Of a stretch of DNA of 64,000 nt, positions 1-64,000 are shown in pieces. A model generated the notes under the pieces. That model had not been told where the DNA came from, ran no database searches, and saw only the letters and a program-made list of their open reading frames with translations. Position numbers and translations under genes: made by a program. Position 1 is the stretch's first letter, and each line of letters opens with the position of its first letter. The DNA comes from Zunongwangia pacifica (lineage in GTDB: Bacteria > Bacteroidota > Bacteroidia > Flavobacteriales > Flavobacteriaceae): the NCBI RefSeq assembly GCF_023499215.1, contig NZ_JAKHSK010000001.1, forward strand, positions 186,001 to 250,000, given 5' to 3'.

Positions 1-23
1 TTCAAAATTTAAACTTACAGGAA

Positions 24-1598
24 ATGATGAAAAACTATAGATTTTTAGCAGTAGGCTTATTGGCTTTGGGAATAGTTTCTTGTGAGCCAGATTTAGATCA
101 TCCAATAGATGAAAAAGGAAGTGTATATAGTAATGGAGAAGCCGATTTTACGCATTACGTTGCCTTAGGAAATTCGTTAACTGCCGGTTATGCAGATAAT
201 GCGCTTTATATTACGGGGCAAACCAATTCGTATCCTAATATTTTAGCGGGACAATTTGCGTTAACGCAGGAAACAGATGAGTTTACCATTCCTTATATGA
301 ATGATAATGCCGGTGGGCTTTTAGCTAACGGGCAACAAATAACAAATAATAGATTGGTGCTGGCCACAGATGGAGAAGGCAATAATAGCCCTTCGGTCTA
401 TACCGGCATGGCGCCTACAACAGATATTGCTAACATTTTAGAAGGACCTTTTAGTAATATGGGAGTTCCTGGAGCCAAATCGTATCACTTAGGTGTAGAA
501 GGTTATGGTAATTTAGCAGGAGTACAGGCCGGCCTTGCAAATCCTTACTTTGTAAGATTTGCGTCTTCGCCTCAAACAAGTGTGATGGCCGATGCCATGG
601 CTCAAAATCCTACATTCTTTTCTTTGTGGATAGGCAATAATGATGTGTTAGGTTATGCTACCTCAGGAGGTACGGGGGTAAATCAGGCAGGGAATTTAAA
701 TCCGGCCACCTATGGATCTAATGATATTACAGATCCTCAGGTATTTGCCAGTGTATATTCTGGTTTGGTTCAAACGCTAACTGCTAATGGCGCAGGTGGC
801 GTGTTGATTAATATTCCAGATGTAACTTCTATCGCATTTTTTAATACCGTACCTAATAATGCCTTAGTCTTAGATGCACAAACTGCCGGGAACTTAACAG
901 CATATTTTAGTGCCGTTTCTCAGGTTTTTGCTGGAGGGTTAATGGCGCAGGGAGTTCCGCAGGAACAGGCAATGGCTTTAGCAGCTCAATATGCAATTAC
1001 TTTTAATGAAGGGCCAAATAGATTTATAATCGACGTGCCGGTAACACAAACCAATCCGCTTGGATTTAGACAGATGACGGAAGATGAGTTGATTCAACTT
1101 CAGGTGGATCAATCGGCTTTGGCCAGTGGTTACGGTTCAGTGAAGTTAACCGCAGAAGTACAACAGGTTTTAGGGCTGTTAATGGCTGGAGGAACTCCAA
1201 CTGCAGAGCAGGCTAATATCTTATTTAGTGGTGTAAATGGTTTAGATGATGCAGATGTTTTAGATAGTACAGAAATTTCAGAAATTCAAACGGCTACGGC
1301 TGCATTTAACCAAACGATAGCTGCAGTAGCCAATGCAAACGGACTTGCAATGGTAGATGCTAATGCATTATTAAATGGTGTTGCAAATGGTGGATTTTCT
1401 TTTGATGGTGGTACTGTTACTGCTACCTACGCCACAGGTGGTGCTTTTTCTTTAGATGGAGTGCATTTAACGCCAAGAGGCTATGCTATTGTAGCTAATG
1501 AGATTATCGATCAGATTAACGCGACTTATGGCTCTACGGTTCCAAAAGTAAATGTTGGACAATACGGCACTATTACGCTTAGTAATGATGTGCAGTAA
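24..1598 (+). CDS. SGNH/GDSL-family hydrolase, outer-membrane lipoprotein
   Basis: 524-residue protein that starts with a lipoprotein signal peptide; the lipobox ends at Cys20 and is followed by acidic residues, as in surface-exposed lipoproteins of Bacteroidota. SGNH blocks are visible: block I ALGNSLTAGY with the candidate nucleophile Ser51 (GNSL in place of GDSL), block III GNND at 204-207, and block V DGVHLTP with Asp478 and His481. The protein is probably an esterase or lipase acting at the cell surface; its substrate cannot be told. A second in-frame ATG lies at 27 and could be the start. Only 23 bases precede the gene, so its upstream partner is not seen. An intrinsic terminator follows. 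Family call firm, substrate unknown. Confidence 0.85.
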   Translation: MMKNYRFLAVGLLALGIVSCEPDLDHPIDEKGSVYSNGEADFTHYVALGNSLTAGYADNALYITGQTNSYPNILAGQFALTQETDEFTIPYMNDNAGGLLANGQQITNNRLVLATDGEGNNSPSVYTGMAPTTDIANILEGPFSNMGVPGAKSYHLGVEGYGNLAGVQAGLANPYFVRFASSPQTSVMADAMAQNPTFFSLWIGNNDVLGYATSGGTGVNQAGNLNPATYGSNDITDPQVFASVYSGLVQTLTANGAGGVLINIPDVTSIAFFNTVPNNALVLDAQTAGNLTAYFSAVSQVFAGGLMAQGVPQEQAMALAAQYAITFNEGPNRFIIDVPVTQTNPLGFRQMTEDELIQLQVDQSALASGYGSVKLTAEVQQVLGLLMAGGTPTAEQANILFSGVNGLDDADVLDSTEISEIQTATAAFNQTIAAVANANGLAMVDANALLNGVANGGFSFDGGTVTATYATGGAFSLDGVHLTPRGYAIVANEIIDQINATYGSTVPKVNVGQYGTITLSNDVQ

Positions 1599-1624
1599 TG
1601 ATAAACTTATATTAAAATATGAGG

Positions 1625-1652
1625 AAGTCGGCAAGTAGCCGACTTTTTTTTT
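1625..1652 (+). terminator. Intrinsic terminator after the SGNH hydrolase gene
   Basis: Perfect 8-bp stem AAGTCGGC/GCCGACTT with a 5-base loop (AAGTA), followed directly by a run of T. It lies 27 bases after the hydrolase stop codon. Confidence 0.85.
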
Positions 1653-1689
1653 CGCAATTTTGAACTAGCAATCAAACTCTTATAAAAAA

Positions 1690-2031
1690 ATGAGACTTTT
1701 ATTAAAACTTCTTTTGTCTGCGTTGGTAGTGGTAGGTTTAGCTAAGCTTTTACCCGGTGTTACGGTAGACAGTTATTTTACTGCATTTATTGTAGCTATC
1801 GTCTTAGCACTACTTAACCTTATCATTAAGCCTATCCTGGTGATCCTAACTTTGCCGGTAACCATCTTAACCCTTGGCCTGTTTTTGCTTATCATAAACG
1901 CCATAATTATCTTTTTAGCAGATGGTTTTGTGACTGGTTTTAATGTAGATGGCTGGTTTATGGCAATAATATTTAGTTTACTTTTTTCATTATTTCAGTC
2001 CATATTATATTCTCTTCTGGATAAGGATTAG
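1690..2031 (+). CDS. Phage-holin-like 4-TM membrane protein (PF04020 type)
   Basis: 113 residues that are almost entirely hydrophobic, with four predicted membrane segments at about 1-20, 27-50, 55-80 and 88-108. The pattern of Leu/Ile/Val-rich helices separated by short turns (LLNLIIKPILVILTLPVTI) is typical of the superfamily IV holin-like proteins found in many bacterial chromosomes. No phage genes lie nearby, so a lysis role is not indicated and the cellular role is unknown. It stands alone between a terminator and the trigger-factor promoter. Family recognised by eye; function not established. Confidence 0.75.
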   Translation: MRLLLKLLLSALVVVGLAKLLPGVTVDSYFTAFIVAIVLALLNLIIKPILVILTLPVTILTLGLFLLIINAIIIFLADGFVTGFNVDGWFMAIIFSLLFSLFQSILYSLLDKD

Positions 2032-2060
2032 AAGCTTGCTGAAATTCAATAATTTGAAAC

Positions 2061-2091
2061 TTTGCAGGCTAGTGAAAAAAGCTTAATTTTG
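2061..2091 (+). promoter_or_regulatory. Bacteroidota-type promoter of tig
   Basis: A -33 box TTTG (2061-2064) and a -7 box TAATTTTG (2084-2091) separated by 19 bp match the consensus TTTG-N19-TAnnTTTG. The start codon of tig is 28 bases downstream. Confidence 0.75.
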
Positions 2092-2118
2092 CACACCAAT
2101 TTTTTATAATAAGTCAAG

Positions 2119-3441
2119 ATGAATATTACCAGAGAGAATATTGATGAATTGAATGCGGTAGTAAAAGTAGATATCGCAAAAGACGACTATGCTCCTAAAG
2201 TAGAGAAGATCCTTAAGGATTACCGTAAAAATGCCAATGTTCCTGGCTTTAGAAAAGGTCACGTTCCTATGGGGATGGTGAAAAAACAATACGGGCAGGC
2301 TGTATTGGTAGACGAAGTGAATAAATTACTACAGGAAAACCTTAATAAATACCTTACTGAAGAAAAATTAGACGTTCTTGGAAATCCAATTCCTAAAGAG
2401 CAGGAGAATTTTGACTGGAATAAAGATAACTACACTTTTGAGTTTGAAGTTGGTCTTGCTCCAGAATTTGAAGTAAGTCTTGATTTAGAAAAACCTGTGA
2501 AAAAATATAATATCGTTGCTGATGATGCGATGATCGATAGACAGATCGAAAACATCCAAAAACAGTACGGTAAATTAGTTTCTAAAGATGAGGTTGAAGA
2601 AGGTGATATCGTAGCCGGAACTTTTAAAAATGAAGAAGAAGGTATCGAAAATGAAACTTCAATCGAACTGGAGAAAATTAAGGGAAAGAGAAACCTTAAT
2701 AAATTTGTAGGGGCTAAAGTTGGTGATACCATTACCTTAAAGACCAAAAGTCTTTTTGAAGATGATCACGATTTAATCCAACATTTAAAAGTTGAGCATG
2801 ATAAAGCTCACGATCTTGATATCGAAGTAGCATTTACGATTTCAGAAATCAATAAAAGAGAACTTGCAGATTTAGATCAGGAATTATTCGATAAGCTTTT
2901 TGGAGAAGGCAAAGTGACTACGGTGACTGAGCTTAAAGAGAAAATTAAAGAAGATGCTGAAAAGCAATTTGTTCAGCAAAGCGATCAGCAGTTAATGAAT
3001 GATGTTACCGAAGCATTGATCGAAAAAACTGAATTTGATCTTCCTAAAGAATTTCTTCAAAAATGGATTAGAACAGTAGGTGAAAAACCATTAACTGAAG
3101 AAGAAGCGGTAGAAGAGTACGAGAATAGCGAAAAAGGTCTTCGTTACCAGTTAATCGAAGGGAAAATCGTTAAGGATAACGATATTCAGGTAGATTTCGA
3201 AGCCTTAAAAGCCTTCGCAATAGAGAAAATTAAACAACAAATGGCTCAGTTTGGCCAGATGGATCCTTCAGATAAAGAATTAGATGATATCGCAGCAAGG
3301 ATTTTATCAAATCAGGACGAAGTAAAACGTCTTTCTGAGCAATTGGTTAACGAGAAATTGTTAAATTTCTATAAAGACAATATGAAATTTGACGAAAAGG
3401 AAGTTACTTATGATGAGTTTGTAAAAGAAATTTATGAGTAA
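2119..3441 (+). CDS. tig: Trigger factor, ribosome-associated chaperone
   Basis: 440 residues. The N-terminal ribosome-binding signature GFRKGHVP sits at residues 43-50, followed by a divergent FKBP-like PPIase region (about 150-240) and the long charged helical C-terminal arm. It binds ribosomal protein L23 at the exit tunnel and shields nascent chains. The middle domain is weakly conserved, as usual in Bacteroidota. It lies directly upstream of clpP and clpX, a widespread tig-clpP-clpX order, but a 174-bp gap with a terminator-like hairpin separates it from clpP, so transcription is probably at least partly separate. Confidence 0.95.
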   Translation: MNITRENIDELNAVVKVDIAKDDYAPKVEKILKDYRKNANVPGFRKGHVPMGMVKKQYGQAVLVDEVNKLLQENLNKYLTEEKLDVLGNPIPKEQENFDWNKDNYTFEFEVGLAPEFEVSLDLEKPVKKYNIVADDAMIDRQIENIQKQYGKLVSKDEVEEGDIVAGTFKNEEEGIENETSIELEKIKGKRNLNKFVGAKVGDTITLKTKSLFEDDHDLIQHLKVEHDKAHDLDIEVAFTISEINKRELADLDQELFDKLFGEGKVTTVTELKEKIKEDAEKQFVQQSDQQLMNDVTEALIEKTEFDLPKEFLQKWIRTVGEKPLTEEEAVEEYENSEKGLRYQLIEGKIVKDNDIQVDFEALKAFAIEKIKQQMAQFGQMDPSDKELDDIAARILSNQDEVKRLSEQLVNEKLLNFYKDNMKFDEKEVTYDEFVKEIYE

Positions 3442-3545
3442 AAACTGTGGGTAATTCCGCAGCAAAATTTTACTTCAGGGTATAGCCCTAAAAAATCAAA
3501 TCTCGATTATCGAGTAAGCCTTTTTTATAATTTATACCTATCTTT

Positions 3546-3579
3546 AAGGCGTTAACCATAACGGTATAACGCCTTTTTT
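3546..3579 (+). terminator. Intrinsic terminator between tig and clpP
   Basis: Stem with arms around AAGGCGTT and AACGCCTT, extended by ACC/GGT pairs, followed by a T run. It lies about 105 bases after the tig stop codon. Confidence 0.65.
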
Positions 3580-3618
3580 GGCTTTATAGATTACTTGTGT
3601 AATTAAATAAAAAAATTG

Positions 3619-4296
3619 ATGGACTACGGAAAAGAATTCGAGAAGTACGCAACGAAACATCACGGGATAAACAGCAATTATTACGATAAAATAGTAAGTA
3701 GCATGGCACCGGTTGGGATGACTCCCAATATTATCGAAGAACGCCAGATGAATGCTGTAGCTATGGATGTATTTTCACGATTAATGATGGACAGGATTAT
3801 CTTTATGGGAACTGCCATTAACGATCAGGTAGCTAATATTATCCAGGCACAGTTACTGTTTTTAGAAAGTACAGATTCTTCAAAAGATATTCAAATTTAT
3901 ATAAACTCTCCTGGAGGTAGTGTTTATGCCGGTTTGGGAATCTATGATACCATGCAGTTTATTAAACCAGATGTTGCAACAATTTGTACAGGAATGGCGG
4001 CTTCTATGGGAGCGGTACTACTTTGTGCAGGAGAAAAAGGAAAACGAAGCGGTTTGCCACATTCCAGGGTAATGATTCACCAACCACTGGGCGGAGCTCA
4101 GGGACAGGCCAGTGATATCGAGATCACCGCCAGGGAGATCATTACATTAAAAGAAGAATTGTATAAAATCATTTCTAAACATTCAGGACAAAGCTACGAC
4201 AAAGTTTACGAAGACAGTGATCGTGATTACTGGATGAAAGCAGACAGAGCTAAGGAATACGGAATGATAGACGAGATCCTTACCAGAGACAAGTAA
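3619..4296 (+). CDS. clpP: ATP-dependent Clp protease proteolytic subunit
   Basis: 225 residues when started at the ATG at 3619; the in-frame TTG just before it is less likely. The Ser-His-Asp triad is visible: Ser129 in TGMAASMGAVL, His154 in RVMIHQPLGG and Asp203, with the same spacing as in E. coli ClpP. The NSPGG motif (96-100) forms the oxyanion region. ClpP makes a tetradecameric chamber that degrades substrates unfolded by ClpX, encoded next. About 30 residues precede the conserved core, which may be a propeptide, a common feature of ClpP. Confidence 0.96.
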   Translation: MDYGKEFEKYATKHHGINSNYYDKIVSSMAPVGMTPNIIEERQMNAVAMDVFSRLMMDRIIFMGTAINDQVANIIQAQLLFLESTDSSKDIQIYINSPGGSVYAGLGIYDTMQFIKPDVATICTGMAASMGAVLLCAGEKGKRSGLPHSRVMIHQPLGGAQGQASDIEITAREIITLKEELYKIISKHSGQSYDKVYEDSDRDYWMKADRAKEYGMIDEILTRDK

Positions 4297-4367
4297 GATC
4301 GGGATTTGATGAAATAAGAAGAGAATTTCAGGATATGTAATGCTGAAATCGAACGAAATATTTTAAG

Positions 4368-5600
4368 ATGGCGAAAGAAGAATTAGAATGCTCCTTCTGC
4401 GGAAGAAAGAAACCTGAAACCAATCTTTTGATTGCAGGTTTAGATGCCCATATTTGTGACCGATGTATCGAGCAGGCACACGGGATCGTTCTTGAAGAAT
4501 CCAAGCAGGGAGAGGCTAACGAATTATCTTCAGAATTGATGCTAAGCAAGCCTAAATCAATAAAGGCTTTTTTAGATGAATATATTATCGGGCAGGAAGC
4601 TACTAAGAAGGTAATGTCTGTTGCGGTTTACAATCATTACAAACGATTGCTGCAACCAGATAGCGATGATGATATCGAGATCCAGAAAAGTAATATCGTA
4701 ATGGTTGGAGAAACCGGTACCGGCAAAACTTTAATGGCTAAAACTATTGCAAAGATGCTTAATGTGCCTTTAGCAATTGTCGATGCCACAGTATTAACGG
4801 AAGCTGGATACGTTGGTGAAGATGTAGAAGGGATCCTAACACGATTACTACAGGCGGCAGATTATAATGTAGAAAAAGCTCAAAGAGGTATCGTTTTTAT
4901 CGACGAGATCGATAAAATTGCGCGTAAAAGTGATAATCCTTCAATTACCAGGGATGTTTCTGGAGAAGGAGTGCAGCAGGCGCTATTAAAACTTCTGGAA
5001 GGCACTACAGTAAATGTTCCGCCAAAAGGAGGAAGAAAGCACCCCGATCAAAAATTTATCGAGGTCGATACTGAAAATATCCTTTTTATTGCCGGTGGGG
5101 CTTTTGATGGGATCGAGAAAAACATTAGCAAGCGTTTAAATATGCAGGCCGTTGGATTTAGCGCGTCTAAAAACGATGATACGATTGAAAGAACCAATCT
5201 TTTACGATATATCATCCCTAAAGACTTAAAGGATTTTGGGCTTATTCCTGAAATTATTGGCCGATTACCAGCTTTAACGTATATGAATCCGCTAGATAAG
5301 GAAACGCTTCGATCTATTTTAACCGAACCTAAAAATGCCATTATCAAGCAATACACAAAACTGTTTGAAATGGATGAGATTGAATTTACAGCTACAGAGG
5401 AAGCTTTAGATTTTATCGTAGAAAAGGCGGTAGAATATAAACTGGGAGCACGTGGATTGCGTTCCCTTTGTGAAGCCATTCTTACCGATGCGATGTTTGA
5501 TCTTCCTGAAAGCGATGTAACCGAATTCACCCTTACGCGAGAATATGCCGAAGATAAATTAAACAAATCGACCATGAATGCGCTAAAAGCAGCCTCGTAG
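4368..5600 (+). CDS. clpX: Clp protease ATP-binding subunit ClpX
   Basis: 410 residues. N-terminal zinc-binding domain with Cys8, Cys11, Cys30 and Cys33; Walker A GETGTGKT at 114-121; the pore-loop GYVG motif near 147-150; Walker B VFIDE at 176-180; and the C-terminal small AAA+ domain. It unfolds tagged proteins and feeds them to ClpP. It starts 71 bases after clpP and probably shares its transcript. A strong terminator follows the stop codon. Confidence 0.97.
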
Positions 5601-5620
5601 TCGAAAAACTAATATTGGAT

Positions 5621-5660
5621 AAAAAGCCTCATGAATTTTTAGAATTTATGAGGCTTTTTT
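5621..5660 (+). terminator. Intrinsic terminator after clpX
   Basis: Long hairpin with arms AAAAAGCCTCAT and ATGAGGCTTTTTT around an A/T-rich inner stem, then a T run. It starts 21 bases after the clpX stop codon. Confidence 0.85.
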
Positions 5661-5731
5661 AATTCCCAAAATTCGATAATTTTCGATACCATTTTTTCTT
5701 TCTTAAAACTTAACACCTTTCATTTTTAATT

Positions 5732-5763
5732 TTTGAAAGCTTTAGCATAGCGCTATAATCTTG
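5732..5763 (+). promoter_or_regulatory. Probable promoter of the aceEF-lpdA operon
   Basis: A -33 box TTTG (5732-5735), a 20-bp spacer and a -7 box TAATCTTG (5756-5763), one mismatch from TAnnTTTG. It leaves a leader of roughly 80 bases before aceE. Confidence 0.55.
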
Positions 5764-5792
5764 TGTTAATCATTTGAAGTCGGTTTTATTAA

Positions 5793-5829
5793 TTGGTAAT
5801 TTCAAAGAGATAGACCACACGATTACCAA
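5793..5829 (+). promoter_or_regulatory. Inverted repeat in the aceE leader
   Basis: Perfect 8-bp arms TTGGTAAT (5793-5800) and ATTACCAA (5822-5829) separated by 21 bases, between the predicted promoter and the aceE start. It could be an operator or a leader-RNA stem; the sequence does not decide which. Confidence 0.4.
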
Positions 5830-5846
5830 CTAATAAATCTCAAAAC

Positions 5847-8510
5847 ATGGCAGAGGAGAAAGTAGCGACAGCCGAAATTGAAAATCAGGAATGGCTGGAT
5901 TCCCTTAAATGGGTTTTGCAAAATGAATCGAAAGAACGAGTAGAAGAAATACTAAAATTACTACGAGCAGAAGCCCAAAGACACGGCGTAAAATCAGACT
6001 TACCTTTAACCACGCCATATATGAACACCATTAGTCCCCAGGATGAAGAACAATATCCCGGTGATATCGAAATCGAAGAAAAAATACTGGCTTACATCCG
6101 TTGGAATGCCATGGCGATGGTCGTAAGAGCTAACAATAAAAGCAAAGGAATTGGCGGTCATATTTCTACTTATTCCTCAATTGCTCATTTATGGGAAGTC
6201 GGTTTTAACCATTTCTTTAAAATAGATCGTAGTGCCGGTTCAGATTTAGTGTATTTTCAGGGACATGCTTCACCCGGAGTCTATGCCAGGGCTTTTTTAG
6301 AAGGACGGCTTACAGAAGAACATTTAGAAAACTTCCGTAGAGAAGTAAAATCAGATAAAGGATTAACCTCATATCCACATCCGCATTTAATGCCAGAATT
6401 CTGGAATTTCCCAACCGTTTCTATGGGATTAGGACCTATAAGTGCAATTTATCAGGCACGTTTTAATAAGTATCTCGAAAACCGGGGAATTATAGAAAAG
6501 AACGATCAGCAAATCTGGGCATATTTAGGAGATGGAGAAATGGACGAGCCAGAAGCTCGTGGAGCAATTAGCGTTGCAGCAAGGGATAAACTGGATAATT
6601 TAACCTTTGTGGTCGATTGTAATCTACAGCGATTGGATGGTCCCGTTCGTGGTAGCGGTAAGATTATTCAGGAGTTAGAAGGTTTATTTCGAGGAGCCGG
6701 TTGGAATGTTATTAAACTGATTTGGGGAAAAGACTGGGATCCTATTTTTGAAAAAGATACTGAAGGGAAACTGGTGAGCTTACTCAATGAAATCCCCGAC
6801 GGGCAACTTCAAAAATATGCATTTTCTGAAGGTGATTTTATTCGTGAGGATCTCTTCGGAAAAGATAAAAACCTGTCTAAGATCGTCAAAAGTTTGTCTG
6901 ATGACGAATTAAAACGACTGAAACGAGGCGGGCACGATCATCAAAAGATCTATAACGCATACAAACAGGCGACAGAACATAAAGGCCAGCCCACAATAAT
7001 CTTAGCGCAAACCATTAAAGGTTACGGGCAGGGAAAAGCTGGTGAAGCCAGTAATGTGGCACATAAAACCAAAAGCTTTAAAGAAGAAGAATTAAAGGCG
7101 TTTAGAGATTTTTTTAGCCTGCCGGTTTCAGATAAAGAACTAAAAGATATTCCGTTTCTAAAACCTAAAAAAGATAGTGAAGAGCTTAAATATCTACAGG
7201 AAAAACGAGAAAAATTAGGCGGATTTCTTCCGCAGCGAAAAGACAATAGTGAAGCACTAAAAGAGCCTGATAAAAAAGTATTCAAAAGCTTTTTAGAAGG
7301 TTCGGGTGATGACGAAGCGGCTACCACTATGGTGATGATCCAAACCCTAAGCCGTTTGTTTAAAGATGAAGAATTAGGTAAGTATATTGTTCCCATTATT
7401 CCCGATGAAAGTCGAACCTTTGGAATGGAGTCTTTATTTAGACAGGTTGGGATTTATGCGCCGGGCGGGCAGTTGTACGAGCCCGTAGATAAAGAAAGCC
7501 TGCTGTTTTATAAAGAATCTAAAGACGGTGCGATCATGGAAGAAGGGATCACCGAATCGGGTTGTATGGCCGAGTTTATAGCGGCCGGTACTTCTTACCT
7601 AAATCAGGGAAAACCAATGATCCCATTTTACTTTTTCTACTCGATGTTTGGTTTTCAAAGAACAGGCGATTTAATGTGGGCCGCAGCCGATGCCGGTGCG
7701 AAAGGATTCCTTGTGGGCGGAATTTCGGGAAGAACAAGTCTGCCGGGCGAAGGATTGCAGCACCAGGACGGGAATAGTCATTTGTACGCTTTAGCATTTC
7801 CAACATTAAAAGCTTACGATCCTGCATTTGCTTATGAGCTTGCGACGATTGTAAAAGCCGGGATTAAAGAAATGTATATCGATAAAGCGCATTATTTCTA
7901 TTACATCACATTAGGTAATGCCACCTACAAAATGCCTAAAATGCCAAAAGACAGCGAAGAAGGTATTTTAAAAGGTATGTATAAATTCCAGAAGACCAGA
8001 AAACGTAAAACCGATAAAAAAGCACATCTTTTTGGAAGTGGTTCTATAATGGCCGAGGTGTTGGAAGCCGCTAATATTTTAGAAAAGGACTATGATGTTG
8101 CGGTAGATATTTGGAGTATTACCAGTTACAAAGCGCTTTATGATGATGCGATAGATACCGAGCGTAACAATCGTTTAAAAACTCAGCTAAATAAAGACAA
8201 AAATTATATCCAGGAATGTCTGGAAGACGAAAAAGGAGTTTTTGTAGCGGCTTCAGATTATGTAAAAGCATTGCCAGAATCGATTGCAAAATGGTTTCCG
8301 GCCAATCTTGCTGCTTTGGGAACCGATGGTTTTGGGCGCAGTGATGCGAGACCAGAACTGCGTGATTTTTTTGAAGTAAACGCAGCACATATTGTTTTTG
8401 CGACGCTTTATGAATTAGCATACGAAGGAAAAATTAAAGCAAAGCAGCTTAAAGAAGCCGCAAAGAAATTTGATATCGACGCCAAAAAACCAAATCCAAG
8501 AACATCCTAA
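5847..8510 (+). CDS. aceE: Pyruvate dehydrogenase E1 component, homodimeric type
   Basis: 887 residues, the same length as E. coli AceE. The thiamine-diphosphate motif begins GDGEMDEPEARG and continues to the asparagines of VVDCNLQRLDG about 30 residues later. Conserved histidines of the single-chain transketolase-like fold are seen in GHISTYSS and FQGHASPG. It decarboxylates pyruvate and acetylates the lipoyl group of E2, encoded 18 bases downstream. Many Bacteroidota use the alpha/beta E1 type, so this single-chain form is worth noting. An 84-base leader with its own promoter precedes the gene. Confidence 0.95.
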   Translation: MAEEKVATAEIENQEWLDSLKWVLQNESKERVEEILKLLRAEAQRHGVKSDLPLTTPYMNTISPQDEEQYPGDIEIEEKILAYIRWNAMAMVVRANNKSKGIGGHISTYSSIAHLWEVGFNHFFKIDRSAGSDLVYFQGHASPGVYARAFLEGRLTEEHLENFRREVKSDKGLTSYPHPHLMPEFWNFPTVSMGLGPISAIYQARFNKYLENRGIIEKNDQQIWAYLGDGEMDEPEARGAISVAARDKLDNLTFVVDCNLQRLDGPVRGSGKIIQELEGLFRGAGWNVIKLIWGKDWDPIFEKDTEGKLVSLLNEIPDGQLQKYAFSEGDFIREDLFGKDKNLSKIVKSLSDDELKRLKRGGHDHQKIYNAYKQATEHKGQPTIILAQTIKGYGQGKAGEASNVAHKTKSFKEEELKAFRDFFSLPVSDKELKDIPFLKPKKDSEELKYLQEKREKLGGFLPQRKDNSEALKEPDKKVFKSFLEGSGDDEAATTMVMIQTLSRLFKDEELGKYIVPIIPDESRTFGMESLFRQVGIYAPGGQLYEPVDKESLLFYKESKDGAIMEEGITESGCMAEFIAAGTSYLNQGKPMIPFYFFYSMFGFQRTGDLMWAAADAGAKGFLVGGISGRTSLPGEGLQHQDGNSHLYALAFPTLKAYDPAFAYELATIVKAGIKEMYIDKAHYFYYITLGNATYKMPKMPKDSEEGILKGMYKFQKTRKRKTDKKAHLFGSGSIMAEVLEAANILEKDYDVAVDIWSITSYKALYDDAIDTERNNRLKTQLNKDKNYIQECLEDEKGVFVAASDYVKALPESIAKWFPANLAALGTDGFGRSDARPELRDFFEVNAAHIVFATLYELAYEGKIKAKQLKEAAKKFDIDAKKPNPRTS

Positions 8511-8528
8511 CCAATAAAAGAAAAGAAA

Positions 8529-9959
8529 ATGGCTAAAGAAATTAAAGTTCCACAAATAGGAGACGGAGTAGAATCTGCAACAGTTTCTGAAATATTAGTT
8601 GCTGAAGGTGATAAAATTGAAAAAGATCAGGGCGTTATTGCGGTAGAAAGCGATAAAGCTTCAGTGGAAGTACCCAGTTCAGCTGCCGGAACGATCAAAG
8701 AAATAAAGATCAGTGAAGGTGATGAGGTTGAAGTTGGGCAGGTAATTATCCTACTGGAAGAATCTGATGATGAAGACGGGGAAGCAGATGATAATGAAGA
8801 ATCTTCTGAAGAGCAGGAAGAAGAAAAAGCTTCCGAAGAAAAAGAAGGTGCAGATGATGATAATGAGGATGATGCTGAAGAAAAAGATTCAGATAAGAAA
8901 AAGAAAAAAGTAAAGGAAGAAAAGTCTAGCGATGACGAAGAGGAATCTGAAGATGATGAAGAGGATGAAAAAAAATCATCCAAAAAGGACGAATCTGGAG
9001 ATAAATCTGATGAAAAATCTTCTGAAGAAAGTAAGGATGACAAGTCTAAAAAATCTTCAGGGAAATCTACCGGAGCAGGAATTCAGGCTTCGCCGGGTAC
9101 TCGTCGCTTAGCAAGAGAACTCGGTGTAGATCTTACTGAACTGGCAGAAGAGATTTCTGGAAAAATTTCAGAAAAAGACGTTAAGGAATTCGCTAAAAAA
9201 GGAAGTGAAAAATCAATAAAATCGGCAGCTGTTTCTTTACCCGATTTTGAAAAATGGGGAAGTGTAGAACGTAAGCCATTAAACAATATTCGAAAAGCGA
9301 CGGCGAAAAATGTAACGGCTTCCTGGCAAGCTGTGCCGCATGTTTTTCAGTTTGATGAAGCCGATATTACCGATATTCAACAGTATTTAGAAGCGAATCA
9401 GGATAAAGCTGAAAAAGCCGGTGGTAAATTAACGATTACTGCCCTGCTGACTAAAATAGTGGCGAGTGCACTGGTTAGATTTCCAAAGTTCAACGCCAGT
9501 GTAGATATGGAAAACGAAGAAATGATCCTGAAAAACTATGTGAATATCGGGATTGCAGTAGCTACAGAAAAAGGTCTTTTAGTGCCGGTAATTAAAGATG
9601 CCGATAAGAAAAGTATTATAGAAATTGCTGTAGAACTAAGCAATATTGCTGAAAAAGCCAGAGATGGTAAATTAAGTAAAGAAGATATGGAAGGCGCTAA
9701 TTTCTCTATTTCTAATCTTGGCGGAATTGGCGGAACTAATTTTACGCCTATCGTTCCAGCACCACAGTCGGCAATTTTAGGAATTTCACGTTCGGCTAAA
9801 AAACCGGTATATATTGATGACGAATTTAAACCAAGAGAAATTTTACCGCTTAGCTTATCCTACGATCATCGTTTAATCGACGGCGCAGATGGCGCAGCAT
9901 TTATAAATTGGATCACGCAGGCGCTACAAGACCCTTACAAAGCCTTGCTTGGGGCATAA
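8529..9959 (+). CDS. aceF: Dihydrolipoamide acetyltransferase, PDH E2
   Basis: 476 residues. One lipoyl domain (about 1-77) with the lipoylated Lys43 in ESDKASVEV; a roughly 100-residue linker (about 82-185) made almost only of Asp, Glu, Ser and Lys; a peripheral subunit-binding domain (ASPGTRRLARELGVDL); and a catalytic domain with His447 and Asp451 in SYDHRLIDGADGA. It transfers acetyl groups from the lipoyl arm to CoA. E. coli E2 has three lipoyl domains joined by Ala/Pro linkers; this one has a single domain and a highly charged linker. The next gene, lpdA, follows after 10 bases. Confidence 0.95.
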   Translation: MAKEIKVPQIGDGVESATVSEILVAEGDKIEKDQGVIAVESDKASVEVPSSAAGTIKEIKISEGDEVEVGQVIILLEESDDEDGEADDNEESSEEQEEEKASEEKEGADDDNEDDAEEKDSDKKKKKVKEEKSSDDEEESEDDEEDEKKSSKKDESGDKSDEKSSEESKDDKSKKSSGKSTGAGIQASPGTRRLARELGVDLTELAEEISGKISEKDVKEFAKKGSEKSIKSAAVSLPDFEKWGSVERKPLNNIRKATAKNVTASWQAVPHVFQFDEADITDIQQYLEANQDKAEKAGGKLTITALLTKIVASALVRFPKFNASVDMENEEMILKNYVNIGIAVATEKGLLVPVIKDADKKSIIEIAVELSNIAEKARDGKLSKEDMEGANFSISNLGGIGGTNFTPIVPAPQSAILGISRSAKKPVYIDDEFKPREILPLSLSYDHRLIDGADGAAFINWITQALQDPYKALLGA

Positions 9960-9969
9960 ACTAGAGATT

Positions 9970-11385
9970 ATGGCAAATAGCAAGAAAGATAAAAAAGAAC
10001 TGGTGGTGGTCGGCGCAGGCCCGGGCGGTTATGCAGCAGCATTTAGAGCAGCAGATTTAGGAATTAAAACCACTTTAATTGATCCAGAAGCCAATCCCGG
10101 CGGCGTGTGTTTGTATCGTGGTTGTATTCCTTCAAAAGCCTTGTTGCATGTAGCGAAAGTGAAAAAAGAGGCTACAGAATTATCGAATTTCGGGTTAAGT
10201 TTTGAAGAACCTGAAATCGATGTGAAGAAAATAGCAAAATGGAAAGATGGTGTGGTAAAAAAACTTACCAGCGGTTTAGGTCAGCTTAGTAAAGCAAGGA
10301 AAGTTGAGTTTATCCAGGGGAAAGCTTTTTTTAAAAATGAAAAAACGCTGGAGATTGAAGAAAACTCTGGTGAGTCGTACGAGCTTGAATTCGAAAATGC
10401 AATTATCGCTACAGGATCTACACCAACTGAATTGCCAAATATCGAAGTCGATCACAAACTTATCTGGAATTCTAAAGATGCACTCGATATTATAGAAATT
10501 CCGAAGAAATTATTAGTGATCGGTGGTGGTTATATTGGTCTGGAGCTGGGAAGTGTGTATGCCCATTTAGGAAGCGAAGTTTCTATTGCTGAAATGACTT
10601 CAGGATTTTTGCCGGGAGCCGATCGAGATTTGGTAAAAGTTTTTGAGAAAGAACAGCCTTTTAAAAATCTATATTTTGATACTAAAGTTGAAAAAGTAGA
10701 TCCTAAGAAGAAAAAAGTTGAAGTCGTATTGAAGTCAGGCGATAAAGAACAAAAAAAGAAATTCGATCGTGTTTTAGTGGCGATTGGAAGACAACCCAAT
10801 GCAAAAGCCAGTAAACCACAAAATGCGGGAGTGGAGATTGGGGAAGACGGTTTTATAAAAGTCTTTAGCAATCGTAAAACTTCAGCAAATCATATTTATG
10901 CGATTGGCGATATTACCGGGCAACCTATGTTAGCGCACAAAGCCTCTCATGAAGGCCGTGTTGCGGCAGAAGTTATTAAAGGTGAGAAAGGTGCTACTTA
11001 TGATGCCAAGGTGATTCCTGCAATCGTATTTACCGATCCTGAAATTGCCTGGTGCGGACTTACAGAAGAACAGCTAAAATCATCGAATATCGATGCTAAA
11101 GTGGTGAAGTTTCCATGGTCGGCTTCGGGAAGGGCCAAAGCCTTGGGAACCGATAACGGACTTACAAAGTTGATTGTAGATAAGGAATCTGAAATTATCC
11201 TTGGTGGTGGCGTTGCCGGTAAAAATGCAGGGAGTTTAATTCCTGAAATTGCCTTAGCGATAGAAATGGGCACCACAGCAAGAGATTTATCACTTACCGT
11301 GCATCCACATCCAACACTTTCTGAAACAATCATGGAAAGTGCTGAATTATTCTATGGAAGTCCAACGCATATTGTTGATAACTAA
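9970..11385 (+). CDS. lpdA: Dihydrolipoyl dehydrogenase, E3
   Basis: 471 residues from the ATG at 9970; an in-frame TTG at 9949 would overlap aceF and is less likely. The N-terminal FAD-binding GAGPGGYAAA, the redox disulfide GGVCLYRGCIPSKALLH, the NAD-binding GGGYIGLELG and the C-terminal HPHPTLSE motif with the catalytic His are all present. It reoxidises dihydrolipoamide using NAD+. It is the last gene of the aceE-aceF-lpdA operon and probably serves this complex in particular. The region downstream holds a REP-like repeat rather than a clear terminator. Confidence 0.95.
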   Translation: MANSKKDKKELVVVGAGPGGYAAAFRAADLGIKTTLIDPEANPGGVCLYRGCIPSKALLHVAKVKKEATELSNFGLSFEEPEIDVKKIAKWKDGVVKKLTSGLGQLSKARKVEFIQGKAFFKNEKTLEIEENSGESYELEFENAIIATGSTPTELPNIEVDHKLIWNSKDALDIIEIPKKLLVIGGGYIGLELGSVYAHLGSEVSIAEMTSGFLPGADRDLVKVFEKEQPFKNLYFDTKVEKVDPKKKKVEVVLKSGDKEQKKKFDRVLVAIGRQPNAKASKPQNAGVEIGEDGFIKVFSNRKTSANHIYAIGDITGQPMLAHKASHEGRVAAEVIKGEKGATYDAKVIPAIVFTDPEIAWCGLTEEQLKSSNIDAKVVKFPWSASGRAKALGTDNGLTKLIVDKESEIILGGGVAGKNAGSLIPEIALAIEMGTTARDLSLTVHPHPTLSETIMESAELFYGSPTHIVDN

Positions 11386-11450
11386 TTCAGATTAAAAATG
11401 AGGCTCTATTTTCAGTGTATGCTATTCGGTTATTTTTCAATATCCGTGGT

Positions 11451-11560
11451 GTCATTCCGTGCTTGACACGGAATCTCATACAGTTTTTGACTATTGATTT
11501 TTGTTTTATGAGACCCCTGAATCAAGCCCGCCTGCCGGACGGGCAGGTTCAGGGTGACGA
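11451..11560. repeat. REP-like head-to-head hairpin pair (copy 1)
   Basis: Two units facing each other. Unit one, 11451-11480, is GTCA, an ATTCCGTG/CACGGAAT stem around CTTGA, then TCTCATA. Unit two, 11507-11560, reads in reverse: TATGAGA, CCTGAA, an inner palindrome CCTGCCGGACGGGCAGG, TTCAGG, GTGAC. Related copies lie at 53102, 59415, 61309 and inside 61986-62134. The 305-bp gap between lpdA and dinB holds this repeat and the dinB operator region; no gene was seen there. Confidence 0.75.
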
Positions 11561-11592
11561 TGGTTTTCAGCAAGATAATGTGACAATAAAAA

Positions 11593-11604
11593 GTACTTAA
11601 GTAC
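11593..11604. promoter_or_regulatory. Perfect 12-bp palindrome upstream of dinB
   Basis: GTACTTAAGTAC is its own reverse complement and lies about 85 bases before the dinB start, upstream of the larger operator. It is a possible second regulator site; a chance match in AT-rich DNA cannot be excluded. Confidence 0.3.
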
Positions 11605-11644
11605 CTAAAGCGAGATTTTAACGTTCTCACTTTATTTATTTTTA

Positions 11645-11688
11645 TATTTTTGGATTAAATCCATTTAATAGGATTAAATCCAAAAATA
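11645..11688 (+). promoter_or_regulatory. 44-bp palindromic operator with nested -7 box upstream of dinB
   Basis: The sequence is TATTTTT, GGATTAAATCC (11652-11662), an 8-base spacer, GGATTAAATCC (11671-11681), AAAAATA. Each 11-mer is a palindrome around its centre, and the whole is also a near-perfect inverted repeat. TATTTTTG (11645-11652) matches the -7 consensus TAnnTTTG, so a bound repressor would cover the promoter. The palindrome ends one base before the dinB start codon. It is probably the damage-response or repressor operator for dinB and the DnaE-like gene. Confidence 0.65.
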
Positions 11689-11689
11689 T

Positions 11690-12907
11690 ATGATTTCGAA
11701 GTCTATTTTACATCTGGATCTGGATTCATTTTTTGTTTCGGTAGAACGAAAAGTAAATTCAGAATTAAAGAATAAACCGGTGATCGTTGGCGGAATGGGA
11801 GATCGTGGCGTGGTGGCTTCGTGTAGTTATGAAACCCGAAAATTTGGGGTACGATCTGGTATGCCCATGAAAATTGCCCGTAGGCTTTGTCCGCAGGCAG
11901 TTTATATAAAAGGGAACGCCAGCATTTATACCAAAGAATCGCATCTGGTAACCGAGATTATTAAAAATCAGGTGCCATTATTTGAGAAAGCGAGTGTGGA
12001 TGAGTTTTATGCCGATCTTACCGGGATGGATCGTTTTTTTGGGATCGAGCGATTTGCCAAAGAGCTTAGGGAAGGTATCATCAAAGAGAGTGGTTTGCCA
12101 ATTTCGGTAGGATTATCGCAAAATAAAGTAGTTTCTAAAATCGCCACCGGCGAGGTGAAACCCGATGCAATGAGTGTTATTAAGTTTGGCGAAGAGAAAC
12201 AGTTTTTGGCACCGCTTGATGTGAATAAAATCCCGATGATTGGCAATAAAACTTTTCAGTTGCTTATGGGGCTTGGAGTCTATAAAGTGAAAACGCTACA
12301 GGAAATGCCGGTAGAAGTTTTAGAAGGGGTGTTGGGAAAAAACGGGCGTACGATCTGGAAACGTGCTCACGGGATCGATAATTCTCCCATTATTCCGTTT
12401 CATGATCGTAAATCGATTTCTAACGAACGGACTTTTCATCGGGATACTACAGACGTTACCCGATTGCATGCTACTTTGGTGGCGATGACCGAGAGTTTGG
12501 CGTTTCAGTTACGAAGAGGTCATAAGCTCACCTCGAATATTAGTGTAAAAATTAGGTATTCAGATTTTCAAACCAGTACCCTTCAGGCAAAAATCCCGTA
12601 TACCAGTGCCGATCATATTTTAATTCCGAAGGCAGAAGAACTTTTTAAAAAACTCTATAATCGACGGGTTTTAATTCGGCTTATCGGTGTGAAGCTAAGC
12701 GGACTTGTAGGCGGGCATTACCAAATTAACTTATTTGATGATAGTGAAAAGATGCTGAGTTTATATAATTCTTTAGACCGTATTAAAGACAAATATGGCG
12801 AGCGTAGTGTGGTAAGGGCGGTAAGTATGGGGGCAAAAACTATTGGCAGGATGCGCAATCCTTTTGATGGGGAACCACCCATTGTCCTGGCGCACCGAAA
12901 TCAATAA
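11690..12907 (+). CDS. dinB: Y-family DNA polymerase (DNA polymerase IV)
   Basis: 405 residues. Metal-binding acidic residues Asp10 and Asp12 in LHLDLDSFF, and Asp104-Glu105 in SVDEFYADL, are those of Y-family translesion polymerases. A helix-hairpin-helix region (about 180-210) and a little-finger domain (about 245-350) follow. It copies past damaged bases with low fidelity. It is coupled to a DnaE-like polymerase that starts 47 bases downstream, and an unusual palindromic operator abuts its start codon. The family is certain; whether it acts as a stand-alone Pol IV or as the Y-family partner of a mutasome is inference. Confidence 0.92.
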   Translation: MISKSILHLDLDSFFVSVERKVNSELKNKPVIVGGMGDRGVVASCSYETRKFGVRSGMPMKIARRLCPQAVYIKGNASIYTKESHLVTEIIKNQVPLFEKASVDEFYADLTGMDRFFGIERFAKELREGIIKESGLPISVGLSQNKVVSKIATGEVKPDAMSVIKFGEEKQFLAPLDVNKIPMIGNKTFQLLMGLGVYKVKTLQEMPVEVLEGVLGKNGRTIWKRAHGIDNSPIIPFHDRKSISNERTFHRDTTDVTRLHATLVAMTESLAFQLRRGHKLTSNISVKIRYSDFQTSTLQAKIPYTSADHILIPKAEELFKKLYNRRVLIRLIGVKLSGLVGGHYQINLFDDSEKMLSLYNSLDRIKDKYGERSVVRAVSMGAKTIGRMRNPFDGEPPIVLAHRNQ

Positions 12908-12953
12908 TTTGGGCTTAAAATATCAAATCTCGAATATAGAGAAAAGGGAAATT

Positions 12954-15917
12954 ATGTATTTAAACTGTCATTCTTATTTTTCGCTGAGGTATGGTACTTT
13001 TTCTGAAAATGAACTGCTGGAACTTGCAAAATCAAAAAACGCAAGCTGTGTAGCGCTTACCGATATCAATAATACTTCAGCCTGTTTAAATTTTTTAAAG
13101 CAAGCGCAAACCTACTCCATGAAACCCTTGGTAGGGATAGATTTTCGTAATGGCGTAGACCAGCAGTACGTCGTAATTGCTAAAAATCGAAACGGATTTA
13201 GGGAGATGAATACACATCTTTCCAAGAATTTGCATGCTAAAAAGAATTTTGATAAAAGCGCACCTTTATTGGAAAATTGCCATGTGATCTATCCTTTTAA
13301 AAAGGTGCTGGAAAATGACAAAAATGAATTCAGGGAAAATGAATTTATAGGTGTTTCAGCTCGGGATTTAAATAAGCTGAAGTTTTCAGGGTATAAAAAA
13401 GATACTTCAAAATTGGTGGTTTTACAACCTGTTTCTTTCCGAAGTAAAAGAGATTTTAATGCCCATCGCTTATTGCGGGCCATTGATAATAATACATTGC
13501 TGAGCAAACTTACGGTAGAAGAACAGGCAAATCCTGAAGATAAAATGCTCGTGAAAGAGGATTTAATCGAAGCTTTTAATGAATTTCCTGAAATTTTAGC
13601 CAATACCAGAGCCCTTGCTGAAAGTTGTCATGTAGCGTTTACTTTTGATAAAAAACAGAACAATAATTTATCGAAAATTAACAGTAGGGAAGCCGATGAA
13701 TTGATGCTTCGAAAAATGTGTTACGATAATGTCGAAAATCGATATCCGGAAGCCGATGAAGAAGTGTATGCCAGGCTGGATAAAGAGCTTACCGCTATCA
13801 TAAAACTGGGCTTTGTTTCCTATTTTTTGATTAATCACGAAATCGTGCACTATGCCCGCAGCAAAAACTATCCTGTTATTGGGCGGGGCAGTGGAGCAAA
13901 TTCTATCGTGGCGTACATCATAGGGATCACTAATGTAGATCCTATAGAATTAGATCTTTATTTTGAGCGCTTTATTAATGAAAATCGAAGTTCGCCGCCC
14001 GATTTTGATATCGATTTTTCCTGGAAAGATCGTGAAGATGTTACCCGTTTTATTTTTAATCGCTACGATCATGTAGCCTTAATGGGAACCTATGTAACTT
14101 TTAAACGCCGTGCCATGATTAGAGAATTAGGGAAGGTTTTTGGGCTTCCTAAGGCCGAAATTGATAAACTCTCATCAGGACGGTTCGAGGTTTCCGGTTT
14201 AGATAAAATGGAACGTTTAGTGCTTAATTATGGCAATTTAATTGCAGGATTTCCTAATTATTTAAGTGTACACTCTGGTGGTATTTTGATTCTTAACGAT
14301 GATATTTTTAATTACGGAGCTACTTTTTTACCCCCTAAAAATTTCCAGACGATCCAGATCGATATGAATATTGCTGAAGAAGTAGGGATCCATAAATTTG
14401 ATATTCTGTCGCAGCGGGGCTTGTCTAAAATCACCGATACTTTAGAGCTGATTAAACAAAATCAACCTGATGCTGTTATTGAAGACATCGACAATATTCC
14501 AAAATTCAAGAATGATCCGGCGATCAATAGTCTGCTTAAGACTGGTGATTGCATGGGTGTTTTTTATGTGGAATCGCCGGCAATGCGTGGTTTGTTAACC
14601 AAGTTGCAAACCGATAATTATATGAATCTTGTGGTGGCAAGTTCGATTATACGACCTGGTATTTCCAGCGGAGGGATGAAAGAAGAGTATATTAAAAGGC
14701 ATCGTGATCCTAAACGAAGAAAGCTGGCACATCCTGTAATGTTAGAAATTATGGAAGATACCTATGGAATTATGGTGTACCAGGAAGATGTGATGAAAGT
14801 GGCACATCATTTTGCCGGACTTAGCTTTGATGATGCCGATGTTTTACGACGCGGGATGAGTGGGAAGAAAACTTCAAAAGATCAAATGGAGAAAATTGAA
14901 GCGCAATTCCGTAGTAATTGTAAAAAAAGAGGGTATTCACAGCAAATCACCGATGAGGTTTGGGAGCAGATATCTTCGTTTGCCGGTTATGCCTTTCCCA
15001 AAGGTCATTCGGCTTCTTATGCGGTAGAAAGTTACCAGAGTTTATATCTTAAAAATTACTTTCCGTTAGAATACATGGTGGCGGTGCTTAATAATGGTGG
15101 CGGATTTTATTCCGCAGAAACATATATTCAGGAAATAAGAAATTGTGGTGGTAATGTGCTTGCGCCCTGTATTAATAACAGCGATCATCCTACTACGATA
15201 TTAGGGAAAGATATCTATCTGGGATTTGGGTATATCAAGGAGCTGGAAGTGAAAACGGTACAGCAAGTTTTAGAAAATCGCCAGTTTTTTGGCAGTTATA
15301 AAAGTCTGGATGATTTTATGGATCGCGTAGCTATTTCTATAGAGCAACTTCGAATTTTATTGAAAGTGGGTGCCTTTCGATTTACTGGAAAAGATAAACA
15401 TCAGTTGCTTTGGGAAGCGTATTTCAGAAAAATAAAGTCAAAGAAAAAAAGTAATCAGCCGGGACTGTTTAAGATTCAACATAAAGAATATGTACTGCCA
15501 GCGTTTCAATATTCAGCTTTGATAGACGCTTACGATCAGATAGAGCTTTTAGGCTTTCCCCTGTGTAATTATTTTGATTTGTTGCAGGAGCCGGTATATA
15601 ATTTTACAAGCGTAGATGAGCTTAAAAAGTTTGTGGGAAAGAAAGTAAGCATTTACGGAAAGTTGATTTGTACAAAAAAGACAACGACTTCTGGCGGTAA
15701 AGAAATGTGTTTTGCCACATTTCACGATATAGGTTACAACATTTTTGATACGGTTCAATTTCCTGATAAGGTTGCTAAATATCCTTTGTATAATAAAGGG
15801 GTTTATCGCTGTATAGGGAAAGTTATTAATGAATTCGATTATATTTCTATTGAAGCTGAAGCTATTGAATTTCAAAAAATAAAGATAGATCCCAGATTTG
15901 TAACCACTCCATTTTAA
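12954..15917 (+). CDS. DNA polymerase III alpha-like subunit, short, error-prone type
   Basis: 987 residues from the ATG at 12954; an upstream in-frame ATG at 12843 lies inside dinB and would add an untypical N-terminus. A PHP domain opens the protein (CHSYFSLRYG), but the Asp normally found in the HxxYSxxDG motif is Tyr, suggesting a degenerate metal site. The polymerase core is seen in GRGSGANSIVAYIIG and the catalytic PPDFDIDF; a C-terminal OB-fold (about 905-985) completes it. It is shorter than replicative DnaE (about 1160 residues). Its pairing with a Y-family polymerase resembles damage-inducible imuB-dnaE2 cassettes; that role is inferred. Confidence 0.85.
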   Translation: MYLNCHSYFSLRYGTFSENELLELAKSKNASCVALTDINNTSACLNFLKQAQTYSMKPLVGIDFRNGVDQQYVVIAKNRNGFREMNTHLSKNLHAKKNFDKSAPLLENCHVIYPFKKVLENDKNEFRENEFIGVSARDLNKLKFSGYKKDTSKLVVLQPVSFRSKRDFNAHRLLRAIDNNTLLSKLTVEEQANPEDKMLVKEDLIEAFNEFPEILANTRALAESCHVAFTFDKKQNNNLSKINSREADELMLRKMCYDNVENRYPEADEEVYARLDKELTAIIKLGFVSYFLINHEIVHYARSKNYPVIGRGSGANSIVAYIIGITNVDPIELDLYFERFINENRSSPPDFDIDFSWKDREDVTRFIFNRYDHVALMGTYVTFKRRAMIRELGKVFGLPKAEIDKLSSGRFEVSGLDKMERLVLNYGNLIAGFPNYLSVHSGGILILNDDIFNYGATFLPPKNFQTIQIDMNIAEEVGIHKFDILSQRGLSKITDTLELIKQNQPDAVIEDIDNIPKFKNDPAINSLLKTGDCMGVFYVESPAMRGLLTKLQTDNYMNLVVASSIIRPGISSGGMKEEYIKRHRDPKRRKLAHPVMLEIMEDTYGIMVYQEDVMKVAHHFAGLSFDDADVLRRGMSGKKTSKDQMEKIEAQFRSNCKKRGYSQQITDEVWEQISSFAGYAFPKGHSASYAVESYQSLYLKNYFPLEYMVAVLNNGGGFYSAETYIQEIRNCGGNVLAPCINNSDHPTTILGKDIYLGFGYIKELEVKTVQQVLENRQFFGSYKSLDDFMDRVAISIEQLRILLKVGAFRFTGKDKHQLLWEAYFRKIKSKKKSNQPGLFKIQHKEYVLPAFQYSALIDAYDQIELLGFPLCNYFDLLQEPVYNFTSVDELKKFVGKKVSIYGKLICTKKTTTSGGKEMCFATFHDIGYNIFDTVQFPDKVAKYPLYNKGVYRCIGKVINEFDYISIEAEAIEFQKIKIDPRFVTTPF

Positions 15918-16081
15918 GCTAAAATAGTTTCTAAAAGGCTGTAAATGTTAAAATTATGCCTTTCGTCGATTTCTGTTGTTTTTTATCGAAAAATTATACT
16001 TTATTTGTATTCATTAACAAAAAATTAACTTTTTAACGAATCTAATCTTAATAATAATCTATTCCCTAACTAATAGTTATT

Positions 16082-19000
16082 ATGAAGTTGATAAAATATG
16101 TATTCCTGCTGATTTTTGCAGGAAGTTATGGGCAACATATTAGCATTGACGATGCAAGTGTAACAAAAGAAGAATTAGTTGCAGGGCTCCTGGATAACTC
16201 GTGCGTGCAGATTACAAATATTGAGCAATCTGATAAAGAGGCAGTGGCGTATTTTAATAATAATGCCGGTGATTTTCCTATTTCGGACGGGGTGATTATC
16301 AGGTCTGGTAAAGCTAAATTAACCGAGGGGCCGTATTCTGGTAAAAATCTAAGCACAGTAATTAATGCTACGGGCGATAAAGATTTGCAGGCTATCAATA
16401 ATGCCTCTGGGCAGAGTACAGAAATATCTGATGTTGCCTTTTTAGCATTTGAGTTTATTCCACTTTCCGAAAAATTTAGTTTCGATTTTATTTTTGCAAG
16501 TAATGAATATGGGCAATGGCAGTGTGCCAGTAGCGATGTATTCGCTTTTTTACTTACCGAAGTAGCTACCGGTGAAACTAAAAATATAGCTGTATTGCCA
16601 GGAACAGATATTCCAGTTTCTGTACGAACGATAAAGGATCATAGATTTAATGAGAATTGCGAAAGTGATAACCCCGAATTTTTTGATAGTTATCAGGTAG
16701 GTGCGGCAAATTCGGTAGTAAATATGCGGGGGTATACCAGGTTACTTACAGCTTCAGCAACAATAAAACCCGGTAAAAAATACAGAATTAAACTGGTAAT
16801 AGGTGATAGTCATGATGCGAACTATGATAGCGCGATTTTTATAGCTGGTGGGAGTTTTAGGACAGATTTAGATTTAGGTGCAGACAGGATGTTATGTGAA
16901 GGGAGTCTTACCCGTTTAAATACAGGATTAGAGTCGCCTGTTTACCAACATCAATGGTTTAAAGATGAAGTAGCGATCCCAAATGGGAATAGTTATTTTT
17001 TAGACGTAAATGAGCCTGGGGATTACATGGTGAAAGTTACTAAAAATGATTCTAGTTGTGATATTAGTGATCAAATAAGGGTAGAACGCCTTGCGTATAA
17101 TGATCTGCCAGACATAGTGGTATGTGATAATGGAGCACCAGAGCAGCTGTTCGATCTTACAAACAACGGATACGAAAAGCTGGGGGTAAGTTCAGAGCAA
17201 TATGATTTAGTGTATTTTAAAGAGCGCGTAGCCGCTTTTAATCAAATTCCCAAATCAGCTTTAGCCAATTATAGAAGCAAACCCGGTGAAACTATTGTGG
17301 TTCAGCTAAAGAGCAAGGAAACCGGTGAATTTTGCAGTGCCGAAATCCCTTTTAAACTGAAAGTAAATGAAACCATACATTTAGATGTTCCAGAGGAGAT
17401 TATTGCTTGTAGATCCCCAAAAGGTAATTTGGTAAACCTGTCTGAGATTAAAGATATTGTAAATAGCCAATTGCCTTCAGATTCTTATATTTTTAAATTA
17501 TACCGGTCTGCCGGAAATGCAGATCAGGATGTAAATCCAATAGAGGATATCTCTAATTTTCAACTTTCAGGAAATGCTTCAGATTTTCAGGTTTTTGGTA
17601 AAGTTCAGGATACACTGGTTAGCGATTGCTTTAACATTTTTACGGTTCATGTAAGTTTAAATGATTTACCACCTGTTTCAAAATTACAGAATGTTGTGGA
17701 GTGTTCTTCTTATGTCCTTCCTCCAATTAGTGATGGAGACTATTATACTCGTCCAAAAGGAGAGGGAAGAATGCTTCAGCCTGGTGATGTGATCGAAAAT
17801 TCAGGTACCTATTATATTTATAATACGGTTGTTTCTGGCTGTTTTAATCAGTCTAGTTTTAAAGTAGAGCTTGTTAAGGATTACAAGCTTAATGCTTATT
17901 ATTGTGGGCAATTTGTGGTTCCTTCACCTCCGGCAGGAAGTTTTTATGACGCCCAAAATGGTCCCAACGGGACTGGGCAGGAAATAGCGGCAGGAACAGT
18001 GTATACTTCAGATTTCAGTATATATTATTACGGGGAAATGGAAGATGGTACGCTTTGTAAAGAACAAAAATTTGATGTAGCTATTTATTCTTTACCCGAA
18101 GTAGATGAACTGGAGGATGTTGTAGTTTGCAAGGGGTATGTTCTTCCACAGCTTAATAGCGGACAATATTATACCAGTCCCAACGGTGGCGGGCAACGGT
18201 TGAATCCTGGCGTTAAGGTAATATCTTCTATGAACCTTTATATTTATAACGATGACGGCAGGTGTAATAACGAAAGTGAATTCAAAATAAATATCATTCC
18301 AAATTTTGAAGATATTATTGCCTGTGGGAGTTATATTTTGCCAGAACTTAAAATTGGCGACTATACAGATACAAGCGGAAATGTTCTTGAGCCCGGCAGC
18401 GTAATTACAGAAAGTACAACCGTATTTTATCATGCCGATACTACAGATGGCTCTGATTGTGCAAAAGAAATAAGCTTTTCTATTACCGTAACCCCAATAC
18501 CCCACGTGAGCACATTAGAAGATGTTCTTGTTTGTGTGGAAGATGGTTTTGTATTGCCAGAAATAGCAAATGGCGAGTATTTTACAGCATCTAATAGGGA
18601 AGGAGAACAACTTGTGGCTGGGACCGTAATAAAAGAAAGTCAAAAAATCTTCATCAATAATACCCAAAATTACTGTGCTAGTGAAAGTAGTTTTAATGTA
18701 GAGGTAAGGGAGCTTGCTCCTGTAGAGAATTTTGTAGATGTATATTCTTGTTTTGGGTATGAATTGCCAGAGCTTCAGTTCGGAAAATATTATACACAGC
18801 CAGATGCACAGGGCCAGGAAATAGCAGCCGGAACGTATATTGAAGAAACCACAAGGATTTATATTTATAATAAGTGGGAAGATTTTAATGGTTGTGCCAA
18901 TGAAAAGTTTTTCAATGTTTATATAGAAGGTGTTCGAGTTGACAGGCCCAAAGCTGTTAATGCCTGTGATTCTTATGTGCTTCCGGAATTAAACGAAGGC

Positions 19001-20149
19001 GAGTATTTTACGGAGAAAGGCGGGAATGGACAAAAAATCGAGTCAGGAACTACGATATCGGCCAGTACGACACTTTATATTTACAAAAAAGCGGGCGTTC
19101 GTTTTGTATGTGAAGATGAATATGATTTTGATATTAAGATTTCGAATACTCCCGATGTAGCAGCAATCCCAGATATAGAAGCTTGTGGGAGCTACCGTGT
19201 GCCAAATATTTTTTCTCCTATGGGGATTATGCCAGCGGATTATGAAATGTATTATACTACAAATTTAGAAGATGAAAATGCTATTTTAAGGCCAGAAAAT
19301 GTAATTACAGAGCCGGGGACTTATACGTTGTATTTAAAATCGCAGTCTTTATCTAATAATTCATGCTATAAATACTCTTCTTTTAATGTTACTGTTTATC
19401 CTTTGCAGGAGTTAGAAATTCATGAAGAGGCATTATGCGTTAATACCGAAACCGGAGAGGTAGAAACTGGGGCTTACTTTTATACGGGGCTTAATCCCAG
19501 GTTTTTTGAGGTGAATTGGTATTATGGAGGGAAGCTTGTCCATACTGGGACAGATTTTGAGGCCATGATCCCGGGAGAATATATTGTAAAGGCGAATAAA
19601 ATAGATGGAAAGATAGAAACCGGTTGCGGCTTTAAGGAAGCCTCGGTCTTTGTAAAAGAGTCCGCAAAACCTGAAGTTTCTGTTACTGTATCAGAGCCTT
19701 TTCAAGATATAGCGGTGGTAGAAGTTGAAGTCGTAAAAGGTCGAGGAGATTATCTTTTTAGTCTTGATGGAAGTGAATTTCAAGCCGAAGGTCAGTTTTA
19801 TGATGTCTCTTCAGGAACGCATGTTGTAGAAGTAAAAGGTGTAATAGGATATTGTGGGGCTACTATAGAAGAGGTTGAAGTGCTTAAGCATCCTAAATTT
19901 TTTACGCCAAATAACGACGGGTATAATGATACGTGGAATATTACAGCGTTAGAAACACATCCAGAGGCTGAAGTTCAAATTTATGATCGCTATGGGGCTT
20001 ATATTACTAAAATAAAACCCGCTGAAGGTGGTTGGGATGGTTCTATAGGAGGATCTTCGCTACCTTCAAACGATTATTGGTTCCAGGTTGATTTTAAGGA
20101 GGATGGAGTTGCCAAAACCTATCGCTCTCACTTTTCTCTTAAACGATAA
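16082..20149 (+). CDS. Secreted choice-of-anchor L repeat protein with T9SS type B sorting domain
   Basis: 1355 residues. Signal peptide (1-17); choice-of-anchor L domain (about 28-260, with FDFIFASNEYGQW); a short Ig-like stretch; eight copies of a 57-72-residue Cys-containing module at about 536-1105 (pattern C-x-x-Y-V-L-P-x-L-x-x-G-x-Y-Y-T, then G-x-x-L/I-x-x-G and Y-I-Y); and a C-terminal type B sorting domain (about 1270-1355, FFTPNNDGYNDTW to the end). It should be exported through the type IX system and retained at the surface, probably in adhesion or gliding, though no function is proven. It stands alone, with a terminator after it. Confidence 0.88.
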   Translation: MKLIKYVFLLIFAGSYGQHISIDDASVTKEELVAGLLDNSCVQITNIEQSDKEAVAYFNNNAGDFPISDGVIIRSGKAKLTEGPYSGKNLSTVINATGDKDLQAINNASGQSTEISDVAFLAFEFIPLSEKFSFDFIFASNEYGQWQCASSDVFAFLLTEVATGETKNIAVLPGTDIPVSVRTIKDHRFNENCESDNPEFFDSYQVGAANSVVNMRGYTRLLTASATIKPGKKYRIKLVIGDSHDANYDSAIFIAGGSFRTDLDLGADRMLCEGSLTRLNTGLESPVYQHQWFKDEVAIPNGNSYFLDVNEPGDYMVKVTKNDSSCDISDQIRVERLAYNDLPDIVVCDNGAPEQLFDLTNNGYEKLGVSSEQYDLVYFKERVAAFNQIPKSALANYRSKPGETIVVQLKSKETGEFCSAEIPFKLKVNETIHLDVPEEIIACRSPKGNLVNLSEIKDIVNSQLPSDSYIFKLYRSAGNADQDVNPIEDISNFQLSGNASDFQVFGKVQDTLVSDCFNIFTVHVSLNDLPPVSKLQNVVECSSYVLPPISDGDYYTRPKGEGRMLQPGDVIENSGTYYIYNTVVSGCFNQSSFKVELVKDYKLNAYYCGQFVVPSPPAGSFYDAQNGPNGTGQEIAAGTVYTSDFSIYYYGEMEDGTLCKEQKFDVAIYSLPEVDELEDVVVCKGYVLPQLNSGQYYTSPNGGGQRLNPGVKVISSMNLYIYNDDGRCNNESEFKINIIPNFEDIIACGSYILPELKIGDYTDTSGNVLEPGSVITESTTVFYHADTTDGSDCAKEISFSITVTPIPHVSTLEDVLVCVEDGFVLPEIANGEYFTASNREGEQLVAGTVIKESQKIFINNTQNYCASESSFNVEVRELAPVENFVDVYSCFGYELPELQFGKYYTQPDAQGQEIAAGTYIEETTRIYIYNKWEDFNGCANEKFFNVYIEGVRVDRPKAVNACDSYVLPELNEGEYFTEKGGNGQKIESGTTISASTTLYIYKKAGVRFVCEDEYDFDIKISNTPDVAAIPDIEACGSYRVPNIFSPMGIMPADYEMYYTTNLEDENAILRPENVITEPGTYTLYLKSQSLSNNSCYKYSSFNVTVYPLQELEIHEEALCVNTETGEVETGAYFYTGLNPRFFEVNWYYGGKLVHTGTDFEAMIPGEYIVKANKIDGKIETGCGFKEASVFVKESAKPEVSVTVSEPFQDIAVVEVEVVKGRGDYLFSLDGSEFQAEGQFYDVSSGTHVVEVKGVIGYCGATIEEVEVLKHPKFFTPNNDGYNDTWNITALETHPEAEVQIYDRYGAYITKIKPAEGGWDGSIGGSSLPSNDYWFQVDFKEDGVAKTYRSHFSLKR
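17690..19397 (+). repeat. Eight tandem protein modules within the T9SS protein
   Basis: The modules begin near residues 536, 605, 678, 746, 816, 889, 961 and 1034. Each has a conserved Cys and a VLP motif near its start, a G-Y-Y/F-T turn, a Gly-rich turn, a Tyr-Ile-Tyr strand and a second Cys before the last strand. The last unit is longer. The repetition is at protein level; the DNA copies have diverged. Confidence 0.75.
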
Positions 20150-20185
20150 TTAGCCTTTTCATTTAAAGTTGATTTCTTTGAAAAG

Positions 20186-20214
20186 AAAAAGCCCACTAAA
20201 ATAGTGGGCTTTTT
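20186..20214. terminator. Bidirectional terminator between the T9SS gene and tRNA-Phe
   Basis: Perfect stem AAAAAGCCCACT/AGTGGGCTTTTT with a 5-base loop; A and T runs on both sides let it work for the plus-strand gene and for the minus-strand tRNA. Confidence 0.85.
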
Positions 20215-20219
20215 AAAGG

Positions 20220-20292
20220 TGGTGCCTCCAGGAATCGAACCAGGGACACAAGGATTTTCAGTCCTTTGCTCTACCAACTGAGCTAAGGCACC
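20220..20292 (-). tRNA. tRNA-Phe (anticodon GAA)
   Basis: On the minus strand a 73-nt cloverleaf can be drawn: acceptor GGTGCCT/AGGCACC, D arm GCTC-AGTTGGTA-GAGC, anticodon arm AAGGA-CTGAAAA-TCCTT with GAA at 20257-20259, T arm CCTGG-TTCGATT-CCAGG, and discriminator A at 20220. The bases after the discriminator read CCT, so the CCA end is not encoded. Confidence 0.97.
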
Positions 20293-20397
20293 AGTTGCTT
20301 TTCGAAAGCGGTTGCAAATATAAATTCAATTTTAGGAACTCACAAGGCTTTTTTGAAAAAAATGCTTTCGTAACTTAGCATTTTATAAAATTAGGCT

Positions 20398-21132
20398 ATG
20401 AATCTTGTTGTCGACCTAGGAAATACTTTTGCTAAAATTGCTGTTTTTCAAAATTATAGGCTCTTGGAAGTCTTTAAAATTCTGAAGTCAGAAAAAAATA
20501 AAAAAATTGAAAAAATTTTTCAAAAGTATCCTCAAATTCAATTTTCGATACTTTCCAGTGTATTAAAAGATGATGATTCAGTAAAAAAAGTACTCCAAAA
20601 ACATTCAGTTTTATATTATTTGGATCATCAAACTAATTTGCCTTTTATAAATAATTACAGCTCTCCCAAAACTTTGGGTAAGGATCGTATAGCTCTTGCC
20701 GCAGCGGCAGTATATGCCTATCCTAAACAGGATTGCCTGGTGATCGATGCAGGAACCTGTGTAACTTATGATATTGTAAATAGCGATTCTGAATATTTAG
20801 GAGGGGCAATTTCTCCCGGTTTGCAAATGAGATTTAATGCTGTACATAAGTTTACAGAAAAATTACCGTTAATACAATCAGATAGTAACCATCTAAAATT
20901 GATAGGGGACTCTACAGAAGAATGTTTGAAGAGCGGTATTTATTTTGGTTTTGCTGCAGAAATTGATGGAATGATTACCAGCTATATTTCAGAATTTAAA
21001 GATTTAACAGTTATTTTGACGGGTGGTGATCTTCTATTTTTGTCAAAGCGATTAAAAAATAGCATATTTGCGAACTCAAATTTTCTTTTAGAAGGTTTAA
21101 ACTACATTTTAGAATATAACAAAATTCAATGA
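20398..21132 (+). CDS. coaX: Type III pantothenate kinase
   Basis: 244 residues with the ASKHA-fold motifs of CoaX: phosphate loop DLGNTFAKIAVF near the N-terminus, the GKDRIALAAAA segment, DAGTCVTYDIV, and GGAISPGLQMRF. It phosphorylates pantothenate in the first step of coenzyme A synthesis; type III enzymes are not feedback-inhibited by CoA. Its stop overlaps the start of the next gene by 4 bases (ATGA), so translation is probably coupled to a putative outer-membrane protein, an arrangement met in other Flavobacteriaceae. Confidence 0.94.
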   Translation: MNLVVDLGNTFAKIAVFQNYRLLEVFKILKSEKNKKIEKIFQKYPQIQFSILSSVLKDDDSVKKVLQKHSVLYYLDHQTNLPFINNYSSPKTLGKDRIALAAAAVYAYPKQDCLVIDAGTCVTYDIVNSDSEYLGGAISPGLQMRFNAVHKFTEKLPLIQSDSNHLKLIGDSTEECLKSGIYFGFAAEIDGMITSYISEFKDLTVILTGGDLLFLSKRLKNSIFANSNFLLEGLNYILEYNKIQ

Positions 21133-22370
21133 TTAAACGATTTATAGTAATCGTAGCTTTATTTTCTGCGTTTTGGGCGAAAGCTCAGGAAAACACTTCT
21201 TCGCCGTATTCTTATTACGGGGTTGGGATTACCAATTTTAAAGGGACTGTAGAAAATAGAGCCATGGGAGGTCTTAGTACGTTTTCGGATAGTATTCATA
21301 TGAACCTTACAAATCCTGCCGGTTATGGTAAGTTGGCAAGGACAACTTATACCGTAGGAGCTAGTTTAGAGTCTACAGATCAGAAAACTCAGGATTCAAA
21401 AGATCAAACCAAAAATGTTTCTTTAGATTATTTAGGACTAGGTGTACCTGTAGGCCGTTTTGGTTTTGGTGTGGGCTTAATACCGTATTCTTCGGTAGGA
21501 TATCGAATTTATGATATTGAAGAGGATGGCGCAAGCAGGCTAAAAGGACGCGGAGGAATGAATAAAGTATTCCTTTCTGCCGCTTATGCAATAAACCGAG
21601 ATCTTAGTATTGGGGTGAATGCTGATTATAATTTTGGGAATATTCAGCATCGCAGAACGGTGGTGAGAGAAGGGGTGCAATATGGAACCCGGGATATAGA
21701 TCGATCTGACCTATCGGGCTTTAGTTTTAATTTTGGGGTAGACTATCAAAAAAAATTAAACAGTGGATTGAAGTTACATGCATCTGCGGTGTATACTCCT
21801 GAAGCAGATATAACTTCAGAGAGTTATAGAGAAATCGCGAATGTGGCGTTTTCGGCAAATGGAGAAACTATTTTCAATGCAAAGACTTTTGATATGGAAT
21901 CTCAGGACATTACTTTGCCTTCAAAAGCAACATTTGGTTTAGGTATTGGTAGGCCAAATAAATGGTTTTTAGGAGGTGAATATTCTGCATTTGGAAGTAT
22001 ACCAGAAATTTCGGTTTTTAGTACTCCTGTAAACGATGTAGAATATAATGATGGTAATGCATATCGTTTAGGAGGGTATATTGTGCCAGAGTATAGTTCA
22101 CTTACAAGTTATTTTAAACGTATCGTTTATCGCTTTGGAGGACGTTTTGAAGAAACTGGTTTGCAGCTTAACGGAGAGTCGATAGATGAGTTTGGCATAT
22201 CTTTTGGATTAGGATTACCGATTGGAGGAGATTTCTCTAATCTAAATTTGGGGCTGGAGTATGGACAGCGCGGTACAACAAGCTCAGGTTTAATACAGGA
22301 GAATTTTTTTAAATTATCAATTGGTTTATCTTTGAATGACCAATGGTTTGTAAAGAGAAAGTTTAATTAA
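21129..22370 (+). CDS. Putative outer-membrane beta-barrel protein
   Basis: 413 residues with a signal peptide cleaved after AKAQ (about residue 20). The mature part shows alternating Gly/aromatic-rich strands, such as YSYYGVGITNF and LSIGVNADYNFGNI, and ends on an aromatic-basic segment, typical of a Bacteroidota outer-membrane barrel. Ligand and function are not recognised. It overlaps coaX by 4 bases and is followed after 17 bases by a TPR protein and then lptC, so it belongs to an envelope-biogenesis operon. Confidence 0.7.
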   Translation: MIKRFIVIVALFSAFWAKAQENTSSPYSYYGVGITNFKGTVENRAMGGLSTFSDSIHMNLTNPAGYGKLARTTYTVGASLESTDQKTQDSKDQTKNVSLDYLGLGVPVGRFGFGVGLIPYSSVGYRIYDIEEDGASRLKGRGGMNKVFLSAAYAINRDLSIGVNADYNFGNIQHRRTVVREGVQYGTRDIDRSDLSGFSFNFGVDYQKKLNSGLKLHASAVYTPEADITSESYREIANVAFSANGETIFNAKTFDMESQDITLPSKATFGLGIGRPNKWFLGGEYSAFGSIPEISVFSTPVNDVEYNDGNAYRLGGYIVPEYSSLTSYFKRIVYRFGGRFEETGLQLNGESIDEFGISFGLGLPIGGDFSNLNLGLEYGQRGTTSSGLIQENFFKLSIGLSLNDQWFVKRKFN

Positions 22371-22387
22371 CCATAATAAACAACAAG

Positions 22388-23749
22388 ATGAAAGCGAGAT
22401 TTATAGTTTTATTATCGGCGGTAATGCTAGGTTCTGGAGCATTTGCTCAGGATTGTACTACCACTGCGGCTTTAGCTTATGATGATGCTAAAGCTAAGAA
22501 TTATGATGCGGCATACGCGCCGTTAATGAAAGTGAAAGAAGAATGTCCAGATTATAGTTTAGCAACTTTCCAGTATTTAGAAAGAGTGCTAAAGCACAAA
22601 ATTGATGGAGCTTCTGGAGAAGAAAAAACAAAATATATCAATGAGTTAATTGATGTATACCTAGGTAGATTAGAACATTACCCAGACAAAACAAAAAAAG
22701 GTGATGTTTATAGTGATATAGCACTTTTAAAGTTTGATAACAAAGTTGGAACTACAGAAGATAGATTCAACGCATTCGATAAAGCTTATACTGAAGATAA
22801 AGAAAACTTTACCAGTCCTAAAGGTCTTTATGCTTATTTCGATTTAATGGTAAATATGCAAGATGCCGGTGATCGTGAGTTACAGGATGTTTTTGATATT
22901 TACGATAGGGTAATGGCAAAAATTGAAGAGGAAGAAATCTATGAGGCAGATCGTCTACAGCCACTAATCGAAAAGCAAGATTCTGGTGAAGATTTAACTT
23001 CTAAAGAAGCAAAAACAGCAAAAATAGCTGAGCAGAAATTAAATAATTTTAATGCAGTAAAGGATGCTTTAAATGCAAAGTTGGGTGCTCGTGCAGATTG
23101 TGATAACTTAGTGCCACTTTACGAAAAAGATTTTGAAGCTAAAAAAGGAGACGTAGCTTGGTTAAGAAACGCGAATGCACGTCTTTCAGCTAAAGATTGT
23201 GAAGATCCGTTATTCTTTAAGATTTCTGAAGCACTTCATCAGTTAGAGCCTTCTGCTGCATCGGCTTATTCTTTAGGTCAGTTAGCTGAAGCTGATGGCG
23301 ATAGAGGTAAAGCTTTAGAGTATTATAATGAAGCTGCTGAACTTGAAAAAGACCCAGCAGATAAGGCTAAGATCTATTACAGAATTGCTCAGAACTATAA
23401 GTCTTCGGGAAGTTTTTCTCAGGCTAGAAATTTCTATAGAAAAGCAATTCAGGCTAAGCCATCTTATGGTAGAGCTTATTTGAATATTGCAGATATGTAT
23501 GCCGATAGCGCAAACAACTGTGGGCAAACTGCTTTCGAGAAAAGAGCAGTGTACTGGTTAGCTGCAGAATATGTAGCAAAAGCAGGTAGAGTTGATCCAT
23601 CTCTTTCTAAGCATGCGAATGCAACAGTTGCGGCTTATAATGGTCGTGCCCCACAAAAAGCTGATGTATTCCAGGAAGGGAAAAAAGCAGGAGATGCTAT
23701 TCAAATTGGTTGTTGGATAGGAGAAACTGTGCGTATCCCTAATTTATAA
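22388..23749 (+). CDS. Periplasmic TPR-repeat protein
   Basis: 453 residues with a signal peptide (MKARFIVLLSAVMLGSGAFAQ). Degenerate tetratricopeptide repeats lie in the C-terminal half (about 280-400), for example AYSLGQLAEADGDRGKALEYYNEAAEL and AKIYYRIAQNYKSSGSFSQARNFYRKAIQAKPSYGRAYLNIADMY in shorter consecutive units. TPR proteins scaffold protein complexes; the partner is unknown but may be the upstream barrel protein or the LptC-linked machinery. It ends one base before lptC begins, and a strong terminator hairpin sits inside the start of lptC. Confidence 0.75.
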   Translation: MKARFIVLLSAVMLGSGAFAQDCTTTAALAYDDAKAKNYDAAYAPLMKVKEECPDYSLATFQYLERVLKHKIDGASGEEKTKYINELIDVYLGRLEHYPDKTKKGDVYSDIALLKFDNKVGTTEDRFNAFDKAYTEDKENFTSPKGLYAYFDLMVNMQDAGDRELQDVFDIYDRVMAKIEEEEIYEADRLQPLIEKQDSGEDLTSKEAKTAKIAEQKLNNFNAVKDALNAKLGARADCDNLVPLYEKDFEAKKGDVAWLRNANARLSAKDCEDPLFFKISEALHQLEPSAASAYSLGQLAEADGDRGKALEYYNEAAELEKDPADKAKIYYRIAQNYKSSGSFSQARNFYRKAIQAKPSYGRAYLNIADMYADSANNCGQTAFEKRAVYWLAAEYVAKAGRVDPSLSKHANATVAAYNGRAPQKADVFQEGKKAGDAIQIGCWIGETVRIPNL

Positions 23750-23750
23750 T

Positions 23751-24317
23751 ATGAAAATCACATATCGTGAAATAATACAAAGCATTGTCACGCTTATCGG
23801 CGTGACAATGCTTTTTTCATGTGAAGGTAATTTGAACGAAGTAAGAGCACTTCAAAACCCTGCAGATGCCCCAGCAGGAATTGCTAGTGGTATTCTTTTA
23901 AAGTATACCGATTCTGGTCGTGTTGTGGCGACCCTTCAAAGTGAAAAGATGTATGATTTCGAGAATAAAGACTTTCCTTATCGAGAATTTCCACAAGGCG
24001 TATATATCGAGTTTTTTGATGAAGATGATCAAAAAAGTACCGTTACAGCAGATTACGGGATTGTATATGGTGCCACCGGTTTGGTAGATCTTCGTGGTAA
24101 CGTAGTGATTTTTACTGCAGATAGTACCCGGTTAGAAGGTGATCAGTTATACTGGGATCAAAATCAAAGTTGGGTGTTTACCGATCGCGAAAATCAAATT
24201 AAGTTTCCCGATGGATCTTTTAATGAAGGAATGGGTTTTGATTCCAATCAAAATTTCGATAAATTCAACTTTAGAACCAATAGTGGGATTCAAAACATAG
24301 ACGAGTCAGAAAAATGA
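23751..24317 (+). CDS. lptC: LPS export component LptC, lipoprotein form
   Basis: 188 residues. The N-terminus (ITLIGVTMLFSC-like, Cys24) looks like a lipoprotein signal, followed by the LptC beta-jellyroll region: SEKMYDFENKDFPYREFPQGVY, then VTADYGIVYGATGLVDLRGNV and TRLEGDQLYWDQ. LptC passes lipopolysaccharide from the LptB2FG transporter to LptA in the periplasm. E. coli LptC has a membrane anchor rather than a lipid. Codons 11-22 coincide with a perfect terminator hairpin. The stop overlaps the start of the next small gene by 4 bases. Confidence 0.85.
   Translation: MKITYREIIQSIVTLIGVTMLFSCEGNLNEVRALQNPADAPAGIASGILLKYTDSGRVVATLQSEKMYDFENKDFPYREFPQGVYIEFFDEDDQKSTVTADYGIVYGATGLVDLRGNVVIFTADSTRLEGDQLYWDQNQSWVFTDRENQIKFPDGSFNEGMGFDSNQNFDKFNFRTNSGIQNIDESEK
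23781..23817 (+). terminator. Intrinsic-terminator hairpin inside the lptC signal-peptide codons
   Basis: Perfect 13-bp stem AGCATTGTCACGC (23781-23793) / GCGTGACAATGCT (23800-23812), 6-base loop TTATCG, then six T (23812-23817). It starts 31 bases after the TPR stop codon, the place expected for a terminator of the upstream genes, but lies within the lptC reading frame. Confidence 0.75.
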
Positions 24318-24514
24318 CAAAATATTTTAGGTATTTCGAGTATGCATATTTAATCATAGGAGGGTTCTTCATTTTTGAAACCTTTGCTATTTGGGATGCC
24401 GAGCGCAGTAGAGCGTATATTTTTATATTCCTGGCCGCGATGGCCATTTTCATGTTTTTCTTCAAAAGAAATTTCCGAAGAAAACTCGAAAAGAGACAAA
24501 AAGACCATAAATAA
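24314..24514 (+). CDS. Small membrane protein of the lptC operon
   Basis: 66 residues with two hydrophobic segments (about 9-27 and 33-50), then a very basic tail (KRNFRRKLEKRQKDHK). It overlaps lptC by 4 bases and its stop codon touches the start of the CNNM-family gene, so it is almost certainly translated as part of this operon. No known function is recognised. A topology with the positive tail in the cytoplasm is likely. Confidence 0.7.
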   Translation: MTKYFRYFEYAYLIIGGFFIFETFAIWDAERSRAYIFIFLAAMAIFMFFFKRNFRRKLEKRQKDHK

Positions 24515-25803
24515 TGAGTGCAGAAGTCATCATCATTATTTTTTCATTACTACTTTCCGCTTTTTTTTCGGGTATGGAGATTGCTTATGTGTCTTCAAAC
24601 AAAATTTATATTGAAATAGAGAAACTTCAGAATGATTTTTTGGCTAAAGTTTTAAAGCGCCTTACCAAAAAGCCATCTAAGTTTATCGCTGCCATGCTTG
24701 TAGGGAATAATATCGCCCTTGTTGTTTATGGTTTTTATATGGGCGATTTAATCATGGCATGGCTCCATGAAATTCAGCCTTTACACAATGCAATTTTAAA
24801 TTATCTGGTGACCGATTTAAGTCTGTTTACCCAAACAGTTTTATCTACATTACTTATTTTGGTTACGGCCGAATTTCTTCCGAAGGTATTTTTTCAGATT
24901 TATGCTAATACCATGTTGAAGTTTTTTGCGGTACCGGCCTATCTTTTTTATTTGTTGTTCAGTTTTATTTCATCGTTTGTGATCTGGATTTCAGATATGA
25001 TCTTAAAACGTTTCTTTAAAACCGATGGAGATGAGGTTCAACTGGCATTTAGTAAAATCGAACTAGGGAATTTTATTAGCGAACAGATGGAAACGGTAGA
25101 AGAGGAAGACGAAGTGGATTCTGAAATACAGATTTTTCAAAATGCCCTTCAGTTTGCCGATATTAAAGCACGGGAGGTTATGATTCCCCGTACTGAGATT
25201 ATTGCAGTAAATCAGGATCAGGAACCCGGGGATTTGGTAAAAACCTTTACGGAAACCGGACTCTCAAAAATTTTAATCTATAACGATACCATTGATAATA
25301 TTATAGGTTATGTACATTCTTTTGAGCTATTTAAAAAGCCGGAATCTATAAAATCTATTCTGTTACCTGTTATTTTCGTTCCAGAAACGATGTGGGTAAA
25401 AGATGTGCTTAATGTTTTGATCAAAAAACGAAAAAGTATTGCGGTGGTTATCGATGAATATGGTGGTACCAGTGGAATGATGACCATTGAGGATATCGTA
25501 GAAGAACTTTTTGGGGAAATAGAAGACGAACATGATTCCCCAATCCTGGTCGACGAAAAAATTAGTGACGAACATTTTAAATTTTCGGCACGTGTTGAAG
25601 TAGATTACATTAATGAAACCTATCGTTTAAATATCCCTACCGGCGAGAATTATGAAACTTTAGGTGGTTTTATTGTAAACCATACCGAGGAAATTCCCCA
25701 GCAAAACGAAGTGGTGCGCATCGATGATTTCGAATTTACAATCCTTGATGTTTCGAATACAAAAATCGATCTGGTAGAGCTTAAAATCAAGCCTGAGGAT
25801 TAA
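24514..25803 (+). CDS. CNNM/CorC-family membrane protein (hemolysin family)
   Basis: 429 residues. An N-terminal DUF21/CNNM membrane domain (about 1-160, beginning IIIIFSLLLSAFFSGMEIAYVSS), a pair of CBS domains (about 205-330, with REVMIPRTEIIAV and VVIDEYGGTSGMMTIEDIVEELFGEI) and a CorC_HlyC domain at the C-terminus (about 345-425). Related proteins transport Mg2+ or Na+, and the flavobacterial gliding protein GldE shares this architecture; the position next to lptC does not identify it as GldE. The start shares a base with the stop of the preceding small gene. Confidence 0.88.
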   Translation: MSAEVIIIIFSLLLSAFFSGMEIAYVSSNKIYIEIEKLQNDFLAKVLKRLTKKPSKFIAAMLVGNNIALVVYGFYMGDLIMAWLHEIQPLHNAILNYLVTDLSLFTQTVLSTLLILVTAEFLPKVFFQIYANTMLKFFAVPAYLFYLLFSFISSFVIWISDMILKRFFKTDGDEVQLAFSKIELGNFISEQMETVEEEDEVDSEIQIFQNALQFADIKAREVMIPRTEIIAVNQDQEPGDLVKTFTETGLSKILIYNDTIDNIIGYVHSFELFKKPESIKSILLPVIFVPETMWVKDVLNVLIKKRKSIAVVIDEYGGTSGMMTIEDIVEELFGEIEDEHDSPILVDEKISDEHFKFSARVEVDYINETYRLNIPTGENYETLGGFIVNHTEEIPQQNEVVRIDDFEFTILDVSNTKIDLVELKIKPED

Positions 25804-25899
25804 AGCGTTAAAAAGTTAATATTTTGCTAATCATAAGTTTTATAATTAGCCTAAAAACACTATTTTCGCCCACTATATTTTGATAAATTATATCTAAGA

Positions 25900-28008
25900 A
25901 TGGCAGTATTAAATAAAATCAGACAGCGTTCTGTTTTCTTAATTTTAATTATTGCATTGGCATTATTTTCATTTGTTCTGGCCGATGTGATTAGAAGTGG
26001 TGGCTTTAGCGGTAAAGATAACTCTATAGCCACTGTAAATGGAGAGGAAATTGGCAGGGAAGAATTTGCCCGTCAGGTAGAAGCATACCAGCAAAATATG
26101 CGTGGTAACATTTCTACTACGCAAGCTGTAAATCGTGTTTGGGATCAGCAATTAAATCAAATTATTGTTGATGAGCAGGTAGAAGCTCTTGGAATTAGGG
26201 CAGAGCAGGCTCAGGTAAGGCAGATGATGAGAGCTCAAATGGCTGGCAATCCTCAATTTACTAACGAAGCTGGAATGTTCGATGAAAATCGATTAAAAGA
26301 ATATGTGGCAAGTTTAAAGCAAACATCACCACAAATGTATCAGCAATGGTTAAGTTATGAAGAGGGACTTGCAGAATCTGCCGCACAAAATATTTATGCA
26401 AATATGATTCGTGCCGGTGTTGGTGCAACCCTAACCGAAGGTAAAGAAGCCTATCATTTGCAAAATAATACTATGGATCTTCGTTATGTTCAGGTTCCTT
26501 TTTCTTCAATTCCAGATGATGAAGTTGAAGTTTCTAAGTCTGAAATAAAAACATACGTAGATAATCACAAAGCGAAATTTGAAACAGAGGCCGCTCGTAA
26601 TATTCAATATGTTATTTTTAATGAAGAGCCGTCGCCAGAGGATAAAGAAGAAGCAAAAGAATCTTTAAGCGGATTGTTAGAAGATAGGGTAGAGTATAAC
26701 TCGGTTTCTAAAACGAACGATACCATTGCAGGGTTTAAAACAACTTCAGACGATCAGGAATTTGTAAATTCTAATTCAGATGTACAACAACCCGTAACCT
26801 TCAAATTTAAAAATCAGCTTCCAAAAGAGTTTGCTGACGATTTATTTAATCTTGAGAAAGGTGAAGTATATGGGCCTTATGAAGAGAATGGATATTGGAA
26901 GTTAAGCAAGCTAGTAGAGACTAAAGAAATACCAGATTCTATAAAAGCAAGCCATATTTTAATAGGATTTCAGGGAGCGCAAGCAGGTGGTACCCGTACC
27001 GAGACTGCTGCAAAACAATTAGCAGACAGTTTAGCCGGAGTTGTAAAAGCTGATAAATCTAGAATGGGAGCATTGGCAACCGAATTTTCTGATGATCCTT
27101 CAGCTGCACAAAATTCTGGTGATCTTGGCTATTTTAGACCAGGAATGATGGTGCCAACCTTTGATGATTTTGTTCTAAACAATAACAAAGGAACAGTAGG
27201 TGTTGTAAAAACAGATTTTGGATATCATGTTATTTATATCGAAGATCAAACCGATAGAGAAAAAGCAGTGAAAATCGCTACAGTGGCTAGAGAGGTTGAA
27301 GCTACTGAAGGAACAAGAAATAAACTGTTTAACGAGGTAACTAAATTTGAAATTGCTGCGGGTGAAGGTGATTTTGCCGAAGAGGCCAAAGCAGCAGATT
27401 ATAGAATCCGTACCGTACGTGATGTAAAAGCTTTAGATGAAAATATTCCCGGAGTTGGTGAACAACGCCGTGTCGTACAGTGGGCTTTTGAAGATGATGC
27501 GAAAGTAGGCGATGTAAAACGTTTTGAAACTCCAACAGGATATATTGTAGCGCAAATAACTGCTAAGAAGAAAAAAGGACTAATGAGTCCAGAAGATGCT
27601 TCGGCTGAAGTAATCCCAATTCTTACCAAGCAGAAAAAAGCTGAAATTATTAAAGAAAAGATTTCTGGAACTACTGTAGATCAGGTTGCAGAAAATCAGA
27701 ATAAAATTGTACAAACAGCAAATGCGGTAAACTTAAGTTCACCAACCCTTGCCGGTGCAGGTAACGAGCCAGAAGTTGTAGGTGCAGTTTATGCGTTAGA
27801 AGTAGGAGAAACCAGTAAACCAATTGTAGGTGATAAAGGAGTGTATGTGGTAGAACTGGTAAGTAAGAGCGAAGCGCCAGAGCTGGATTCTTATAAACCA
27901 TTTGCGCAACAGGAAACCAGAACGCGTCGTCAAATGGCAAACAACAGAGCTTTTGAAGCTTTAAAAGCGAAGGCTGAAATTGAAGATAAAAGAGCTAAAT
28001 TCTATTAG
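25900..28008 (+). CDS. PpiD/SurA-like membrane-anchored peptidyl-prolyl isomerase
   Basis: 702 residues. A single N-terminal membrane anchor (about 12-30, FLILIIALALFSFVLADVI), a SurA-N-like chaperone region, a parvulin PPIase domain at about 345-455 (SIKASHILIGF to YHVIYIED) and a long helical C-terminal region with a degenerate second parvulin-like part. It should assist folding of outer-membrane and periplasmic proteins on the periplasmic side of the inner membrane. It follows the lptC run after 96 bases. A clear terminator comes after it. Confidence 0.9.
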   Translation: MAVLNKIRQRSVFLILIIALALFSFVLADVIRSGGFSGKDNSIATVNGEEIGREEFARQVEAYQQNMRGNISTTQAVNRVWDQQLNQIIVDEQVEALGIRAEQAQVRQMMRAQMAGNPQFTNEAGMFDENRLKEYVASLKQTSPQMYQQWLSYEEGLAESAAQNIYANMIRAGVGATLTEGKEAYHLQNNTMDLRYVQVPFSSIPDDEVEVSKSEIKTYVDNHKAKFETEAARNIQYVIFNEEPSPEDKEEAKESLSGLLEDRVEYNSVSKTNDTIAGFKTTSDDQEFVNSNSDVQQPVTFKFKNQLPKEFADDLFNLEKGEVYGPYEENGYWKLSKLVETKEIPDSIKASHILIGFQGAQAGGTRTETAAKQLADSLAGVVKADKSRMGALATEFSDDPSAAQNSGDLGYFRPGMMVPTFDDFVLNNNKGTVGVVKTDFGYHVIYIEDQTDREKAVKIATVAREVEATEGTRNKLFNEVTKFEIAAGEGDFAEEAKAADYRIRTVRDVKALDENIPGVGEQRRVVQWAFEDDAKVGDVKRFETPTGYIVAQITAKKKKGLMSPEDASAEVIPILTKQKKAEIIKEKISGTTVDQVAENQNKIVQTANAVNLSSPTLAGAGNEPEVVGAVYALEVGETSKPIVGDKGVYVVELVSKSEAPELDSYKPFAQQETRTRRQMANNRAFEALKAKAEIEDKRAKFY

Positions 28009-28029
28009 TATTTAGCAGAAATAAGTCAT

Positions 28030-28062
28030 AAAAAAATCCACTCGATCGAGTGGATTTTTTTA
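28030..28062. terminator. Bidirectional terminator between the ppiD-like and GHMP kinase genes
   Basis: Perfect palindrome AAAAAATCCACTC/GAGTGGATTTTTT around GATC, with A and T runs at the two sides; it lies between convergent genes. Confidence 0.85.
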
Positions 28063-28111
28063 TGACTATAGGTATCGGGTTTGGTTTTTCTAAACAACCT
28101 TTAGCGTTCCA

Positions 28112-29041
28112 CTATAAAATCATTTGGCTGTAAGGAATTACTACCTCAAATCCTTTTTCTTTAAAATAAAGTGTAGGATCATTTTTGGCAGTTACCATAA
28201 TAAAATCACCACCCCAGGCACCAAGACTTTTAATACTTCCCTCATAATCCGGGAAAAGCCTGGTTTTTACTTTAGGCAGGTTTAATGCTTTAGAAATTAA
28301 ATTCTCGTGGATATTGATCAATAAATCATATTCGGCTAAATTATCGCATTTAATGAGCTGCTGAGTAATATTGGAAACCTTTTCAATTAAAATTTCACGA
28401 TCATCAACGGTCCTTTTTCTGTAATGCGCTATGCCTTCTCTGCTATTTTGTTTTTGATTTAGGTAAACAAAGTAAATATGATCTGAAAATCCCGGCTCAA
28501 AATCTGCTTTTAGTGAAATTTGAGTATTTTTTTTCCGTTCGTAGGTTATAGGACTATCTGCTTGAGCACAGGCAATGTCGTAACCACTTCCTTTAAAAGT
28601 TTTATTCAGTAAAACATAAGGATCAATTTTCAGCCACTGCGCAAGGTTATTGATTAAAGTAGAAGAGGTGCCTAAACCCCAATTGCGGTTAAACTCTAAT
28701 TCAGTTAGAATATCATACCCTTTTTCAAAAAGATGTTGTCCAGATAATTCTTCAGCAGCCGTTATAATTTGGATGCAGCGCGCTGATATTGCTGATTCTT
28801 TTTCTGATTCTGAAATTTTATATTCTGAAGTCGACTTTATTCCTAAGGAATCTTTTTTAAACTGATCCTGAAACCAGATTTTATCATTTTCATCCTTACT
28901 CATCCAGTTGATTACGCCTAAATTATTTTCCTGAATAGTTAAAGACTGTCCTTTTTTTGTAGGAAGGCATAAAGCCTGTGCGCCATCTAAAACAGCATAT
29001 TCGGCTGTAATTAAAAGTTTACCGGGACTGTAAAATCTCAT
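28112..29041 (-). CDS. GYDIA-family GHMP kinase
   Basis: 309 residues starting MRFYSPGKLLITAEYAVLDGA, the N-terminal motif of GHMP kinases. The ATP-binding loop region is seen in NRNWGLGTSSTLINNLAQW, and the signature GSGYDIACAQADSPI contains the GYDIA motif that names this Bacteroidota subfamily. Neighbouring HMG-CoA reductase, whose stop overlaps this start by 4 bases, points to the mevalonate pathway, so mevalonate or phosphomevalonate kinase activity is plausible. The exact substrate is not settled by sequence. Confidence 0.85.
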   Translation of the reverse strand: MRFYSPGKLLITAEYAVLDGAQALCLPTKKGQSLTIQENNLGVINWMSKDENDKIWFQDQFKKDSLGIKSTSEYKISESEKESAISARCIQIITAAEELSGQHLFEKGYDILTELEFNRNWGLGTSSTLINNLAQWLKIDPYVLLNKTFKGSGYDIACAQADSPITYERKKNTQISLKADFEPGFSDHIYFVYLNQKQNSREGIAHYRKRTVDDREILIEKVSNITQQLIKCDNLAEYDLLINIHENLISKALNLPKVKTRLFPDYEGSIKSLGAWGGDFIMVTAKNDPTLYFKEKGFEVVIPYSQMIL

Positions 29042-30354
29042 CCTCTAAGTTTTTCAAGTTGCACAGCAACATCGCTATGAGAAACCACATTGGTTTTATA
29101 ATATTCGATTAGTTTTTCTTTTTCTTCCAAAGTGGCATTATGTTGATTAAGTATATTCATCAAATGCATTTTCATGTGGCCTTTCTGGATGCCGGTGGTG
29201 ATGAGCGATTTTATGGCTGCAAAATTCTGGGCTAGTCCGGCGACGGCAACAATTTCCATTAATTTTTTAGCGTTAGGTTGCCCAAGCATTTCCAAAGCCA
29301 GCTTTACTAAAGGATGAAGACTGGTTAAGCCGCCAACAGTTCCCAGAGCCAAAGGGACTTCGATCCAAAACTTAAAGATTCCGTTCTCAACGCTGGCATG
29401 GGTTAAGCTGGAGTACTGCCCATCTTTCGCCGCGTAAGCATGTACGCCGGCTTCAATGGCTCTAAAATCATTTCCTGTAGCCAGCACCACCGCGTCTATT
29501 CCATTCATGATTCCTTTATTATGGGTAACTGCCCTAAACGGTTCGGTTTCGGCAATTTTAACCGCTCTTAAAAATTTATCTGCAAATTGTTCTCCGCTTA
29601 AATCAGGATCATCAGATAGGTTTTCTAAAGAACAGCGAACTTCTGCTCTTACCACACACTCGGGCACGTAATTAGATAGAATACTCATTACGATTTCGAT
29701 ATGGCGTTCTTTCTCATCAAAATCCTCCCAAATCGCTGCTTCCTTTTCCAGAACCTCAGCGAACTTTTCAAGGCAGCTATTTATAAAATTAGCTCCCATG
29801 CTATCTACAGTTTCAAAATTACAATGCAACTGGTAGTAATGGTCTATTTCAGCGGTGCGGTCCCTAAGCTCGATACTTTTAATACCGCCACCACGTTTCT
29901 CCATGTTTTGGGTGATCGGTATAGCAGCTTCTCTAAGTTTAGGTTCTAATTGGTTAAAAAACAGCTCTAATTTTTCTTCGCATCCTTGGTAAATAAAGTG
30001 TACCTGTCCAACTTTTATGGTGTCGATAACTTCTGCCTTAAATCCTCCCCGGCTTCCCCAAAATTTAGCCGCTTTACTGGCTGCCGCAATTACAGAGCTT
30101 TCTTCAATGGCCATAGGGATGGCAAAAAGTTCGTTGTTAATTAAAAAATTAGGCGCAATACCAAAAGGCAAATAGTAATTAGATAGGGTATTTTCGGTAA
30201 ACTCCTCGTGTAATTGTTGTAGCTTTTCGTCCTTGTTCCAGTACTGTTTTAAAACTTCTACAGCTTTAGGATCATCATTCAGATAGGTTTTTGTTAACCA
30301 GTTAATCTTTTCTCCCTTCGTTAGCTTTGAAAAGCCGGAAATTGGTTCCTTCAT
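29038..30354 (-). CDS. Hydroxymethylglutaryl-CoA reductase, class II
   Basis: 438 residues. Motifs of the class II enzyme: EESSVIAAASKAAKFW with the catalytic Glu, HNKGIMNGIDAV with the Lys, ATGNDFRAIEAG with the Asp, and QKGHMKMH with the C-terminal His. The N-terminal membrane domain of eukaryotic enzymes is absent. It interconverts HMG-CoA and mevalonate; in Flavobacteriaceae it supplies isoprenoids through the mevalonate pathway. The stop codon overlaps the GHMP kinase start. A -7 promoter box lies 25 bases before its start. Confidence 0.93.
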   Translation of the reverse strand: MKEPISGFSKLTKGEKINWLTKTYLNDDPKAVEVLKQYWNKDEKLQQLHEEFTENTLSNYYLPFGIAPNFLINNELFAIPMAIEESSVIAAASKAAKFWGSRGGFKAEVIDTIKVGQVHFIYQGCEEKLELFFNQLEPKLREAAIPITQNMEKRGGGIKSIELRDRTAEIDHYYQLHCNFETVDSMGANFINSCLEKFAEVLEKEAAIWEDFDEKERHIEIVMSILSNYVPECVVRAEVRCSLENLSDDPDLSGEQFADKFLRAVKIAETEPFRAVTHNKGIMNGIDAVVLATGNDFRAIEAGVHAYAAKDGQYSSLTHASVENGIFKFWIEVPLALGTVGGLTSLHPLVKLALEMLGQPNAKKLMEIVAVAGLAQNFAAIKSLITTGIQKGHMKMHLMNILNQHNATLEEKEKLIEYYKTNVVSHSDVAVQLEKLRG

Positions 30355-30378
30355 GAAATTTTATAAATAGTTTCAATG

Positions 30379-30386
30379 CAAAGATA
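30379..30386 (-). promoter_or_regulatory. Putative -7 box of the HMG-CoA reductase operon
   Basis: On the minus strand TATCTTTG followed by C matches TAnnTTTG, 25 bases before the start codon. No good TTTG -33 box is seen at the usual spacing, so confidence is limited. Confidence 0.4.
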
Positions 30387-30545
30387 CAATTGTTATTTAG
30401 TTGCTCGTAAGACATTAAATTTAAAGCCGTGTTTGGTTTGCTTGAAAACATCATTAACAAATTGTTAGTATTTAACATCAGTTCGACCGGCTTTTTCATC
30501 AAAATTTAGTAAACTTGGCCTGCAATAAAATTTTCAAAGAATTTA

Positions 30546-32717
30546 ATGAGGTTCTCAAAAATCTTAGTTCTGCTTATGATGATGGCAGCTTCTGTTGCGA
30601 CTTCTCAGGAAAAGAATATCACGCTTGAAGAAATATGGAGCGGAAAGTTTAGTCAGCAACATTTACAATCCCTACAATCTCTTAATAATGGTGTTGAATA
30701 TGTGGTGCTAAATCACGACCCGGATTCTGGAAATTCCAGTGTCGATGTTTATAGTTACGAAACCGGTGAGAAAACCCGAACGCTGGTAGACACTAAAGAT
30801 CTAAAAGGTTTAAAAAGTTTCCAGGCGTTTAGTTTAAGCCAGGATGAGAGCAAAATGCTGTTGGCTACAGATCCGCAACCAATTTATCGAAGATCTTCGA
30901 AGGCGATATTCTATATTTTTGATATAAAATCTAAAAAACTTACAAAGCTTAGTGATAAAAAAGTTCAGGAGCCCACATTTTCTCCAGATAATTCTAAGTT
31001 AGCTTATGTCTTTGAGAATAATATCTATGTTTACGATGTGGCAGGCCATAGCGAAAAGCAAATTACCAAAGACGGTAAAGTGAACAGTATTATTAATGGT
31101 GTGACCGATTGGGTATACGAGGAAGAACTTGGTTTTGTAAGAGCTTTTCAATGGAATTATAAAGGAGATAAAATTGCTTTTTTAAGATTTGATGAAGCTA
31201 AAGTGCCAGAATTTTCTATGGATATCTTCGGAGGTGGTCTATATCCAAGCGAGCTGGTTTTTAAATATCCCAAGGCCGGTGAAGCTAATTCTGAAGTTTC
31301 GTTGCACATGTACGATGTAGCTTCGGAAGAAAGTACAGAAATAAACCTGGGGGATGATAAGGATTTCTATATTCCGCGTATCAAATGGACCAATAAGGAT
31401 AATGTATTAAGCGTTCAGGTTTTAAACAGGCATCAGGATCAATTAGATCTGATTTTTGTAGATGCTGAAGATTATACTACCAAAGTTATTCTTACTGAAA
31501 AAGATGAGGCTTACGTTGATGTAACCGATAATCTCACTTTTTTAGAAGATAACAGTTTTATCTGGACAAGCGAAAGAGACGGTTATAATCATATATATTT
31601 ATATGATGAAAACGGAAAACTTAAGAGCCAGGTAACGACGGGGAATTGGGAAGTGACCAATTACTATGGTTATGATAATAAAAGTAATCGTTTATTTTAT
31701 CAAAGCACAGAAAACGGAAGTGTAAATCGTGATGTCTATTCCATAAAAACAAACGGGAAAGGTAAAAAACGAATTACGGAAAAAACCGGAATCAATAATG
31801 CCGATTTTAGTGCCGATTTCACTTATTTTATCAATGCCTTTACGAGCACAGACACTCCGATGCAGTACACCTTGCATTTAGCTAAAAACGGAAAACTGGT
31901 ACGGGAAATTAAGAATAATGAAGAGCTGTTAGAAGTTGAAAAACCGTATCATTTCTCACCCAAAGAATTATCTACGCTTGTAGTAAATGGCAATGAGTTA
32001 AATATGTGGACCATAAAACCTTCAGATTTTGATGCGTCTAAGAAATATCCGCTGTTAATGTTTCAATATTCAGGACCGGGATCACAGTCGGTTTCCAACT
32101 CTTATTTTAATACTAATGATTACTGGTATCAGTTACTGGCTGATAAAGGATATATTATCGCTTGTGTAGATGGCAGGGGAACTGGATTTAAAGGAGCCGA
32201 ATTTAAAAAAATAACTCAAAATGAGTTAGGAAAATACGAGCTTGAAGATCAGATCGCAGCAGCAAAAAAACTAGGTGAACTTGACTATATAGATGCTGAT
32301 CGAATTGGAATTTGGGGATGGAGTTTTGGGGGCTTTATGGCTTCTAATGCCATCCTGAAAGGAAATAATACCTTTGCAATGGCCATAGCAGTGGCACCGG
32401 TAACCAGTTGGAGATTTTATGACACCATTTATACCGAACGTTTTATGACCACACCGCAGGAAAATGCTTCTGGTTACGATGAAAATTCACCAATTAACCA
32501 TGTAGATAAATTAAAGGGAGACTTTTTAATTGTACACGGCAGCGGTGATGATAATGTGCACCTTCAAAACACCATGCGAATGGTTGAGGCATTAATACAG
32601 GCCAATAAACAATTCGATTGGGCGATTTACCCCGATAAAAATCACGGCATTTATGGCGGCAATACCAGATTGCACCTGTATACAAAAATGACAAACTTTA
32701 TAAAAGAACATCTATAA
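30546..32717 (+). CDS. Dipeptidyl peptidase IV, S9 family
   Basis: 723 residues with a signal peptide (to about residue 20, ATSQ). An N-terminal beta-propeller (about 45-460) with the DPP IV-type motif DWVYEEELGF precedes an alpha/beta-hydrolase domain. Catalytic Ser is in GWSFGGFMAS, Asp in SGDDNVH (668-669 region) and His700 in NHGIYGG. It removes X-Pro or X-Ala dipeptides from peptides in the periplasm. The peptide transporter that begins 24 bases downstream would import the products, so the two form a peptide-scavenging unit. Confidence 0.92.
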   Translation: MRFSKILVLLMMMAASVATSQEKNITLEEIWSGKFSQQHLQSLQSLNNGVEYVVLNHDPDSGNSSVDVYSYETGEKTRTLVDTKDLKGLKSFQAFSLSQDESKMLLATDPQPIYRRSSKAIFYIFDIKSKKLTKLSDKKVQEPTFSPDNSKLAYVFENNIYVYDVAGHSEKQITKDGKVNSIINGVTDWVYEEELGFVRAFQWNYKGDKIAFLRFDEAKVPEFSMDIFGGGLYPSELVFKYPKAGEANSEVSLHMYDVASEESTEINLGDDKDFYIPRIKWTNKDNVLSVQVLNRHQDQLDLIFVDAEDYTTKVILTEKDEAYVDVTDNLTFLEDNSFIWTSERDGYNHIYLYDENGKLKSQVTTGNWEVTNYYGYDNKSNRLFYQSTENGSVNRDVYSIKTNGKGKKRITEKTGINNADFSADFTYFINAFTSTDTPMQYTLHLAKNGKLVREIKNNEELLEVEKPYHFSPKELSTLVVNGNELNMWTIKPSDFDASKKYPLLMFQYSGPGSQSVSNSYFNTNDYWYQLLADKGYIIACVDGRGTGFKGAEFKKITQNELGKYELEDQIAAAKKLGELDYIDADRIGIWGWSFGGFMASNAILKGNNTFAMAIAVAPVTSWRFYDTIYTERFMTTPQENASGYDENSPINHVDKLKGDFLIVHGSGDDNVHLQNTMRMVEALIQANKQFDWAIYPDKNHGIYGGNTRLHLYTKMTNFIKEHL

Positions 32718-32741
32718 AACTCAATCAACAAACTTAAAATT

Positions 32742-34118
32742 ATGGCAAATACTGCACCTCCAGCTAATCAAAAAGAAATATTTGGGCATCCGGCAGGATT
32801 GTATATTCTCTTTTTTACAGAATTATGGGAACGCTTCTCCTACTACGGAATGCGAGCCTTATTTACGCTATACCTTGTTGCTGAAACCACCTCGGATAAT
32901 CCAGGTTTTGGATGGACAAATACCGAGGCCTTAGAACTTTATGGTTGGTATACCATGCTAGTTTATGTGTCTTCTATTCCAGGGGGATGGGTCGCCGATA
33001 AACTTTTAGGGCAAAAGAAAACTGTTTTGATTGGTGGTATACTCCTGTGTATTGGGCACGGAATCTTATCGTTTGAATCTGAAACTTCTTTCTATATTGG
33101 TTGTTTATTTATCATTCTTGGGGTAGGTGGTTTAAAACCAAATATCTCTTCGATGGTAGGAGGATTATATAAGCAAGGTGACGAACGTAGAGATCTTGGG
33201 TTCTATATTTTTTACATGGGGATTAATATTGGTGGTTTCTTAGCACCAATTGCTTGTGGTTTCTTAGCTCAATATTATGGATGGCACTGGGGATTTGGTC
33301 TTGCAGCAATAGGAATGTTGCTGGGACAGATCGTTTATATGCTGGGACAAAAGCACCTATCTCATGTTGGGAATTTAATTTCAAGAAAAAACGAAGCAGA
33401 TCGAGCGATTTTAGATAAACCCTTAACCTCAATAGAAAAAGACAGAGTAAAAGTATTGCTAATCTCTTTCTTATTAATTATCCTTTTCTGGGCAGCTTTT
33501 GAGCAGGCTGGTGGTTTAATGAATCTTTATGCTTCAGAGAAAGTAGACAGAACGATTTTAGGCTTCGAAATTCCTGCTTCAGTATTCCAGTCAGTAAACT
33601 CTTTCTTTATTATCACTTTGGCGACATTGGTTGGTAGCTTTTGGTTTCATTGGAAAAAGAAAGGAAGAGAATCATCTTCTATTTTTAAAATGGCGGTTGG
33701 TTTAATTATTATGGCCTTAGGGTTTGGTTTTATGAGTGCAGCATCTTTGCAATATCAAGAAACCGGATCTTCAGGAATGTACTGGTTAATTTTAGCCTAT
33801 TTATTCCATACCATTGGTGAATTATGCGCATCACCGGTATCGCTATCTTTTATTACCAAACTAGCTCCGCTAAAATATGCTTCAATTATTATGGGAATGT
33901 ACTGGGCGGCAACAGGCTTAGGAAATAAGGTTGCCGGTTTAATTGGCCAATTTGCTCAGGATCTTGGGGAATTCGAAATTTTTACCGGTATCCTGGTAAT
34001 CTGGACAATAATAGGATTGTTAGTTATTGCAATGTTAAAACCTCTTAAACGTTTAACCCACGGTGCAGAGGATGCAAAGATGGAAGAAGGCATCCCGCAG
34101 GAAACAACAATAGAATAA
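32742..34118 (+). CDS. Proton-coupled oligopeptide transporter, POT family (MFS)
   Basis: 458 residues, mostly membrane segments, about 12-14 helices. POT signatures are present: ELWERFSYYGMRALF in helix 1 (the ExxERFxYYG motif for proton coupling), and GVGGLKPNISSMVGG in the region between helices 3 and 5. It takes up di- and tripeptides with protons. Its position 24 bases after the dipeptidyl peptidase gene suggests co-transcription and use of that enzyme's products. A terminator follows. Confidence 0.92.
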   Translation: MANTAPPANQKEIFGHPAGLYILFFTELWERFSYYGMRALFTLYLVAETTSDNPGFGWTNTEALELYGWYTMLVYVSSIPGGWVADKLLGQKKTVLIGGILLCIGHGILSFESETSFYIGCLFIILGVGGLKPNISSMVGGLYKQGDERRDLGFYIFYMGINIGGFLAPIACGFLAQYYGWHWGFGLAAIGMLLGQIVYMLGQKHLSHVGNLISRKNEADRAILDKPLTSIEKDRVKVLLISFLLIILFWAAFEQAGGLMNLYASEKVDRTILGFEIPASVFQSVNSFFIITLATLVGSFWFHWKKKGRESSSIFKMAVGLIIMALGFGFMSAASLQYQETGSSGMYWLILAYLFHTIGELCASPVSLSFITKLAPLKYASIIMGMYWAATGLGNKVAGLIGQFAQDLGEFEIFTGILVIWTIIGLLVIAMLKPLKRLTHGAEDAKMEEGIPQETTIE

Positions 34119-34139
34119 AAAGAGATTATAATATTTTCT

Positions 34140-34169
34140 AAAAAACGTTCTGTAAAAGGAACGTTTTTT
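34140..34169 (+). terminator. Intrinsic terminator after the peptide transporter
   Basis: Stem AAAAAACGTTC/GGAACGTTTTTT with a short A-rich loop and T run, about 20 bases after the stop codon and just before the thioredoxin gene. Confidence 0.8.
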
Positions 34170-34195
34170 GTTATCATAGAAGAAAATTTTTGAAG

Positions 34196-34750
34196 ATGAA
34201 AAAAATACTTTTTATAGCATTAATAATGGTTGGTTTTGCAGTGCAGGCGCAGGAAACTGAAAGTAAGATTAACTGGATGACCATGAACGAGGCGCTGGCA
34301 GCACAAAAGGAAACGCCTAAGAATATTATCATGGATGCGTATACTGATTGGTGTGGCCCGTGTAAAATGCTTGATAAAAACACTTTTGGGCATCCACAGG
34401 TGGCCCAATTTATTAATGAAAACTATTATCCGGTAAAATTTAATGCAGAAGGCCAGGAAGAAATTAAATACAAAGACGAAGTTTTTGCTAATCCAGAATA
34501 TAAACCTGAGTTAAAAGGTAAAAGAAATAGTCCGCATGAATTTGCTCGGGCTTTACAAATTTCAGGATATCCAAGTATTGTGTTTTTTGATGAAAACGGA
34601 GATTTAATCGCACCATTAACCGGATATAGAACGCCGGCGCAAATAGAAATATTTTTAAAAATCTTCGCAAAAGACGAGTATAAAAAATTAACTACAGAAA
34701 AAGCCTGGAATGAATACAATGAAAACTTTGAACCTACGTTTAGTAAGTAA
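34196..34750 (+). CDS. Secreted thioredoxin-fold protein
   Basis: 184 residues from the ATG at 34196; the in-frame TTG at 34190 is less likely. Signal peptide ends at QAQ (about residue 19). The redox motif DWCGPCKMLDK places Cys53 and Cys56, and the cis-proline motif GYPSIVFF lies near 125-130. A roughly 40-residue insertion between them (residues about 75-115) is larger than in thioredoxin. It probably reduces or isomerises disulfides in the periplasm. It is flanked by terminators on both sides and seems to be transcribed alone. Confidence 0.87.
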   Translation: MKKILFIALIMVGFAVQAQETESKINWMTMNEALAAQKETPKNIIMDAYTDWCGPCKMLDKNTFGHPQVAQFINENYYPVKFNAEGQEEIKYKDEVFANPEYKPELKGKRNSPHEFARALQISGYPSIVFFDENGDLIAPLTGYRTPAQIEIFLKIFAKDEYKKLTTEKAWNEYNENFEPTFSK

Positions 34751-34782
34751 GTGTTAGTTGTATCATAAACAATAGTTTGTGG

Positions 34783-36792
34783 TTAGTAGTTAAAAGCTCC
34801 CTTTTTACCCGTCTGGTAAAAAGGGACTTTTTTATGTATACAGGTCTGTTTCCATAATGTAATAAAATTAGGGTAATTGCTGGCGTCGGCGATAACTATG
34901 TGTGGCTTTAAAATAGCAATAGTGCGCTCTAAATTCACTTTTGGAGAATTAGAAAGCAGTATTATATCCGGCTTAAATTCAGGAAAATTAAAAAGCGCAG
35001 CACTGTCGATCACCAAAATTCTTTTTTGCTTCAGTTCATAAAAATTTTCAAGCTTATTAAACTCAATATTCGATATTTTTTCAGCTATTTTAAAATCTTC
35101 CAAGTAATTCCAGCTGCTATCTTTTAGATTATGGCTAAAAAGATTTAATTGTTGTGCTTTCTTTTCAGCAATGATACTGTTTCCCGATTTATTCAGAATA
35201 AAAATTTCTTCGGAAGAATGCTGATATTGGTCAATTAGCAGGCTAATCTGAAATGCGATAATCGCCGTCAACACTAAAAATACATGTCTTTTCTGTTTTT
35301 GTTGAAGTAAGAAGAAAAAGCTCATGATGACTCCGAATAAAAGTAATACTGAAAAGGCACTAAGATGAATTTCGTTGATAATAAAATTTTCTTTGCTGGC
35401 CACCCACGCGATAAATGCATTAAGTTTTTCAACCAAAATCGAATAGAATTTTACCAGGACTTTAGGCAGTACATCTAAAACCCCTAATATGAGGATTAAA
35501 ATTCCTAAAATAAGTAAGATGCCAAGTCCGGGAAGGATCACCATATTCGTTAGCAAAAATAATCCCGGAAATTGATGAAAATAGTATAAACTTAACGGCA
35601 AAACACCAATCTGCGCGCAGAGGCTTACGCTAATCATCTGATAAAAAAATCGCACAATCCTGTTTTTGGGGTACCAAAGTTTATTGAATTTAGGCTGAAA
35701 TAATGCAATGCTAAATACAGCAGCAAAACTTAGCTGAAATCCAACCTGAAATACATAAAACGGATTGATAAGAATAAGAATTAAAAATGCAGAAAACACG
35801 GTGTTGAGTAAACTGATTTTACGGTGAATCTGAAGACCAAAAGCCACAAAGCTAAACATAAATGAAGCGCGAACTACCGATGCCGATAAGCCGGTAAGTA
35901 ATGCAAAGCTCCAAATTCCGGCTAAGGTTAAAGCCAGTTTTAACCATTTTGATTGCTGAATTGGTTTTAGAAGAAAATTAATGAGCAACAAAATGATACC
36001 AATGTGCAATCCTGAAACGGCCAAAATATGAATAGCGCCAGCGGCAGCATAGTTTTGATAGATTTCATTTGAAATACCGTTACGCTCCCCTAAAATTAAA
36101 GCCTGAATTATAGCAAGTTCATCTTTTTTAAAACCTGAATCCTGTAACGTTTGGAGTAGGGATCTTTTTATTTTGGTGAAAAGAGAAGGTTTGGCGTTTT
36201 GATCGATTAAAATTTGATGTTCTGAAAGATTAATTTGATAAAAAATACCCTGAAATTTCATGTATTCTGAATAGTTGAATTGGTGCGGGTTCAGTGGTAG
36301 ATTTATACTTGTAATTTTTGCCGGTACCGTGATTTGTTGCCCAACCTTTAAATTCGATTGTAAAGGAACACCGACTAAGATTTTACCAAAAGCGGGCTTC
36401 CGTTTTATCAAATCCCGATTATGGATAACATAATCTACTTCAACAATAAAGCGTTTATGGAAATTCGGTTTTAGTTCTTCGGTGAGTTTTAGTTGTAAAA
36501 AATCCTCTTCAGAATTAACGAAATTCGAAAAATAATACGGTCGGTTTTCAGGGAATTTAAGCTGGTAGGAAATACTTCCGAAGAAAAATAAAATCAGATA
36601 TAAGCATATTCCAAAATAGGGCAGTTGGTAAAGCTGCGATTTGGCTTTAAAAAAGAAGAATACAAAAAGAAAGAGGGTAATCCCGGCAGAAATTAGCAGG
36701 GCGTTTAAGGGGATTTTAAAAAAATGTGCTGCTAAGATTCCGCATAAAAATGCAATCGAAAATTTAAGAATCTTGGTGTTGATGTATCCCAT
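34783..36792 (-). CDS. comEC: ComEC/Rec2-family DNA uptake channel, short form
   Basis: 669 residues. An N-terminal region with membrane segments and an OB-like part (about 90-200), then the competence domain with many helices and the characteristic HILAVSGLHIGIILLLINFLL, and a short C-terminal region that is only a remnant of the metallo-beta-lactamase-like domain of longer ComECs. It should form the inner-membrane channel for single-stranded DNA in transformation. It is the last gene of a minus-strand run with surE, lpxB and the NlpC/P60 gene. Its last codons overlap a terminator that serves the opposite strand. Confidence 0.88.
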   Translation of the reverse strand: MGYINTKILKFSIAFLCGILAAHFFKIPLNALLISAGITLFLFVFFFFKAKSQLYQLPYFGICLYLILFFFGSISYQLKFPENRPYYFSNFVNSEEDFLQLKLTEELKPNFHKRFIVEVDYVIHNRDLIKRKPAFGKILVGVPLQSNLKVGQQITVPAKITSINLPLNPHQFNYSEYMKFQGIFYQINLSEHQILIDQNAKPSLFTKIKRSLLQTLQDSGFKKDELAIIQALILGERNGISNEIYQNYAAAGAIHILAVSGLHIGIILLLINFLLKPIQQSKWLKLALTLAGIWSFALLTGLSASVVRASFMFSFVAFGLQIHRKISLLNTVFSAFLILILINPFYVFQVGFQLSFAAVFSIALFQPKFNKLWYPKNRIVRFFYQMISVSLCAQIGVLPLSLYYFHQFPGLFLLTNMVILPGLGILLILGILILILGVLDVLPKVLVKFYSILVEKLNAFIAWVASKENFIINEIHLSAFSVLLLFGVIMSFFFLLQQKQKRHVFLVLTAIIAFQISLLIDQYQHSSEEIFILNKSGNSIIAEKKAQQLNLFSHNLKDSSWNYLEDFKIAEKISNIEFNKLENFYELKQKRILVIDSAALFNFPEFKPDIILLSNSPKVNLERTIAILKPHIVIADASNYPNFITLWKQTCIHKKVPFYQTGKKGAFNY
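34798..34833 (+). terminator. Terminator for the thioredoxin gene, embedded in the comEC 3' end
   Basis: Perfect 12-bp stem TCCCTTTTTACC/GGTAAAAAGGGA with loop CGTCT, then a T run on the plus strand. It lies 47 bases after the thioredoxin stop and inside the last codons of the convergent comEC. Confidence 0.8.
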
Positions 36793-36867
36793 CTTTCTGA
36801 TTATTAGAAAGTAGGGTCACACTAAAAGTAGTGAAAATCTGCTTTTTAGCCGACTTTTTTAAAAAGT

Positions 36868-37449
36868 TTAAATTATTCTTCTGGCCATCACAAAAGTATT
36901 ATTCCAGTAATTTTCAGAAAGTTTACTAATCACTACACCCTGTGAAGTGGTAGAATGGATAAAAAGAATATCGCCTTGTGAAACATCTACAACAAGTCCT
37001 ACATGGTTAATTACTTTGCGGTTTTTATTTGTTTCAAAAAACAAGAGATCGCCTACCGTTACGTCTTTTAAATAAAGGCGTTCGCCCTGTAACGACATTG
37101 CACGCGAGGTTCTTGGTAATGCAATATCATTCTCCTGAAATGAAACGTACATTAGGCCAGAACAGTCCATCCCGCGTTTTGTGGTGCCACCGTATTTGTA
37201 TTTAGTGCCTTCAAAACTAATCGCATAATTTACAATATCATAAACCCGATCGTCTTTAGGTTTGATGACTTCATTGTTTTGAGTGATTTTTGGATCGTAA
37301 TGTTTTGTTTTTTTAGTAGTTTTTTCGGTTTTGGTAGTAATTACTTTGGGTTTTGAGCCGCCACAGGAACTTAAAAATATAGCGGTTAAAATCATTATGC
37401 CCAGTCTTAGGCTCTGCTTCATTATCATATCTCTTTCTATATTCTTCAT
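36868..37449 (-). CDS. NlpC/P60 (C40) peptidoglycan hydrolase, lipoprotein
   Basis: 193 residues from the first ATG; in-frame ATGs at 37428 and 37422 are alternatives, and a start at 37422 would give a compact lipoprotein signal (MKQSLRLGIMILTAIFLSSC). After the lipid-attached Cys comes a Lys/Thr-rich linker and a C40 domain with catalytic Cys in GMDCSGLMYVS and His in INHVGLVVD, plus a further His in FIHSTT. It probably cleaves cell-wall peptide stems as an endopeptidase. It lies between lpxB (38 bases before) and comEC (75 bases after). Confidence 0.9.
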   Translation of the reverse strand: MKNIERDMIMKQSLRLGIMILTAIFLSSCGGSKPKVITTKTEKTTKKTKHYDPKITQNNEVIKPKDDRVYDIVNYAISFEGTKYKYGGTTKRGMDCSGLMYVSFQENDIALPRTSRAMSLQGERLYLKDVTVGDLLFFETNKNRKVINHVGLVVDVSQGDILFIHSTTSQGVVISKLSENYWNNTFVMARRII

Positions 37450-37486
37450 CTCACTTAATGTCGATATTGTAGGATTTCGGGATGTT

Positions 37487-38599
37487 TTATTTTATGGCAT
37501 CATAAATAAAGGTGGCAGTTTCTAAACTAGCGCCAGTTCCGCCCAATTTTTGTTCTAATTCGTAATAGTCTTTAAAAATTCGCTCCCTGTTTTTCTCTTC
37601 CAGGATCTTTTGTAATTCGATTTTAAGGGTATCTGAATTGAATTCTCCCTGAATAAGTTCTTTTACCACCTCTCGATCCATAATTAGGTTGACCAGAGAG
37701 ATATAGTCTAAATTAATAATTCTTTTAGCAATATGGTAAGAAATATAGTTGCCTTTATAGCAAACCACTTCTGGGACCTTAAAAAGAGCGGTTTCTAAAG
37801 TTGCAGTACCCGAGGTGACCAGTGCGGCATACGCGCAACTTAAAATATCATAGGTTTTATTCATCACCAGATTGATATTGGTCTTTTTAAGGTAAGGTTT
37901 ATAAAATTCGGTTTCCTGGCTTGGCGCTCCGGCAATAACAAACTGATAATCTTTAAAATCCTGTGTGATGCTTAGCATGACTTCCAACATCTTAGAGATT
38001 TCCTGTTTTCGGCTGCCGGGTAATAAGGCTATAATGGGGCGTTCGTCCAGGTTATTTTCAGCTTTAAATTTGGCTATATCGGTATTTTTGCGATTAGAAA
38101 TAGCATCGATTAATGGGTGCCCGACGAAATTAACAGGATAGTCATGTTTTTTTTCGTAAAAATCTTTTTCGAAGGGTAAAATCACATACATGTGATCGAT
38201 ATCACGTTTTATGGCTTTAATCCTGTTTTCTTTCCAGGCCCAGATTTGCGGTGAAATATAAAAATGGGTATCGTAGCCCTCTTCTTTTGCCCATTTTGCG
38301 ATACGTAAATTAAATCCGGGATAATCGATAAAGATTAATGCGTCGGGTTGGTATGTTGCGATATCTTTTTTGCAAAATGAAATATTACCTAAGATGGTTC
38401 GCAGGTTCATAATCACTTCCGCAAAACCCATAAAGGCAAGATCACGGTAATGTTTTACCATAGTTCCGCCTTGTTCTTGCATAAGATCGCCACCCCAAAA
38501 TCGAAATTCGGCATTTGGATCTACTTTTTTTAGGGACCTCATAAGGTTAGAAGCATGTAGGTCTCCCGAGGCTTCTCCTGCAATGATATAATATTTCAA
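37487..38599 (-). CDS. lpxB: Lipid-A-disaccharide synthase
   Basis: 370 residues. Starts MKYYIIAGEASGDLHASNLMRSLKK, the conserved N-terminal GEASGD motif of LpxB, and carries the GHPLIDA and LLPGSRKQEI motifs of its GT-B fold. It joins UDP-2,3-diacylglucosamine to lipid X to form the lipid A disaccharide at the inner membrane. It is co-directional with surE upstream, a gene order seen in other flavobacteria. No oddities in length or motifs. Confidence 0.95.
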   Translation of the reverse strand: MKYYIIAGEASGDLHASNLMRSLKKVDPNAEFRFWGGDLMQEQGGTMVKHYRDLAFMGFAEVIMNLRTILGNISFCKKDIATYQPDALIFIDYPGFNLRIAKWAKEEGYDTHFYISPQIWAWKENRIKAIKRDIDHMYVILPFEKDFYEKKHDYPVNFVGHPLIDAISNRKNTDIAKFKAENNLDERPIIALLPGSRKQEISKMLEVMLSITQDFKDYQFVIAGAPSQETEFYKPYLKKTNINLVMNKTYDILSCAYAALVTSGTATLETALFKVPEVVCYKGNYISYHIAKRIINLDYISLVNLIMDREVVKELIQGEFNSDTLKIELQKILEEKNRERIFKDYYELEQKLGGTGASLETATFIYDAIK

Positions 38600-38624
38600 G
38601 CGCTTAAAATTTTATTCTTAATAA

Positions 38625-38912
38625 TTAAAAATTTCGAATTTTAACCACAGCAATTGCAACTGCAACTACCAGGCATGCCAGTAAAATTCCGCGGGCATGA
38701 TAAATTTGTTTCTTCCGCATAAAAACGAAAAATGGGAAAAAGTTCAATACAGCGCCAATAGCAATTAATTTTCCGAAGTAATCATTCTGAATAGAATCAT
38801 GAAGGCTTACTTCAAAACTATAGTCAGAGAAAAATGTAGTAAACAAGAAAACTCCAGCTATAGTGGTCGAAATACCAATTAAAAAGCCTATTGCGATATT
38901 GCCCTTACTCAT
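38625..38912 (-). CDS. Small 3-TM membrane protein between surE and lpxB
   Basis: 95 residues with hydrophobic segments at about 7-26, 46-62 and 74-92; the middle loop holds a few basic residues (FMRKKQIYHARG). Its start overlaps the surE stop by 8 bases and lpxB follows after 25, so it belongs to the operon. No domain is recognised. The link with lipid A synthesis suggests an envelope role, which is only inference. Confidence 0.75.
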   Translation of the reverse strand: MSKGNIAIGFLIGISTTIAGVFLFTTFFSDYSFEVSLHDSIQNDYFGKLIAIGAVLNFFPFFVFMRKKQIYHARGILLACLVVAVAIAVVKIRNF

Positions 38913-39687
38913 CCAGTTTCCAGTCGTTTAACTCGTTAATAAAATGGTGTGCCGTTAAATCGAATTGAACGGGGACTAAAGAAACATATCCGTTTTCTAA
39001 GGCCCATTCATCAGTATCCTGGCCTTCATCGTTATTTACAAACTTACCACTTAACCAGTAATAATCCCGACCTTGTGGATTGGTCCTTTTATCAAACTCT
39101 TCTTCCCAATGTGCGTTGGCCTGACGGCAAACTTTAATGCCTTTAATTTCTTCTGCGGGCAATTTGGGAAAATTTACGTTTAAGACCACCCCTTTTGGAA
39201 GCCCGTTTTTAAGTACATTTTTAGTAATCGCTTTCACATATTTTTTACAAGGCTCAAAATCGGCATTAAGGGAATAATCCAAAAGCGAGAAACCAATGGC
39301 AGGAATTCCTTCTACGCCAGCCTCTACTGCAGCACTCATGGTTCCGGAATAAATGACGTTTATCGAAGAGTTAGAGCCGTGGTTAATTCCGCTTACGCAA
39401 AGATCGGGCTTACGGTGTAAAATTTCCTGTGTCGCAATTTTCACACAGTCGGCCGGGGTGCCAGAGCAACTATATTCTTTATGATTGTAGTTTTCTTTTA
39501 GTGTAACCGAGTCACAAAATAGAGTGTCACTAATGGTGATGGCATGTCCCATTCCGCTTTGCGGACTATCGGGAGCGACAACAACGACATCACCAATCTC
39601 TTTCATGACCTGTAAAAGGCTTCTAATTCCGGGTGCGGTAATACCATCATCGTTAGTGACCAGAATTAGCGGTTTTTCTTTGCTCAT
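38905..39687 (-). CDS. surE: 5'/3'-nucleotidase SurE
   Basis: 260 residues starting MSKEKPLILVTNDDGITAPGI; the NDDG motif supplies the metal-binding Asp pair. VVVAPDSPQSGMGHAIT and the later SGINHGSNSS motif complete the active site. SurE dephosphorylates nucleoside 5'- and 3'-monophosphates and is linked to survival in stationary phase. It is the first gene of the minus-strand surE-lpxB-comEC run and is divergent from the protease gene next to it. Confidence 0.95.
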   Translation of the reverse strand: MSKEKPLILVTNDDGITAPGIRSLLQVMKEIGDVVVVAPDSPQSGMGHAITISDTLFCDSVTLKENYNHKEYSCSGTPADCVKIATQEILHRKPDLCVSGINHGSNSSINVIYSGTMSAAVEAGVEGIPAIGFSLLDYSLNADFEPCKKYVKAITKNVLKNGLPKGVVLNVNFPKLPAEEIKGIKVCRQANAHWEEEFDKRTNPQGRDYYWLSGKFVNNDEGQDTDEWALENGYVSLVPVQFDLTAHHFINELNDWKLDE

Positions 39688-39833
39688 AGCTTAATTTTTA
39701 TAGTTGCTAAATTAGTAATTTCCTACGGAAAGATTAATTTAGTGCTTTAACAAATTATTAGTTGCTGTTCTTATGAATGGCACAGTTTTTAATGTATTTT
39801 GTACAGAATTTAATGACGAAATCTATGCGATAT

Positions 39834-41975
39834 ATGAAAAGGAATTTAAAAATCCTGGTTTTGGCTGTTTTGATGGCAGCAACTTCATGCAGCTTCACCA
39901 CAAAAAAGTTTGATGACCCTAACAAAGACAAGCTTTTAATCGATCTTATTACCTATGTTCTTAGCCAGGGACATTACGATGCTAAAGAGATAAATGATGA
40001 TTTTTCAGCAAAAGTTTATAAGCATTATATAGAAAGTTTAGACCCTTCAAAGCGTTTCTTTTATAAAGAAGATATTGAGGAATTTGAAAAATATAAGCTG
40101 CTTATTGATGACGAAATCAACAATAAGGAACTTAATTTTTTCGACTTAACCTATTCTAAGCTAGAAAAACGTAATGAGGAGGCAAAACAATTGTATACTA
40201 AAATCCTTGCCGAGCCTTTTGATTTTTCTAAAGAAGAAGATTTTATCGCTGATGGTGATGATTTGGATTATGTGACTTCTAAAGCCGAATTGAAGGAGCG
40301 TTGGAGAAAACAACTTAAATTTTCTACACTTATTAACTATTACGATCTTAAAGAGGACGAGAAAAGTAAGAAAGAAAATGATCCCGATTACACAATGAAA
40401 TCTGATGAGGAACTAGAGAAAAAAGCTCGTGAGACTACCCAGAATAGTTTATCGGAGTACTTTGATCTAACCGATGACTTGGAAAGAAAAGATTACTTCT
40501 CTGTTTTTATCAATGCCATAGTAGAAGAATTTGATCCTCATACGTATTATTTTGCGCCAAGGGATAAAGACCGTTTTGACATCCAAATGTCTGGTAAAAT
40601 TGAAGGTATTGGGGCAAGATTACAGAAAAAGAATGATGATATTACCATTATGGATGTAATATCTGGTGGTCCTGCCTGGAAAAGTGAAGAATTAGATGCA
40701 GGCGATGTTATTCTTAAAGTGAAACAAGAGGATGAAAATGAACCTGTAACGATTTCAGGGATGCGCCTTGATGATGCCGTAGATTTAATCAAAGGACCAA
40801 AAGGCTCTAAAGTTACCCTTACTGTTCGTAAAAAGTTGCTTGGAAATATAGAGCAGGTTACCCTTACCAGAGATCTTGTAGAGTTGGAAGAAACTTATGC
40901 AAAAACAGCGATGGTGGATAAAGATGGCAAACAATACGGAATCATTAACCTTCCAAAATTCTATTTTGATATGGAAGATTATGATAGCCGTAATGCAGCT
41001 TCAGATATGCGTAAGGATATTATCGAGCTTAAAGAACAAGGTATGGACGGGCTTGTAATAGATCTTAGGAATAATGGTGGAGGTTCCTTAAAAACCGTAG
41101 TAGATATCGCAGGATTGTTTATTGAAAAAGGACCTATTGTACAGGTAAAATCTAATGGAGAGCGTAAAGAAGTGCTTAACGATGAAGATTCTGAAATTGT
41201 TTGGGACGGGCCGCTTGTAATTTTAGTAAATGAGCTTTCAGCTTCAGCTTCAGAGATTTTAGCGGCGGCAATGCAGGATTATAAAAGAGCCGTTATCATT
41301 GGTAGTAAGCAAACTTATGGTAAAGGAACCGTTCAGAATGTGATCGACCTTAATCGATGGTTAAGAAATAACGATTATGGGGATATGGGAGCCTTAAAAA
41401 TTACTACTCAGAAATTCTATAGAGTAAACGGAGGTTCAACCCAGTTAGAAGGAGTGAAGAGTGATGTTGTTGTTCCAGATCGCTACAGCTATGTGGATAT
41501 TGGCGAGAAAGATCAGGAAAATCCATTACCATGGGATAAAATCGATCCCGCAGATTATAACATTTGGGATGGTTATGTAGGTTATGAGGAGGCCATAGAG
41601 AATAGTAAAGAGCGCATGGCAAAAAGCGAACAAATTAAGCTAATCGAGCAAAATGCAAAGTGGATTAAAGAGCAAAGTGAAGATGATACTTATTCTTTAA
41701 ATTTTGATCGTTATGCTGCCGATGCAGAGAAAAATAAAGAAGTAGCGAAACAATATGATGCTCTAAAAGACTATAAAACCAATCTTTCTTTTACTTCTTT
41801 ACCTTACGAAGAAAAACTTTTTAAAGCAGATTCTACGCTACAGGAGAAAAGAGAAAGATGGCATAAGGATTTAAGCCGTGATGTGTACGTTGAAGAGGCG
41901 ATTAACGTGCTTTCTGATATTAAGAGGAATAACATGAAACATAAAGTAGCAGGTTCAGATAAGTTAAAGGATTAA
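39834..41975 (+). CDS. Carboxy-terminal (tail-specific) processing protease, S41 family
   Basis: 713 residues from the ATG at 39834, which gives a clean lipoprotein-like signal (MKRNLKILVLAVLMAATSCSF); ATGs further upstream (39777 and others) would add an atypical extension. An N-terminal helical region, a PDZ domain (about 230-330) and the S41 peptidase domain follow, with Ser in NELSASASEIL and Lys in SKQTYGKGT. A C-terminal DUF3340-like helical region ends the protein, as in E. coli Prc. It cleaves periplasmic proteins from their C-termini. A terminator follows. Confidence 0.92.
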   Translation: MKRNLKILVLAVLMAATSCSFTTKKFDDPNKDKLLIDLITYVLSQGHYDAKEINDDFSAKVYKHYIESLDPSKRFFYKEDIEEFEKYKLLIDDEINNKELNFFDLTYSKLEKRNEEAKQLYTKILAEPFDFSKEEDFIADGDDLDYVTSKAELKERWRKQLKFSTLINYYDLKEDEKSKKENDPDYTMKSDEELEKKARETTQNSLSEYFDLTDDLERKDYFSVFINAIVEEFDPHTYYFAPRDKDRFDIQMSGKIEGIGARLQKKNDDITIMDVISGGPAWKSEELDAGDVILKVKQEDENEPVTISGMRLDDAVDLIKGPKGSKVTLTVRKKLLGNIEQVTLTRDLVELEETYAKTAMVDKDGKQYGIINLPKFYFDMEDYDSRNAASDMRKDIIELKEQGMDGLVIDLRNNGGGSLKTVVDIAGLFIEKGPIVQVKSNGERKEVLNDEDSEIVWDGPLVILVNELSASASEILAAAMQDYKRAVIIGSKQTYGKGTVQNVIDLNRWLRNNDYGDMGALKITTQKFYRVNGGSTQLEGVKSDVVVPDRYSYVDIGEKDQENPLPWDKIDPADYNIWDGYVGYEEAIENSKERMAKSEQIKLIEQNAKWIKEQSEDDTYSLNFDRYAADAEKNKEVAKQYDALKDYKTNLSFTSLPYEEKLFKADSTLQEKRERWHKDLSRDVYVEEAINVLSDIKRNNMKHKVAGSDKLKD

Positions 41976-41999
41976 TTTTTCTGCTTAACTAATAATTTT

Positions 42000-42034
42000 A
42001 AAACGCCCGGAGTTTGTTAACTTTGGGCGTTTTT
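42000..42034 (+). terminator. Intrinsic terminator after the tail-specific protease gene
   Basis: Stem AAAACGCCC/GGGCGTTTT with a 16-base loop and a T run, 25 bases after the stop codon. Confidence 0.75.
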
Positions 42035-42052
42035 AATTGCTAAATAAATAGA

Positions 42053-42133
42053 ATGAAACGAAAAATCGTTTACCCTTTTTTGATTTTAGTCGTTGCAGCG
42101 GCTCTTTTAGTGGCAGAGCGTTGTTCGATGTAA
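42053..42133 (+). CDS. Possible 26-residue membrane peptide
   Basis: A short ATG-initiated frame after the protease terminator encodes MKRKIVYPFLILVVAAALL followed by VAERCSM: a basic start, one hydrophobic helix and a Cys near the end. It ends one base before the stop of the convergent SRPBCC fragment. It resembles a small membrane or lipoprotein-like peptide, but so short a frame could occur by chance. Confidence 0.25.
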   Translation: MKRKIVYPFLILVVAAALLVAERCSM

Positions 42134-42711
42134 TTATTCTTTTTGCTGAATTAAAACTATTCCTTTAGCACTTTCAGCGTATTCTTTTATCATCTTATTC
42201 CTTGTGGAAAGGAAATTTTTAAGGTAATTCTTCAGAAATAAGAAATCAGCACATCTGCCAAAAATTCCTAATGGAGATTTGTAGTTGAGACTATCGGTAA
42301 TACGTGTTTTTTCTTCGGAAATTGACTTGAAATGGTGCTCGTGTCTGAAGGATTTAAAGATGCCTTTTTGCATTTGATCCACAAAGAAAAGCGGGAGCTG
42401 AAATTCGACAATTTTAGAAGTGAATTTTTGACTCGATAATCGAGATTAAATGCTCAAATACTTGTCCTTACTTAAAAATTTCAGCTCAAATTAAATGATT
42501 CTTAGGCTTGCGTTAGATCGTTACTTCCTCCAAAATGCCTGGCCTGCCAGGTTACCTGTTGGCCCAATTCAATTAAACCTTCAGTTTTGCCAGCAATAGC
42601 CTTTTCTTTGGTTTGTTCCGTAGAAATAAGATGAAGATCAATACTCCTTGATAGATCAAATACAAGCTGGATTTCAGCATCAATTTCTGTAGTGATTTCT
42701 ATTTTCGGCAT
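42134..42711 (-). pseudogene. SRPBCC-family protein gene broken by a 95-bp insertion
   Basis: The first 61 codons (42711-42529) encode the start of an SRPBCC (START-like) protein, MPKIEITTEIDAEIQLVFDL and on to TWQARHFG. The rest resumes in another frame at 42433 with SQKFTSKIVEF, then FVDQMQKGIFKSFRHEHHF, to the stop at 42134. Between them, 42434-42528 (95 bases) fit no part of the family and bring stop codons. Joined, the parts give about 160 residues, the family length. The ATG overlaps the rodA stop (TAATG), so it was the last gene of the mre-rodA operon. A truncated 69-residue product remains possible. Confidence 0.75.
42434..42528 (-). repeat. 95-bp insertion within the SRPBCC gene
   Basis: Deduced by aligning the two halves of the interrupted protein: exactly 95 bases separate codon 61 (GGA) and the resuming codon (AGT). 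On the minus strand its distal end carries the palindrome CTCGAT-T-ATCGAG. No transposase is encoded and no clear terminal inverted repeats are seen. The exact edges could shift by a few bases. Confidence 0.55.
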
Positions 42712-43964
42712 TAAAAAGATAGTCTGTCAGAATCCAGTCTTATAAAGATAAACAATAAGATCGTGAATCCCCATAAACCAGAACCGCCATAGCTAAAAAA
42801 CGGTAATGGAATACCCACTGTAGGGAAAATTCCTATCACCATCCCAATATTTACCATAAAGTGAAGGAAGATAATGCCAACGACGCTATAGCCATAAATA
42901 CGGTTAAACTGTGATTTTTGCCGTTCTGCCAAAAATATGAGCCTTAATAACAAGCTGATAAATAGCAACACCACTAAACCGCTTCCTACAAAACCCCATT
43001 CTTCGCCTACGGTACTAAAAATATAATCGGTATGCTGCTCTGGCACAAAGTGACCTTTGGTTTGTGTACCTTCAGTCCAGCCTTTGCCCGTCCACCCGCC
43101 ACTACCAATGGCAATCTCACTTTGGTTGGTATTATAACCTATTCCGCGGCTATCGACCTCTTTTCCCAAAACGATATTAAAGCGATCACGGTGGCGTTGT
43201 TCAAAGACATTATTGAAAATATAGTTTACCGAGAACGATAAACCTATACAGGTGGCAACAATAAATACTAATAAAGGGATGCCTGGCCGCTTTTTTTTCT
43301 TTAATAACAAACTTAGTGCTGCCAAAATAATGACTGCGGCGGTAACCCAAATAGGGCCAAGTAACAAAGTACCTACAAATATCATTACTCCCGTTAAGGC
43401 GAGTACCAGATAAAGGGCTGAGATACCTTCTCTATACAATGGGAAAAAGAATGCTGCATATACCATAGCACTCCCGGGGTCTGGTTGAGGGACAATAAGC
43501 AATGCAGGTAAAGCAATAATAATAAAGGCCTTAAATTGATGCGAAAAAAGCTTAATATTAGTCTGGATATCACTTACATATTTTGCGAGTGCAAGTGCAG
43601 TGGCAATTTTGGCAAACTCTGAAGGTTGTAATCTAAACGACCCTATGGCATACCAGGAGGTAGCTCCAGAAATAGTTTTACCAAATACAAAAAGTCCTGC
43701 AAGCAGAATAAGAGCAGTGATATAAATGATGCTCGAGAAGCGTTGATAGAATTTAGCCTCGATAGCAAGGATAATAACGATTAGAAAGACGCTAAGGGCA
43801 ATCCATAGCGCCTGCTTTCCGTAAGGCTCATTAAGGTCGAAGTAGCTTACAGAAGGATCAGAGCCCAGTGAGGCCGAATAAATATTAGCCCAACCAAAAC
43901 ATACCAGTAAAAAATAAATTAAAATCGTTAGCCAATCAAAGCCAGCCGTTTTTCTTGCCATCAT
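42711..43964 (-). CDS. rodA: Rod-shape SEDS glycosyltransferase RodA
   Basis: 417 residues with about ten membrane helices. SEDS-family features include FRLQPSEFAKIATALALAKY, PDPGSAMVYAAFFF and, near the C-terminus, GIPLPFFSYGGSGLW. RodA polymerises lipid II into glycan strands for elongation of the cell wall, together with PBP2, whose gene overlaps by 29 bases. The last base of its stop codon is the first base of the following (broken) SRPBCC start. It lies at the end of the mreBCD-mrdA-rodA run. Confidence 0.95.
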   Translation of the reverse strand: MMARKTAGFDWLTILIYFLLVCFGWANIYSASLGSDPSVSYFDLNEPYGKQALWIALSVFLIVIILAIEAKFYQRFSSIIYITALILLAGLFVFGKTISGATSWYAIGSFRLQPSEFAKIATALALAKYVSDIQTNIKLFSHQFKAFIIIALPALLIVPQPDPGSAMVYAAFFFPLYREGISALYLVLALTGVMIFVGTLLLGPIWVTAAVIILAALSLLLKKKKRPGIPLLVFIVATCIGLSFSVNYIFNNVFEQRHRDRFNIVLGKEVDSRGIGYNTNQSEIAIGSGGWTGKGWTEGTQTKGHFVPEQHTDYIFSTVGEEWGFVGSGLVVLLFISLLLRLIFLAERQKSQFNRIYGYSVVGIIFLHFMVNIGMVIGIFPTVGIPLPFFSYGGSGLWGFTILLFIFIRLDSDRLSF

Positions 43965-45831
43965 TGATTAAGAAAGGTTCTCCACTATAGGGTTTTTCGT
44001 ATTCGTCTTCTAAGCTGTTTTTAGGATCCATTATAAAATCTTCAAGATCTGTACGGGTAATTTTTCCTTTTAAATATTTTTCGATCATTAAACTGGCAAT
44101 TTTCCCTCCGTAGCGACCACCCCAGTATCCATTTTCTACAAAAACGGCGATGGCAATTTTAGGATCATCTACAGGAGCAAAGGCTACGAAAATGGAGTGA
44201 TCGGTAAGCTGCATTCTTTTACCATTTACCCTCACAAAATTTTCTGCCGTTCCGGTTTTTCCAGCGATTTCAATACCCTCAACCTGTAAAGAACTTGCGG
44301 TACCGTTTTTATATACCTGATGCATACCTTCTATCACCGGATCAAAATTTTCAGGATCAATCGTAGTGTGATGTTTTTTAATAAATCTTTCGTCTTTTAT
44401 AGGCTTACCATCGATCTTTTTAATCATGTGTGGGGTGTAATACCAGCCTCTATTCGCAATTGTCGCCGTCATATTAGCGAGCTGAATAGGTGTTAATAGG
44501 ACTTCTCCCTGGCCTATGGCGTTAGATAATGTCGCTGTAGCATACCAACGGTAGGTTGGATAATCGTATATTTTATTATAATATTCTGAAGTTGGGATTT
44601 TACCCGGTCTGCCGGTACTTAAATCGTTGCCTAAATAATCGCCTAATCCAAAACTTCTTACGTGTTTGTTCCACACATCCATGCCCTCCTGTGGGGTTGG
44701 GTATTTCTCAATGATCTTACGATATACCTGGGCAAAATAGGAATTGCAGGATTGGGCAATTCCCTGTGTCATGGCAAGCGGACTTGCATGAGCGTGGCAA
44801 CCCATTTTACGTCCACGACCATAGCTATATCCATGATGACAGGAAAAAGTATCGTCGGTATCCACAACGCCTTCTTGTAAGGCAATTAAAGCATTCATGG
44901 TTTTAAATGGCGATCCTGGCGGATATTGTGCAAGGATACTACGATCATAAAGTGGTCTTGCTGTAGAATCTAACCACATTTTGCTGAAATTTGGCGACCT
45001 TTTTCTTCCAACTAAATCGGCAGGATCATAGGTTGGTGCCGTAACCATAGATAAAATTTCCCCAGAGGAAGGTTCTATAGCGATAATACCGCCACGTTTA
45101 TTGGTCATCAAATATTCGCCATAGGCCTGTAAATCTGAATCCACCGAAATGGTGATGTCTTTACCACGTTCTGGTAAAGTGTCATAAATTCCATCCTTAT
45201 AAGGACCAATATCGCGATTCAGTTTATCTTTTTGGATGTATTTCACTCCTTTTATTCCGCGTAGGGTATCTTCATAAACGCTTTCTACCCCTTTTCGGCC
45301 AATAAGGTCACCACTGGTATAGTAGGGATTATTCTTAATAGTAGCTGGACTAACTTCAGCAATAAAACCTAAAACATTAGCACTGTGATCTACGTGGTAA
45401 TCTCTTAAAGACCGTTTCTGAATATAAAAGCCTTCATAATTACGCATTTTCTCTTGTAAAAAGGCATATTCACTTTTGGTAAGTTGCGGAACAATTACGG
45501 AAGGTAAAAATGGAGAGTAAATTTTTGCCTTATCTAATCTGCGCTCTAATTCTTTACGCTCTAAACTTACAATTTCGCATAATTCTGTGGTGTCGAATGG
45601 CTTAAGGTTACGTGGGATAACCATAACGTCATAAGATGGTTGGTTAGAAACCATAAGTTCGCCATCGCGATCGTAAATATATCCGCGTTGCGGGTAATCA
45701 TAAACTACTTTTACCGCATTATCATTAGATCTAACGGCAAAACTATCGTCTACAACCTGTAGATAAAAAAGCCTGCCCAGAAAAATGAATCCGGTAGTAA
45801 GGATAATAATGTATAACAGAATTCTTCTCAT
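43936..45831 (-). CDS. mrdA: Penicillin-binding protein 2, elongation transpeptidase
   Basis: 631 residues with one N-terminal membrane anchor (about 5-22). A dimerisation/pedestal region precedes the transpeptidase domain with the three active-site motifs: SPFK (PPGSPFKTMN), SCN (AQSCNSYFAQ) and KTG (AGKTGTAENF). It cross-links peptidoglycan during side-wall growth. It overlaps mreD by 4 bases upstream and rodA by 29 downstream, so the elongasome genes are tightly coupled. Confidence 0.95.
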   Translation of the reverse strand: MRRILLYIIILTTGFIFLGRLFYLQVVDDSFAVRSNDNAVKVVYDYPQRGYIYDRDGELMVSNQPSYDVMVIPRNLKPFDTTELCEIVSLERKELERRLDKAKIYSPFLPSVIVPQLTKSEYAFLQEKMRNYEGFYIQKRSLRDYHVDHSANVLGFIAEVSPATIKNNPYYTSGDLIGRKGVESVYEDTLRGIKGVKYIQKDKLNRDIGPYKDGIYDTLPERGKDITISVDSDLQAYGEYLMTNKRGGIIAIEPSSGEILSMVTAPTYDPADLVGRKRSPNFSKMWLDSTARPLYDRSILAQYPPGSPFKTMNALIALQEGVVDTDDTFSCHHGYSYGRGRKMGCHAHASPLAMTQGIAQSCNSYFAQVYRKIIEKYPTPQEGMDVWNKHVRSFGLGDYLGNDLSTGRPGKIPTSEYYNKIYDYPTYRWYATATLSNAIGQGEVLLTPIQLANMTATIANRGWYYTPHMIKKIDGKPIKDERFIKKHHTTIDPENFDPVIEGMHQVYKNGTASSLQVEGIEIAGKTGTAENFVRVNGKRMQLTDHSIFVAFAPVDDPKIAIAVFVENGYWGGRYGGKIASLMIEKYLKGKITRTDLEDFIMDPKNSLEDEYEKPYSGEPFLINDGKKNGWL

Positions 45832-46334
45832 CTATATTTTTTGCTGAAAAGTGCGATACTTAATAAAATAACAATTACCGTAAATATACCTGAAAATAAC
45901 GTCTTCTTAAGGACTAGTATTATATGACTAAAGCTAAACATTTCCAAAGAAAATAACACTAAATGATGAATGGCCACCATCAGCACCACATAACTGATCC
46001 TGGCGCCAAGTGGTGTAGCCGATAAGCGTAAGGTCTGATGATCGTAACTTATTCCAAATGAGAATCGCAGTAAGTTGGGGCGCACAAAAGCAGCAACTAA
46101 ACAGGCTGCAGCATGAATCCCGCCACTATCTTCAAAAATATCTACCGATAAGCCTAATAAAAAAGCCAAAAATAAAAACAAGCTTTGATTGGTATTAAAG
46201 GGATAAAGCAGTAAAAATAGAATATAAAGATAAGGGTTTACATATCCTATAAAGTTGATGTTGTTGAGTACAAGCACCTGAATTAATATCAGGCCTATAA
46301 AACGTAGTATATTAGATATTAGATTGCTATTCAT
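45828..46334 (-). CDS. mreD: Rod shape-determining protein MreD
   Basis: 168 residues, almost all membrane helices (about five), with a conserved Asp in LLGLSVDIFEDSGG that is typical of MreD. It is part of the elongasome connecting MreB to the wall enzymes. It overlaps mreC by 8 bases and mrdA by 4. The sequence itself is weakly conserved in this family; position between mreC and mrdA makes the call firm. Confidence 0.9.
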   Translation of the reverse strand: MNSNLISNILRFIGLILIQVLVLNNINFIGYVNPYLYILFLLLYPFNTNQSLFLFLAFLLGLSVDIFEDSGGIHAAACLVAAFVRPNLLRFSFGISYDHQTLRLSATPLGARISYVVLMVAIHHLVLFSLEMFSFSHIILVLKKTLFSGIFTVIVILLSIALFSKKYR

Positions 46335-47148
46335 CTTCCTCTTTTTCTAAAGAAAGAATTTCTTTCTTATGCTTATTTTCAATAACATACACATAACCAA
46401 TATTAGTCATGTCGTTGAATAGCTTTACGTTAATCGTAAAATAACTTTCTGTATGATCTAATTTAAAATCCTGGATGGTGCCAATTAATAAACCTTTTGG
46501 AAAAATTAAACTTTTACCACCAGTAATAATCGTGTCACCTTTAGCAACGGGTGCCTGTTTAGGAACATCGGTAAGTTGCATAAGATTGGGATCTTTACCA
46601 TTCCAGGTTAAACTACCAAAATGATTTGACTTTTTAAGCTGCGCGTTAATTTTGGATTGGGAGTTTAAAATAGATATTGCTCGGGAGTAATTTGCATTTG
46701 TCCTGTCGATAATCCCAATAATACCTTTACTGGTAACTACGCCATTTTCAGCAGCGATACCGTCTTTCTCCCCTTTATCTAAGGTGATATAGTTATCTCT
46801 TTTGGAGAAATTATTATTAATAACATCAGCACTTCTAAATGTATAATCTGAAGTGAATGTTGTATCAGTATAATTCGGGATCGTATCCTTTCCGCTTAAT
46901 TGCCTTATGATATTGCGAAGATTTTTATTCTCTTCTACCAAACGCTGGTTGTATTCATCTAAATAAAAGTAATCCTGAATATTATTATTCCAGGAATAAA
47001 TCCCCCCGGTAAGCCAATTGGCCGAGCTTATAAATTTACTTTTATGAAATGAATGGGTTTGTATCGTAAGGAAAATAGAAAACGCAAGCAATGTCAAGAA
47101 CAAAATATTATTCTTGTTCCGAATCAGAAAATTGAATATTTGCTGCAT
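46327..47148 (-). CDS. mreC: Rod shape-determining protein MreC
   Basis: 273 residues: one membrane helix at about 13-30, a coiled-coil stretch (about 60-90, EYNQRLVEENKNLRNIIRQL in register) and a periplasmic beta domain with the MreC signatures DKGEKDGIAAENGVV and GDTIITGGKSLIFPKGLLIG. It links MreB to PBP2 and RodA and regulates their activity. It begins 15 bases after mreB. Confidence 0.94.
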   Translation of the reverse strand: MQQIFNFLIRNKNNILFLTLLAFSIFLTIQTHSFHKSKFISSANWLTGGIYSWNNNIQDYFYLDEYNQRLVEENKNLRNIIRQLSGKDTIPNYTDTTFTSDYTFRSADVINNNFSKRDNYITLDKGEKDGIAAENGVVTSKGIIGIIDRTNANYSRAISILNSQSKINAQLKKSNHFGSLTWNGKDPNLMQLTDVPKQAPVAKGDTIITGGKSLIFPKGLLIGTIQDFKLDHTESYFTINVKLFNDMTNIGYVYVIENKHKKEILSLEKEEDE

Positions 47149-47163
47149 AAGCTAGTGCGTCTC

Positions 47164-48192
47164 CTACTTTATCAATATTCCTTTGTATCTGTTTAGTGTT
47201 TTTAAAGTAATCCCCGTGCCCCTTACTACCGCTCTTAAAGGATCTTCAGCAATATAAACAGGAAGGTCGGTTTTTGTAGATAATCGTTTATCTAAGCCTC
47301 TTAACATCGAGCCCCCACCGGCTAGATAAATACCGGTATTATAAATATCGGCAGCTAGTTCTGGAGGGGTTTGGGATAAGGTTTCCATTACCGCATCTTC
47401 AATTCGAAGAATAGATTTATCTAAAGCTTTTGCGATCTCGCGATACGAAATGTTTACCTGCTTTGGCTTTCCTGTTAAAAGGTCACGCCCTTGTACACTC
47501 ATTTCGTCTGGCGGAACTTCTAAATCTTCAGTTGCTGCACCAATCTGGATTTTAATTTTTTCCGCAGTACGTTCTCCAACATACAGGTTGTGTTGTGTAC
47601 GCATATAATACACGATGTCGTTGGTGAACACATCTCCTGCGATTTTAATCGATTTGTCACAAACAATTCCGCCAAGGGCGATTACCGCAATCTCTGTAGT
47701 ACCACCACCTATATCTACGATCATGTTCCCTTTAGGCTGCATGATGTCTACACCAATACCAATAGCAGCAGCCATAGGTTCATGAATAAGGTAAACTTCT
47801 TTACCATTTACACGCTCGGCACTTTCTTTTACCGCTCGCATTTCTACTTCTGTAATTCCAGAAGGGATACAAATGACCATTCTTAAAGCCGGCGTAAACA
47901 TTTTACGTTTAAGTGCCGGAATTTCTTTAATAAACATGGTAAGCATCTTCTCACTGGCATCAAAATCGGCAATTACACCGTCTTTTAACGGCCTAATGGT
48001 TTTGATATTCTCATGTGTTTTTCCCTGCATCATCGCCGCTTCTTTTCCCACCGCCGTAATCTTTCCAGATGTACGATCCCGGGCTACAATCGAAGGGCTA
48101 TCTACCACCACCTTATCATTATGGATAATAAGCGTGTTAGCAGTTCCTAAATCTATCGCTATTTCTTCAATGAGAAAATCAAAAAATCCCAT
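47164..48192 (-). CDS. mreB: Rod shape-determining protein MreB, actin homologue
   Basis: 342 residues. The phosphate-1 motif DLGTANTLI near the N-terminus, the GGGTTEIAVIALGG phosphate-2 motif and the adenosine motif LAGGGSMLRGLDKRL are typical of MreB. It forms membrane-bound ATP-dependent filaments that orient cell-wall synthesis. It lies 38 bases after purH and leads the mreBCD-mrdA-rodA run, which explains the expected rod shape of the cells. Confidence 0.96.
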   Translation of the reverse strand: MGFFDFLIEEIAIDLGTANTLIIHNDKVVVDSPSIVARDRTSGKITAVGKEAAMMQGKTHENIKTIRPLKDGVIADFDASEKMLTMFIKEIPALKRKMFTPALRMVICIPSGITEVEMRAVKESAERVNGKEVYLIHEPMAAAIGIGVDIMQPKGNMIVDIGGGTTEIAVIALGGIVCDKSIKIAGDVFTNDIVYYMRTQHNLYVGERTAEKIKIQIGAATEDLEVPPDEMSVQGRDLLTGKPKQVNISYREIAKALDKSILRIEDAVMETLSQTPPELAADIYNTGIYLAGGGSMLRGLDKRLSTKTDLPVYIAEDPLRAVVRGTGITLKTLNRYKGILIK

Positions 48193-48230
48193 AGGTTATT
48201 TATGTATTGGTATATTGGTAAAGTATTCTA

Positions 48231-49763
48231 TTAATGTTTAAAATGGCGGGTTCCTGTCATTACCATTGCAATATCATTGTCATTACAATAATCGATACTT
48301 AATTGATCTTTTATAGAACCGCCTGGCTGGATTACTGCCGTAATTCCTGCATTTCCTGCAATTTCTACGCAATCTGGAAATGGGAAAAAGGCATCACTTG
48401 CCATTACTGCTCCTTTAAGATCGAATTTAAAAGAACCTGCTTTTTCAATACTTTGTCTTAAAGCGTCTACACGAGAGGTTTGTCCCGTTCCGCTAGAACA
48501 AAGTTGTTTATTTTTTGCCAGAACAATGGTATTGGATTTTGTATGCTTACAAATTTTTGAAGCAAATAAAAGATCTTCAATTTCCTGTTCTGTAGGTTTA
48601 TTAGTTGTTGCGTAAGATAAATCGTCTAAAACATCTGTTTTATTGTCTTTATCCTGAACTAAAACTCCGTTTAAGCAAGTACGAACCTGATTTTCGGGAA
48701 GTTCAGTTTCTTTTTGTATTAAAATGATTCGGTTTTTCTTTCCTTTTAATATTTCTAAAGCGTCTTCAGAAAAAGAAGGAGCGATCACTACTTCACAAAA
48801 TAAAGAATGAATTTCCTCAGCAGTAGCTTTATCAATTTCGGTATTCGCAATTAAAATTCCGCCAAAAGCTGAAACAGGATCCCCGGCCAAAGCATCTACA
48901 TAGGCTTGCTTTATGGTGTCGCGTTGTGCAAGACCACAGGCATTATTATGTTTTAAAATTGCAAAAGTAGGAGCTTCTCCTTTAAATTCATTCATCAGGT
49001 TTATCGCAGCATCAACATCTAAAAGGTTGTTGTAAGATAACTCTTTTCCGTGGAGCTTATCAAACATCGCGTCAAAATCTCCAAAAAATGTTCCTTTTTG
49101 ATGTGGATTTTCACCATATCGTAAAGTTTTGCCTTCCTGAATACTTTGTTTGAATGCTGGAATTTCTTCTGAAGTATTAAAATAGTTGAAAATAGCAGTA
49201 TCGTAATGCGAAGAGATATTAAATGATTTTGCGGCGAAATTTTTACGTTGCGCTAAGCTGGTTTCACCATTTCCTTCGTTTAAGATCGTTAAGAAATCTG
49301 CATAATCGTTTACAGAAGATACACAAAGTACATCTTTAAAGTTTTTAGCAGCAGCACGAATAAGTGAAATACCACCAATATCGATCTTTTCGATAATATC
49401 CTGTTCTGAAGCACCAGAAGCAACTGTTTTTTCAAAAGGATAAAGATCTACAATAACGATATCTATTTGTGGGATTTCGTATTGAGCAATTTCCTGAACG
49501 TCACTATCGTTATCCTGGCGATTTAAAATTCCGCCAAAAACCTTAGGGTGTAATGTTTTAACACGACCACCTAAAATAGAAGGGTAAGAAGTTACGTCCT
49601 CTACAGGAACAACATCGATTCCTAGATCTTTAATAAATTTTTCTGTTCCTCCGGTAGAATAAATTGTAATTCCCAGATCGTTAAGCTTTTTAACGATGGG
49701 CGCCAAACCATCTTTACTGAATACTGAAATTAATGCAGATTTGGCTTGTTTTAAATTGCTCAT
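48231..49763 (-). CDS. purH: Bifunctional AICAR formyltransferase / IMP cyclohydrolase
   Basis: 510 residues. The N-terminal MGS-like cyclohydrolase domain (about 1-140; ALISVFSKDGL, YSTGGTEKFIKDLG, GGRVKTLHPKVFGG) and the C-terminal formyltransferase domain (LRYGENPHQKG, ILKHNNACG) are complete. It performs the last two steps of IMP synthesis in the cytoplasm. It is the first gene upstream of mreBCD on the same strand and may share its transcript, an arrangement found in other Flavobacteriia. Confidence 0.96.
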   Translation of the reverse strand: MSNLKQAKSALISVFSKDGLAPIVKKLNDLGITIYSTGGTEKFIKDLGIDVVPVEDVTSYPSILGGRVKTLHPKVFGGILNRQDNDSDVQEIAQYEIPQIDIVIVDLYPFEKTVASGASEQDIIEKIDIGGISLIRAAAKNFKDVLCVSSVNDYADFLTILNEGNGETSLAQRKNFAAKSFNISSHYDTAIFNYFNTSEEIPAFKQSIQEGKTLRYGENPHQKGTFFGDFDAMFDKLHGKELSYNNLLDVDAAINLMNEFKGEAPTFAILKHNNACGLAQRDTIKQAYVDALAGDPVSAFGGILIANTEIDKATAEEIHSLFCEVVIAPSFSEDALEILKGKKNRIILIQKETELPENQVRTCLNGVLVQDKDNKTDVLDDLSYATTNKPTEQEIEDLLFASKICKHTKSNTIVLAKNKQLCSSGTGQTSRVDALRQSIEKAGSFKFDLKGAVMASDAFFPFPDCVEIAGNAGITAVIQPGGSIKDQLSIDYCNDNDIAMVMTGTRHFKH

Positions 49764-49785
49764 TATGTTGTGTTTGTTAAAGAAG

Positions 49786-49793
49786 CAAAAGTA
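49786..49793 (-). promoter_or_regulatory. Putative -7 box of the purH-mreB operon
   Basis: On the minus strand TACTTTTG followed by C matches TAnnTTTG, 22 bases before the purH start. Upstream of it is T-rich sequence but no exact TTTG at standard spacing. Confidence 0.45.
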
Positions 49794-49910
49794 AGTATTT
49801 AAGCGAAAAACTTAAAAGTGTTTTTGCTTATTTATAAATAAAATTTGTAACGAAATTTTAAGCTGTGCGTCATATAAATAATTCTGTGTAAAAAAGCAGC
49901 TGTTTTTATT

Positions 49911-51164
49911 ATGCTTATATTTCTAAGAGTCCTGGGTGAGAGCTTTAATTTTGCGATTAATGCCCTAAAAAATAACCTTTTGCGTACTTTTTTATCCCTG
50001 CTTGGGGTAACCATAGGTATTTTCTCCATTATCGGAGTGCTTGCTGCCGTAGATTCTTTAAAAAATGAAATTTCGGGGTCGTTAAGTAGTTTAGATAATA
50101 GCACAACCATTGTGATGCGTTTTAATTTTGGGCCTACAGAAATTCCACGGTGGAAATGGCAACAATTTCCAGATGTTACTTACGACGAGTATCAGTTTTT
50201 AAAACGCAATCTGCCAGATGCCAAAGCAGTCACTTTTACTCAGAATGTTCCTGCTGAAACAATAAAATATCAGGATGCCAGTAGTTTGGGGGTGAATGTA
50301 CAGGCTGTTGGAAGCGAATATTATGATATTGAAGCGATTAATATTGAAGAAGGACGCTTTTTTAACGAATCTGAAGCCTCAAGCGGATCCCTGGTTGTTG
50401 TAATAGGAAGCGAAATTGCTGAAAATCTTTTTGGGAGTATAAATCCTATCGGGAAACAGGTGCGTTTATACGGAAGAAAATTTACGGTAATTGGCTTACT
50501 GAAGAAAGAAGGTTCATCGATGTTTGGACCCAGTAAAGACAGTCAGGTTTTTATTCCGGTGAATGTTACCAGGCGTATTTACGGTGAAAATAATAGAAAC
50601 ATTTTTCCTCAAATTTTACTAAAGCCTAAAGCTGATGTCGATAATGCCGAATTTCTAGCGGTGTTAGAACAGCGGCTAAGAAGTTTCCGAGGAATAAAAC
50701 CGGGCGAAGTAAGCACCTTTTTTGTCAACCAGCTTAAAGGATTCACCGATATGATTGATAATATTACAGGAACCCTGAATGTAATCGGACTGGTAATTAG
50801 TGGTTTTTCTTTGCTTGTGGGCGGATTCGGGATCGCCAATATTATGTTTGTGAGTGTAAAGGAACGTACAAATCTTATAGGAATTCAGAAATCATTGGGC
50901 GCAAAGAATAAGTTTATTCTTTTTCAGTTTCTGTTCGAAGCGATTATTCTCGCTATAATTGGGGGAGCCGCAGGCTTATTTTTTGTCTGGATAGCTACCA
51001 TTATTGCCTCAAACTTTACCGGTGATTTTGATTTTGTTCTGTCCTTCGGAAATATCATTTTAGGAACAACAGTTTCAGCATTAATCGGATTAATTTCCGG
51101 GATTATTCCGGCGATTTCAGCATCAAGACTGGATCCTGTTGAAGCGATTAGAACCGGGATGTAA
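49911..51164 (+). CDS. MacB/FtsX-type ABC transporter permease
   Basis: 417 residues. A first helix (about 22-44, LLRTFLSLLGVTIGIFSIIGVLAAV), a large periplasmic MacB_PCD domain (about 45-250) and three C-terminal helices with the FtsX-family motif VSVKERTNLIGIQKSLGAK. Such permeases work with an ATPase in export of macrolides, peptides or lipoproteins, or in mechanotransmission. No ATPase or adaptor is encoded next to it, so the partner must be elsewhere. Transport substrate unknown. Confidence 0.88.
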   Translation: MLIFLRVLGESFNFAINALKNNLLRTFLSLLGVTIGIFSIIGVLAAVDSLKNEISGSLSSLDNSTTIVMRFNFGPTEIPRWKWQQFPDVTYDEYQFLKRNLPDAKAVTFTQNVPAETIKYQDASSLGVNVQAVGSEYYDIEAINIEEGRFFNESEASSGSLVVVIGSEIAENLFGSINPIGKQVRLYGRKFTVIGLLKKEGSSMFGPSKDSQVFIPVNVTRRIYGENNRNIFPQILLKPKADVDNAEFLAVLEQRLRSFRGIKPGEVSTFFVNQLKGFTDMIDNITGTLNVIGLVISGFSLLVGGFGIANIMFVSVKERTNLIGIQKSLGAKNKFILFQFLFEAIILAIIGGAAGLFFVWIATIIASNFTGDFDFVLSFGNIILGTTVSALIGLISGIIPAISASRLDPVEAIRTGM

Positions 51165-51230
51165 AATGGGTGGAAAGTTAAAAGTTTTTAAAGTATAGAA
51201 AGTGAAGTTTCGGTAGGGTGCTTTATTTTT

Positions 51231-51263
51231 AGAGACAAGAGACAAGAGACAAGAGACAAGAGA
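51231..51263. repeat. Heptanucleotide tandem repeat, AGACAAG type
   Basis: AGACAAG units repeat about four and a half times at exact 7-base period just after the MacB-type permease gene. A second, unrelated heptamer tract (ACTGCCT) lies 110 bases downstream. Confidence 0.85.
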
Positions 51264-51308
51264 AATAAGACTGTTCTTGTTTGTTATTTCATTTTGTTGC
51301 AAATCATA

Positions 51309-51352
51309 AAAAACCTCATAATCCAGATAATGATATCGGATTATGAGGTTTA
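51309..51352. terminator. Bidirectional terminator between the permease and GAF protein genes
   Basis: Perfect 14-bp arms AAACCTCATAATCC/GGATTATGAGGTTT with A-rich and T-rich flanks; it lies between convergent genes and between two heptamer tracts. Confidence 0.75.
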
Positions 51353-51374
51353 CTTTTTATTCATTCATTTATTT

Positions 51375-51407
<33 letters not shown>

Positions 51408-51429
51408 ACAACTGCAACTGCTTACTGGA

Positions 51430-51888
51430 CTACTCCAGTATTTCAGCAACTTTTTCATTTACAAATTCAAGGAAACGCTCGTCTTCTTTAGAGAATGGAT
51501 CTGCAGTGTGAGAATCGATGTCAATCTGACCAATATTTTCGCCATTTACAAATAGCGGTACCACTATTTCAGCTTTTACATGAATGCTACAGGCGATGTA
51601 ATTATTCTGTGCTTTTACGTCGGGTACCACAAAGTTCGCGTTAGAAACCGCCACCTGTCCGCAAATCCCTTTTCCGAAGGGAATAATGTCATGATCGGTA
51701 GGTTCTCCGGCAAAAGATCGAAGTTTCAATTCCTCTTTATCACCATTTTTAAAATAAAATCCAACCCAATCGTAATAGGGAATTGTCTCCATCAATAATT
51801 CGCAAACCTGTGTTAATCGATGATCTACAGATAATTCTTTGGTATTTAGAATGTCTTCAACCTGTGGTCTTAATTTATCAAATGGCAT
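51430..51888 (-). CDS. GAF-domain protein, probable free methionine-(R)-sulfoxide reductase
   Basis: 152 residues forming one GAF domain. The motifs GKGICGQVA and NYIACSIHVKAEIVVPLF match the Cys positions of the E. coli fRMsr (MsrC), and the following INGQIDIDSHT-like segment (GENIGQIDIDSHTADPF) matches its core. It should reduce free methionine-R-sulfoxide in the cytoplasm with electrons from thioredoxin. It is a single gene, divergent from xrtF. Confidence 0.87.
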   Translation of the reverse strand: MPFDKLRPQVEDILNTKELSVDHRLTQVCELLMETIPYYDWVGFYFKNGDKEELKLRSFAGEPTDHDIIPFGKGICGQVAVSNANFVVPDVKAQNNYIACSIHVKAEIVVPLFVNGENIGQIDIDSHTADPFSKEDERFLEFVNEKVAEILE

Positions 51889-51905
51889 AACCTATAATTT
51901 TTGGG

Positions 51906-51913
51906 CAAAAGTA
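51906..51913 (-). promoter_or_regulatory. Putative -7 box of the GAF-protein gene
   Basis: On the minus strand TACTTTTG followed by C matches TAnnTTTG, 17 bases before the start codon. The -33 box is not obvious. Confidence 0.4.
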
Positions 51914-51946
51914 TTTAAAATCTAAGTGCTGTTACAGCCTTTTGTC

Positions 51947-51954
51947 TAAATTTG
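51947..51954 (+). promoter_or_regulatory. Putative -7 box of xrtF
   Basis: TAAATTTG matches TAnnTTTG and lies 16 bases before the TTG start of xrtF, which would give a very short leader. The -33 box is not obvious. Confidence 0.35.
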
Positions 51955-51970
51955 TTGAAACTTATTACAA

Positions 51971-52531
51971 TTGCTTCAGCTTTTTAAAAAATATAGCGTT
52001 GTTATTCGGTTTATCGCCGTATTTCTGGGAAGTTATTTTCTGCTTTCTGTGCTCTATAATGCCTATTTGATTTATTCTGAAAATCAAACTGAATTTTATC
52101 CCGATTTTTTTACCAATATCGTGAGTAGGCAAAGTGCAGCCATAATGGAGTTTCTGGGATATTCCATAAAATTAGAACCTCACGAAACCGAGAGTGCCGT
52201 AAAAGTTTTTGTAGAAGGTACTTTTTTAGTTCGCGTGGTAGAAGGTTGTAATAGCATTAGTGTGATTATTCTTTTTGTTTCTTTTATCCTGTCTTTTTTT
52301 GCAAAAAAACGAGCCACCTTTTTTTATATTTTGGCAGGAATCGTATTCATTTACACGATAAACCTAATTCGCATCGCATTGCTAACTATCGGGATTTATG
52401 AATATCCGCAATACAGCGCTGTTATGCACGATATTGTTTTTCCGCTTATCATTTATGGGACGGTAATTATTTTATGGATCTTTTGGGTTAGGGTGTATTC
52501 AAATTTAGAAAAGAATGAAAGCCAGGTATAG
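51971..52531 (+). CDS. xrtF: Exosortase family protein XrtF
   Basis: 186 residues, using a TTG start because no ATG precedes the conserved N-terminus. Several membrane helices surround the exosortase active site: Cys in VVEGCNSISVIILFVSF, Arg in NLIRIALLTIG and His in SAVMHDIVFPL. Exosortases process C-terminal anchors of exported proteins and are related to archaeosortases. XrtF is the flavobacterial type. The partner protein begins inside the last codons of this gene (17-base overlap). Confidence 0.88.
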   Translation: MLQLFKKYSVVIRFIAVFLGSYFLLSVLYNAYLIYSENQTEFYPDFFTNIVSRQSAAIMEFLGYSIKLEPHETESAVKVFVEGTFLVRVVEGCNSISVIILFVSFILSFFAKKRATFFYILAGIVFIYTINLIRIALLTIGIYEYPQYSAVMHDIVFPLIIYGTVIILWIFWVRVYSNLEKNESQV

Positions 52532-52967
52532 AATTGTGTTCATTGGGATGCTCGTGAGCGTGTTGGCAGCCATTCGGTTTTATGAAAGCACTCTTTTTTA
52601 CGATCCGCTCATCAATTTTTTTAAATCTTCAGATTATCTACGTGATCAGATTCCAGATTTTAAAGCCGGATTATTAATCCTTAATACCATTTTTAGATAT
52701 ACCTTAAATAGTCTAACTTCTATAGGGATCATCGCGATAGCATTTGTAGATCGAAATATTGTAAAGTTTTCAGCAGTATTATTTTTGTTGCTTTTAGGTA
52801 TTGCCGGGAGTGTGTTTACCTATTTAATTTTTACTATAGAAAATGAACATTTTCTCGCCCTGTTTTATGTTCGGCGGTTTTTGATTCATCCGATATTTAT
52901 TTTGGTGCTTTTGCCTGCATTTTATTATTACCGAATGAACAACCGAAGAAAAAAGAACTTAAATTGA
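52515..52967 (+). CDS. Exosortase F system-associated membrane protein
   Basis: 150 residues with four or more hydrophobic helices, such as LTSIGIIAIAF and FSAVLFLLLLGIAGSVFTYLIF in consecutive positions, ending in a basic tail (RMNNRRKKNLN). Its immediate overlap with xrtF and its size fit the known exosortase F partner protein. The biochemical role is not known. The 333-bp gap downstream holds a REP-like repeat and a promoter. Confidence 0.82.
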   Translation: MKARYRIVFIGMLVSVLAAIRFYESTLFYDPLINFFKSSDYLRDQIPDFKAGLLILNTIFRYTLNSLTSIGIIAIAFVDRNIVKFSAVLFLLLLGIAGSVFTYLIFTIENEHFLALFYVRRFLIHPIFILVLLPAFYYYRMNNRRKKNLN

Positions 52968-53101
52968 AAGAATTTCCCTGAATTTTGAAATTCTATGATC
53001 CTGTTCTTCTTTATTTTTGCTCTATAAGTGGCTATTTCGCTTATTCTAAGCTAGTTTACTTATTGTTTTTTTAAGTTTGAAATAAATTAATAATTACGAT
53101 C

Positions 53102-53221
53102 GTTACCCTGAACCTGCCCGTCCGGCAGGCGGGCTTGATTCAGGGTCTCATCACAATAGTTTGTTTTTCATAATATATGAGATTCCGGATCAATTCCGAT
53201 AGCTATCGGAACGGAATGACG
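53102..53221. repeat. REP-like head-to-head hairpin pair (copy 2)
   Basis: Unit one begins GTTACCCTGAA, contains the inner palindrome CCTGCCCGTCCGGCAGG and ends TTCAGGGTCTCAT (about 53150). Unit two, in reverse, starts ATGAGATTCCGGATCAA (about 53177), carries CCGATAGCTATCGG as inner palindrome and ends GGAATGAC. It fills most of the gap between the exosortase pair and the copper island. Confidence 0.75.
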
Positions 53222-53263
53222 AAAAAACGAACTATGACAAAATACGGATAATCAATCATATTG

Positions 53264-53293
53264 TTGTTAATTATAGATTATCGACTATTTTTG
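53264..53293 (+). promoter_or_regulatory. Promoter at the head of the copper island
   Basis: TTG (53264-53266), a 19-bp spacer and TATTTTTG (53286-53293) fit the TTTG/TAnnTTTG pattern. Transcription would begin within a few bases of the ATG at 53300, so the message may be nearly leaderless. Confidence 0.55.
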
Positions 53294-53299
53294 TAATAA

Positions 53300-53713
53300 A
53301 TGAAAAAGGTTTTTGGTAAAATATTCGCTTCCATTTTAGCCGTTTTAGTGCTTTTTTCTACCTTATCCTTTACGGTAGATCAGCATTTCTGCGGAAGTTT
53401 TCTTGTGGATAGTGCCGTTTTTACAAAAGCAAAGACCTGCGGAATGGAAATGAGCTCAGCAACTTCCGCTGAAGCTTCTATTACAAAAGAACCTTGCTGT
53501 ACCAATAAGAAATTAGAAGTAAAAGGTCAGGATGAACTGAAACAGAACTTCAATAATCTTGATTTTCAGCAGCAAATATTTATCACTGGTTTTATCTATT
53601 CTTACCTACAGGTTTTCGAGGTTTCAGAGCCAGATTTTATTCCTTTTAAAGATTATTCCCCACCAAAGCTGGTCTGCGATATTCAGTTGCAGGATCAGGT
53701 GTTCCTTATTTGA
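53300..53713 (+). CDS. HYC_CC_PP-family protein of the copper island
   Basis: 137 residues with an N-terminal signal or anchor (about 8-27). Three small motifs mark the family: DQHFCG (the HYC position), EPCCTNKK (CC) and YSPPKL (PP). Such proteins stand upstream of CusA-type efflux pumps in Bacteroidota; the Cys and His residues suggest metal binding in the periplasm, but no activity is known. The cusA gene begins 114 bases downstream. Confidence 0.75.
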   Translation: MKKVFGKIFASILAVLVLFSTLSFTVDQHFCGSFLVDSAVFTKAKTCGMEMSSATSAEASITKEPCCTNKKLEVKGQDELKQNFNNLDFQQQIFITGFIYSYLQVFEVSEPDFIPFKDYSPPKLVCDIQLQDQVFLI

Positions 53714-53827
53714 TCTAAACACATTTTCAATTTCGAAACATGCTTATGTTTCGAAGGTTTTGCGATGCCTTTTTAGGCGAAGCTTAAAACTTAAATGATG
53801 TGTTTTTAAGGTCAAATATTTCTTTTT

Positions 53828-56800
53828 ATGCTGAACAAAAGCATTAAATTTTTAATAGAAAATAAACTGGTTGCCGTTATCTTACTTGTTGTTTTGGTAG
53901 GATGGGGATTGGTAAATGCGCCATTTAACTGGGGAAATGGCCCGATAAATATCGGCCTGCCACGCGATCCGGTTGCGGTAGATGCTATTCCCGATATTGG
54001 TGAAAATCAGCAAATTGTTTTTACAAAGTGGGAAGGTCGTTCGCCACAGGATATTGAGGATCAAATCACCTATCCTTTAACGACGTCTCTGTTGGGAATT
54101 CCCGGAGTAAAAACCATTAGAAGTTCTTCAATGTTCGGTTTTTCCAGTATCTATATCATTTTTGAAGAAGATGTAGAGTTCTATTGGAGCCGAAGCCGGA
54201 TCCTGGAAAAATTAAATTCATTACCAGGCGGATTGTTGCCCGACGGAGTAAGTCCGGCTTTAGGCCCGGATGCTACTGCTTTAGGGCAAATTTACTGGTA
54301 TACTTTAGAAGGTCGCGATAAAGATGGGAATGTTACCGGTGGTTGGGATCTTCAGGAATTACGAAGCATTCAGGATTTTTATGTGAAATATGCACTTTCT
54401 GGTGCTGGCGGTGTGTCTGAAGTTGCTTCGATTGGCGGTTATGTTCAGGAATATCAAATCGATATAAATCCTGAAAAAATGCGTCAATACAAGGTGAGCT
54501 TACAAGATGTCGTGAAAGCGGTAAAAGCAAGTAATCGTGAGATTGGCGCGCAGACTTTAGAAATCAATCAGGCCGAATATTTAGTGCGTGGCCTGGGCTA
54601 TGTAAAATCTATAGAAGATATTGAAAATGCAGTAGTTTCCTCTAAAGATTTTACATCTTTAAAAGTCAGTGATGTGGCCTATGTTTCGCTAGGCCCGGCA
54701 GCGCGACGCGGAATTTTAGATAAAGAAGGCGCTGAGGTTGTGGGCGGAGTAGTTGTTGCTCGTAATGGTGCCAATCCAATGGAAGTGATCAATAATGTAA
54801 AAGATAAAATCGCTTCTATTAGTGGTGGGTTGCCTTCCAAAGAATTAGCCGACGGTACCACTTCGCAACTTACCATAGTTCCTTTTTATGATCGATCTGA
54901 ATTGATTCACGAAACCTTAGGCACTTTAAATGAAGCGCTGAGTTTAGAGATTTTGATTACCGTTTTTGTGATCGTGATCATGGTATTTAACCTTCGGGCT
55001 TCGATTCTTATTTCAGGATTACTTCCGGTAGCGGTATTAATGGTATTCATCGCGATGAAATTTTTTAATGTTGATGCCAATATCGTGGCGCTTTCAGGAA
55101 TTGCGATTGCCATTGGGACGATGGTCGATGTTGGGGTGATCCTTTCAGAAAATATTATTCGGCATTTAGAGGAAAACGAAGCAAATCTGCCAACAAACAC
55201 GGTGGTTTATAATGCAACGGCTGAAGTTTCCGGAGCGATCATTACCGCGGTTTTAACCACGATTATCAGTTTTATTCCGGTATTTACGATGGTGGGGGCT
55301 GAAGGAAAATTATTCCGCCCGCTGGCTTTTACCAAAACCATGGCGCTTACCGCTTCGATTATCGTAGCACTATTCTTAATTCCACCTTTTGCAGCCAGTA
55401 TTTTCAGGAAAAGAACCATCCGGAAAAACTTCAATTTAGCCATTCAGGCACTATTGATTTTAGCCGGAATTGCAATGATTTTTTATGGATTTTGGATAGG
55501 CCTAATTTTAATAGGTTTAGGAGCAGCCGGAATTCTAAAATCGAAAAACATCACTTCAGAAAAGCAGCATAACTGGTTGGTTGTAGGTGTTGTCGGCACC
55601 GCCATTGTGTTTATGCTGGCTGTTTTTTGGCGACCACTTGGCTTAGATACTTCGATCTTTTGGAATGTGATCATGGTTGCGATTATTTGCTTTGGTTTAT
55701 TGTTTGTCTTCAATCTTTTTAAAAGCAATTACACCCGCATCTTACATTGGGCATTAGCCAATAAAATAGTATTCCTTGTTTTTCCATTGGCGATCATTAT
55801 TGCAGGCTTCGCGATTATGCGAAATACGGGCGAAGAATTTATGCCTTCGCTTAATGAAGGTTCTTTTTTGTTGATGCCCACATCGATGCCGCATGCCGGA
55901 GTTGCTGAAAACAAACGGATCTTACAACAATTGGATATGGCGGTAGCTCGTATTCCTGAAGTTGAAACGGTGGTAGGAAAAGCAGGTAGAACCGAGTCGG
56001 CATTAGATCCCGCACCACTGAACATGTACGAAAATATTATTCAGTATAAACCTGAATACGCATTAAATGCGAATGGAGAGAAGCAGCGTTTTAAGGTTAA
56101 CGAAGATGGATACTTTGTATTGAAGGACGGGAGTGTATGTGCAAATTCAAACCTAAAAACCGAGCACACCTCAAAGGTTTCCAAAACCTGTGAGGTCTCC
56201 CAGCTAATCCCAGATGAAAATGGGGAATATTATCGAAATTGGCGCCCGCATATTAAATCTCCAGATGATATTTGGAATGAAATTTCAGCAGCCACAAAAC
56301 TACCAGGAATTACCTCAGCACCTAAATTGCAACCTATCGAGACGCGATTGGTGATGTTACAAACCGGGATGCGCGCACCTATGGGAATTAAAGTGCAGGG
56401 TCAGGATTTAAAGCAAATTGAAGCTTTTGGGATGAAGCTCGAAGAAATCCTAAAAGAAGCTGAAGGTGTTAAAGAAGAAGCTGTTTTTGCCGATCGTATC
56501 GTAGGGAAACCTTATTTGCTGATGGATATTAAACGAGATCGATTAGCGAGATATGGGATTTCAGTGAGTGATGTTCAGGAGGTATTGGAAGTGGCTGTAG
56601 GCGGAAAAATGTTAAGCCAGACGGTGGAAGGGCGCGAGCGTTATTCAGTGAGAGTTCGTTATCCAAGAGAACTTCGGGATTCGCCAGAAGATTTGAAAGA
56701 TATTTATGTTCCGGTAGAGAACGGGCAGCCGGTTCCATTAAATGAACTCGTAGAAATTCGCTATGAAAAAGGGCCGCAGGTGATAAAAAGTGAAGACACG

Positions 56801-57562
56801 TTTTTAATTGGCTATGTGCTTTTTGATAAAATGGATGGTTTTGCTGAGGTTGATGTGGTTGAAAATGCGCAAAAAACCATTCAGCAGAAAATAGAATCCG
56901 GAGAATTAAAAGTTCCGCAGAGCATCAATTACGAATTTACCGGAAATTATGAAAATCAGCTTCGCGCCGCAAAGACATTATCCATTGTAGTTCCACTGGC
57001 GCTGCTAATCATTTTTATGATCCTGTATTTTCAGTTTAAATCGGTGACCACATCCTTTATTGTATTTACCGGGATTGCGGTAGCTTTTGGTGGAGGCTTT
57101 ATCATGATCTGGTTGTATGGACAGGACTGGTTTTTAAATTTCAGCCTTTTTGGTGAAAATCTTAGGGATCTATTCCAAATGCATCCCATTAATTTGAGTG
57201 TTGCAGTTTGGGTTGGTTTTATTGCGCTTTTCGGGATTGCGACAGATGATGGTGTGGTAATGGCGACGTATCTAACGCAGACTTTCGGTAAAAATGAACC
57301 CGATACTGTAAAAGCCATTCGAGCGTCCGTGGTTGAGGCCGGCGAGAAAAGAATCCGGCCTTGTTTAATGACTACAGCGACGACCATTTTGGCATTACTG
57401 CCGGTGTTAACCAGTACAGGACGTGGAAGTGATATTATGATCCCGATGGCGATACCAAGTTTCGGCGGAATGGTATTCGCGTTAATCACGCTTTTTGTTG
57501 TACCAGTATTGTTTTGCTGGAAAAAGGAGTTGAAGTTGAAAAATAAAGTAGTGAGTAGTTAG
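53828..57562 (+). CDS. cusA: CusA/CzcA-family heavy-metal RND efflux pump
   Basis: 1244 residues with the RND layout: a first helix (about 13-30), porter domain, helices 2-6 with the proton-relay GTMVDVGVILSENIIRH, a second porter domain and helices 8-12 with FGIATDDGVVMATYL. PDDIW and NEGSFLLMPTSMPHAG mark the metal-RND branch. With the TolC-like and CusB proteins it expels Cu+/Ag+ from the periplasm. Near residues 775-800 a segment (VCANSNLKTEHTSKVSKTC) is encoded by a palindromic repeat and looks inserted. The last codons (KVVSS) overlap a sequence also found after tolC. Confidence 0.93.
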   Translation: MLNKSIKFLIENKLVAVILLVVLVGWGLVNAPFNWGNGPINIGLPRDPVAVDAIPDIGENQQIVFTKWEGRSPQDIEDQITYPLTTSLLGIPGVKTIRSSSMFGFSSIYIIFEEDVEFYWSRSRILEKLNSLPGGLLPDGVSPALGPDATALGQIYWYTLEGRDKDGNVTGGWDLQELRSIQDFYVKYALSGAGGVSEVASIGGYVQEYQIDINPEKMRQYKVSLQDVVKAVKASNREIGAQTLEINQAEYLVRGLGYVKSIEDIENAVVSSKDFTSLKVSDVAYVSLGPAARRGILDKEGAEVVGGVVVARNGANPMEVINNVKDKIASISGGLPSKELADGTTSQLTIVPFYDRSELIHETLGTLNEALSLEILITVFVIVIMVFNLRASILISGLLPVAVLMVFIAMKFFNVDANIVALSGIAIAIGTMVDVGVILSENIIRHLEENEANLPTNTVVYNATAEVSGAIITAVLTTIISFIPVFTMVGAEGKLFRPLAFTKTMALTASIIVALFLIPPFAASIFRKRTIRKNFNLAIQALLILAGIAMIFYGFWIGLILIGLGAAGILKSKNITSEKQHNWLVVGVVGTAIVFMLAVFWRPLGLDTSIFWNVIMVAIICFGLLFVFNLFKSNYTRILHWALANKIVFLVFPLAIIIAGFAIMRNTGEEFMPSLNEGSFLLMPTSMPHAGVAENKRILQQLDMAVARIPEVETVVGKAGRTESALDPAPLNMYENIIQYKPEYALNANGEKQRFKVNEDGYFVLKDGSVCANSNLKTEHTSKVSKTCEVSQLIPDENGEYYRNWRPHIKSPDDIWNEISAATKLPGITSAPKLQPIETRLVMLQTGMRAPMGIKVQGQDLKQIEAFGMKLEEILKEAEGVKEEAVFADRIVGKPYLLMDIKRDRLARYGISVSDVQEVLEVAVGGKMLSQTVEGRERYSVRVRYPRELRDSPEDLKDIYVPVENGQPVPLNELVEIRYEKGPQVIKSEDTFLIGYVLFDKMDGFAEVDVVENAQKTIQQKIESGELKVPQSINYEFTGNYENQLRAAKTLSIVVPLALLIIFMILYFQFKSVTTSFIVFTGIAVAFGGGFIMIWLYGQDWFLNFSLFGENLRDLFQMHPINLSVAVWVGFIALFGIATDDGVVMATYLTQTFGKNEPDTVKAIRASVVEAGEKRIRPCLMTTATTILALLPVLTSTGRGSDIMIPMAIPSFGGMVFALITLFVVPVLFCWKKELKLKNKVVSS
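56168..56196. repeat. Palindromic repeat inserted in the cusA coding sequence
   Basis: Arms ACCTCAAAGGTTT (56168-56180) and AAACCTGTGAGGT (56184-56196), one mismatch, loop CCA. The reading frame stays open, and the encoded stretch interrupts an otherwise conserved region of the pump. Confidence 0.7.
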
Positions 57563-57581
57563 AATTTAGAAAATAGAGCAG

Positions 57582-57602
57582 AGAAACAAGAGCCAAGAAC
57601 CA
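57582..57602. repeat. Degenerate heptamer tract after cusA
   Basis: Three consecutive 7-base units AGAAACA, AGAGCCA, AGAACCA. The 252-bp gap between cusA and the TolC-like gene also holds a repeat pair at 57649-57764 and no gene. Confidence 0.55.
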
Positions 57603-57648
57603 GGAATTATTCTGAATGCAAAATGTTGAATTTTGAATGAAATTTTCT

Positions 57649-57764
57649 AGTCATTTCGACCCTGCCAGCCGGCAGGCGGGTGAAGCGGAGCGTAATGGAG
57701 AAATCTTTAGTTTCAGTTCTTATTGAAAATAGATTTCTCGACTCGTGCCTCGCTCGAAATGACG
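57649..57764. repeat. Head-to-head repeat pair, GTCATTTCGA type
   Basis: Unit one, 57649-57707, runs from GTCATTTCGA through the inner palindrome CTGCCAGCCGGCAG to GGAGAAATCT; unit two, 57731-57764, is the inverse, AGATTTCTCGA to CGAAATGAC. It has the same head-to-head plan as the GTCA-TCTCAT family but another core. Confidence 0.7.
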
Positions 57765-57813
57765 ACAGGTTTTAGATAAGTGATTTTGCTTGGAACATGA
57801 AACAAAACTTTAA

Positions 57814-59079
57814 ATGAAAAAGGAAAATAAACTGATGGCTGAAAGCTGGCAGCTAAAAGCTGAAAAAGCATATAAAACTTTCCTGATCTTGGGAATGCTG
57901 CTACTTTCTTTGGCACCCCAGGCGCAACAGCTGGAATCTTATGTTTTGGAAGCGCAGGATAATAGCCCGGCGATCGATGCCTTGCGAGCGAAATATGATA
58001 TTTCCAAAGAGCAGATCAATGCGGTAAACACGTTGCCTAATACCGAATTTGCTGCAGGCTATTTTGTTAGCGAACCTGAAACCAGAACCGGCCCCCAGCA
58101 GGCTAAATTTTCGGTGAAGCAGATGTTTCCGTGGTTTGGGACAATTTCTGCGAGGCAGAATTATGCCAGTGCATTAGCCGAAGAAGACAATATTGAAGTC
58201 GATATCGCTTTACGCAAGCTAAGATTATCGGTTTCTAAGACCTATTTTCAATTATATGAACTTCAGCAGAAAATTAAAGTGATTCAGGAGAATATTGAGT
58301 TATTGAAGGTCTATGAAGAATTGGCGCTAAACGGGGTGGAAGTTGGTAAAGCCAGCGCTGTGGATGTGCTTCAGTTGCAAATGCGTCAAAATAAGCTGAA
58401 AGATCAGCAGGTAAATCTTGAAAGTCAATTAAATGCCGGAAAAGTGGCTTTTAATCGATTATTGAATAAAGAAAATAATACTTCAGTTGAACTTGTAGAT
58501 ACGTTGGAATTGCCTTCAGAAGAAATAAATATTTCAGAAATAAAAGTTCATCCAGAATTATCCAAATTCGATGAAAGTCTGGAAAGTGTTGATTTTGCCG
58601 AAGCTATTAATCAAAAAGAATCGGCTCCGCAATTTGGTTTAGGGATAGATTATATCAATGTTGGGAGGCGGGCCGATATGGCAATTCCTGATAATGGGAA
58701 AGATATTGTGATGCCTATGGTATCGTTTTCTATTCCGATTTTCAATAATAAATATTCATCGGTTACCGCGCAGAATGAGTTGCGAAAAAAGCAAATTTCA
58801 GCAAATAGAAATCAGCGTTTAAATGAATTGGAAAGCAGTTTGTCGAATGCTATAGAAATGCGGAATTCAGCTCGTAATTCTGTAGAGATTCAACTTCGAA
58901 ATATTGCATTAACCAGAGATGCGGAGGATATTTTAATGCGGAGTTACGAAAGTGAAAGTTTAGATTTTAGGGATGTGCTGGATATTCAGGAAATGCAGTT
59001 GGATTATCAGCTGAGATTGGCCGAAGCGGTAAGTAATTATTTTCAGCAAACAGCGGTGATTCAGTATTTAGTGGAATAG
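57814..59079 (+). CDS. TolC-family outer-membrane factor
   Basis: 421 residues. A hydrophobic signal core (about 20-36, FLILGMLLLSLAPQAQQ) is preceded by an unusually long polar stretch, MKKENKLMAESWQLKAEKAY; its codons include a heptamer tract. The mature part has the long coiled helices of TolC, e.g. LQLQMRQNKLKDQQVNLESQL in sequence and the GVEVGKASAVDVL hinge. It should form the outer-membrane channel for the CusA pump. An ATG at 57835 is an alternative start. CusB follows after a 519-bp repeat-rich gap. Confidence 0.88.
   Translation: MKKENKLMAESWQLKAEKAYKTFLILGMLLLSLAPQAQQLESYVLEAQDNSPAIDALRAKYDISKEQINAVNTLPNTEFAAGYFVSEPETRTGPQQAKFSVKQMFPWFGTISARQNYASALAEEDNIEVDIALRKLRLSVSKTYFQLYELQQKIKVIQENIELLKVYEELALNGVEVGKASAVDVLQLQMRQNKLKDQQVNLESQLNAGKVAFNRLLNKENNTSVELVDTLELPSEEINISEIKVHPELSKFDESLESVDFAEAINQKESAPQFGLGIDYINVGRRADMAIPDNGKDIVMPMVSFSIPIFNNKYSSVTAQNELRKKQISANRNQRLNELESSLSNAIEMRNSARNSVEIQLRNIALTRDAEDILMRSYESESLDFRDVLDIQEMQLDYQLRLAEAVSNYFQQTAVIQYLVE
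57837..57864 (+). repeat. Heptamer tract in the N-terminal codons of the TolC-like gene
   Basis: Four 7-base units GGCTGAA, AGCTGGC, AGCTAAA, AGCTGAA. Units of the same kind occur outside genes at 59570-59590 (AGCTGAT, AGCTAAA, GGCTAAA). Confidence 0.65.
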
Positions 59080-59199
59080 TAATGAGTAGTTAGAATTGAG
59101 TATTGAGAAGAGCAAATTTGACAATGTGGTAATTTGAAAATGTGATGATTGAGAAGAGAGAAAAAAATAGAATAGAGATTATAGATTTTGAATGAATAA

Positions 59200-59371
59200 A
59201 GGCCTACCGAAAATTGCTTGTAAAATTGGAAGTGAGAGAAGCGTAGAATTTTAGGCTGTTTGAGCGTAGCGAGTTCCTAAAATTTAGGTTCTGAACAAAC
59301 AATTTAGAGCAAAGTTCGTAAGCCTAGACTTTTTTGTTTCTTTTTTCGGCAATGGAAAAAAGAAAAAGAAT
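59200..59371. repeat. Structured intergenic element of the flavobacterial type
   Basis: About 170 bases of non-coding sequence containing a perfect 9-bp stem AATTTTAGG (59247-59255) / CCTAAAATT (59276-59284) around TTTGAGCGTAGCGAG, then CCTAGACTTTTTTG and an A-rich tail. Its layout resembles dispersed intergenic repeats known in Flavobacteriaceae; that link is from memory. The 519-bp gap from 59080 to 59598 holds this, a REP-like pair and a heptamer tract, and no gene. Confidence 0.5.
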
Positions 59372-59414
59372 ACGATTGGAATTGGAGAATAGATAATTTT
59401 CAAATGTAGCTTTT

Positions 59415-59498
59415 GTCATGCTGAACTCGTCCGCGATAGCTATCGGGACAGCATCTCATAACGCTGATGCTGAGATCCCGGATCAAGTCCGGGATGAC
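59415..59498. repeat. REP-like head-to-head hairpin pair (copy 3)
   Basis: Unit one, 59415-59460, GTCATGCTGAACTCG, inner GATAGCTATC, then CAGCATCTCATA; unit two, 59471-59498, TGAGATCCCGGATCAAG then TCCGGGATGAC. Same family as copies at 11451, 53102 and 61309. Confidence 0.75.
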
Positions 59499-59569
59499 TG
59501 ATTAAGTTAGAATAGATAAAAACTGAAAGAAACAGCATTTTGGATAAAATTTTAAATATTGAAAAAATA

Positions 59570-59590
59570 AGCTGATAGCTAAAGGCTAAA
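59570..59590. repeat. Heptamer tract before cusB
   Basis: Three 7-base units AGCTGAT, AGCTAAA, GGCTAAA end 8 bases before the cusB start codon, where a ribosome-binding region would normally lie. Confidence 0.6.
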
Positions 59591-59598
59591 AGACGATT

Positions 59599-61302
59599 AT
59601 GAAAAAAACAATTATATATACAGGTTTGGCTTTGATCATTGGCCTTTTTATTGGCTATTTGGTTTTTAGCGGAAGTGATAATACAACCGAAGAGACGCAC
59701 GCTGAGCATAGTGCAGCAGAAGATACAATGTGGACCTGTTCGATGCATCCGCAGATCATGCAACCCGAACCTGGAGATTGCCCGATTTGCGGCATGGAAT
59801 TAATCCCGGCAGATCAAAGTGATGCTACTATTGCAGGTTTTACGATGACCGAAAATGCAATGAAACTGGCGAATATCCAAACAACAATCGTCGGAACTTC
59901 TAATGCAGACAAATCGGTTACTCTATCTGGAACCTTAGAAACTAATGAAGAACTAAATGCAGTGCAATCCTCGTATTTTGCTGGGAGAATCGAACAGCTT
60001 TTTATCAATACGACAGGGGAACAGGTTAAGATTGGTCAAATTCTGGCAACAATTTATTCACCCGAACTGGTGGCTGCGCAGCAGGAATTATTAACGGCTT
60101 TGAAACTAAAGGAATCTCAGCCTAAATTATACCAGGCGGTACGAAACAAGCTTAAGAATTGGAAGTTGAGTGATTCGCAAATCAATTCGATCGAAGAAAG
60201 CGGAAAAGTAAAAGAGAATTTTCCTGTTTTTGCCTCAAATTCGGGTACGGTGACTGAAAAAATGGTAAACGAGGGGGATTACGTAAATCGTGGGCAGCCC
60301 TTGTATAAAGTCGCAAATCTTACGAAAGTATGGGCGGTTTTCGATGCTTATGAGCAGCAATTGTCTAATTTAAAAGAAGGTCAAAAACTTCAAATCTCGG
60401 TAAATGCTTTTGTAGACGAAAGTTTTAGTGGAACCATAGATTTTATAGATCCTATTTTAGATAACTCGGCTAGAACTACAGAAGTTCGCGTGGTTTTAGA
60501 TAATCGCGACAGAAACTTAAAACCGGGAATGTTCGTAGAAGCTAAGGTTGAGTTGGGAGCTAAAGAAGATTCGCAAATAAGTATCCCAAAGTCGGCAGTA
60601 ATGTGGACGGGAGAGCGATCTGTGGTGTATTTAAAAACCGATCCCAATACGCCACAATTTGAAATGAAAGAGGTGAAATTAGGTAGCGAAACTGGCGATA
60701 CTTACCAAATTCTTGAAGGTTTGGAAAAAGGTGATGAAGTGGTTACCAACGGAACCTTTACCGTAGATGCCGCGGCCCAACTTCAGGGAAAAAAATCGAT
60801 GATGAACCAGAATCCGACTGATAGCAATAATAAAGCTATGGTGATGGAAATGAGTTTGCCAAAAAGTTTTCAGTCGGTACTAAAACCGGTGATTCAGGAT
60901 TATTTACAATTGAAAGATGATCTGGTGGCTAGCGATGCCGCTTCAGCAATGCAGGCCGCGAAAAAAGCTTCAGCAAAAATCAACAATATCGATACATCGG
61001 AATTGAATAAGATGTTGACATCTCACTTTAAAGTTCTTCAGGATAAATTTAAAGCGATAAGTGATACAGCAGCTATTGCCGCGCAACGAGAAAATTTTAT
61101 TGCCCTTTCTCAAAATATGATTGCGCTGGTATCGAATTTCGATGAAATAGAGGAAATTTATATTCAACGTTGCCCAATGGCGAACAACAACAAAGGCGCG
61201 ACCTGGCTAAGTAAAAATAAAGAAATTAAGAATCCATATTTTGGAGACCAAATGTTAGGCTGTGGTGAAATTTTGGAAACATTACCAAATAAATATAAAT
61301 AG
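59599..61302 (+). CDS. cusB: CusB-type periplasmic adaptor with metal-binding and DUF3347 domains
   Basis: 567 residues: N-terminal membrane anchor (about 5-24), a His-rich stretch, a heavy-metal-binding domain (TCSMHPQIMQPEPGDCPICGMEL, split by Met and Cys ligands, about 51-74), the adaptor core with barrel and hairpin domains (about 95-400), and a C-terminal DUF3347 domain (about 430-565) ending in RCPMANNNKGATWLS and NPYFGDQMLGCGE. It joins CusA to the outer-membrane channel and may pass on metal. The C-terminal domain is shared with the next gene. Confidence 0.92.
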   Translation: MKKTIIYTGLALIIGLFIGYLVFSGSDNTTEETHAEHSAAEDTMWTCSMHPQIMQPEPGDCPICGMELIPADQSDATIAGFTMTENAMKLANIQTTIVGTSNADKSVTLSGTLETNEELNAVQSSYFAGRIEQLFINTTGEQVKIGQILATIYSPELVAAQQELLTALKLKESQPKLYQAVRNKLKNWKLSDSQINSIEESGKVKENFPVFASNSGTVTEKMVNEGDYVNRGQPLYKVANLTKVWAVFDAYEQQLSNLKEGQKLQISVNAFVDESFSGTIDFIDPILDNSARTTEVRVVLDNRDRNLKPGMFVEAKVELGAKEDSQISIPKSAVMWTGERSVVYLKTDPNTPQFEMKEVKLGSETGDTYQILEGLEKGDEVVTNGTFTVDAAAQLQGKKSMMNQNPTDSNNKAMVMEMSLPKSFQSVLKPVIQDYLQLKDDLVASDAASAMQAAKKASAKINNIDTSELNKMLTSHFKVLQDKFKAISDTAAIAAQRENFIALSQNMIALVSNFDEIEEIYIQRCPMANNNKGATWLSKNKEIKNPYFGDQMLGCGEILETLPNKYK

Positions 61303-61308
61303 TATAAC

Positions 61309-61370
61309 GTCACCCTGAACTTGTTTCAGGGTCTCATAATAATGAGATTCCGGATCAAGTCTTGAATGAC
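61309..61370. repeat. REP-like head-to-head hairpin pair (copy 4, minimal form)
   Basis: GTCACCCTGAACTTGTTTCAGGGTCTCAT followed by AATGAGATTCCGGATCAAGTC and TTGAATGAC, given here in parts: two 30-base units back to back without inner palindromes. It shows the basic unit most clearly and lies between cusB and the DUF3347 lipoprotein gene. Confidence 0.75.
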
Positions 61371-61409
61371 CTAAAATAATGTTCAATAATTAATTAAAAA
61401 CAAGCAATT

Positions 61410-61976
61410 ATGAAGCGTATACACAGAAATCTATTTTTTATCGCCCTTTCAGCAGGGATCGTAAGTTTTACCAGCTGTAAGGAGAACAAAGAAACTTCTA
61501 CTGAAACATCTGCTGAAACTTCGCACGAAGAAATGAATATGTCTCACGATGAAGAGATGGACGAAGAGTCTGCTATGGAAATGAGTGAGGCCGAATTTAA
61601 TGACGAGAAAGTTGCAGCGAATTACGAAGCTTATTTAGATTTGAAGGATGCTTTAGTAGCTACTGACGCTGAAGCAGCGAAGGAAGCGGCTAAAAAACTA
61701 TCTGAAAACGCAGAAGCTGAGATTATGGAAGCAGCGAGTAAAATTGCAGAAGCATCAGATATCGAAGCGCAACGTAAAGCCTTTTCAGATTTAACACATA
61801 GTATGGAGCCCGTGTTGGAAAATGCGATTGCCTCTGGAGCGATTTACAAACAATTTTGCCCAATGGCTTTTGAAGGTAAGGGCGATTACTGGTTTGCAAG
61901 TTCCAAAGACATTAATAATCCTTATTTTGGGGATAAAATGTTGCATTGCGGCAGAGTAGAAAAAACTATTCAGTAA
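61410..61976 (+). CDS. DUF3347-domain lipoprotein of the copper island
   Basis: 188 residues. The N-terminus (FIALSAGIVSFTSCKEN) is a lipoprotein signal with Cys23; a Met/His/Asp/Glu-rich stretch follows (EEMNMSHDEEMDEESAMEM), well suited to bind copper. The DUF3347 domain (about 65-185) ends with FCPMAFEGKGDYW and NPYFGDKMLHCG, closely like the C-terminus of CusB. It is probably a periplasmic or surface copper-binding protein; no enzyme activity is suggested. A MITE-like element follows. Confidence 0.82.
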   Translation: MKRIHRNLFFIALSAGIVSFTSCKENKETSTETSAETSHEEMNMSHDEEMDEESAMEMSEAEFNDEKVAANYEAYLDLKDALVATDAEAAKEAAKKLSENAEAEIMEAASKIAEASDIEAQRKAFSDLTHSMEPVLENAIASGAIYKQFCPMAFEGKGDYWFASSKDINNPYFGDKMLHCGRVEKTIQ

Positions 61977-61985
61977 AAAATATTA

Positions 61986-62134
61986 ATGAGGCTGTCTAAA
62001 AACTCAATTTTAGTCAACCTGTTCCGATGGCTATCGGAATTGTTTCAGGTTCTCATAATGATTTTTAAATCAATGAGATGAGATTCTGAAACAAGTTCAG
62101 AATGACGTTTTTGGATGCTTTTAGACAGCCTCAT
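61986..62134. mobile_element. 149-bp MITE-like element with perfect 16-bp terminal inverted repeats
   Basis: Ends ATGAGGCTGTCTAAAA (61986-62001) and TTTTAGACAGCCTCAT (62119-62134) are exact inverse copies. Between them lies a REP-like pair with GTCAACCTGTTCCGATGGC and the inverse GAAACAAGTTCAGAATGAC. No transposase is encoded. The right end overlaps the start of the AraC gene. If the outer AT is counted as target sequence, a 2-base AT duplication is possible. Confidence 0.7.
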
Positions 62135-62716
62135 CTTTTAAAAATTAGAGTTTTGGCAGAGAATATTATTCATATAAAAAATGTGGTTTGTGGCCGTTGT
62201 ATCGCAACGGTAGAAGATATTCTGTCTAAACTTGAGATTCCATATAAAAATGTGAGTCTGGGAGAAGCCACTTTACTAAAAGATCTTTCTGCAGAAGAAC
62301 ATCAAGCCTTTACGTCGGAACTTGAAAAGGTAGGTTTTGAGCTTATAGAAACTAAAAATAAACGCGTCGTAAATCATATAAAATCGGTTTTAATTGAAGA
62401 GGTTTCGAATAGAACGGATCAGAAAAAGCTTTCTGAAATTTTAAGTACCAAGCTGCATTACGACTATAGCTATATCACCAATCTGTTTACTGCAGAAGAA
62501 GGACAAAGTATTCAATCCTATTTCAATAAGCTTAAAATTGAAAAAGCTAAAGAGTTGTTAGAGTACGATGAACTGAGTATAGCTGAAATTGCTTACGAGC
62601 TTGGTTTTTCAACAGCGGCCTATTTATCCACTTCCTTTAAAAAGCAAACTGGCATCACTCCATCTGAATATAAAAAAATGCAGATAAAAGGTCGAAAAGG
62701 CCTTGATGCTGTTTAA
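62102..62716 (+). CDS. AraC-family regulator with HMA-like N-terminal domain
   Basis: 204 residues from the only upstream ATG, which lies inside the MITE-like element; residues 1-11 come from it. A TTG at 62153 (18th codon) is a likely original start. Residues about 20-90 resemble a heavy-metal-associated domain: IIHIKNVVCGRCIATVEDIL has the CxxC metal site. The C-terminal part holds the AraC helix-turn-helix pair (about 130-198; ELSIAEIAYELGFSTAAYLSTSFKKQTG in its usual place). It probably senses copper and controls the island; this is inferred from domain and position. Confidence 0.8.
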   Translation: MTFLDAFRQPHLLKIRVLAENIIHIKNVVCGRCIATVEDILSKLEIPYKNVSLGEATLLKDLSAEEHQAFTSELEKVGFELIETKNKRVVNHIKSVLIEEVSNRTDQKKLSEILSTKLHYDYSYITNLFTAEEGQSIQSYFNKLKIEKAKELLEYDELSIAEIAYELGFSTAAYLSTSFKKQTGITPSEYKKMQIKGRKGLDAV

Positions 62717-62832
62717 AGTCTATTGGTGACCGGTTTAAATGCTGCTTCAATGCTCTAAAATCGAAATTTCTTACCAAAATATTAAAAGTGATTGGTGATT
62801 ATGAAGCCTACCTTTGTAGAGATTTAATTTTT

Positions 62833-62858
62833 ATGCTGAAAAGATCAAATTTCAGCAT
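62833..62858. promoter_or_regulatory. Inverted repeat upstream of the P-type ATPase gene
   Basis: Perfect 9-bp arms ATGCTGAAA (62833-62841) and TTTCAGCAT (62850-62858), 8-base spacer, 15 bases before the ATPase start. A -7-like box TACCTTTG lies upstream at 62809-62816. It may be an operator or a leader stem. Confidence 0.45.
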
Positions 62859-62872
62859 GTATTGTATTTTTT

Positions 62873-64000
62873 ATGATGAAGCATACATATAAAATTACCG
62901 GAATGAGTTGCCAGGGGTGTAAATCTCATGTGACGAAAGCACTTGAAAATATTCTTGAAGTAGAACAAGTTGAGGTAGATCTTGAAAAAGGAACCGCTGA
63001 AATTTCTATGAATAAACATATTGAAATTTCAGCATTTCAGCAGGCCTTAAAAAATGCCGGTGGAAATTATCAAATTTCGATGCCTTCGGAAACAAATTCT
63101 TCTGAAGATAGTATGATGACGCACAATTATCATGTAAGCGGAATGTCTTGCAATGGTTGTCGCGCTCATGTAGAAAAAACCTTAAATGAAGTTGATGGTG
63201 TAGCAAATGCTGAAGTGAATCTTGAAAAGGCCGAAGCAAGAATCAGTATGCATCATCATATTGAAATTGAAAAGTTTCAGCAGGTCTTAAAGAATGATGG
63301 TGGTGGATATGAAATTCATCCGGCAGGTCATAAGCATCAGCATTCAGAAAAAAGTAATAAGAAAAAAAAGCCTAAAGCCAAAGGAAATGGCAAGTGGTAT
63401 TGCCCAATGCATTGCGAAGGGGATAAGATGTATGACGAGCCGGGAGATTGCCCGGTATGCGGAATGGATTTGGTGCAGGCCCCTTCCCTTGGAGGGGGCA
63501 GTGGGGGAGGATATACCTGCCCAATGCATCCAGAAATCGAAGAAGATGAGCCTGGGGATTGCCCAATTTGTGGGATGGATCTGGTTCCAAAGGATCCCGA
63601 GCCAGATGCGCAAAATTCTACCTACCTGAAATTGCGCAAAAAGTTCTGGCTTTCTGTGGCTTTTACTTTACCGGTTTTCTTAATAGCTATGTCTGATATG
63701 CTGAATAACAATCCGCTTTATCAGATGATGGACTTGCAATATTGGAACTGGGTACAATTTGGATTATCGATCCCGGTAGTTTTTTATACGGCCTGGATGT
63801 TCTTTGAGCGTGCCTGGAAATCTGTGGTAAACTGGAATTTAAATATGTTTACGCTAATTGGTATTGGGGCAGGCGTGGCATGGATTTTCAGTATTTTAGG
63901 ACTGCTTTTTCCAGATCTGTTTCCAGATCAATTTAAAACCGAAGCAGGAACGGTGCATGTTTATTTTGAAGCTGCAACGGTAATTTTAACCTTAGTGCTG
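62873..64000 (+). CDS. copA: Copper-translocating P-type ATPase, N-terminal part (runs off the window)
   Basis: 376 codons are seen, open to the window end; an ATG at 62876 is an alternative start. Two HMA domains (GMSCQGCKSH near residue 11; GMSCNGCRAH near 90) are followed by a Lys-rich linker, two heavy-metal-binding modules (CPMHCEGDKMYDEPGDCP and CPMHPEIEEDEPGDCP, each ending CGMDL), and the first membrane helices of a PIB-type ATPase. The DKTGT and CPC motifs lie beyond the window. It should export Cu+ from the cytoplasm. The linker between the two modules is encoded by a palindromic repeat. Confidence 0.92.
   Translation, partial: MMKHTYKITGMSCQGCKSHVTKALENILEVEQVEVDLEKGTAEISMNKHIEISAFQQALKNAGGNYQISMPSETNSSEDSMMTHNYHVSGMSCNGCRAHVEKTLNEVDGVANAEVNLEKAEARISMHHHIEIEKFQQVLKNDGGGYEIHPAGHKHQHSEKSNKKKKPKAKGNGKWYCPMHCEGDKMYDEPGDCPVCGMDLVQAPSLGGGSGGGYTCPMHPEIEEDEPGDCPICGMDLVPKDPEPDAQNSTYLKLRKKFWLSVAFTLPVFLIAMSDMLNNNPLYQMMDLQYWNWVQFGLSIPVVFYTAWMFFERAWKSVVNWNLNMFTLIGIGAGVAWIFSILGLLFPDLFPDQFKTEAGTVHVYFEAATVILTLVL
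63479..63510. repeat. Palindromic repeat in the linker of the P-type ATPase gene
   Basis: Arms GCCCCTTCC (63479-63487) and GGAGGGGGC (63491-63499) with one mismatch and loop CTT, followed by AGTGGGGGAGG. It encodes APSLGGGSGGG between two conserved metal-binding modules and is far more GC-rich than its surroundings. Confidence 0.65.

Follow-up and report, generated by a model that had tools for sequence, protein, structure and literature searches.

Palindromes of about 20 letters at the apices of REP hairpins in Zunongwangia pacifica behave like extremely small mobile elements, since in genome comparisons they come and go as whole units and one lies in frame in an essential gene. Comparison of orthologous sites shows that species differ by entire modules, which occupy fixed hairpin positions in two hairpin families. 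We lean towards a two-layer arrangement, REP pairs and independent apex palindromes, and infer that the palindromes most likely entered by a replication-linked route.

REP units in the window

The window, the whole 64-kb stretch of DNA that was analysed, contained the following features.

11451..11479, + strand: plain CGTC-type REP unit, stem ATTCCGTG, loop CTTGA
11508..11558, - strand: head-to-head partner of the 11451 unit, stem ACCCTGAA, extra G before the tail
11527-11547: 21-nt G-module in the 11508..11558 unit
53102..53151, + strand: 50-nt unit with G-module (53113-53133), tag mutated to GTT
53177..53220, - strand: 44-nt partner unit, A-module TTCCGATAGCTATCGGAA (53194-53211) replacing GAC of the plain unit
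57650..57705, + strand: hairpin of the second family (GTCATTTCGAC...GAGAAATC) with a 20-nt G-module at 57661-57680
57732..57763, - strand: inverted partner of the TTTCGA-family hairpin
59415..59459, + strand: 45-nt unit, A-module 3' of the loop, core CGATAGCTATCG at 59434-59445
59470..59498, - strand: plain partner unit, stem ATCCCGGA, tail CTCAG
61309..61337, + strand: plain unit, stem ACCCTGAA, loop CTTGT
61342..61370, - strand: partner unit, decayed stem ATTCAAGA/TCCGGAAT
61986..62134, no strand: MITE-like element containing a unit pair
62013..62056, + strand: 44-nt unit in the MITE, A-module variant at 62022-62039
62078..62106, - strand: plain partner unit in the MITE, stem ATTCTGAA

The first-pass annotation had named five places for the recurrent unit, and it was found at all of them. 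Its claim that each unit always faces an inverted one held for the window copies and failed genome-wide, where 122 of 167 filtered units belonged to head-to-head pairs. The unit described was real, with a stem of 8 rather than 7 bp; as the A of GTCA is already paired in this stem, GTC is left as the unpaired tag, and CTCAT forms the tail. At 53102 the tag had mutated to GTT. A second core annotated at 57649 was located at 57650-57705 and belongs to a second hairpin family (the TTTCGA family, length classes 40 and 61 nt), and the units reported inside 61986-62134 lay within a larger element whose two ends (61986-62001 and 62119-62134) form perfect inverted repeats of 16 nt.

The presence of entire REP pairs also varied between species. 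The entire 53102 pair was absent from the syntenic site in G001-G005, a similar plain pair occupied the site of the 61309 unit in G003 and G005, and no unit was found at the MITE site in G001, G002 and G004. Another copy of the MITE (L003) was plain where the 62013..62056 unit has the A-module variant.

Structure and pairing of the base unit

The base unit was a CGTC-type REP consisting of GTC, an 8-bp stem, a 5-nt loop and CTCAT. The plain pattern GTCAYYCNKNNCTTGWNNCNGRRTCTCAT, searched across the whole 5.1-Mb genome with up to 3 mismatches allowed, gave 102 matches, and a pattern with an enlarged apex gave 59; the reversed-pattern control gave 0 in both cases. Length classes in the filtered set (n = 167) included 29 (98 units), 44 (25), 45 (7), 49 (5) and 50 nt (27). 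These discrete classes rule out a point-mutation origin of the apex variants, which the first-pass annotation had named as a refutation of its reading. Among the 98 units of 29 nt, 88 had a perfect 8-bp stem and one a 9-bp stem; the loop was 5 nt in those 88 units, and module-bearing units lay outside the 4-5-nt loop range. The first two stem bases were AT, AC, AA and TA in 116, 31, 19 and 1 of the 167 units, respectively. The GTC tag, itself a search criterion, was preceded by C in 104 of the 167, and the short unpaired tail was CTCAT (also a search criterion), not CCA. Stems occurred in many matched versions across units.

Neighbouring REP pairs (n = 66) comprised 61 head-to-head, 4 TT and 1 HT, so the paired orientation bias expected by the first-pass annotation was present in the full set. 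Both partners had an identical stem in none of the 61 head-to-head pairs, compared with approximately 10 expected, which suggests selection against long perfect palindromes. Pairs with two G-modules were also missing (0 of 61 versus 2.3 expected; p = 0.06 for all pairs and 0.04 for distinct pairs), and avoidance of this combination is not claimed. The comparison of L323 with L147 is only suggestive of an inversion of the entire pair.

Modules at hairpin apices

The apex palindromes were discrete modules, namely a G-module of 20-21 nt (CCTGCC...) and an A-module of 18-19 nt. In 58 of 60 hairpin copies from the two hairpin families, the distance from the G of GTCA to the start of the G-module was 11 nt, and the tag stood 11 nt from the G-module at 37 of 47 distinct listed sites gathered without regard to REP pattern. 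The A-module takes the place of 3 nt of the plain unit, and the A-palindrome was found at 135 sites versus 17 in the control. Six units were folded as examples, and for two of them, the 45-nt A unit and the module-bearing TTTCGA unit, the fold was not a simple stack of the module upon the expected stem.

Same-genus genomes offered 46 orthologous unit sites for comparison. The apex state differed between species at 14 of these, was plain throughout at 25 and had the G-module throughout at 7; at most of the 14, presence or absence does not give the direction of change. The plain unit of G004 (L321, 29 nt) and the module-bearing unit of G001 (L372, 50 nt) differed in length by exactly 21 nt, with flanks of 97 and 96% identity over 260 bp each. 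At L093, Z. pacifica carried a module where G003 and G004 were plain, and the acceptor loop CTTGT was retained. The site of the 57650 hairpin was found without its module in G002, a difference of 20 nt, and two hairpins of one intergenic region were in opposite states in Z. pacifica (L116) and G001 (L308), the difference there being 22 nt, not 21. Between Z. pacifica L127 and G004 L331, an A-module stood for 3 nt in both partners; the differing site L305/L298 also varied in its stems. The cleanest comparisons had neither a target duplication nor a loss of target bases visible at the G-module.

These orthologous loci with and without a module, together with the insertion in ileS described below, support the nested insertion or swap of apex palindromes that the first-pass annotation had proposed. 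Because close relatives supply paired loci that differ by one 20-21-nt insert, natural polymorphism offers a way to study the insertion process, which is also open to laboratory testing. An assembly artefact is unlikely as the origin of the modules because they occur in the single-contig genome G002 and in named isolates, the exact 20-mer being found in Winogradskyella, Maribacter and Mucilaginibacter, among others.

The G-module outside REPs

The G-module, which is open in all reading frames, was carried in frame by ileS of Z. pacifica and G002, giving a 7-codon insert in IleRS. These two carriers group together (support 1.000), and the eight other relatives in the nine-relative comparison, drawn from inside and outside the genus, lacked the module. 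Two IS3-like transposase frames also contained the G-module, and no REP unit was seen around it there or in ileS. The ileS module, limited to Z. pacifica and G002, indicates that the G-module can move without REP homology.

The exact 20-mer was dispersed over several phyla. Within the window's phylum, 394 other genomes were sampled, and 26 had it; the control gave 0 matches. Outside the genus, a flanking stem of at least 6 bp was present at 10 of 124 exact 20-mer sites (300 shuffles: mean 2.2, maximum 9); thus, hairpin apices do not appear to be the general target, and such a role in other phyla is weakly supported. Across phyla, no common site motif was found beyond more A beside the palindrome (114 of 248 positions). 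Long open frames contained 36 of the 124 sites; GC-rich DNA yields frames of this kind by chance as well. Insertion into intact tRNA genes, considered for two Patescibacteria, was not supported: the joined flanks still gave no ARAGORN tRNA there.

Proposed mechanism and alternatives

In the two-layer arrangement that we favour, the first layer would be the CGTC-type REPs, paired head to head and with unlike stems in the two partners, and their apices would serve as landing sites for the far smaller independent palindromes (G-module and A-module) of the second. A REP hairpin would extrude on single-stranded DNA, its stem-loop junction would stall replication or repair, and a folded palindrome strand would be copied or joined in at the junction before synthesis resumed. 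The fixed 11-nt position would correspond to the top of the stem (GTC plus 8 bp), recognised as a structure and not as a sequence. The A-module costs 3 target bases and thus may enter by another route. No enzyme or intermediate was seen. More tentatively, the 20-21-nt palindrome could be a self-contained mobile unit of several phyla that, in this genus, has specialised for the stem-loop junctions of other repeats, and that also places 7-codon inserts in essential proteins.

We give a minor though real chance to ectopic gene conversion, in which apices would be exchanged among REP copies by recombination or template switching, guided by their common stem and loop sequence and with the module as a passenger; this process is compatible with the replication-linked explanation. 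It would fit the recurrence of identical module sequences within a genome, the CTGAA and CTTGATTCAG that many module-bearing units have in common around the module, and the many matched stem versions. However, the ileS and transposase-frame copies have no visible REP surroundings, the two hairpin families with the G-module differ 3' of it, and the acceptor loop was kept at L093. A dedicated transposase or site-specific recombinase acting on the 20-21-mer as a minimal non-autonomous transposon is unlikely: the insertions were clean in the best comparisons and the exact 20-mer spans several phyla, but a search restricted to Y1 transposases (PF01797) gave no candidate gene, and adjacent A was the one site feature common to the phyla.

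The reverse history, in which the modules were ancestral and precisely deleted in some lineages, is very improbable. Presence or absence is directionless at most sites and 7 of the 46 had the G-module in all sampled species, as ancestry would allow; against this, the ileS module is confined to one two-member grouping and missing in eight relatives, L093 is plain in both G003 and G004, and deletion of an A-module would need to recreate stem-matching bases. Movement of REPs and their apex variants by a RAYT (TnpA-REP) is largely refuted and retains hardly any credence. The first-pass annotation had looked to a RAYT gene with a matching hairpin beside it, and the one RAYT-like gene of Z. pacifica (C25) scored 21-22 bits, under the 23-bit Pfam cut-off, and was flanked by different hairpins, CCTCACAGGTTT. 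PF01797 was found in none of five same-genus genomes (E 0.001), which still had 8-55 plain units and 0-11 G-module units; with the patterns used, G005 had 55 plain units but lacked G-module units. Flanks to approximately 1.5 kb at 30 of the 41 listed Y1 places gave one unit-like match (L263), a chance match by its sequence.

If the palindrome is indeed such a self-contained mobile unit, it would be one of the smallest known mobile DNA elements, using no known transposase, and would be a mobile element nested within a mobile element. The module puts extra codons into a housekeeping enzyme, and annotation in several phyla may be misled by it.

Comparison with known systems

Among CC-licensed PubMed Central texts, searches with the sequences or their peptides yielded no relevant paper, and the listings for REPs, nested palindromes, Rickettsia palindromic elements (RPEs) and Patescibacteria did not name modules of this kind. 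The base unit resembles the CGTC REPs, whose host phyla include Bacteroidetes, in a GTC tag at its end, a stem of 8 bp that mostly begins with AT and, in plain units, a 5-nt loop, as well as in head-to-head dimers with heterodimers common and the lack of a dedicated transposase (sections of Di Nocera et al. 2013, PMC3733652); likewise, no unit-flanked transposase gene was found here in a search for Y1 genes. According to the same sections, CGTC REPs carry CGTC unpaired at one end, allow TGTC and CCTC instead in many repeats, have stems of 8-9 bp almost always starting with AT, have loops of 4-5 nt in Table 1 with a few species mentioned for other loops, end mostly but not always in CCA, and have no known mover (PMC3733652). 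Our units differ in the tail CTCAT, in place of the predominant CCA, and those sections make no mention of interchangeable apex palindromes or locus-wise gain and loss (PMC3733652).

Alternative, partly self-complementary loops coexisting in one genome are described for GTAG-3 of E. coli and GTAG-14 of Bradyrhizobium, although GTAG REPs have another tag and other hosts, and the sections considered do not describe the loop piece outside REPs (PMC3733652). Mitochondrial hairpin and double-hairpin elements and GC clusters are similarly short, mobile-looking hairpins in intergenic regions and genes, but they belong to organelle genomes, and no fixed position in a host hairpin is described in the part of the source considered (PMC2800124). 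The RPEs, in the account considered here, are palindromes in frame in unrelated protein genes (PMC3733652). In ileS, the G-module resembles such coding palindromes, having entered a conserved protein gene in frame. RPEs are longer than the 20-21-nt G-module, which, unlike them, lies mostly in the apex of another repeat in Z. pacifica and recurs as an exact 20-mer in several phyla.

Unit structure and pairing

Copies of one hairpin had been reported by the first-pass annotation at window positions 11451, 53102, 59415 and 61309 and inside 61986–62134, with another core at 57649. Reading the sequence bore out the hairpin structure at all of these places, and every copy in the window indeed stands opposite an inverted partner, whose stem is different. 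In the REP hairpin, or CGTC unit, GTC is followed by an 8-bp stem enclosing a 5-nt loop (CTTGA, CTTGT or a related sequence), with CTCAT as the tail. Stem versions matched on both arms (CCCTGAA/TTCAGGG, TTCCGGA/TCCGGAA, TTCCGTG/CACGGAA, and others) show that the sequence varies with pairing preserved.

In the Z. pacifica assembly (5.10 Mb, 100 contigs), the plain unit pattern, without an apex module, had 102 matches (100 of them listed) against 0 for the reversed control, and the enlarged-loop pattern had 59 against 0. CCGATAGCTATCGG occurred at 135 sites with up to 2 mismatches (17 in the control) and CCTGCC-N2–8-GGCAGG at 72, only a part of them listed (1 in the control). A loose finder run over 115 stretches and the window returned 203 calls, of which 36 were removed as belonging to the second hairpin family, having another start, or lacking a CTTG-like loop; 167 were kept, one or two of them probably false. 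Unit lengths were 29 nt (98 units), 50 nt (27), 44 nt (25), 45 nt (7), 49 nt (5), 43 nt (2), and 42, 46 and 27 nt (1 each).

Among neighbouring units up to 150 bp apart, 61 of 66 pairs were head to head; of the others, 4 were tail to tail and a single one head to tail. These counts support the proposed head-to-head orientation. Judged by the first six stem bases, none of the 61 head-to-head pairs had identical stems; shuffling gave a mean of 9.96 such pairs, and 0 was reached in none of 20,000 shuffles. For distinct head-to-head pairs only, the count was 0 of 53 against 9.4 expected.

Apex modules

The G-module is a 20–21-nt palindrome with several versions, including CCTGCCCGTCCGGCAGGCGGG, CCTGCCTGCCGGCGAGGCAGG, and the reverse complement of CCTGCCTGCCGGCGAGGCAGG. 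At 60 of 69 sites in fetched Z. pacifica sequence, it lay in hairpins with a GTCA-like tag, starting exactly 11 nt past the G of the tag in 58 of these 60. Since this sequence had been picked partly by REP patterns, we recounted the 47 distinct sites listed for CCTGCC-N2–8-GGCAGG, a pattern blind to REPs; the tag was found at 11 nt for 37 and not for 10, two of which (L156 and L181) resemble by eye TTTCGA units whose tag has mutated. Its hosts are the CGTC unit (GTCACCCTGAA, module, CTTGATTCAGGG) and, as a second hairpin family, the TTTCGA unit (GTCATTTCGAC, module, TGAAGC). Folding of examples, with DNA parameters requested if available, predicted the apex module (G or A) atop the stem in the 50-nt and 44-nt units and a different arrangement in the 45-nt and TTTCGA examples.

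The A-module, TTCCGATAGCTATCGGAA, occupies the place of GAC or AAC of plain units on the 5' side of the loop; a 19-nt form substitutes for three bases on the 3' side. It is also present in the TTTCGA family (L160). Its core matched 86 sites with up to 2 mismatches, 47 of them assigned by script to CGTC units; the other 39 included 45-nt or partner units recognised by eye, as well as other contexts and chance matches.

Modules at orthologous loci

Five same-genus genomes (G001–G005) are syntenic with window positions 52500–62500, and the sequence was read there in all five. The entire pair at 53102 is missing from all five. At 57650, G002 has GTCATTTCGAC followed directly by TGAAGCGG, and the window adds a 20-nt module between them within near-identical flanks. 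The 61986 site holds a MITE in the window, no unit in G001, G002 and G004, and in G003 and G005 a CGTC pair, differing between the two by a 21-nt module. At the 57649 locus, the place where the window and G002 have a TTTCGA pair is occupied by a CGTC pair in G003 and G005.

A wider comparison covered a subset of relatives' units (150 of 188 plain matches listed, some fetched, mostly from G001 and G004). With flanks matched on both sides, 62 unit pairs represented 46 orthologous sites, of which 25 were all plain, 7 all carried the G-module, and 14 differed, one of these (L305/L298) also in its stem. Differing units beyond this set were found at window 57650, L341/L123 and L327/L146, and, from unaligned listings, at L201 (G-module partner versus a plain unit in G001). 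In the cleanest case (G004 L321 versus G001 L372), the flanks, 260 bp each, are 97% and 96% identical, and the units are identical but for 21 extra nt in one. Two hairpins of a single intergenic region show opposite module states (L308/L116), and the pair at L331/L127 has two plain units in G004 and two with A-modules in Z. pacifica. At one site, a whole REP pair (L323 in G001; L147 in Z. pacifica and L330 in G003) possibly has opposite orientations in different species.

Other repeats were also seen. The MITE (window 61986–62134) has the terminal inverted repeat GAGGCTGTCTAAAA; eight copies, including that in the window, have at least one such end, and their apex state varies: L003 is plain, and the copies in the window and in L024 have A variants. 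A ~170-nt repeat (window 59201–59371), copies of which in the genus are 77–96% identical, lies just upstream of the 59415 unit. Hairpin-bearing tandem blocks of approximately three or four copies occur at L123 906–1393 and L098 701–1668.

Distribution and occurrence outside REPs

G-module units numbered 7, 11, 1, 11 and 0 in G001 to G005, respectively, and plain units 42, 8, 42, 41 and 55. The module in the 11-nt register had 49 matches in Z. pacifica and 1–5 in each of 9 of 394 other genomes of its phylum, sampled outside the genus, at least two of these matches being unrelated by eye; controls gave 0. The exact 20-mer CCTGCCTGCCGGCAGGCAGG occurred in 27 of 395 sample genomes (Z. pacifica included), with no control match, and in at least 116 stretches in a scan of genome contigs, the matches listed including Patescibacteria, Omnitrophota, Bacteroidota, Planctomycetes, Chloroflexi, Nitrospirota, Elusimicrobia, Verrucomicrobia and Deltaproteobacteria. 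We studied 124 listed sites, some from phylum-sample loci and all away from contig ends. Open frames of >200 codons held 36, a figure without a control, and a flanking stem of at least 6 bp was present at 10 against 2.2 expected, one of these (L460) being a CGTC-like hairpin on a Falkowbacteria contig. In two Patescibacteria (L408 2127 and L497 2881), the GGTAGA of a fragment resembling the 5' part of a tRNA precedes the 20-mer; no tRNA was detected there, whether the 20-mer was included or left out.

A G-module also lies inside a long open frame (L119 701–721) whose best profile match is isoleucine–tRNA ligase, ileS (TIGR00392, E 2e-111; a 416-residue piece of the 861-position model scored 373.7 bits, the cut-off for the whole protein being 621). 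The 21-nt insert is in frame and adds NLPAGKA. Among nine relatives compared, only G002 shares it; G001, G003, G004, G005, G007, G010, G012 and G022 lack it, with G012 3 nt shorter there. Z. pacifica and G002 cluster with support of 1.000 in a tree built with FastTree from the syntenic region, in which the single outgroup, G036, joins the G005 branch. One gain event is the simplest reading of the insert. Two further G-modules lie in transposase-matching frames (Pfam HTH_Tnp_1 above its cut-off; NCBIfam IS3 family below the whole-protein cut-off). At L096 701–719, a palindrome resembling the G-module lies within a putative group II intron end, judged by resemblance to its motif.

Possible mechanism

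The cleanest G-module insertions show neither duplication nor loss of target sequence, and the modules sit atop the 8-bp stem. On these grounds, we favour a mechanism in which the folded palindrome would be copied or joined at the stem-loop junction during replication or repair. Gene conversion among REP copies may add to module spread, but would not readily account for the ileS insertion. A dedicated enzyme is also a possible mover; the link to a REP-associated Y1 transposase (RAYT) suggested at first found no support in searches for Y1 genes and inspection of their flanks. Hairpins of the CCTCACAGGTTT/AAACCTGTGAGG type lie to either side of a RAYT-like gene at L002 1297–1890; together they may represent a distinct REP-like family and its transposase.

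Relation to known REPs

Literature searches of CC-licensed PubMed Central texts yielded no paper naming such apex modules, and the portions consulted of PMC6006769 and PMC12306157 do not describe them. Exchangeable apex modules, matched-locus polymorphism and occurrence outside REPs are likewise not described in the consulted parts of the account of the CGTC REP superfamily by Di Nocera et al. (PMC3733652). As far as those parts go, the base unit resembles these REPs in tag, stem and dimer habit and, in its plain form, in loop; like them, it has no dedicated transposase on the evidence of the Y1 search, and its tail is different.
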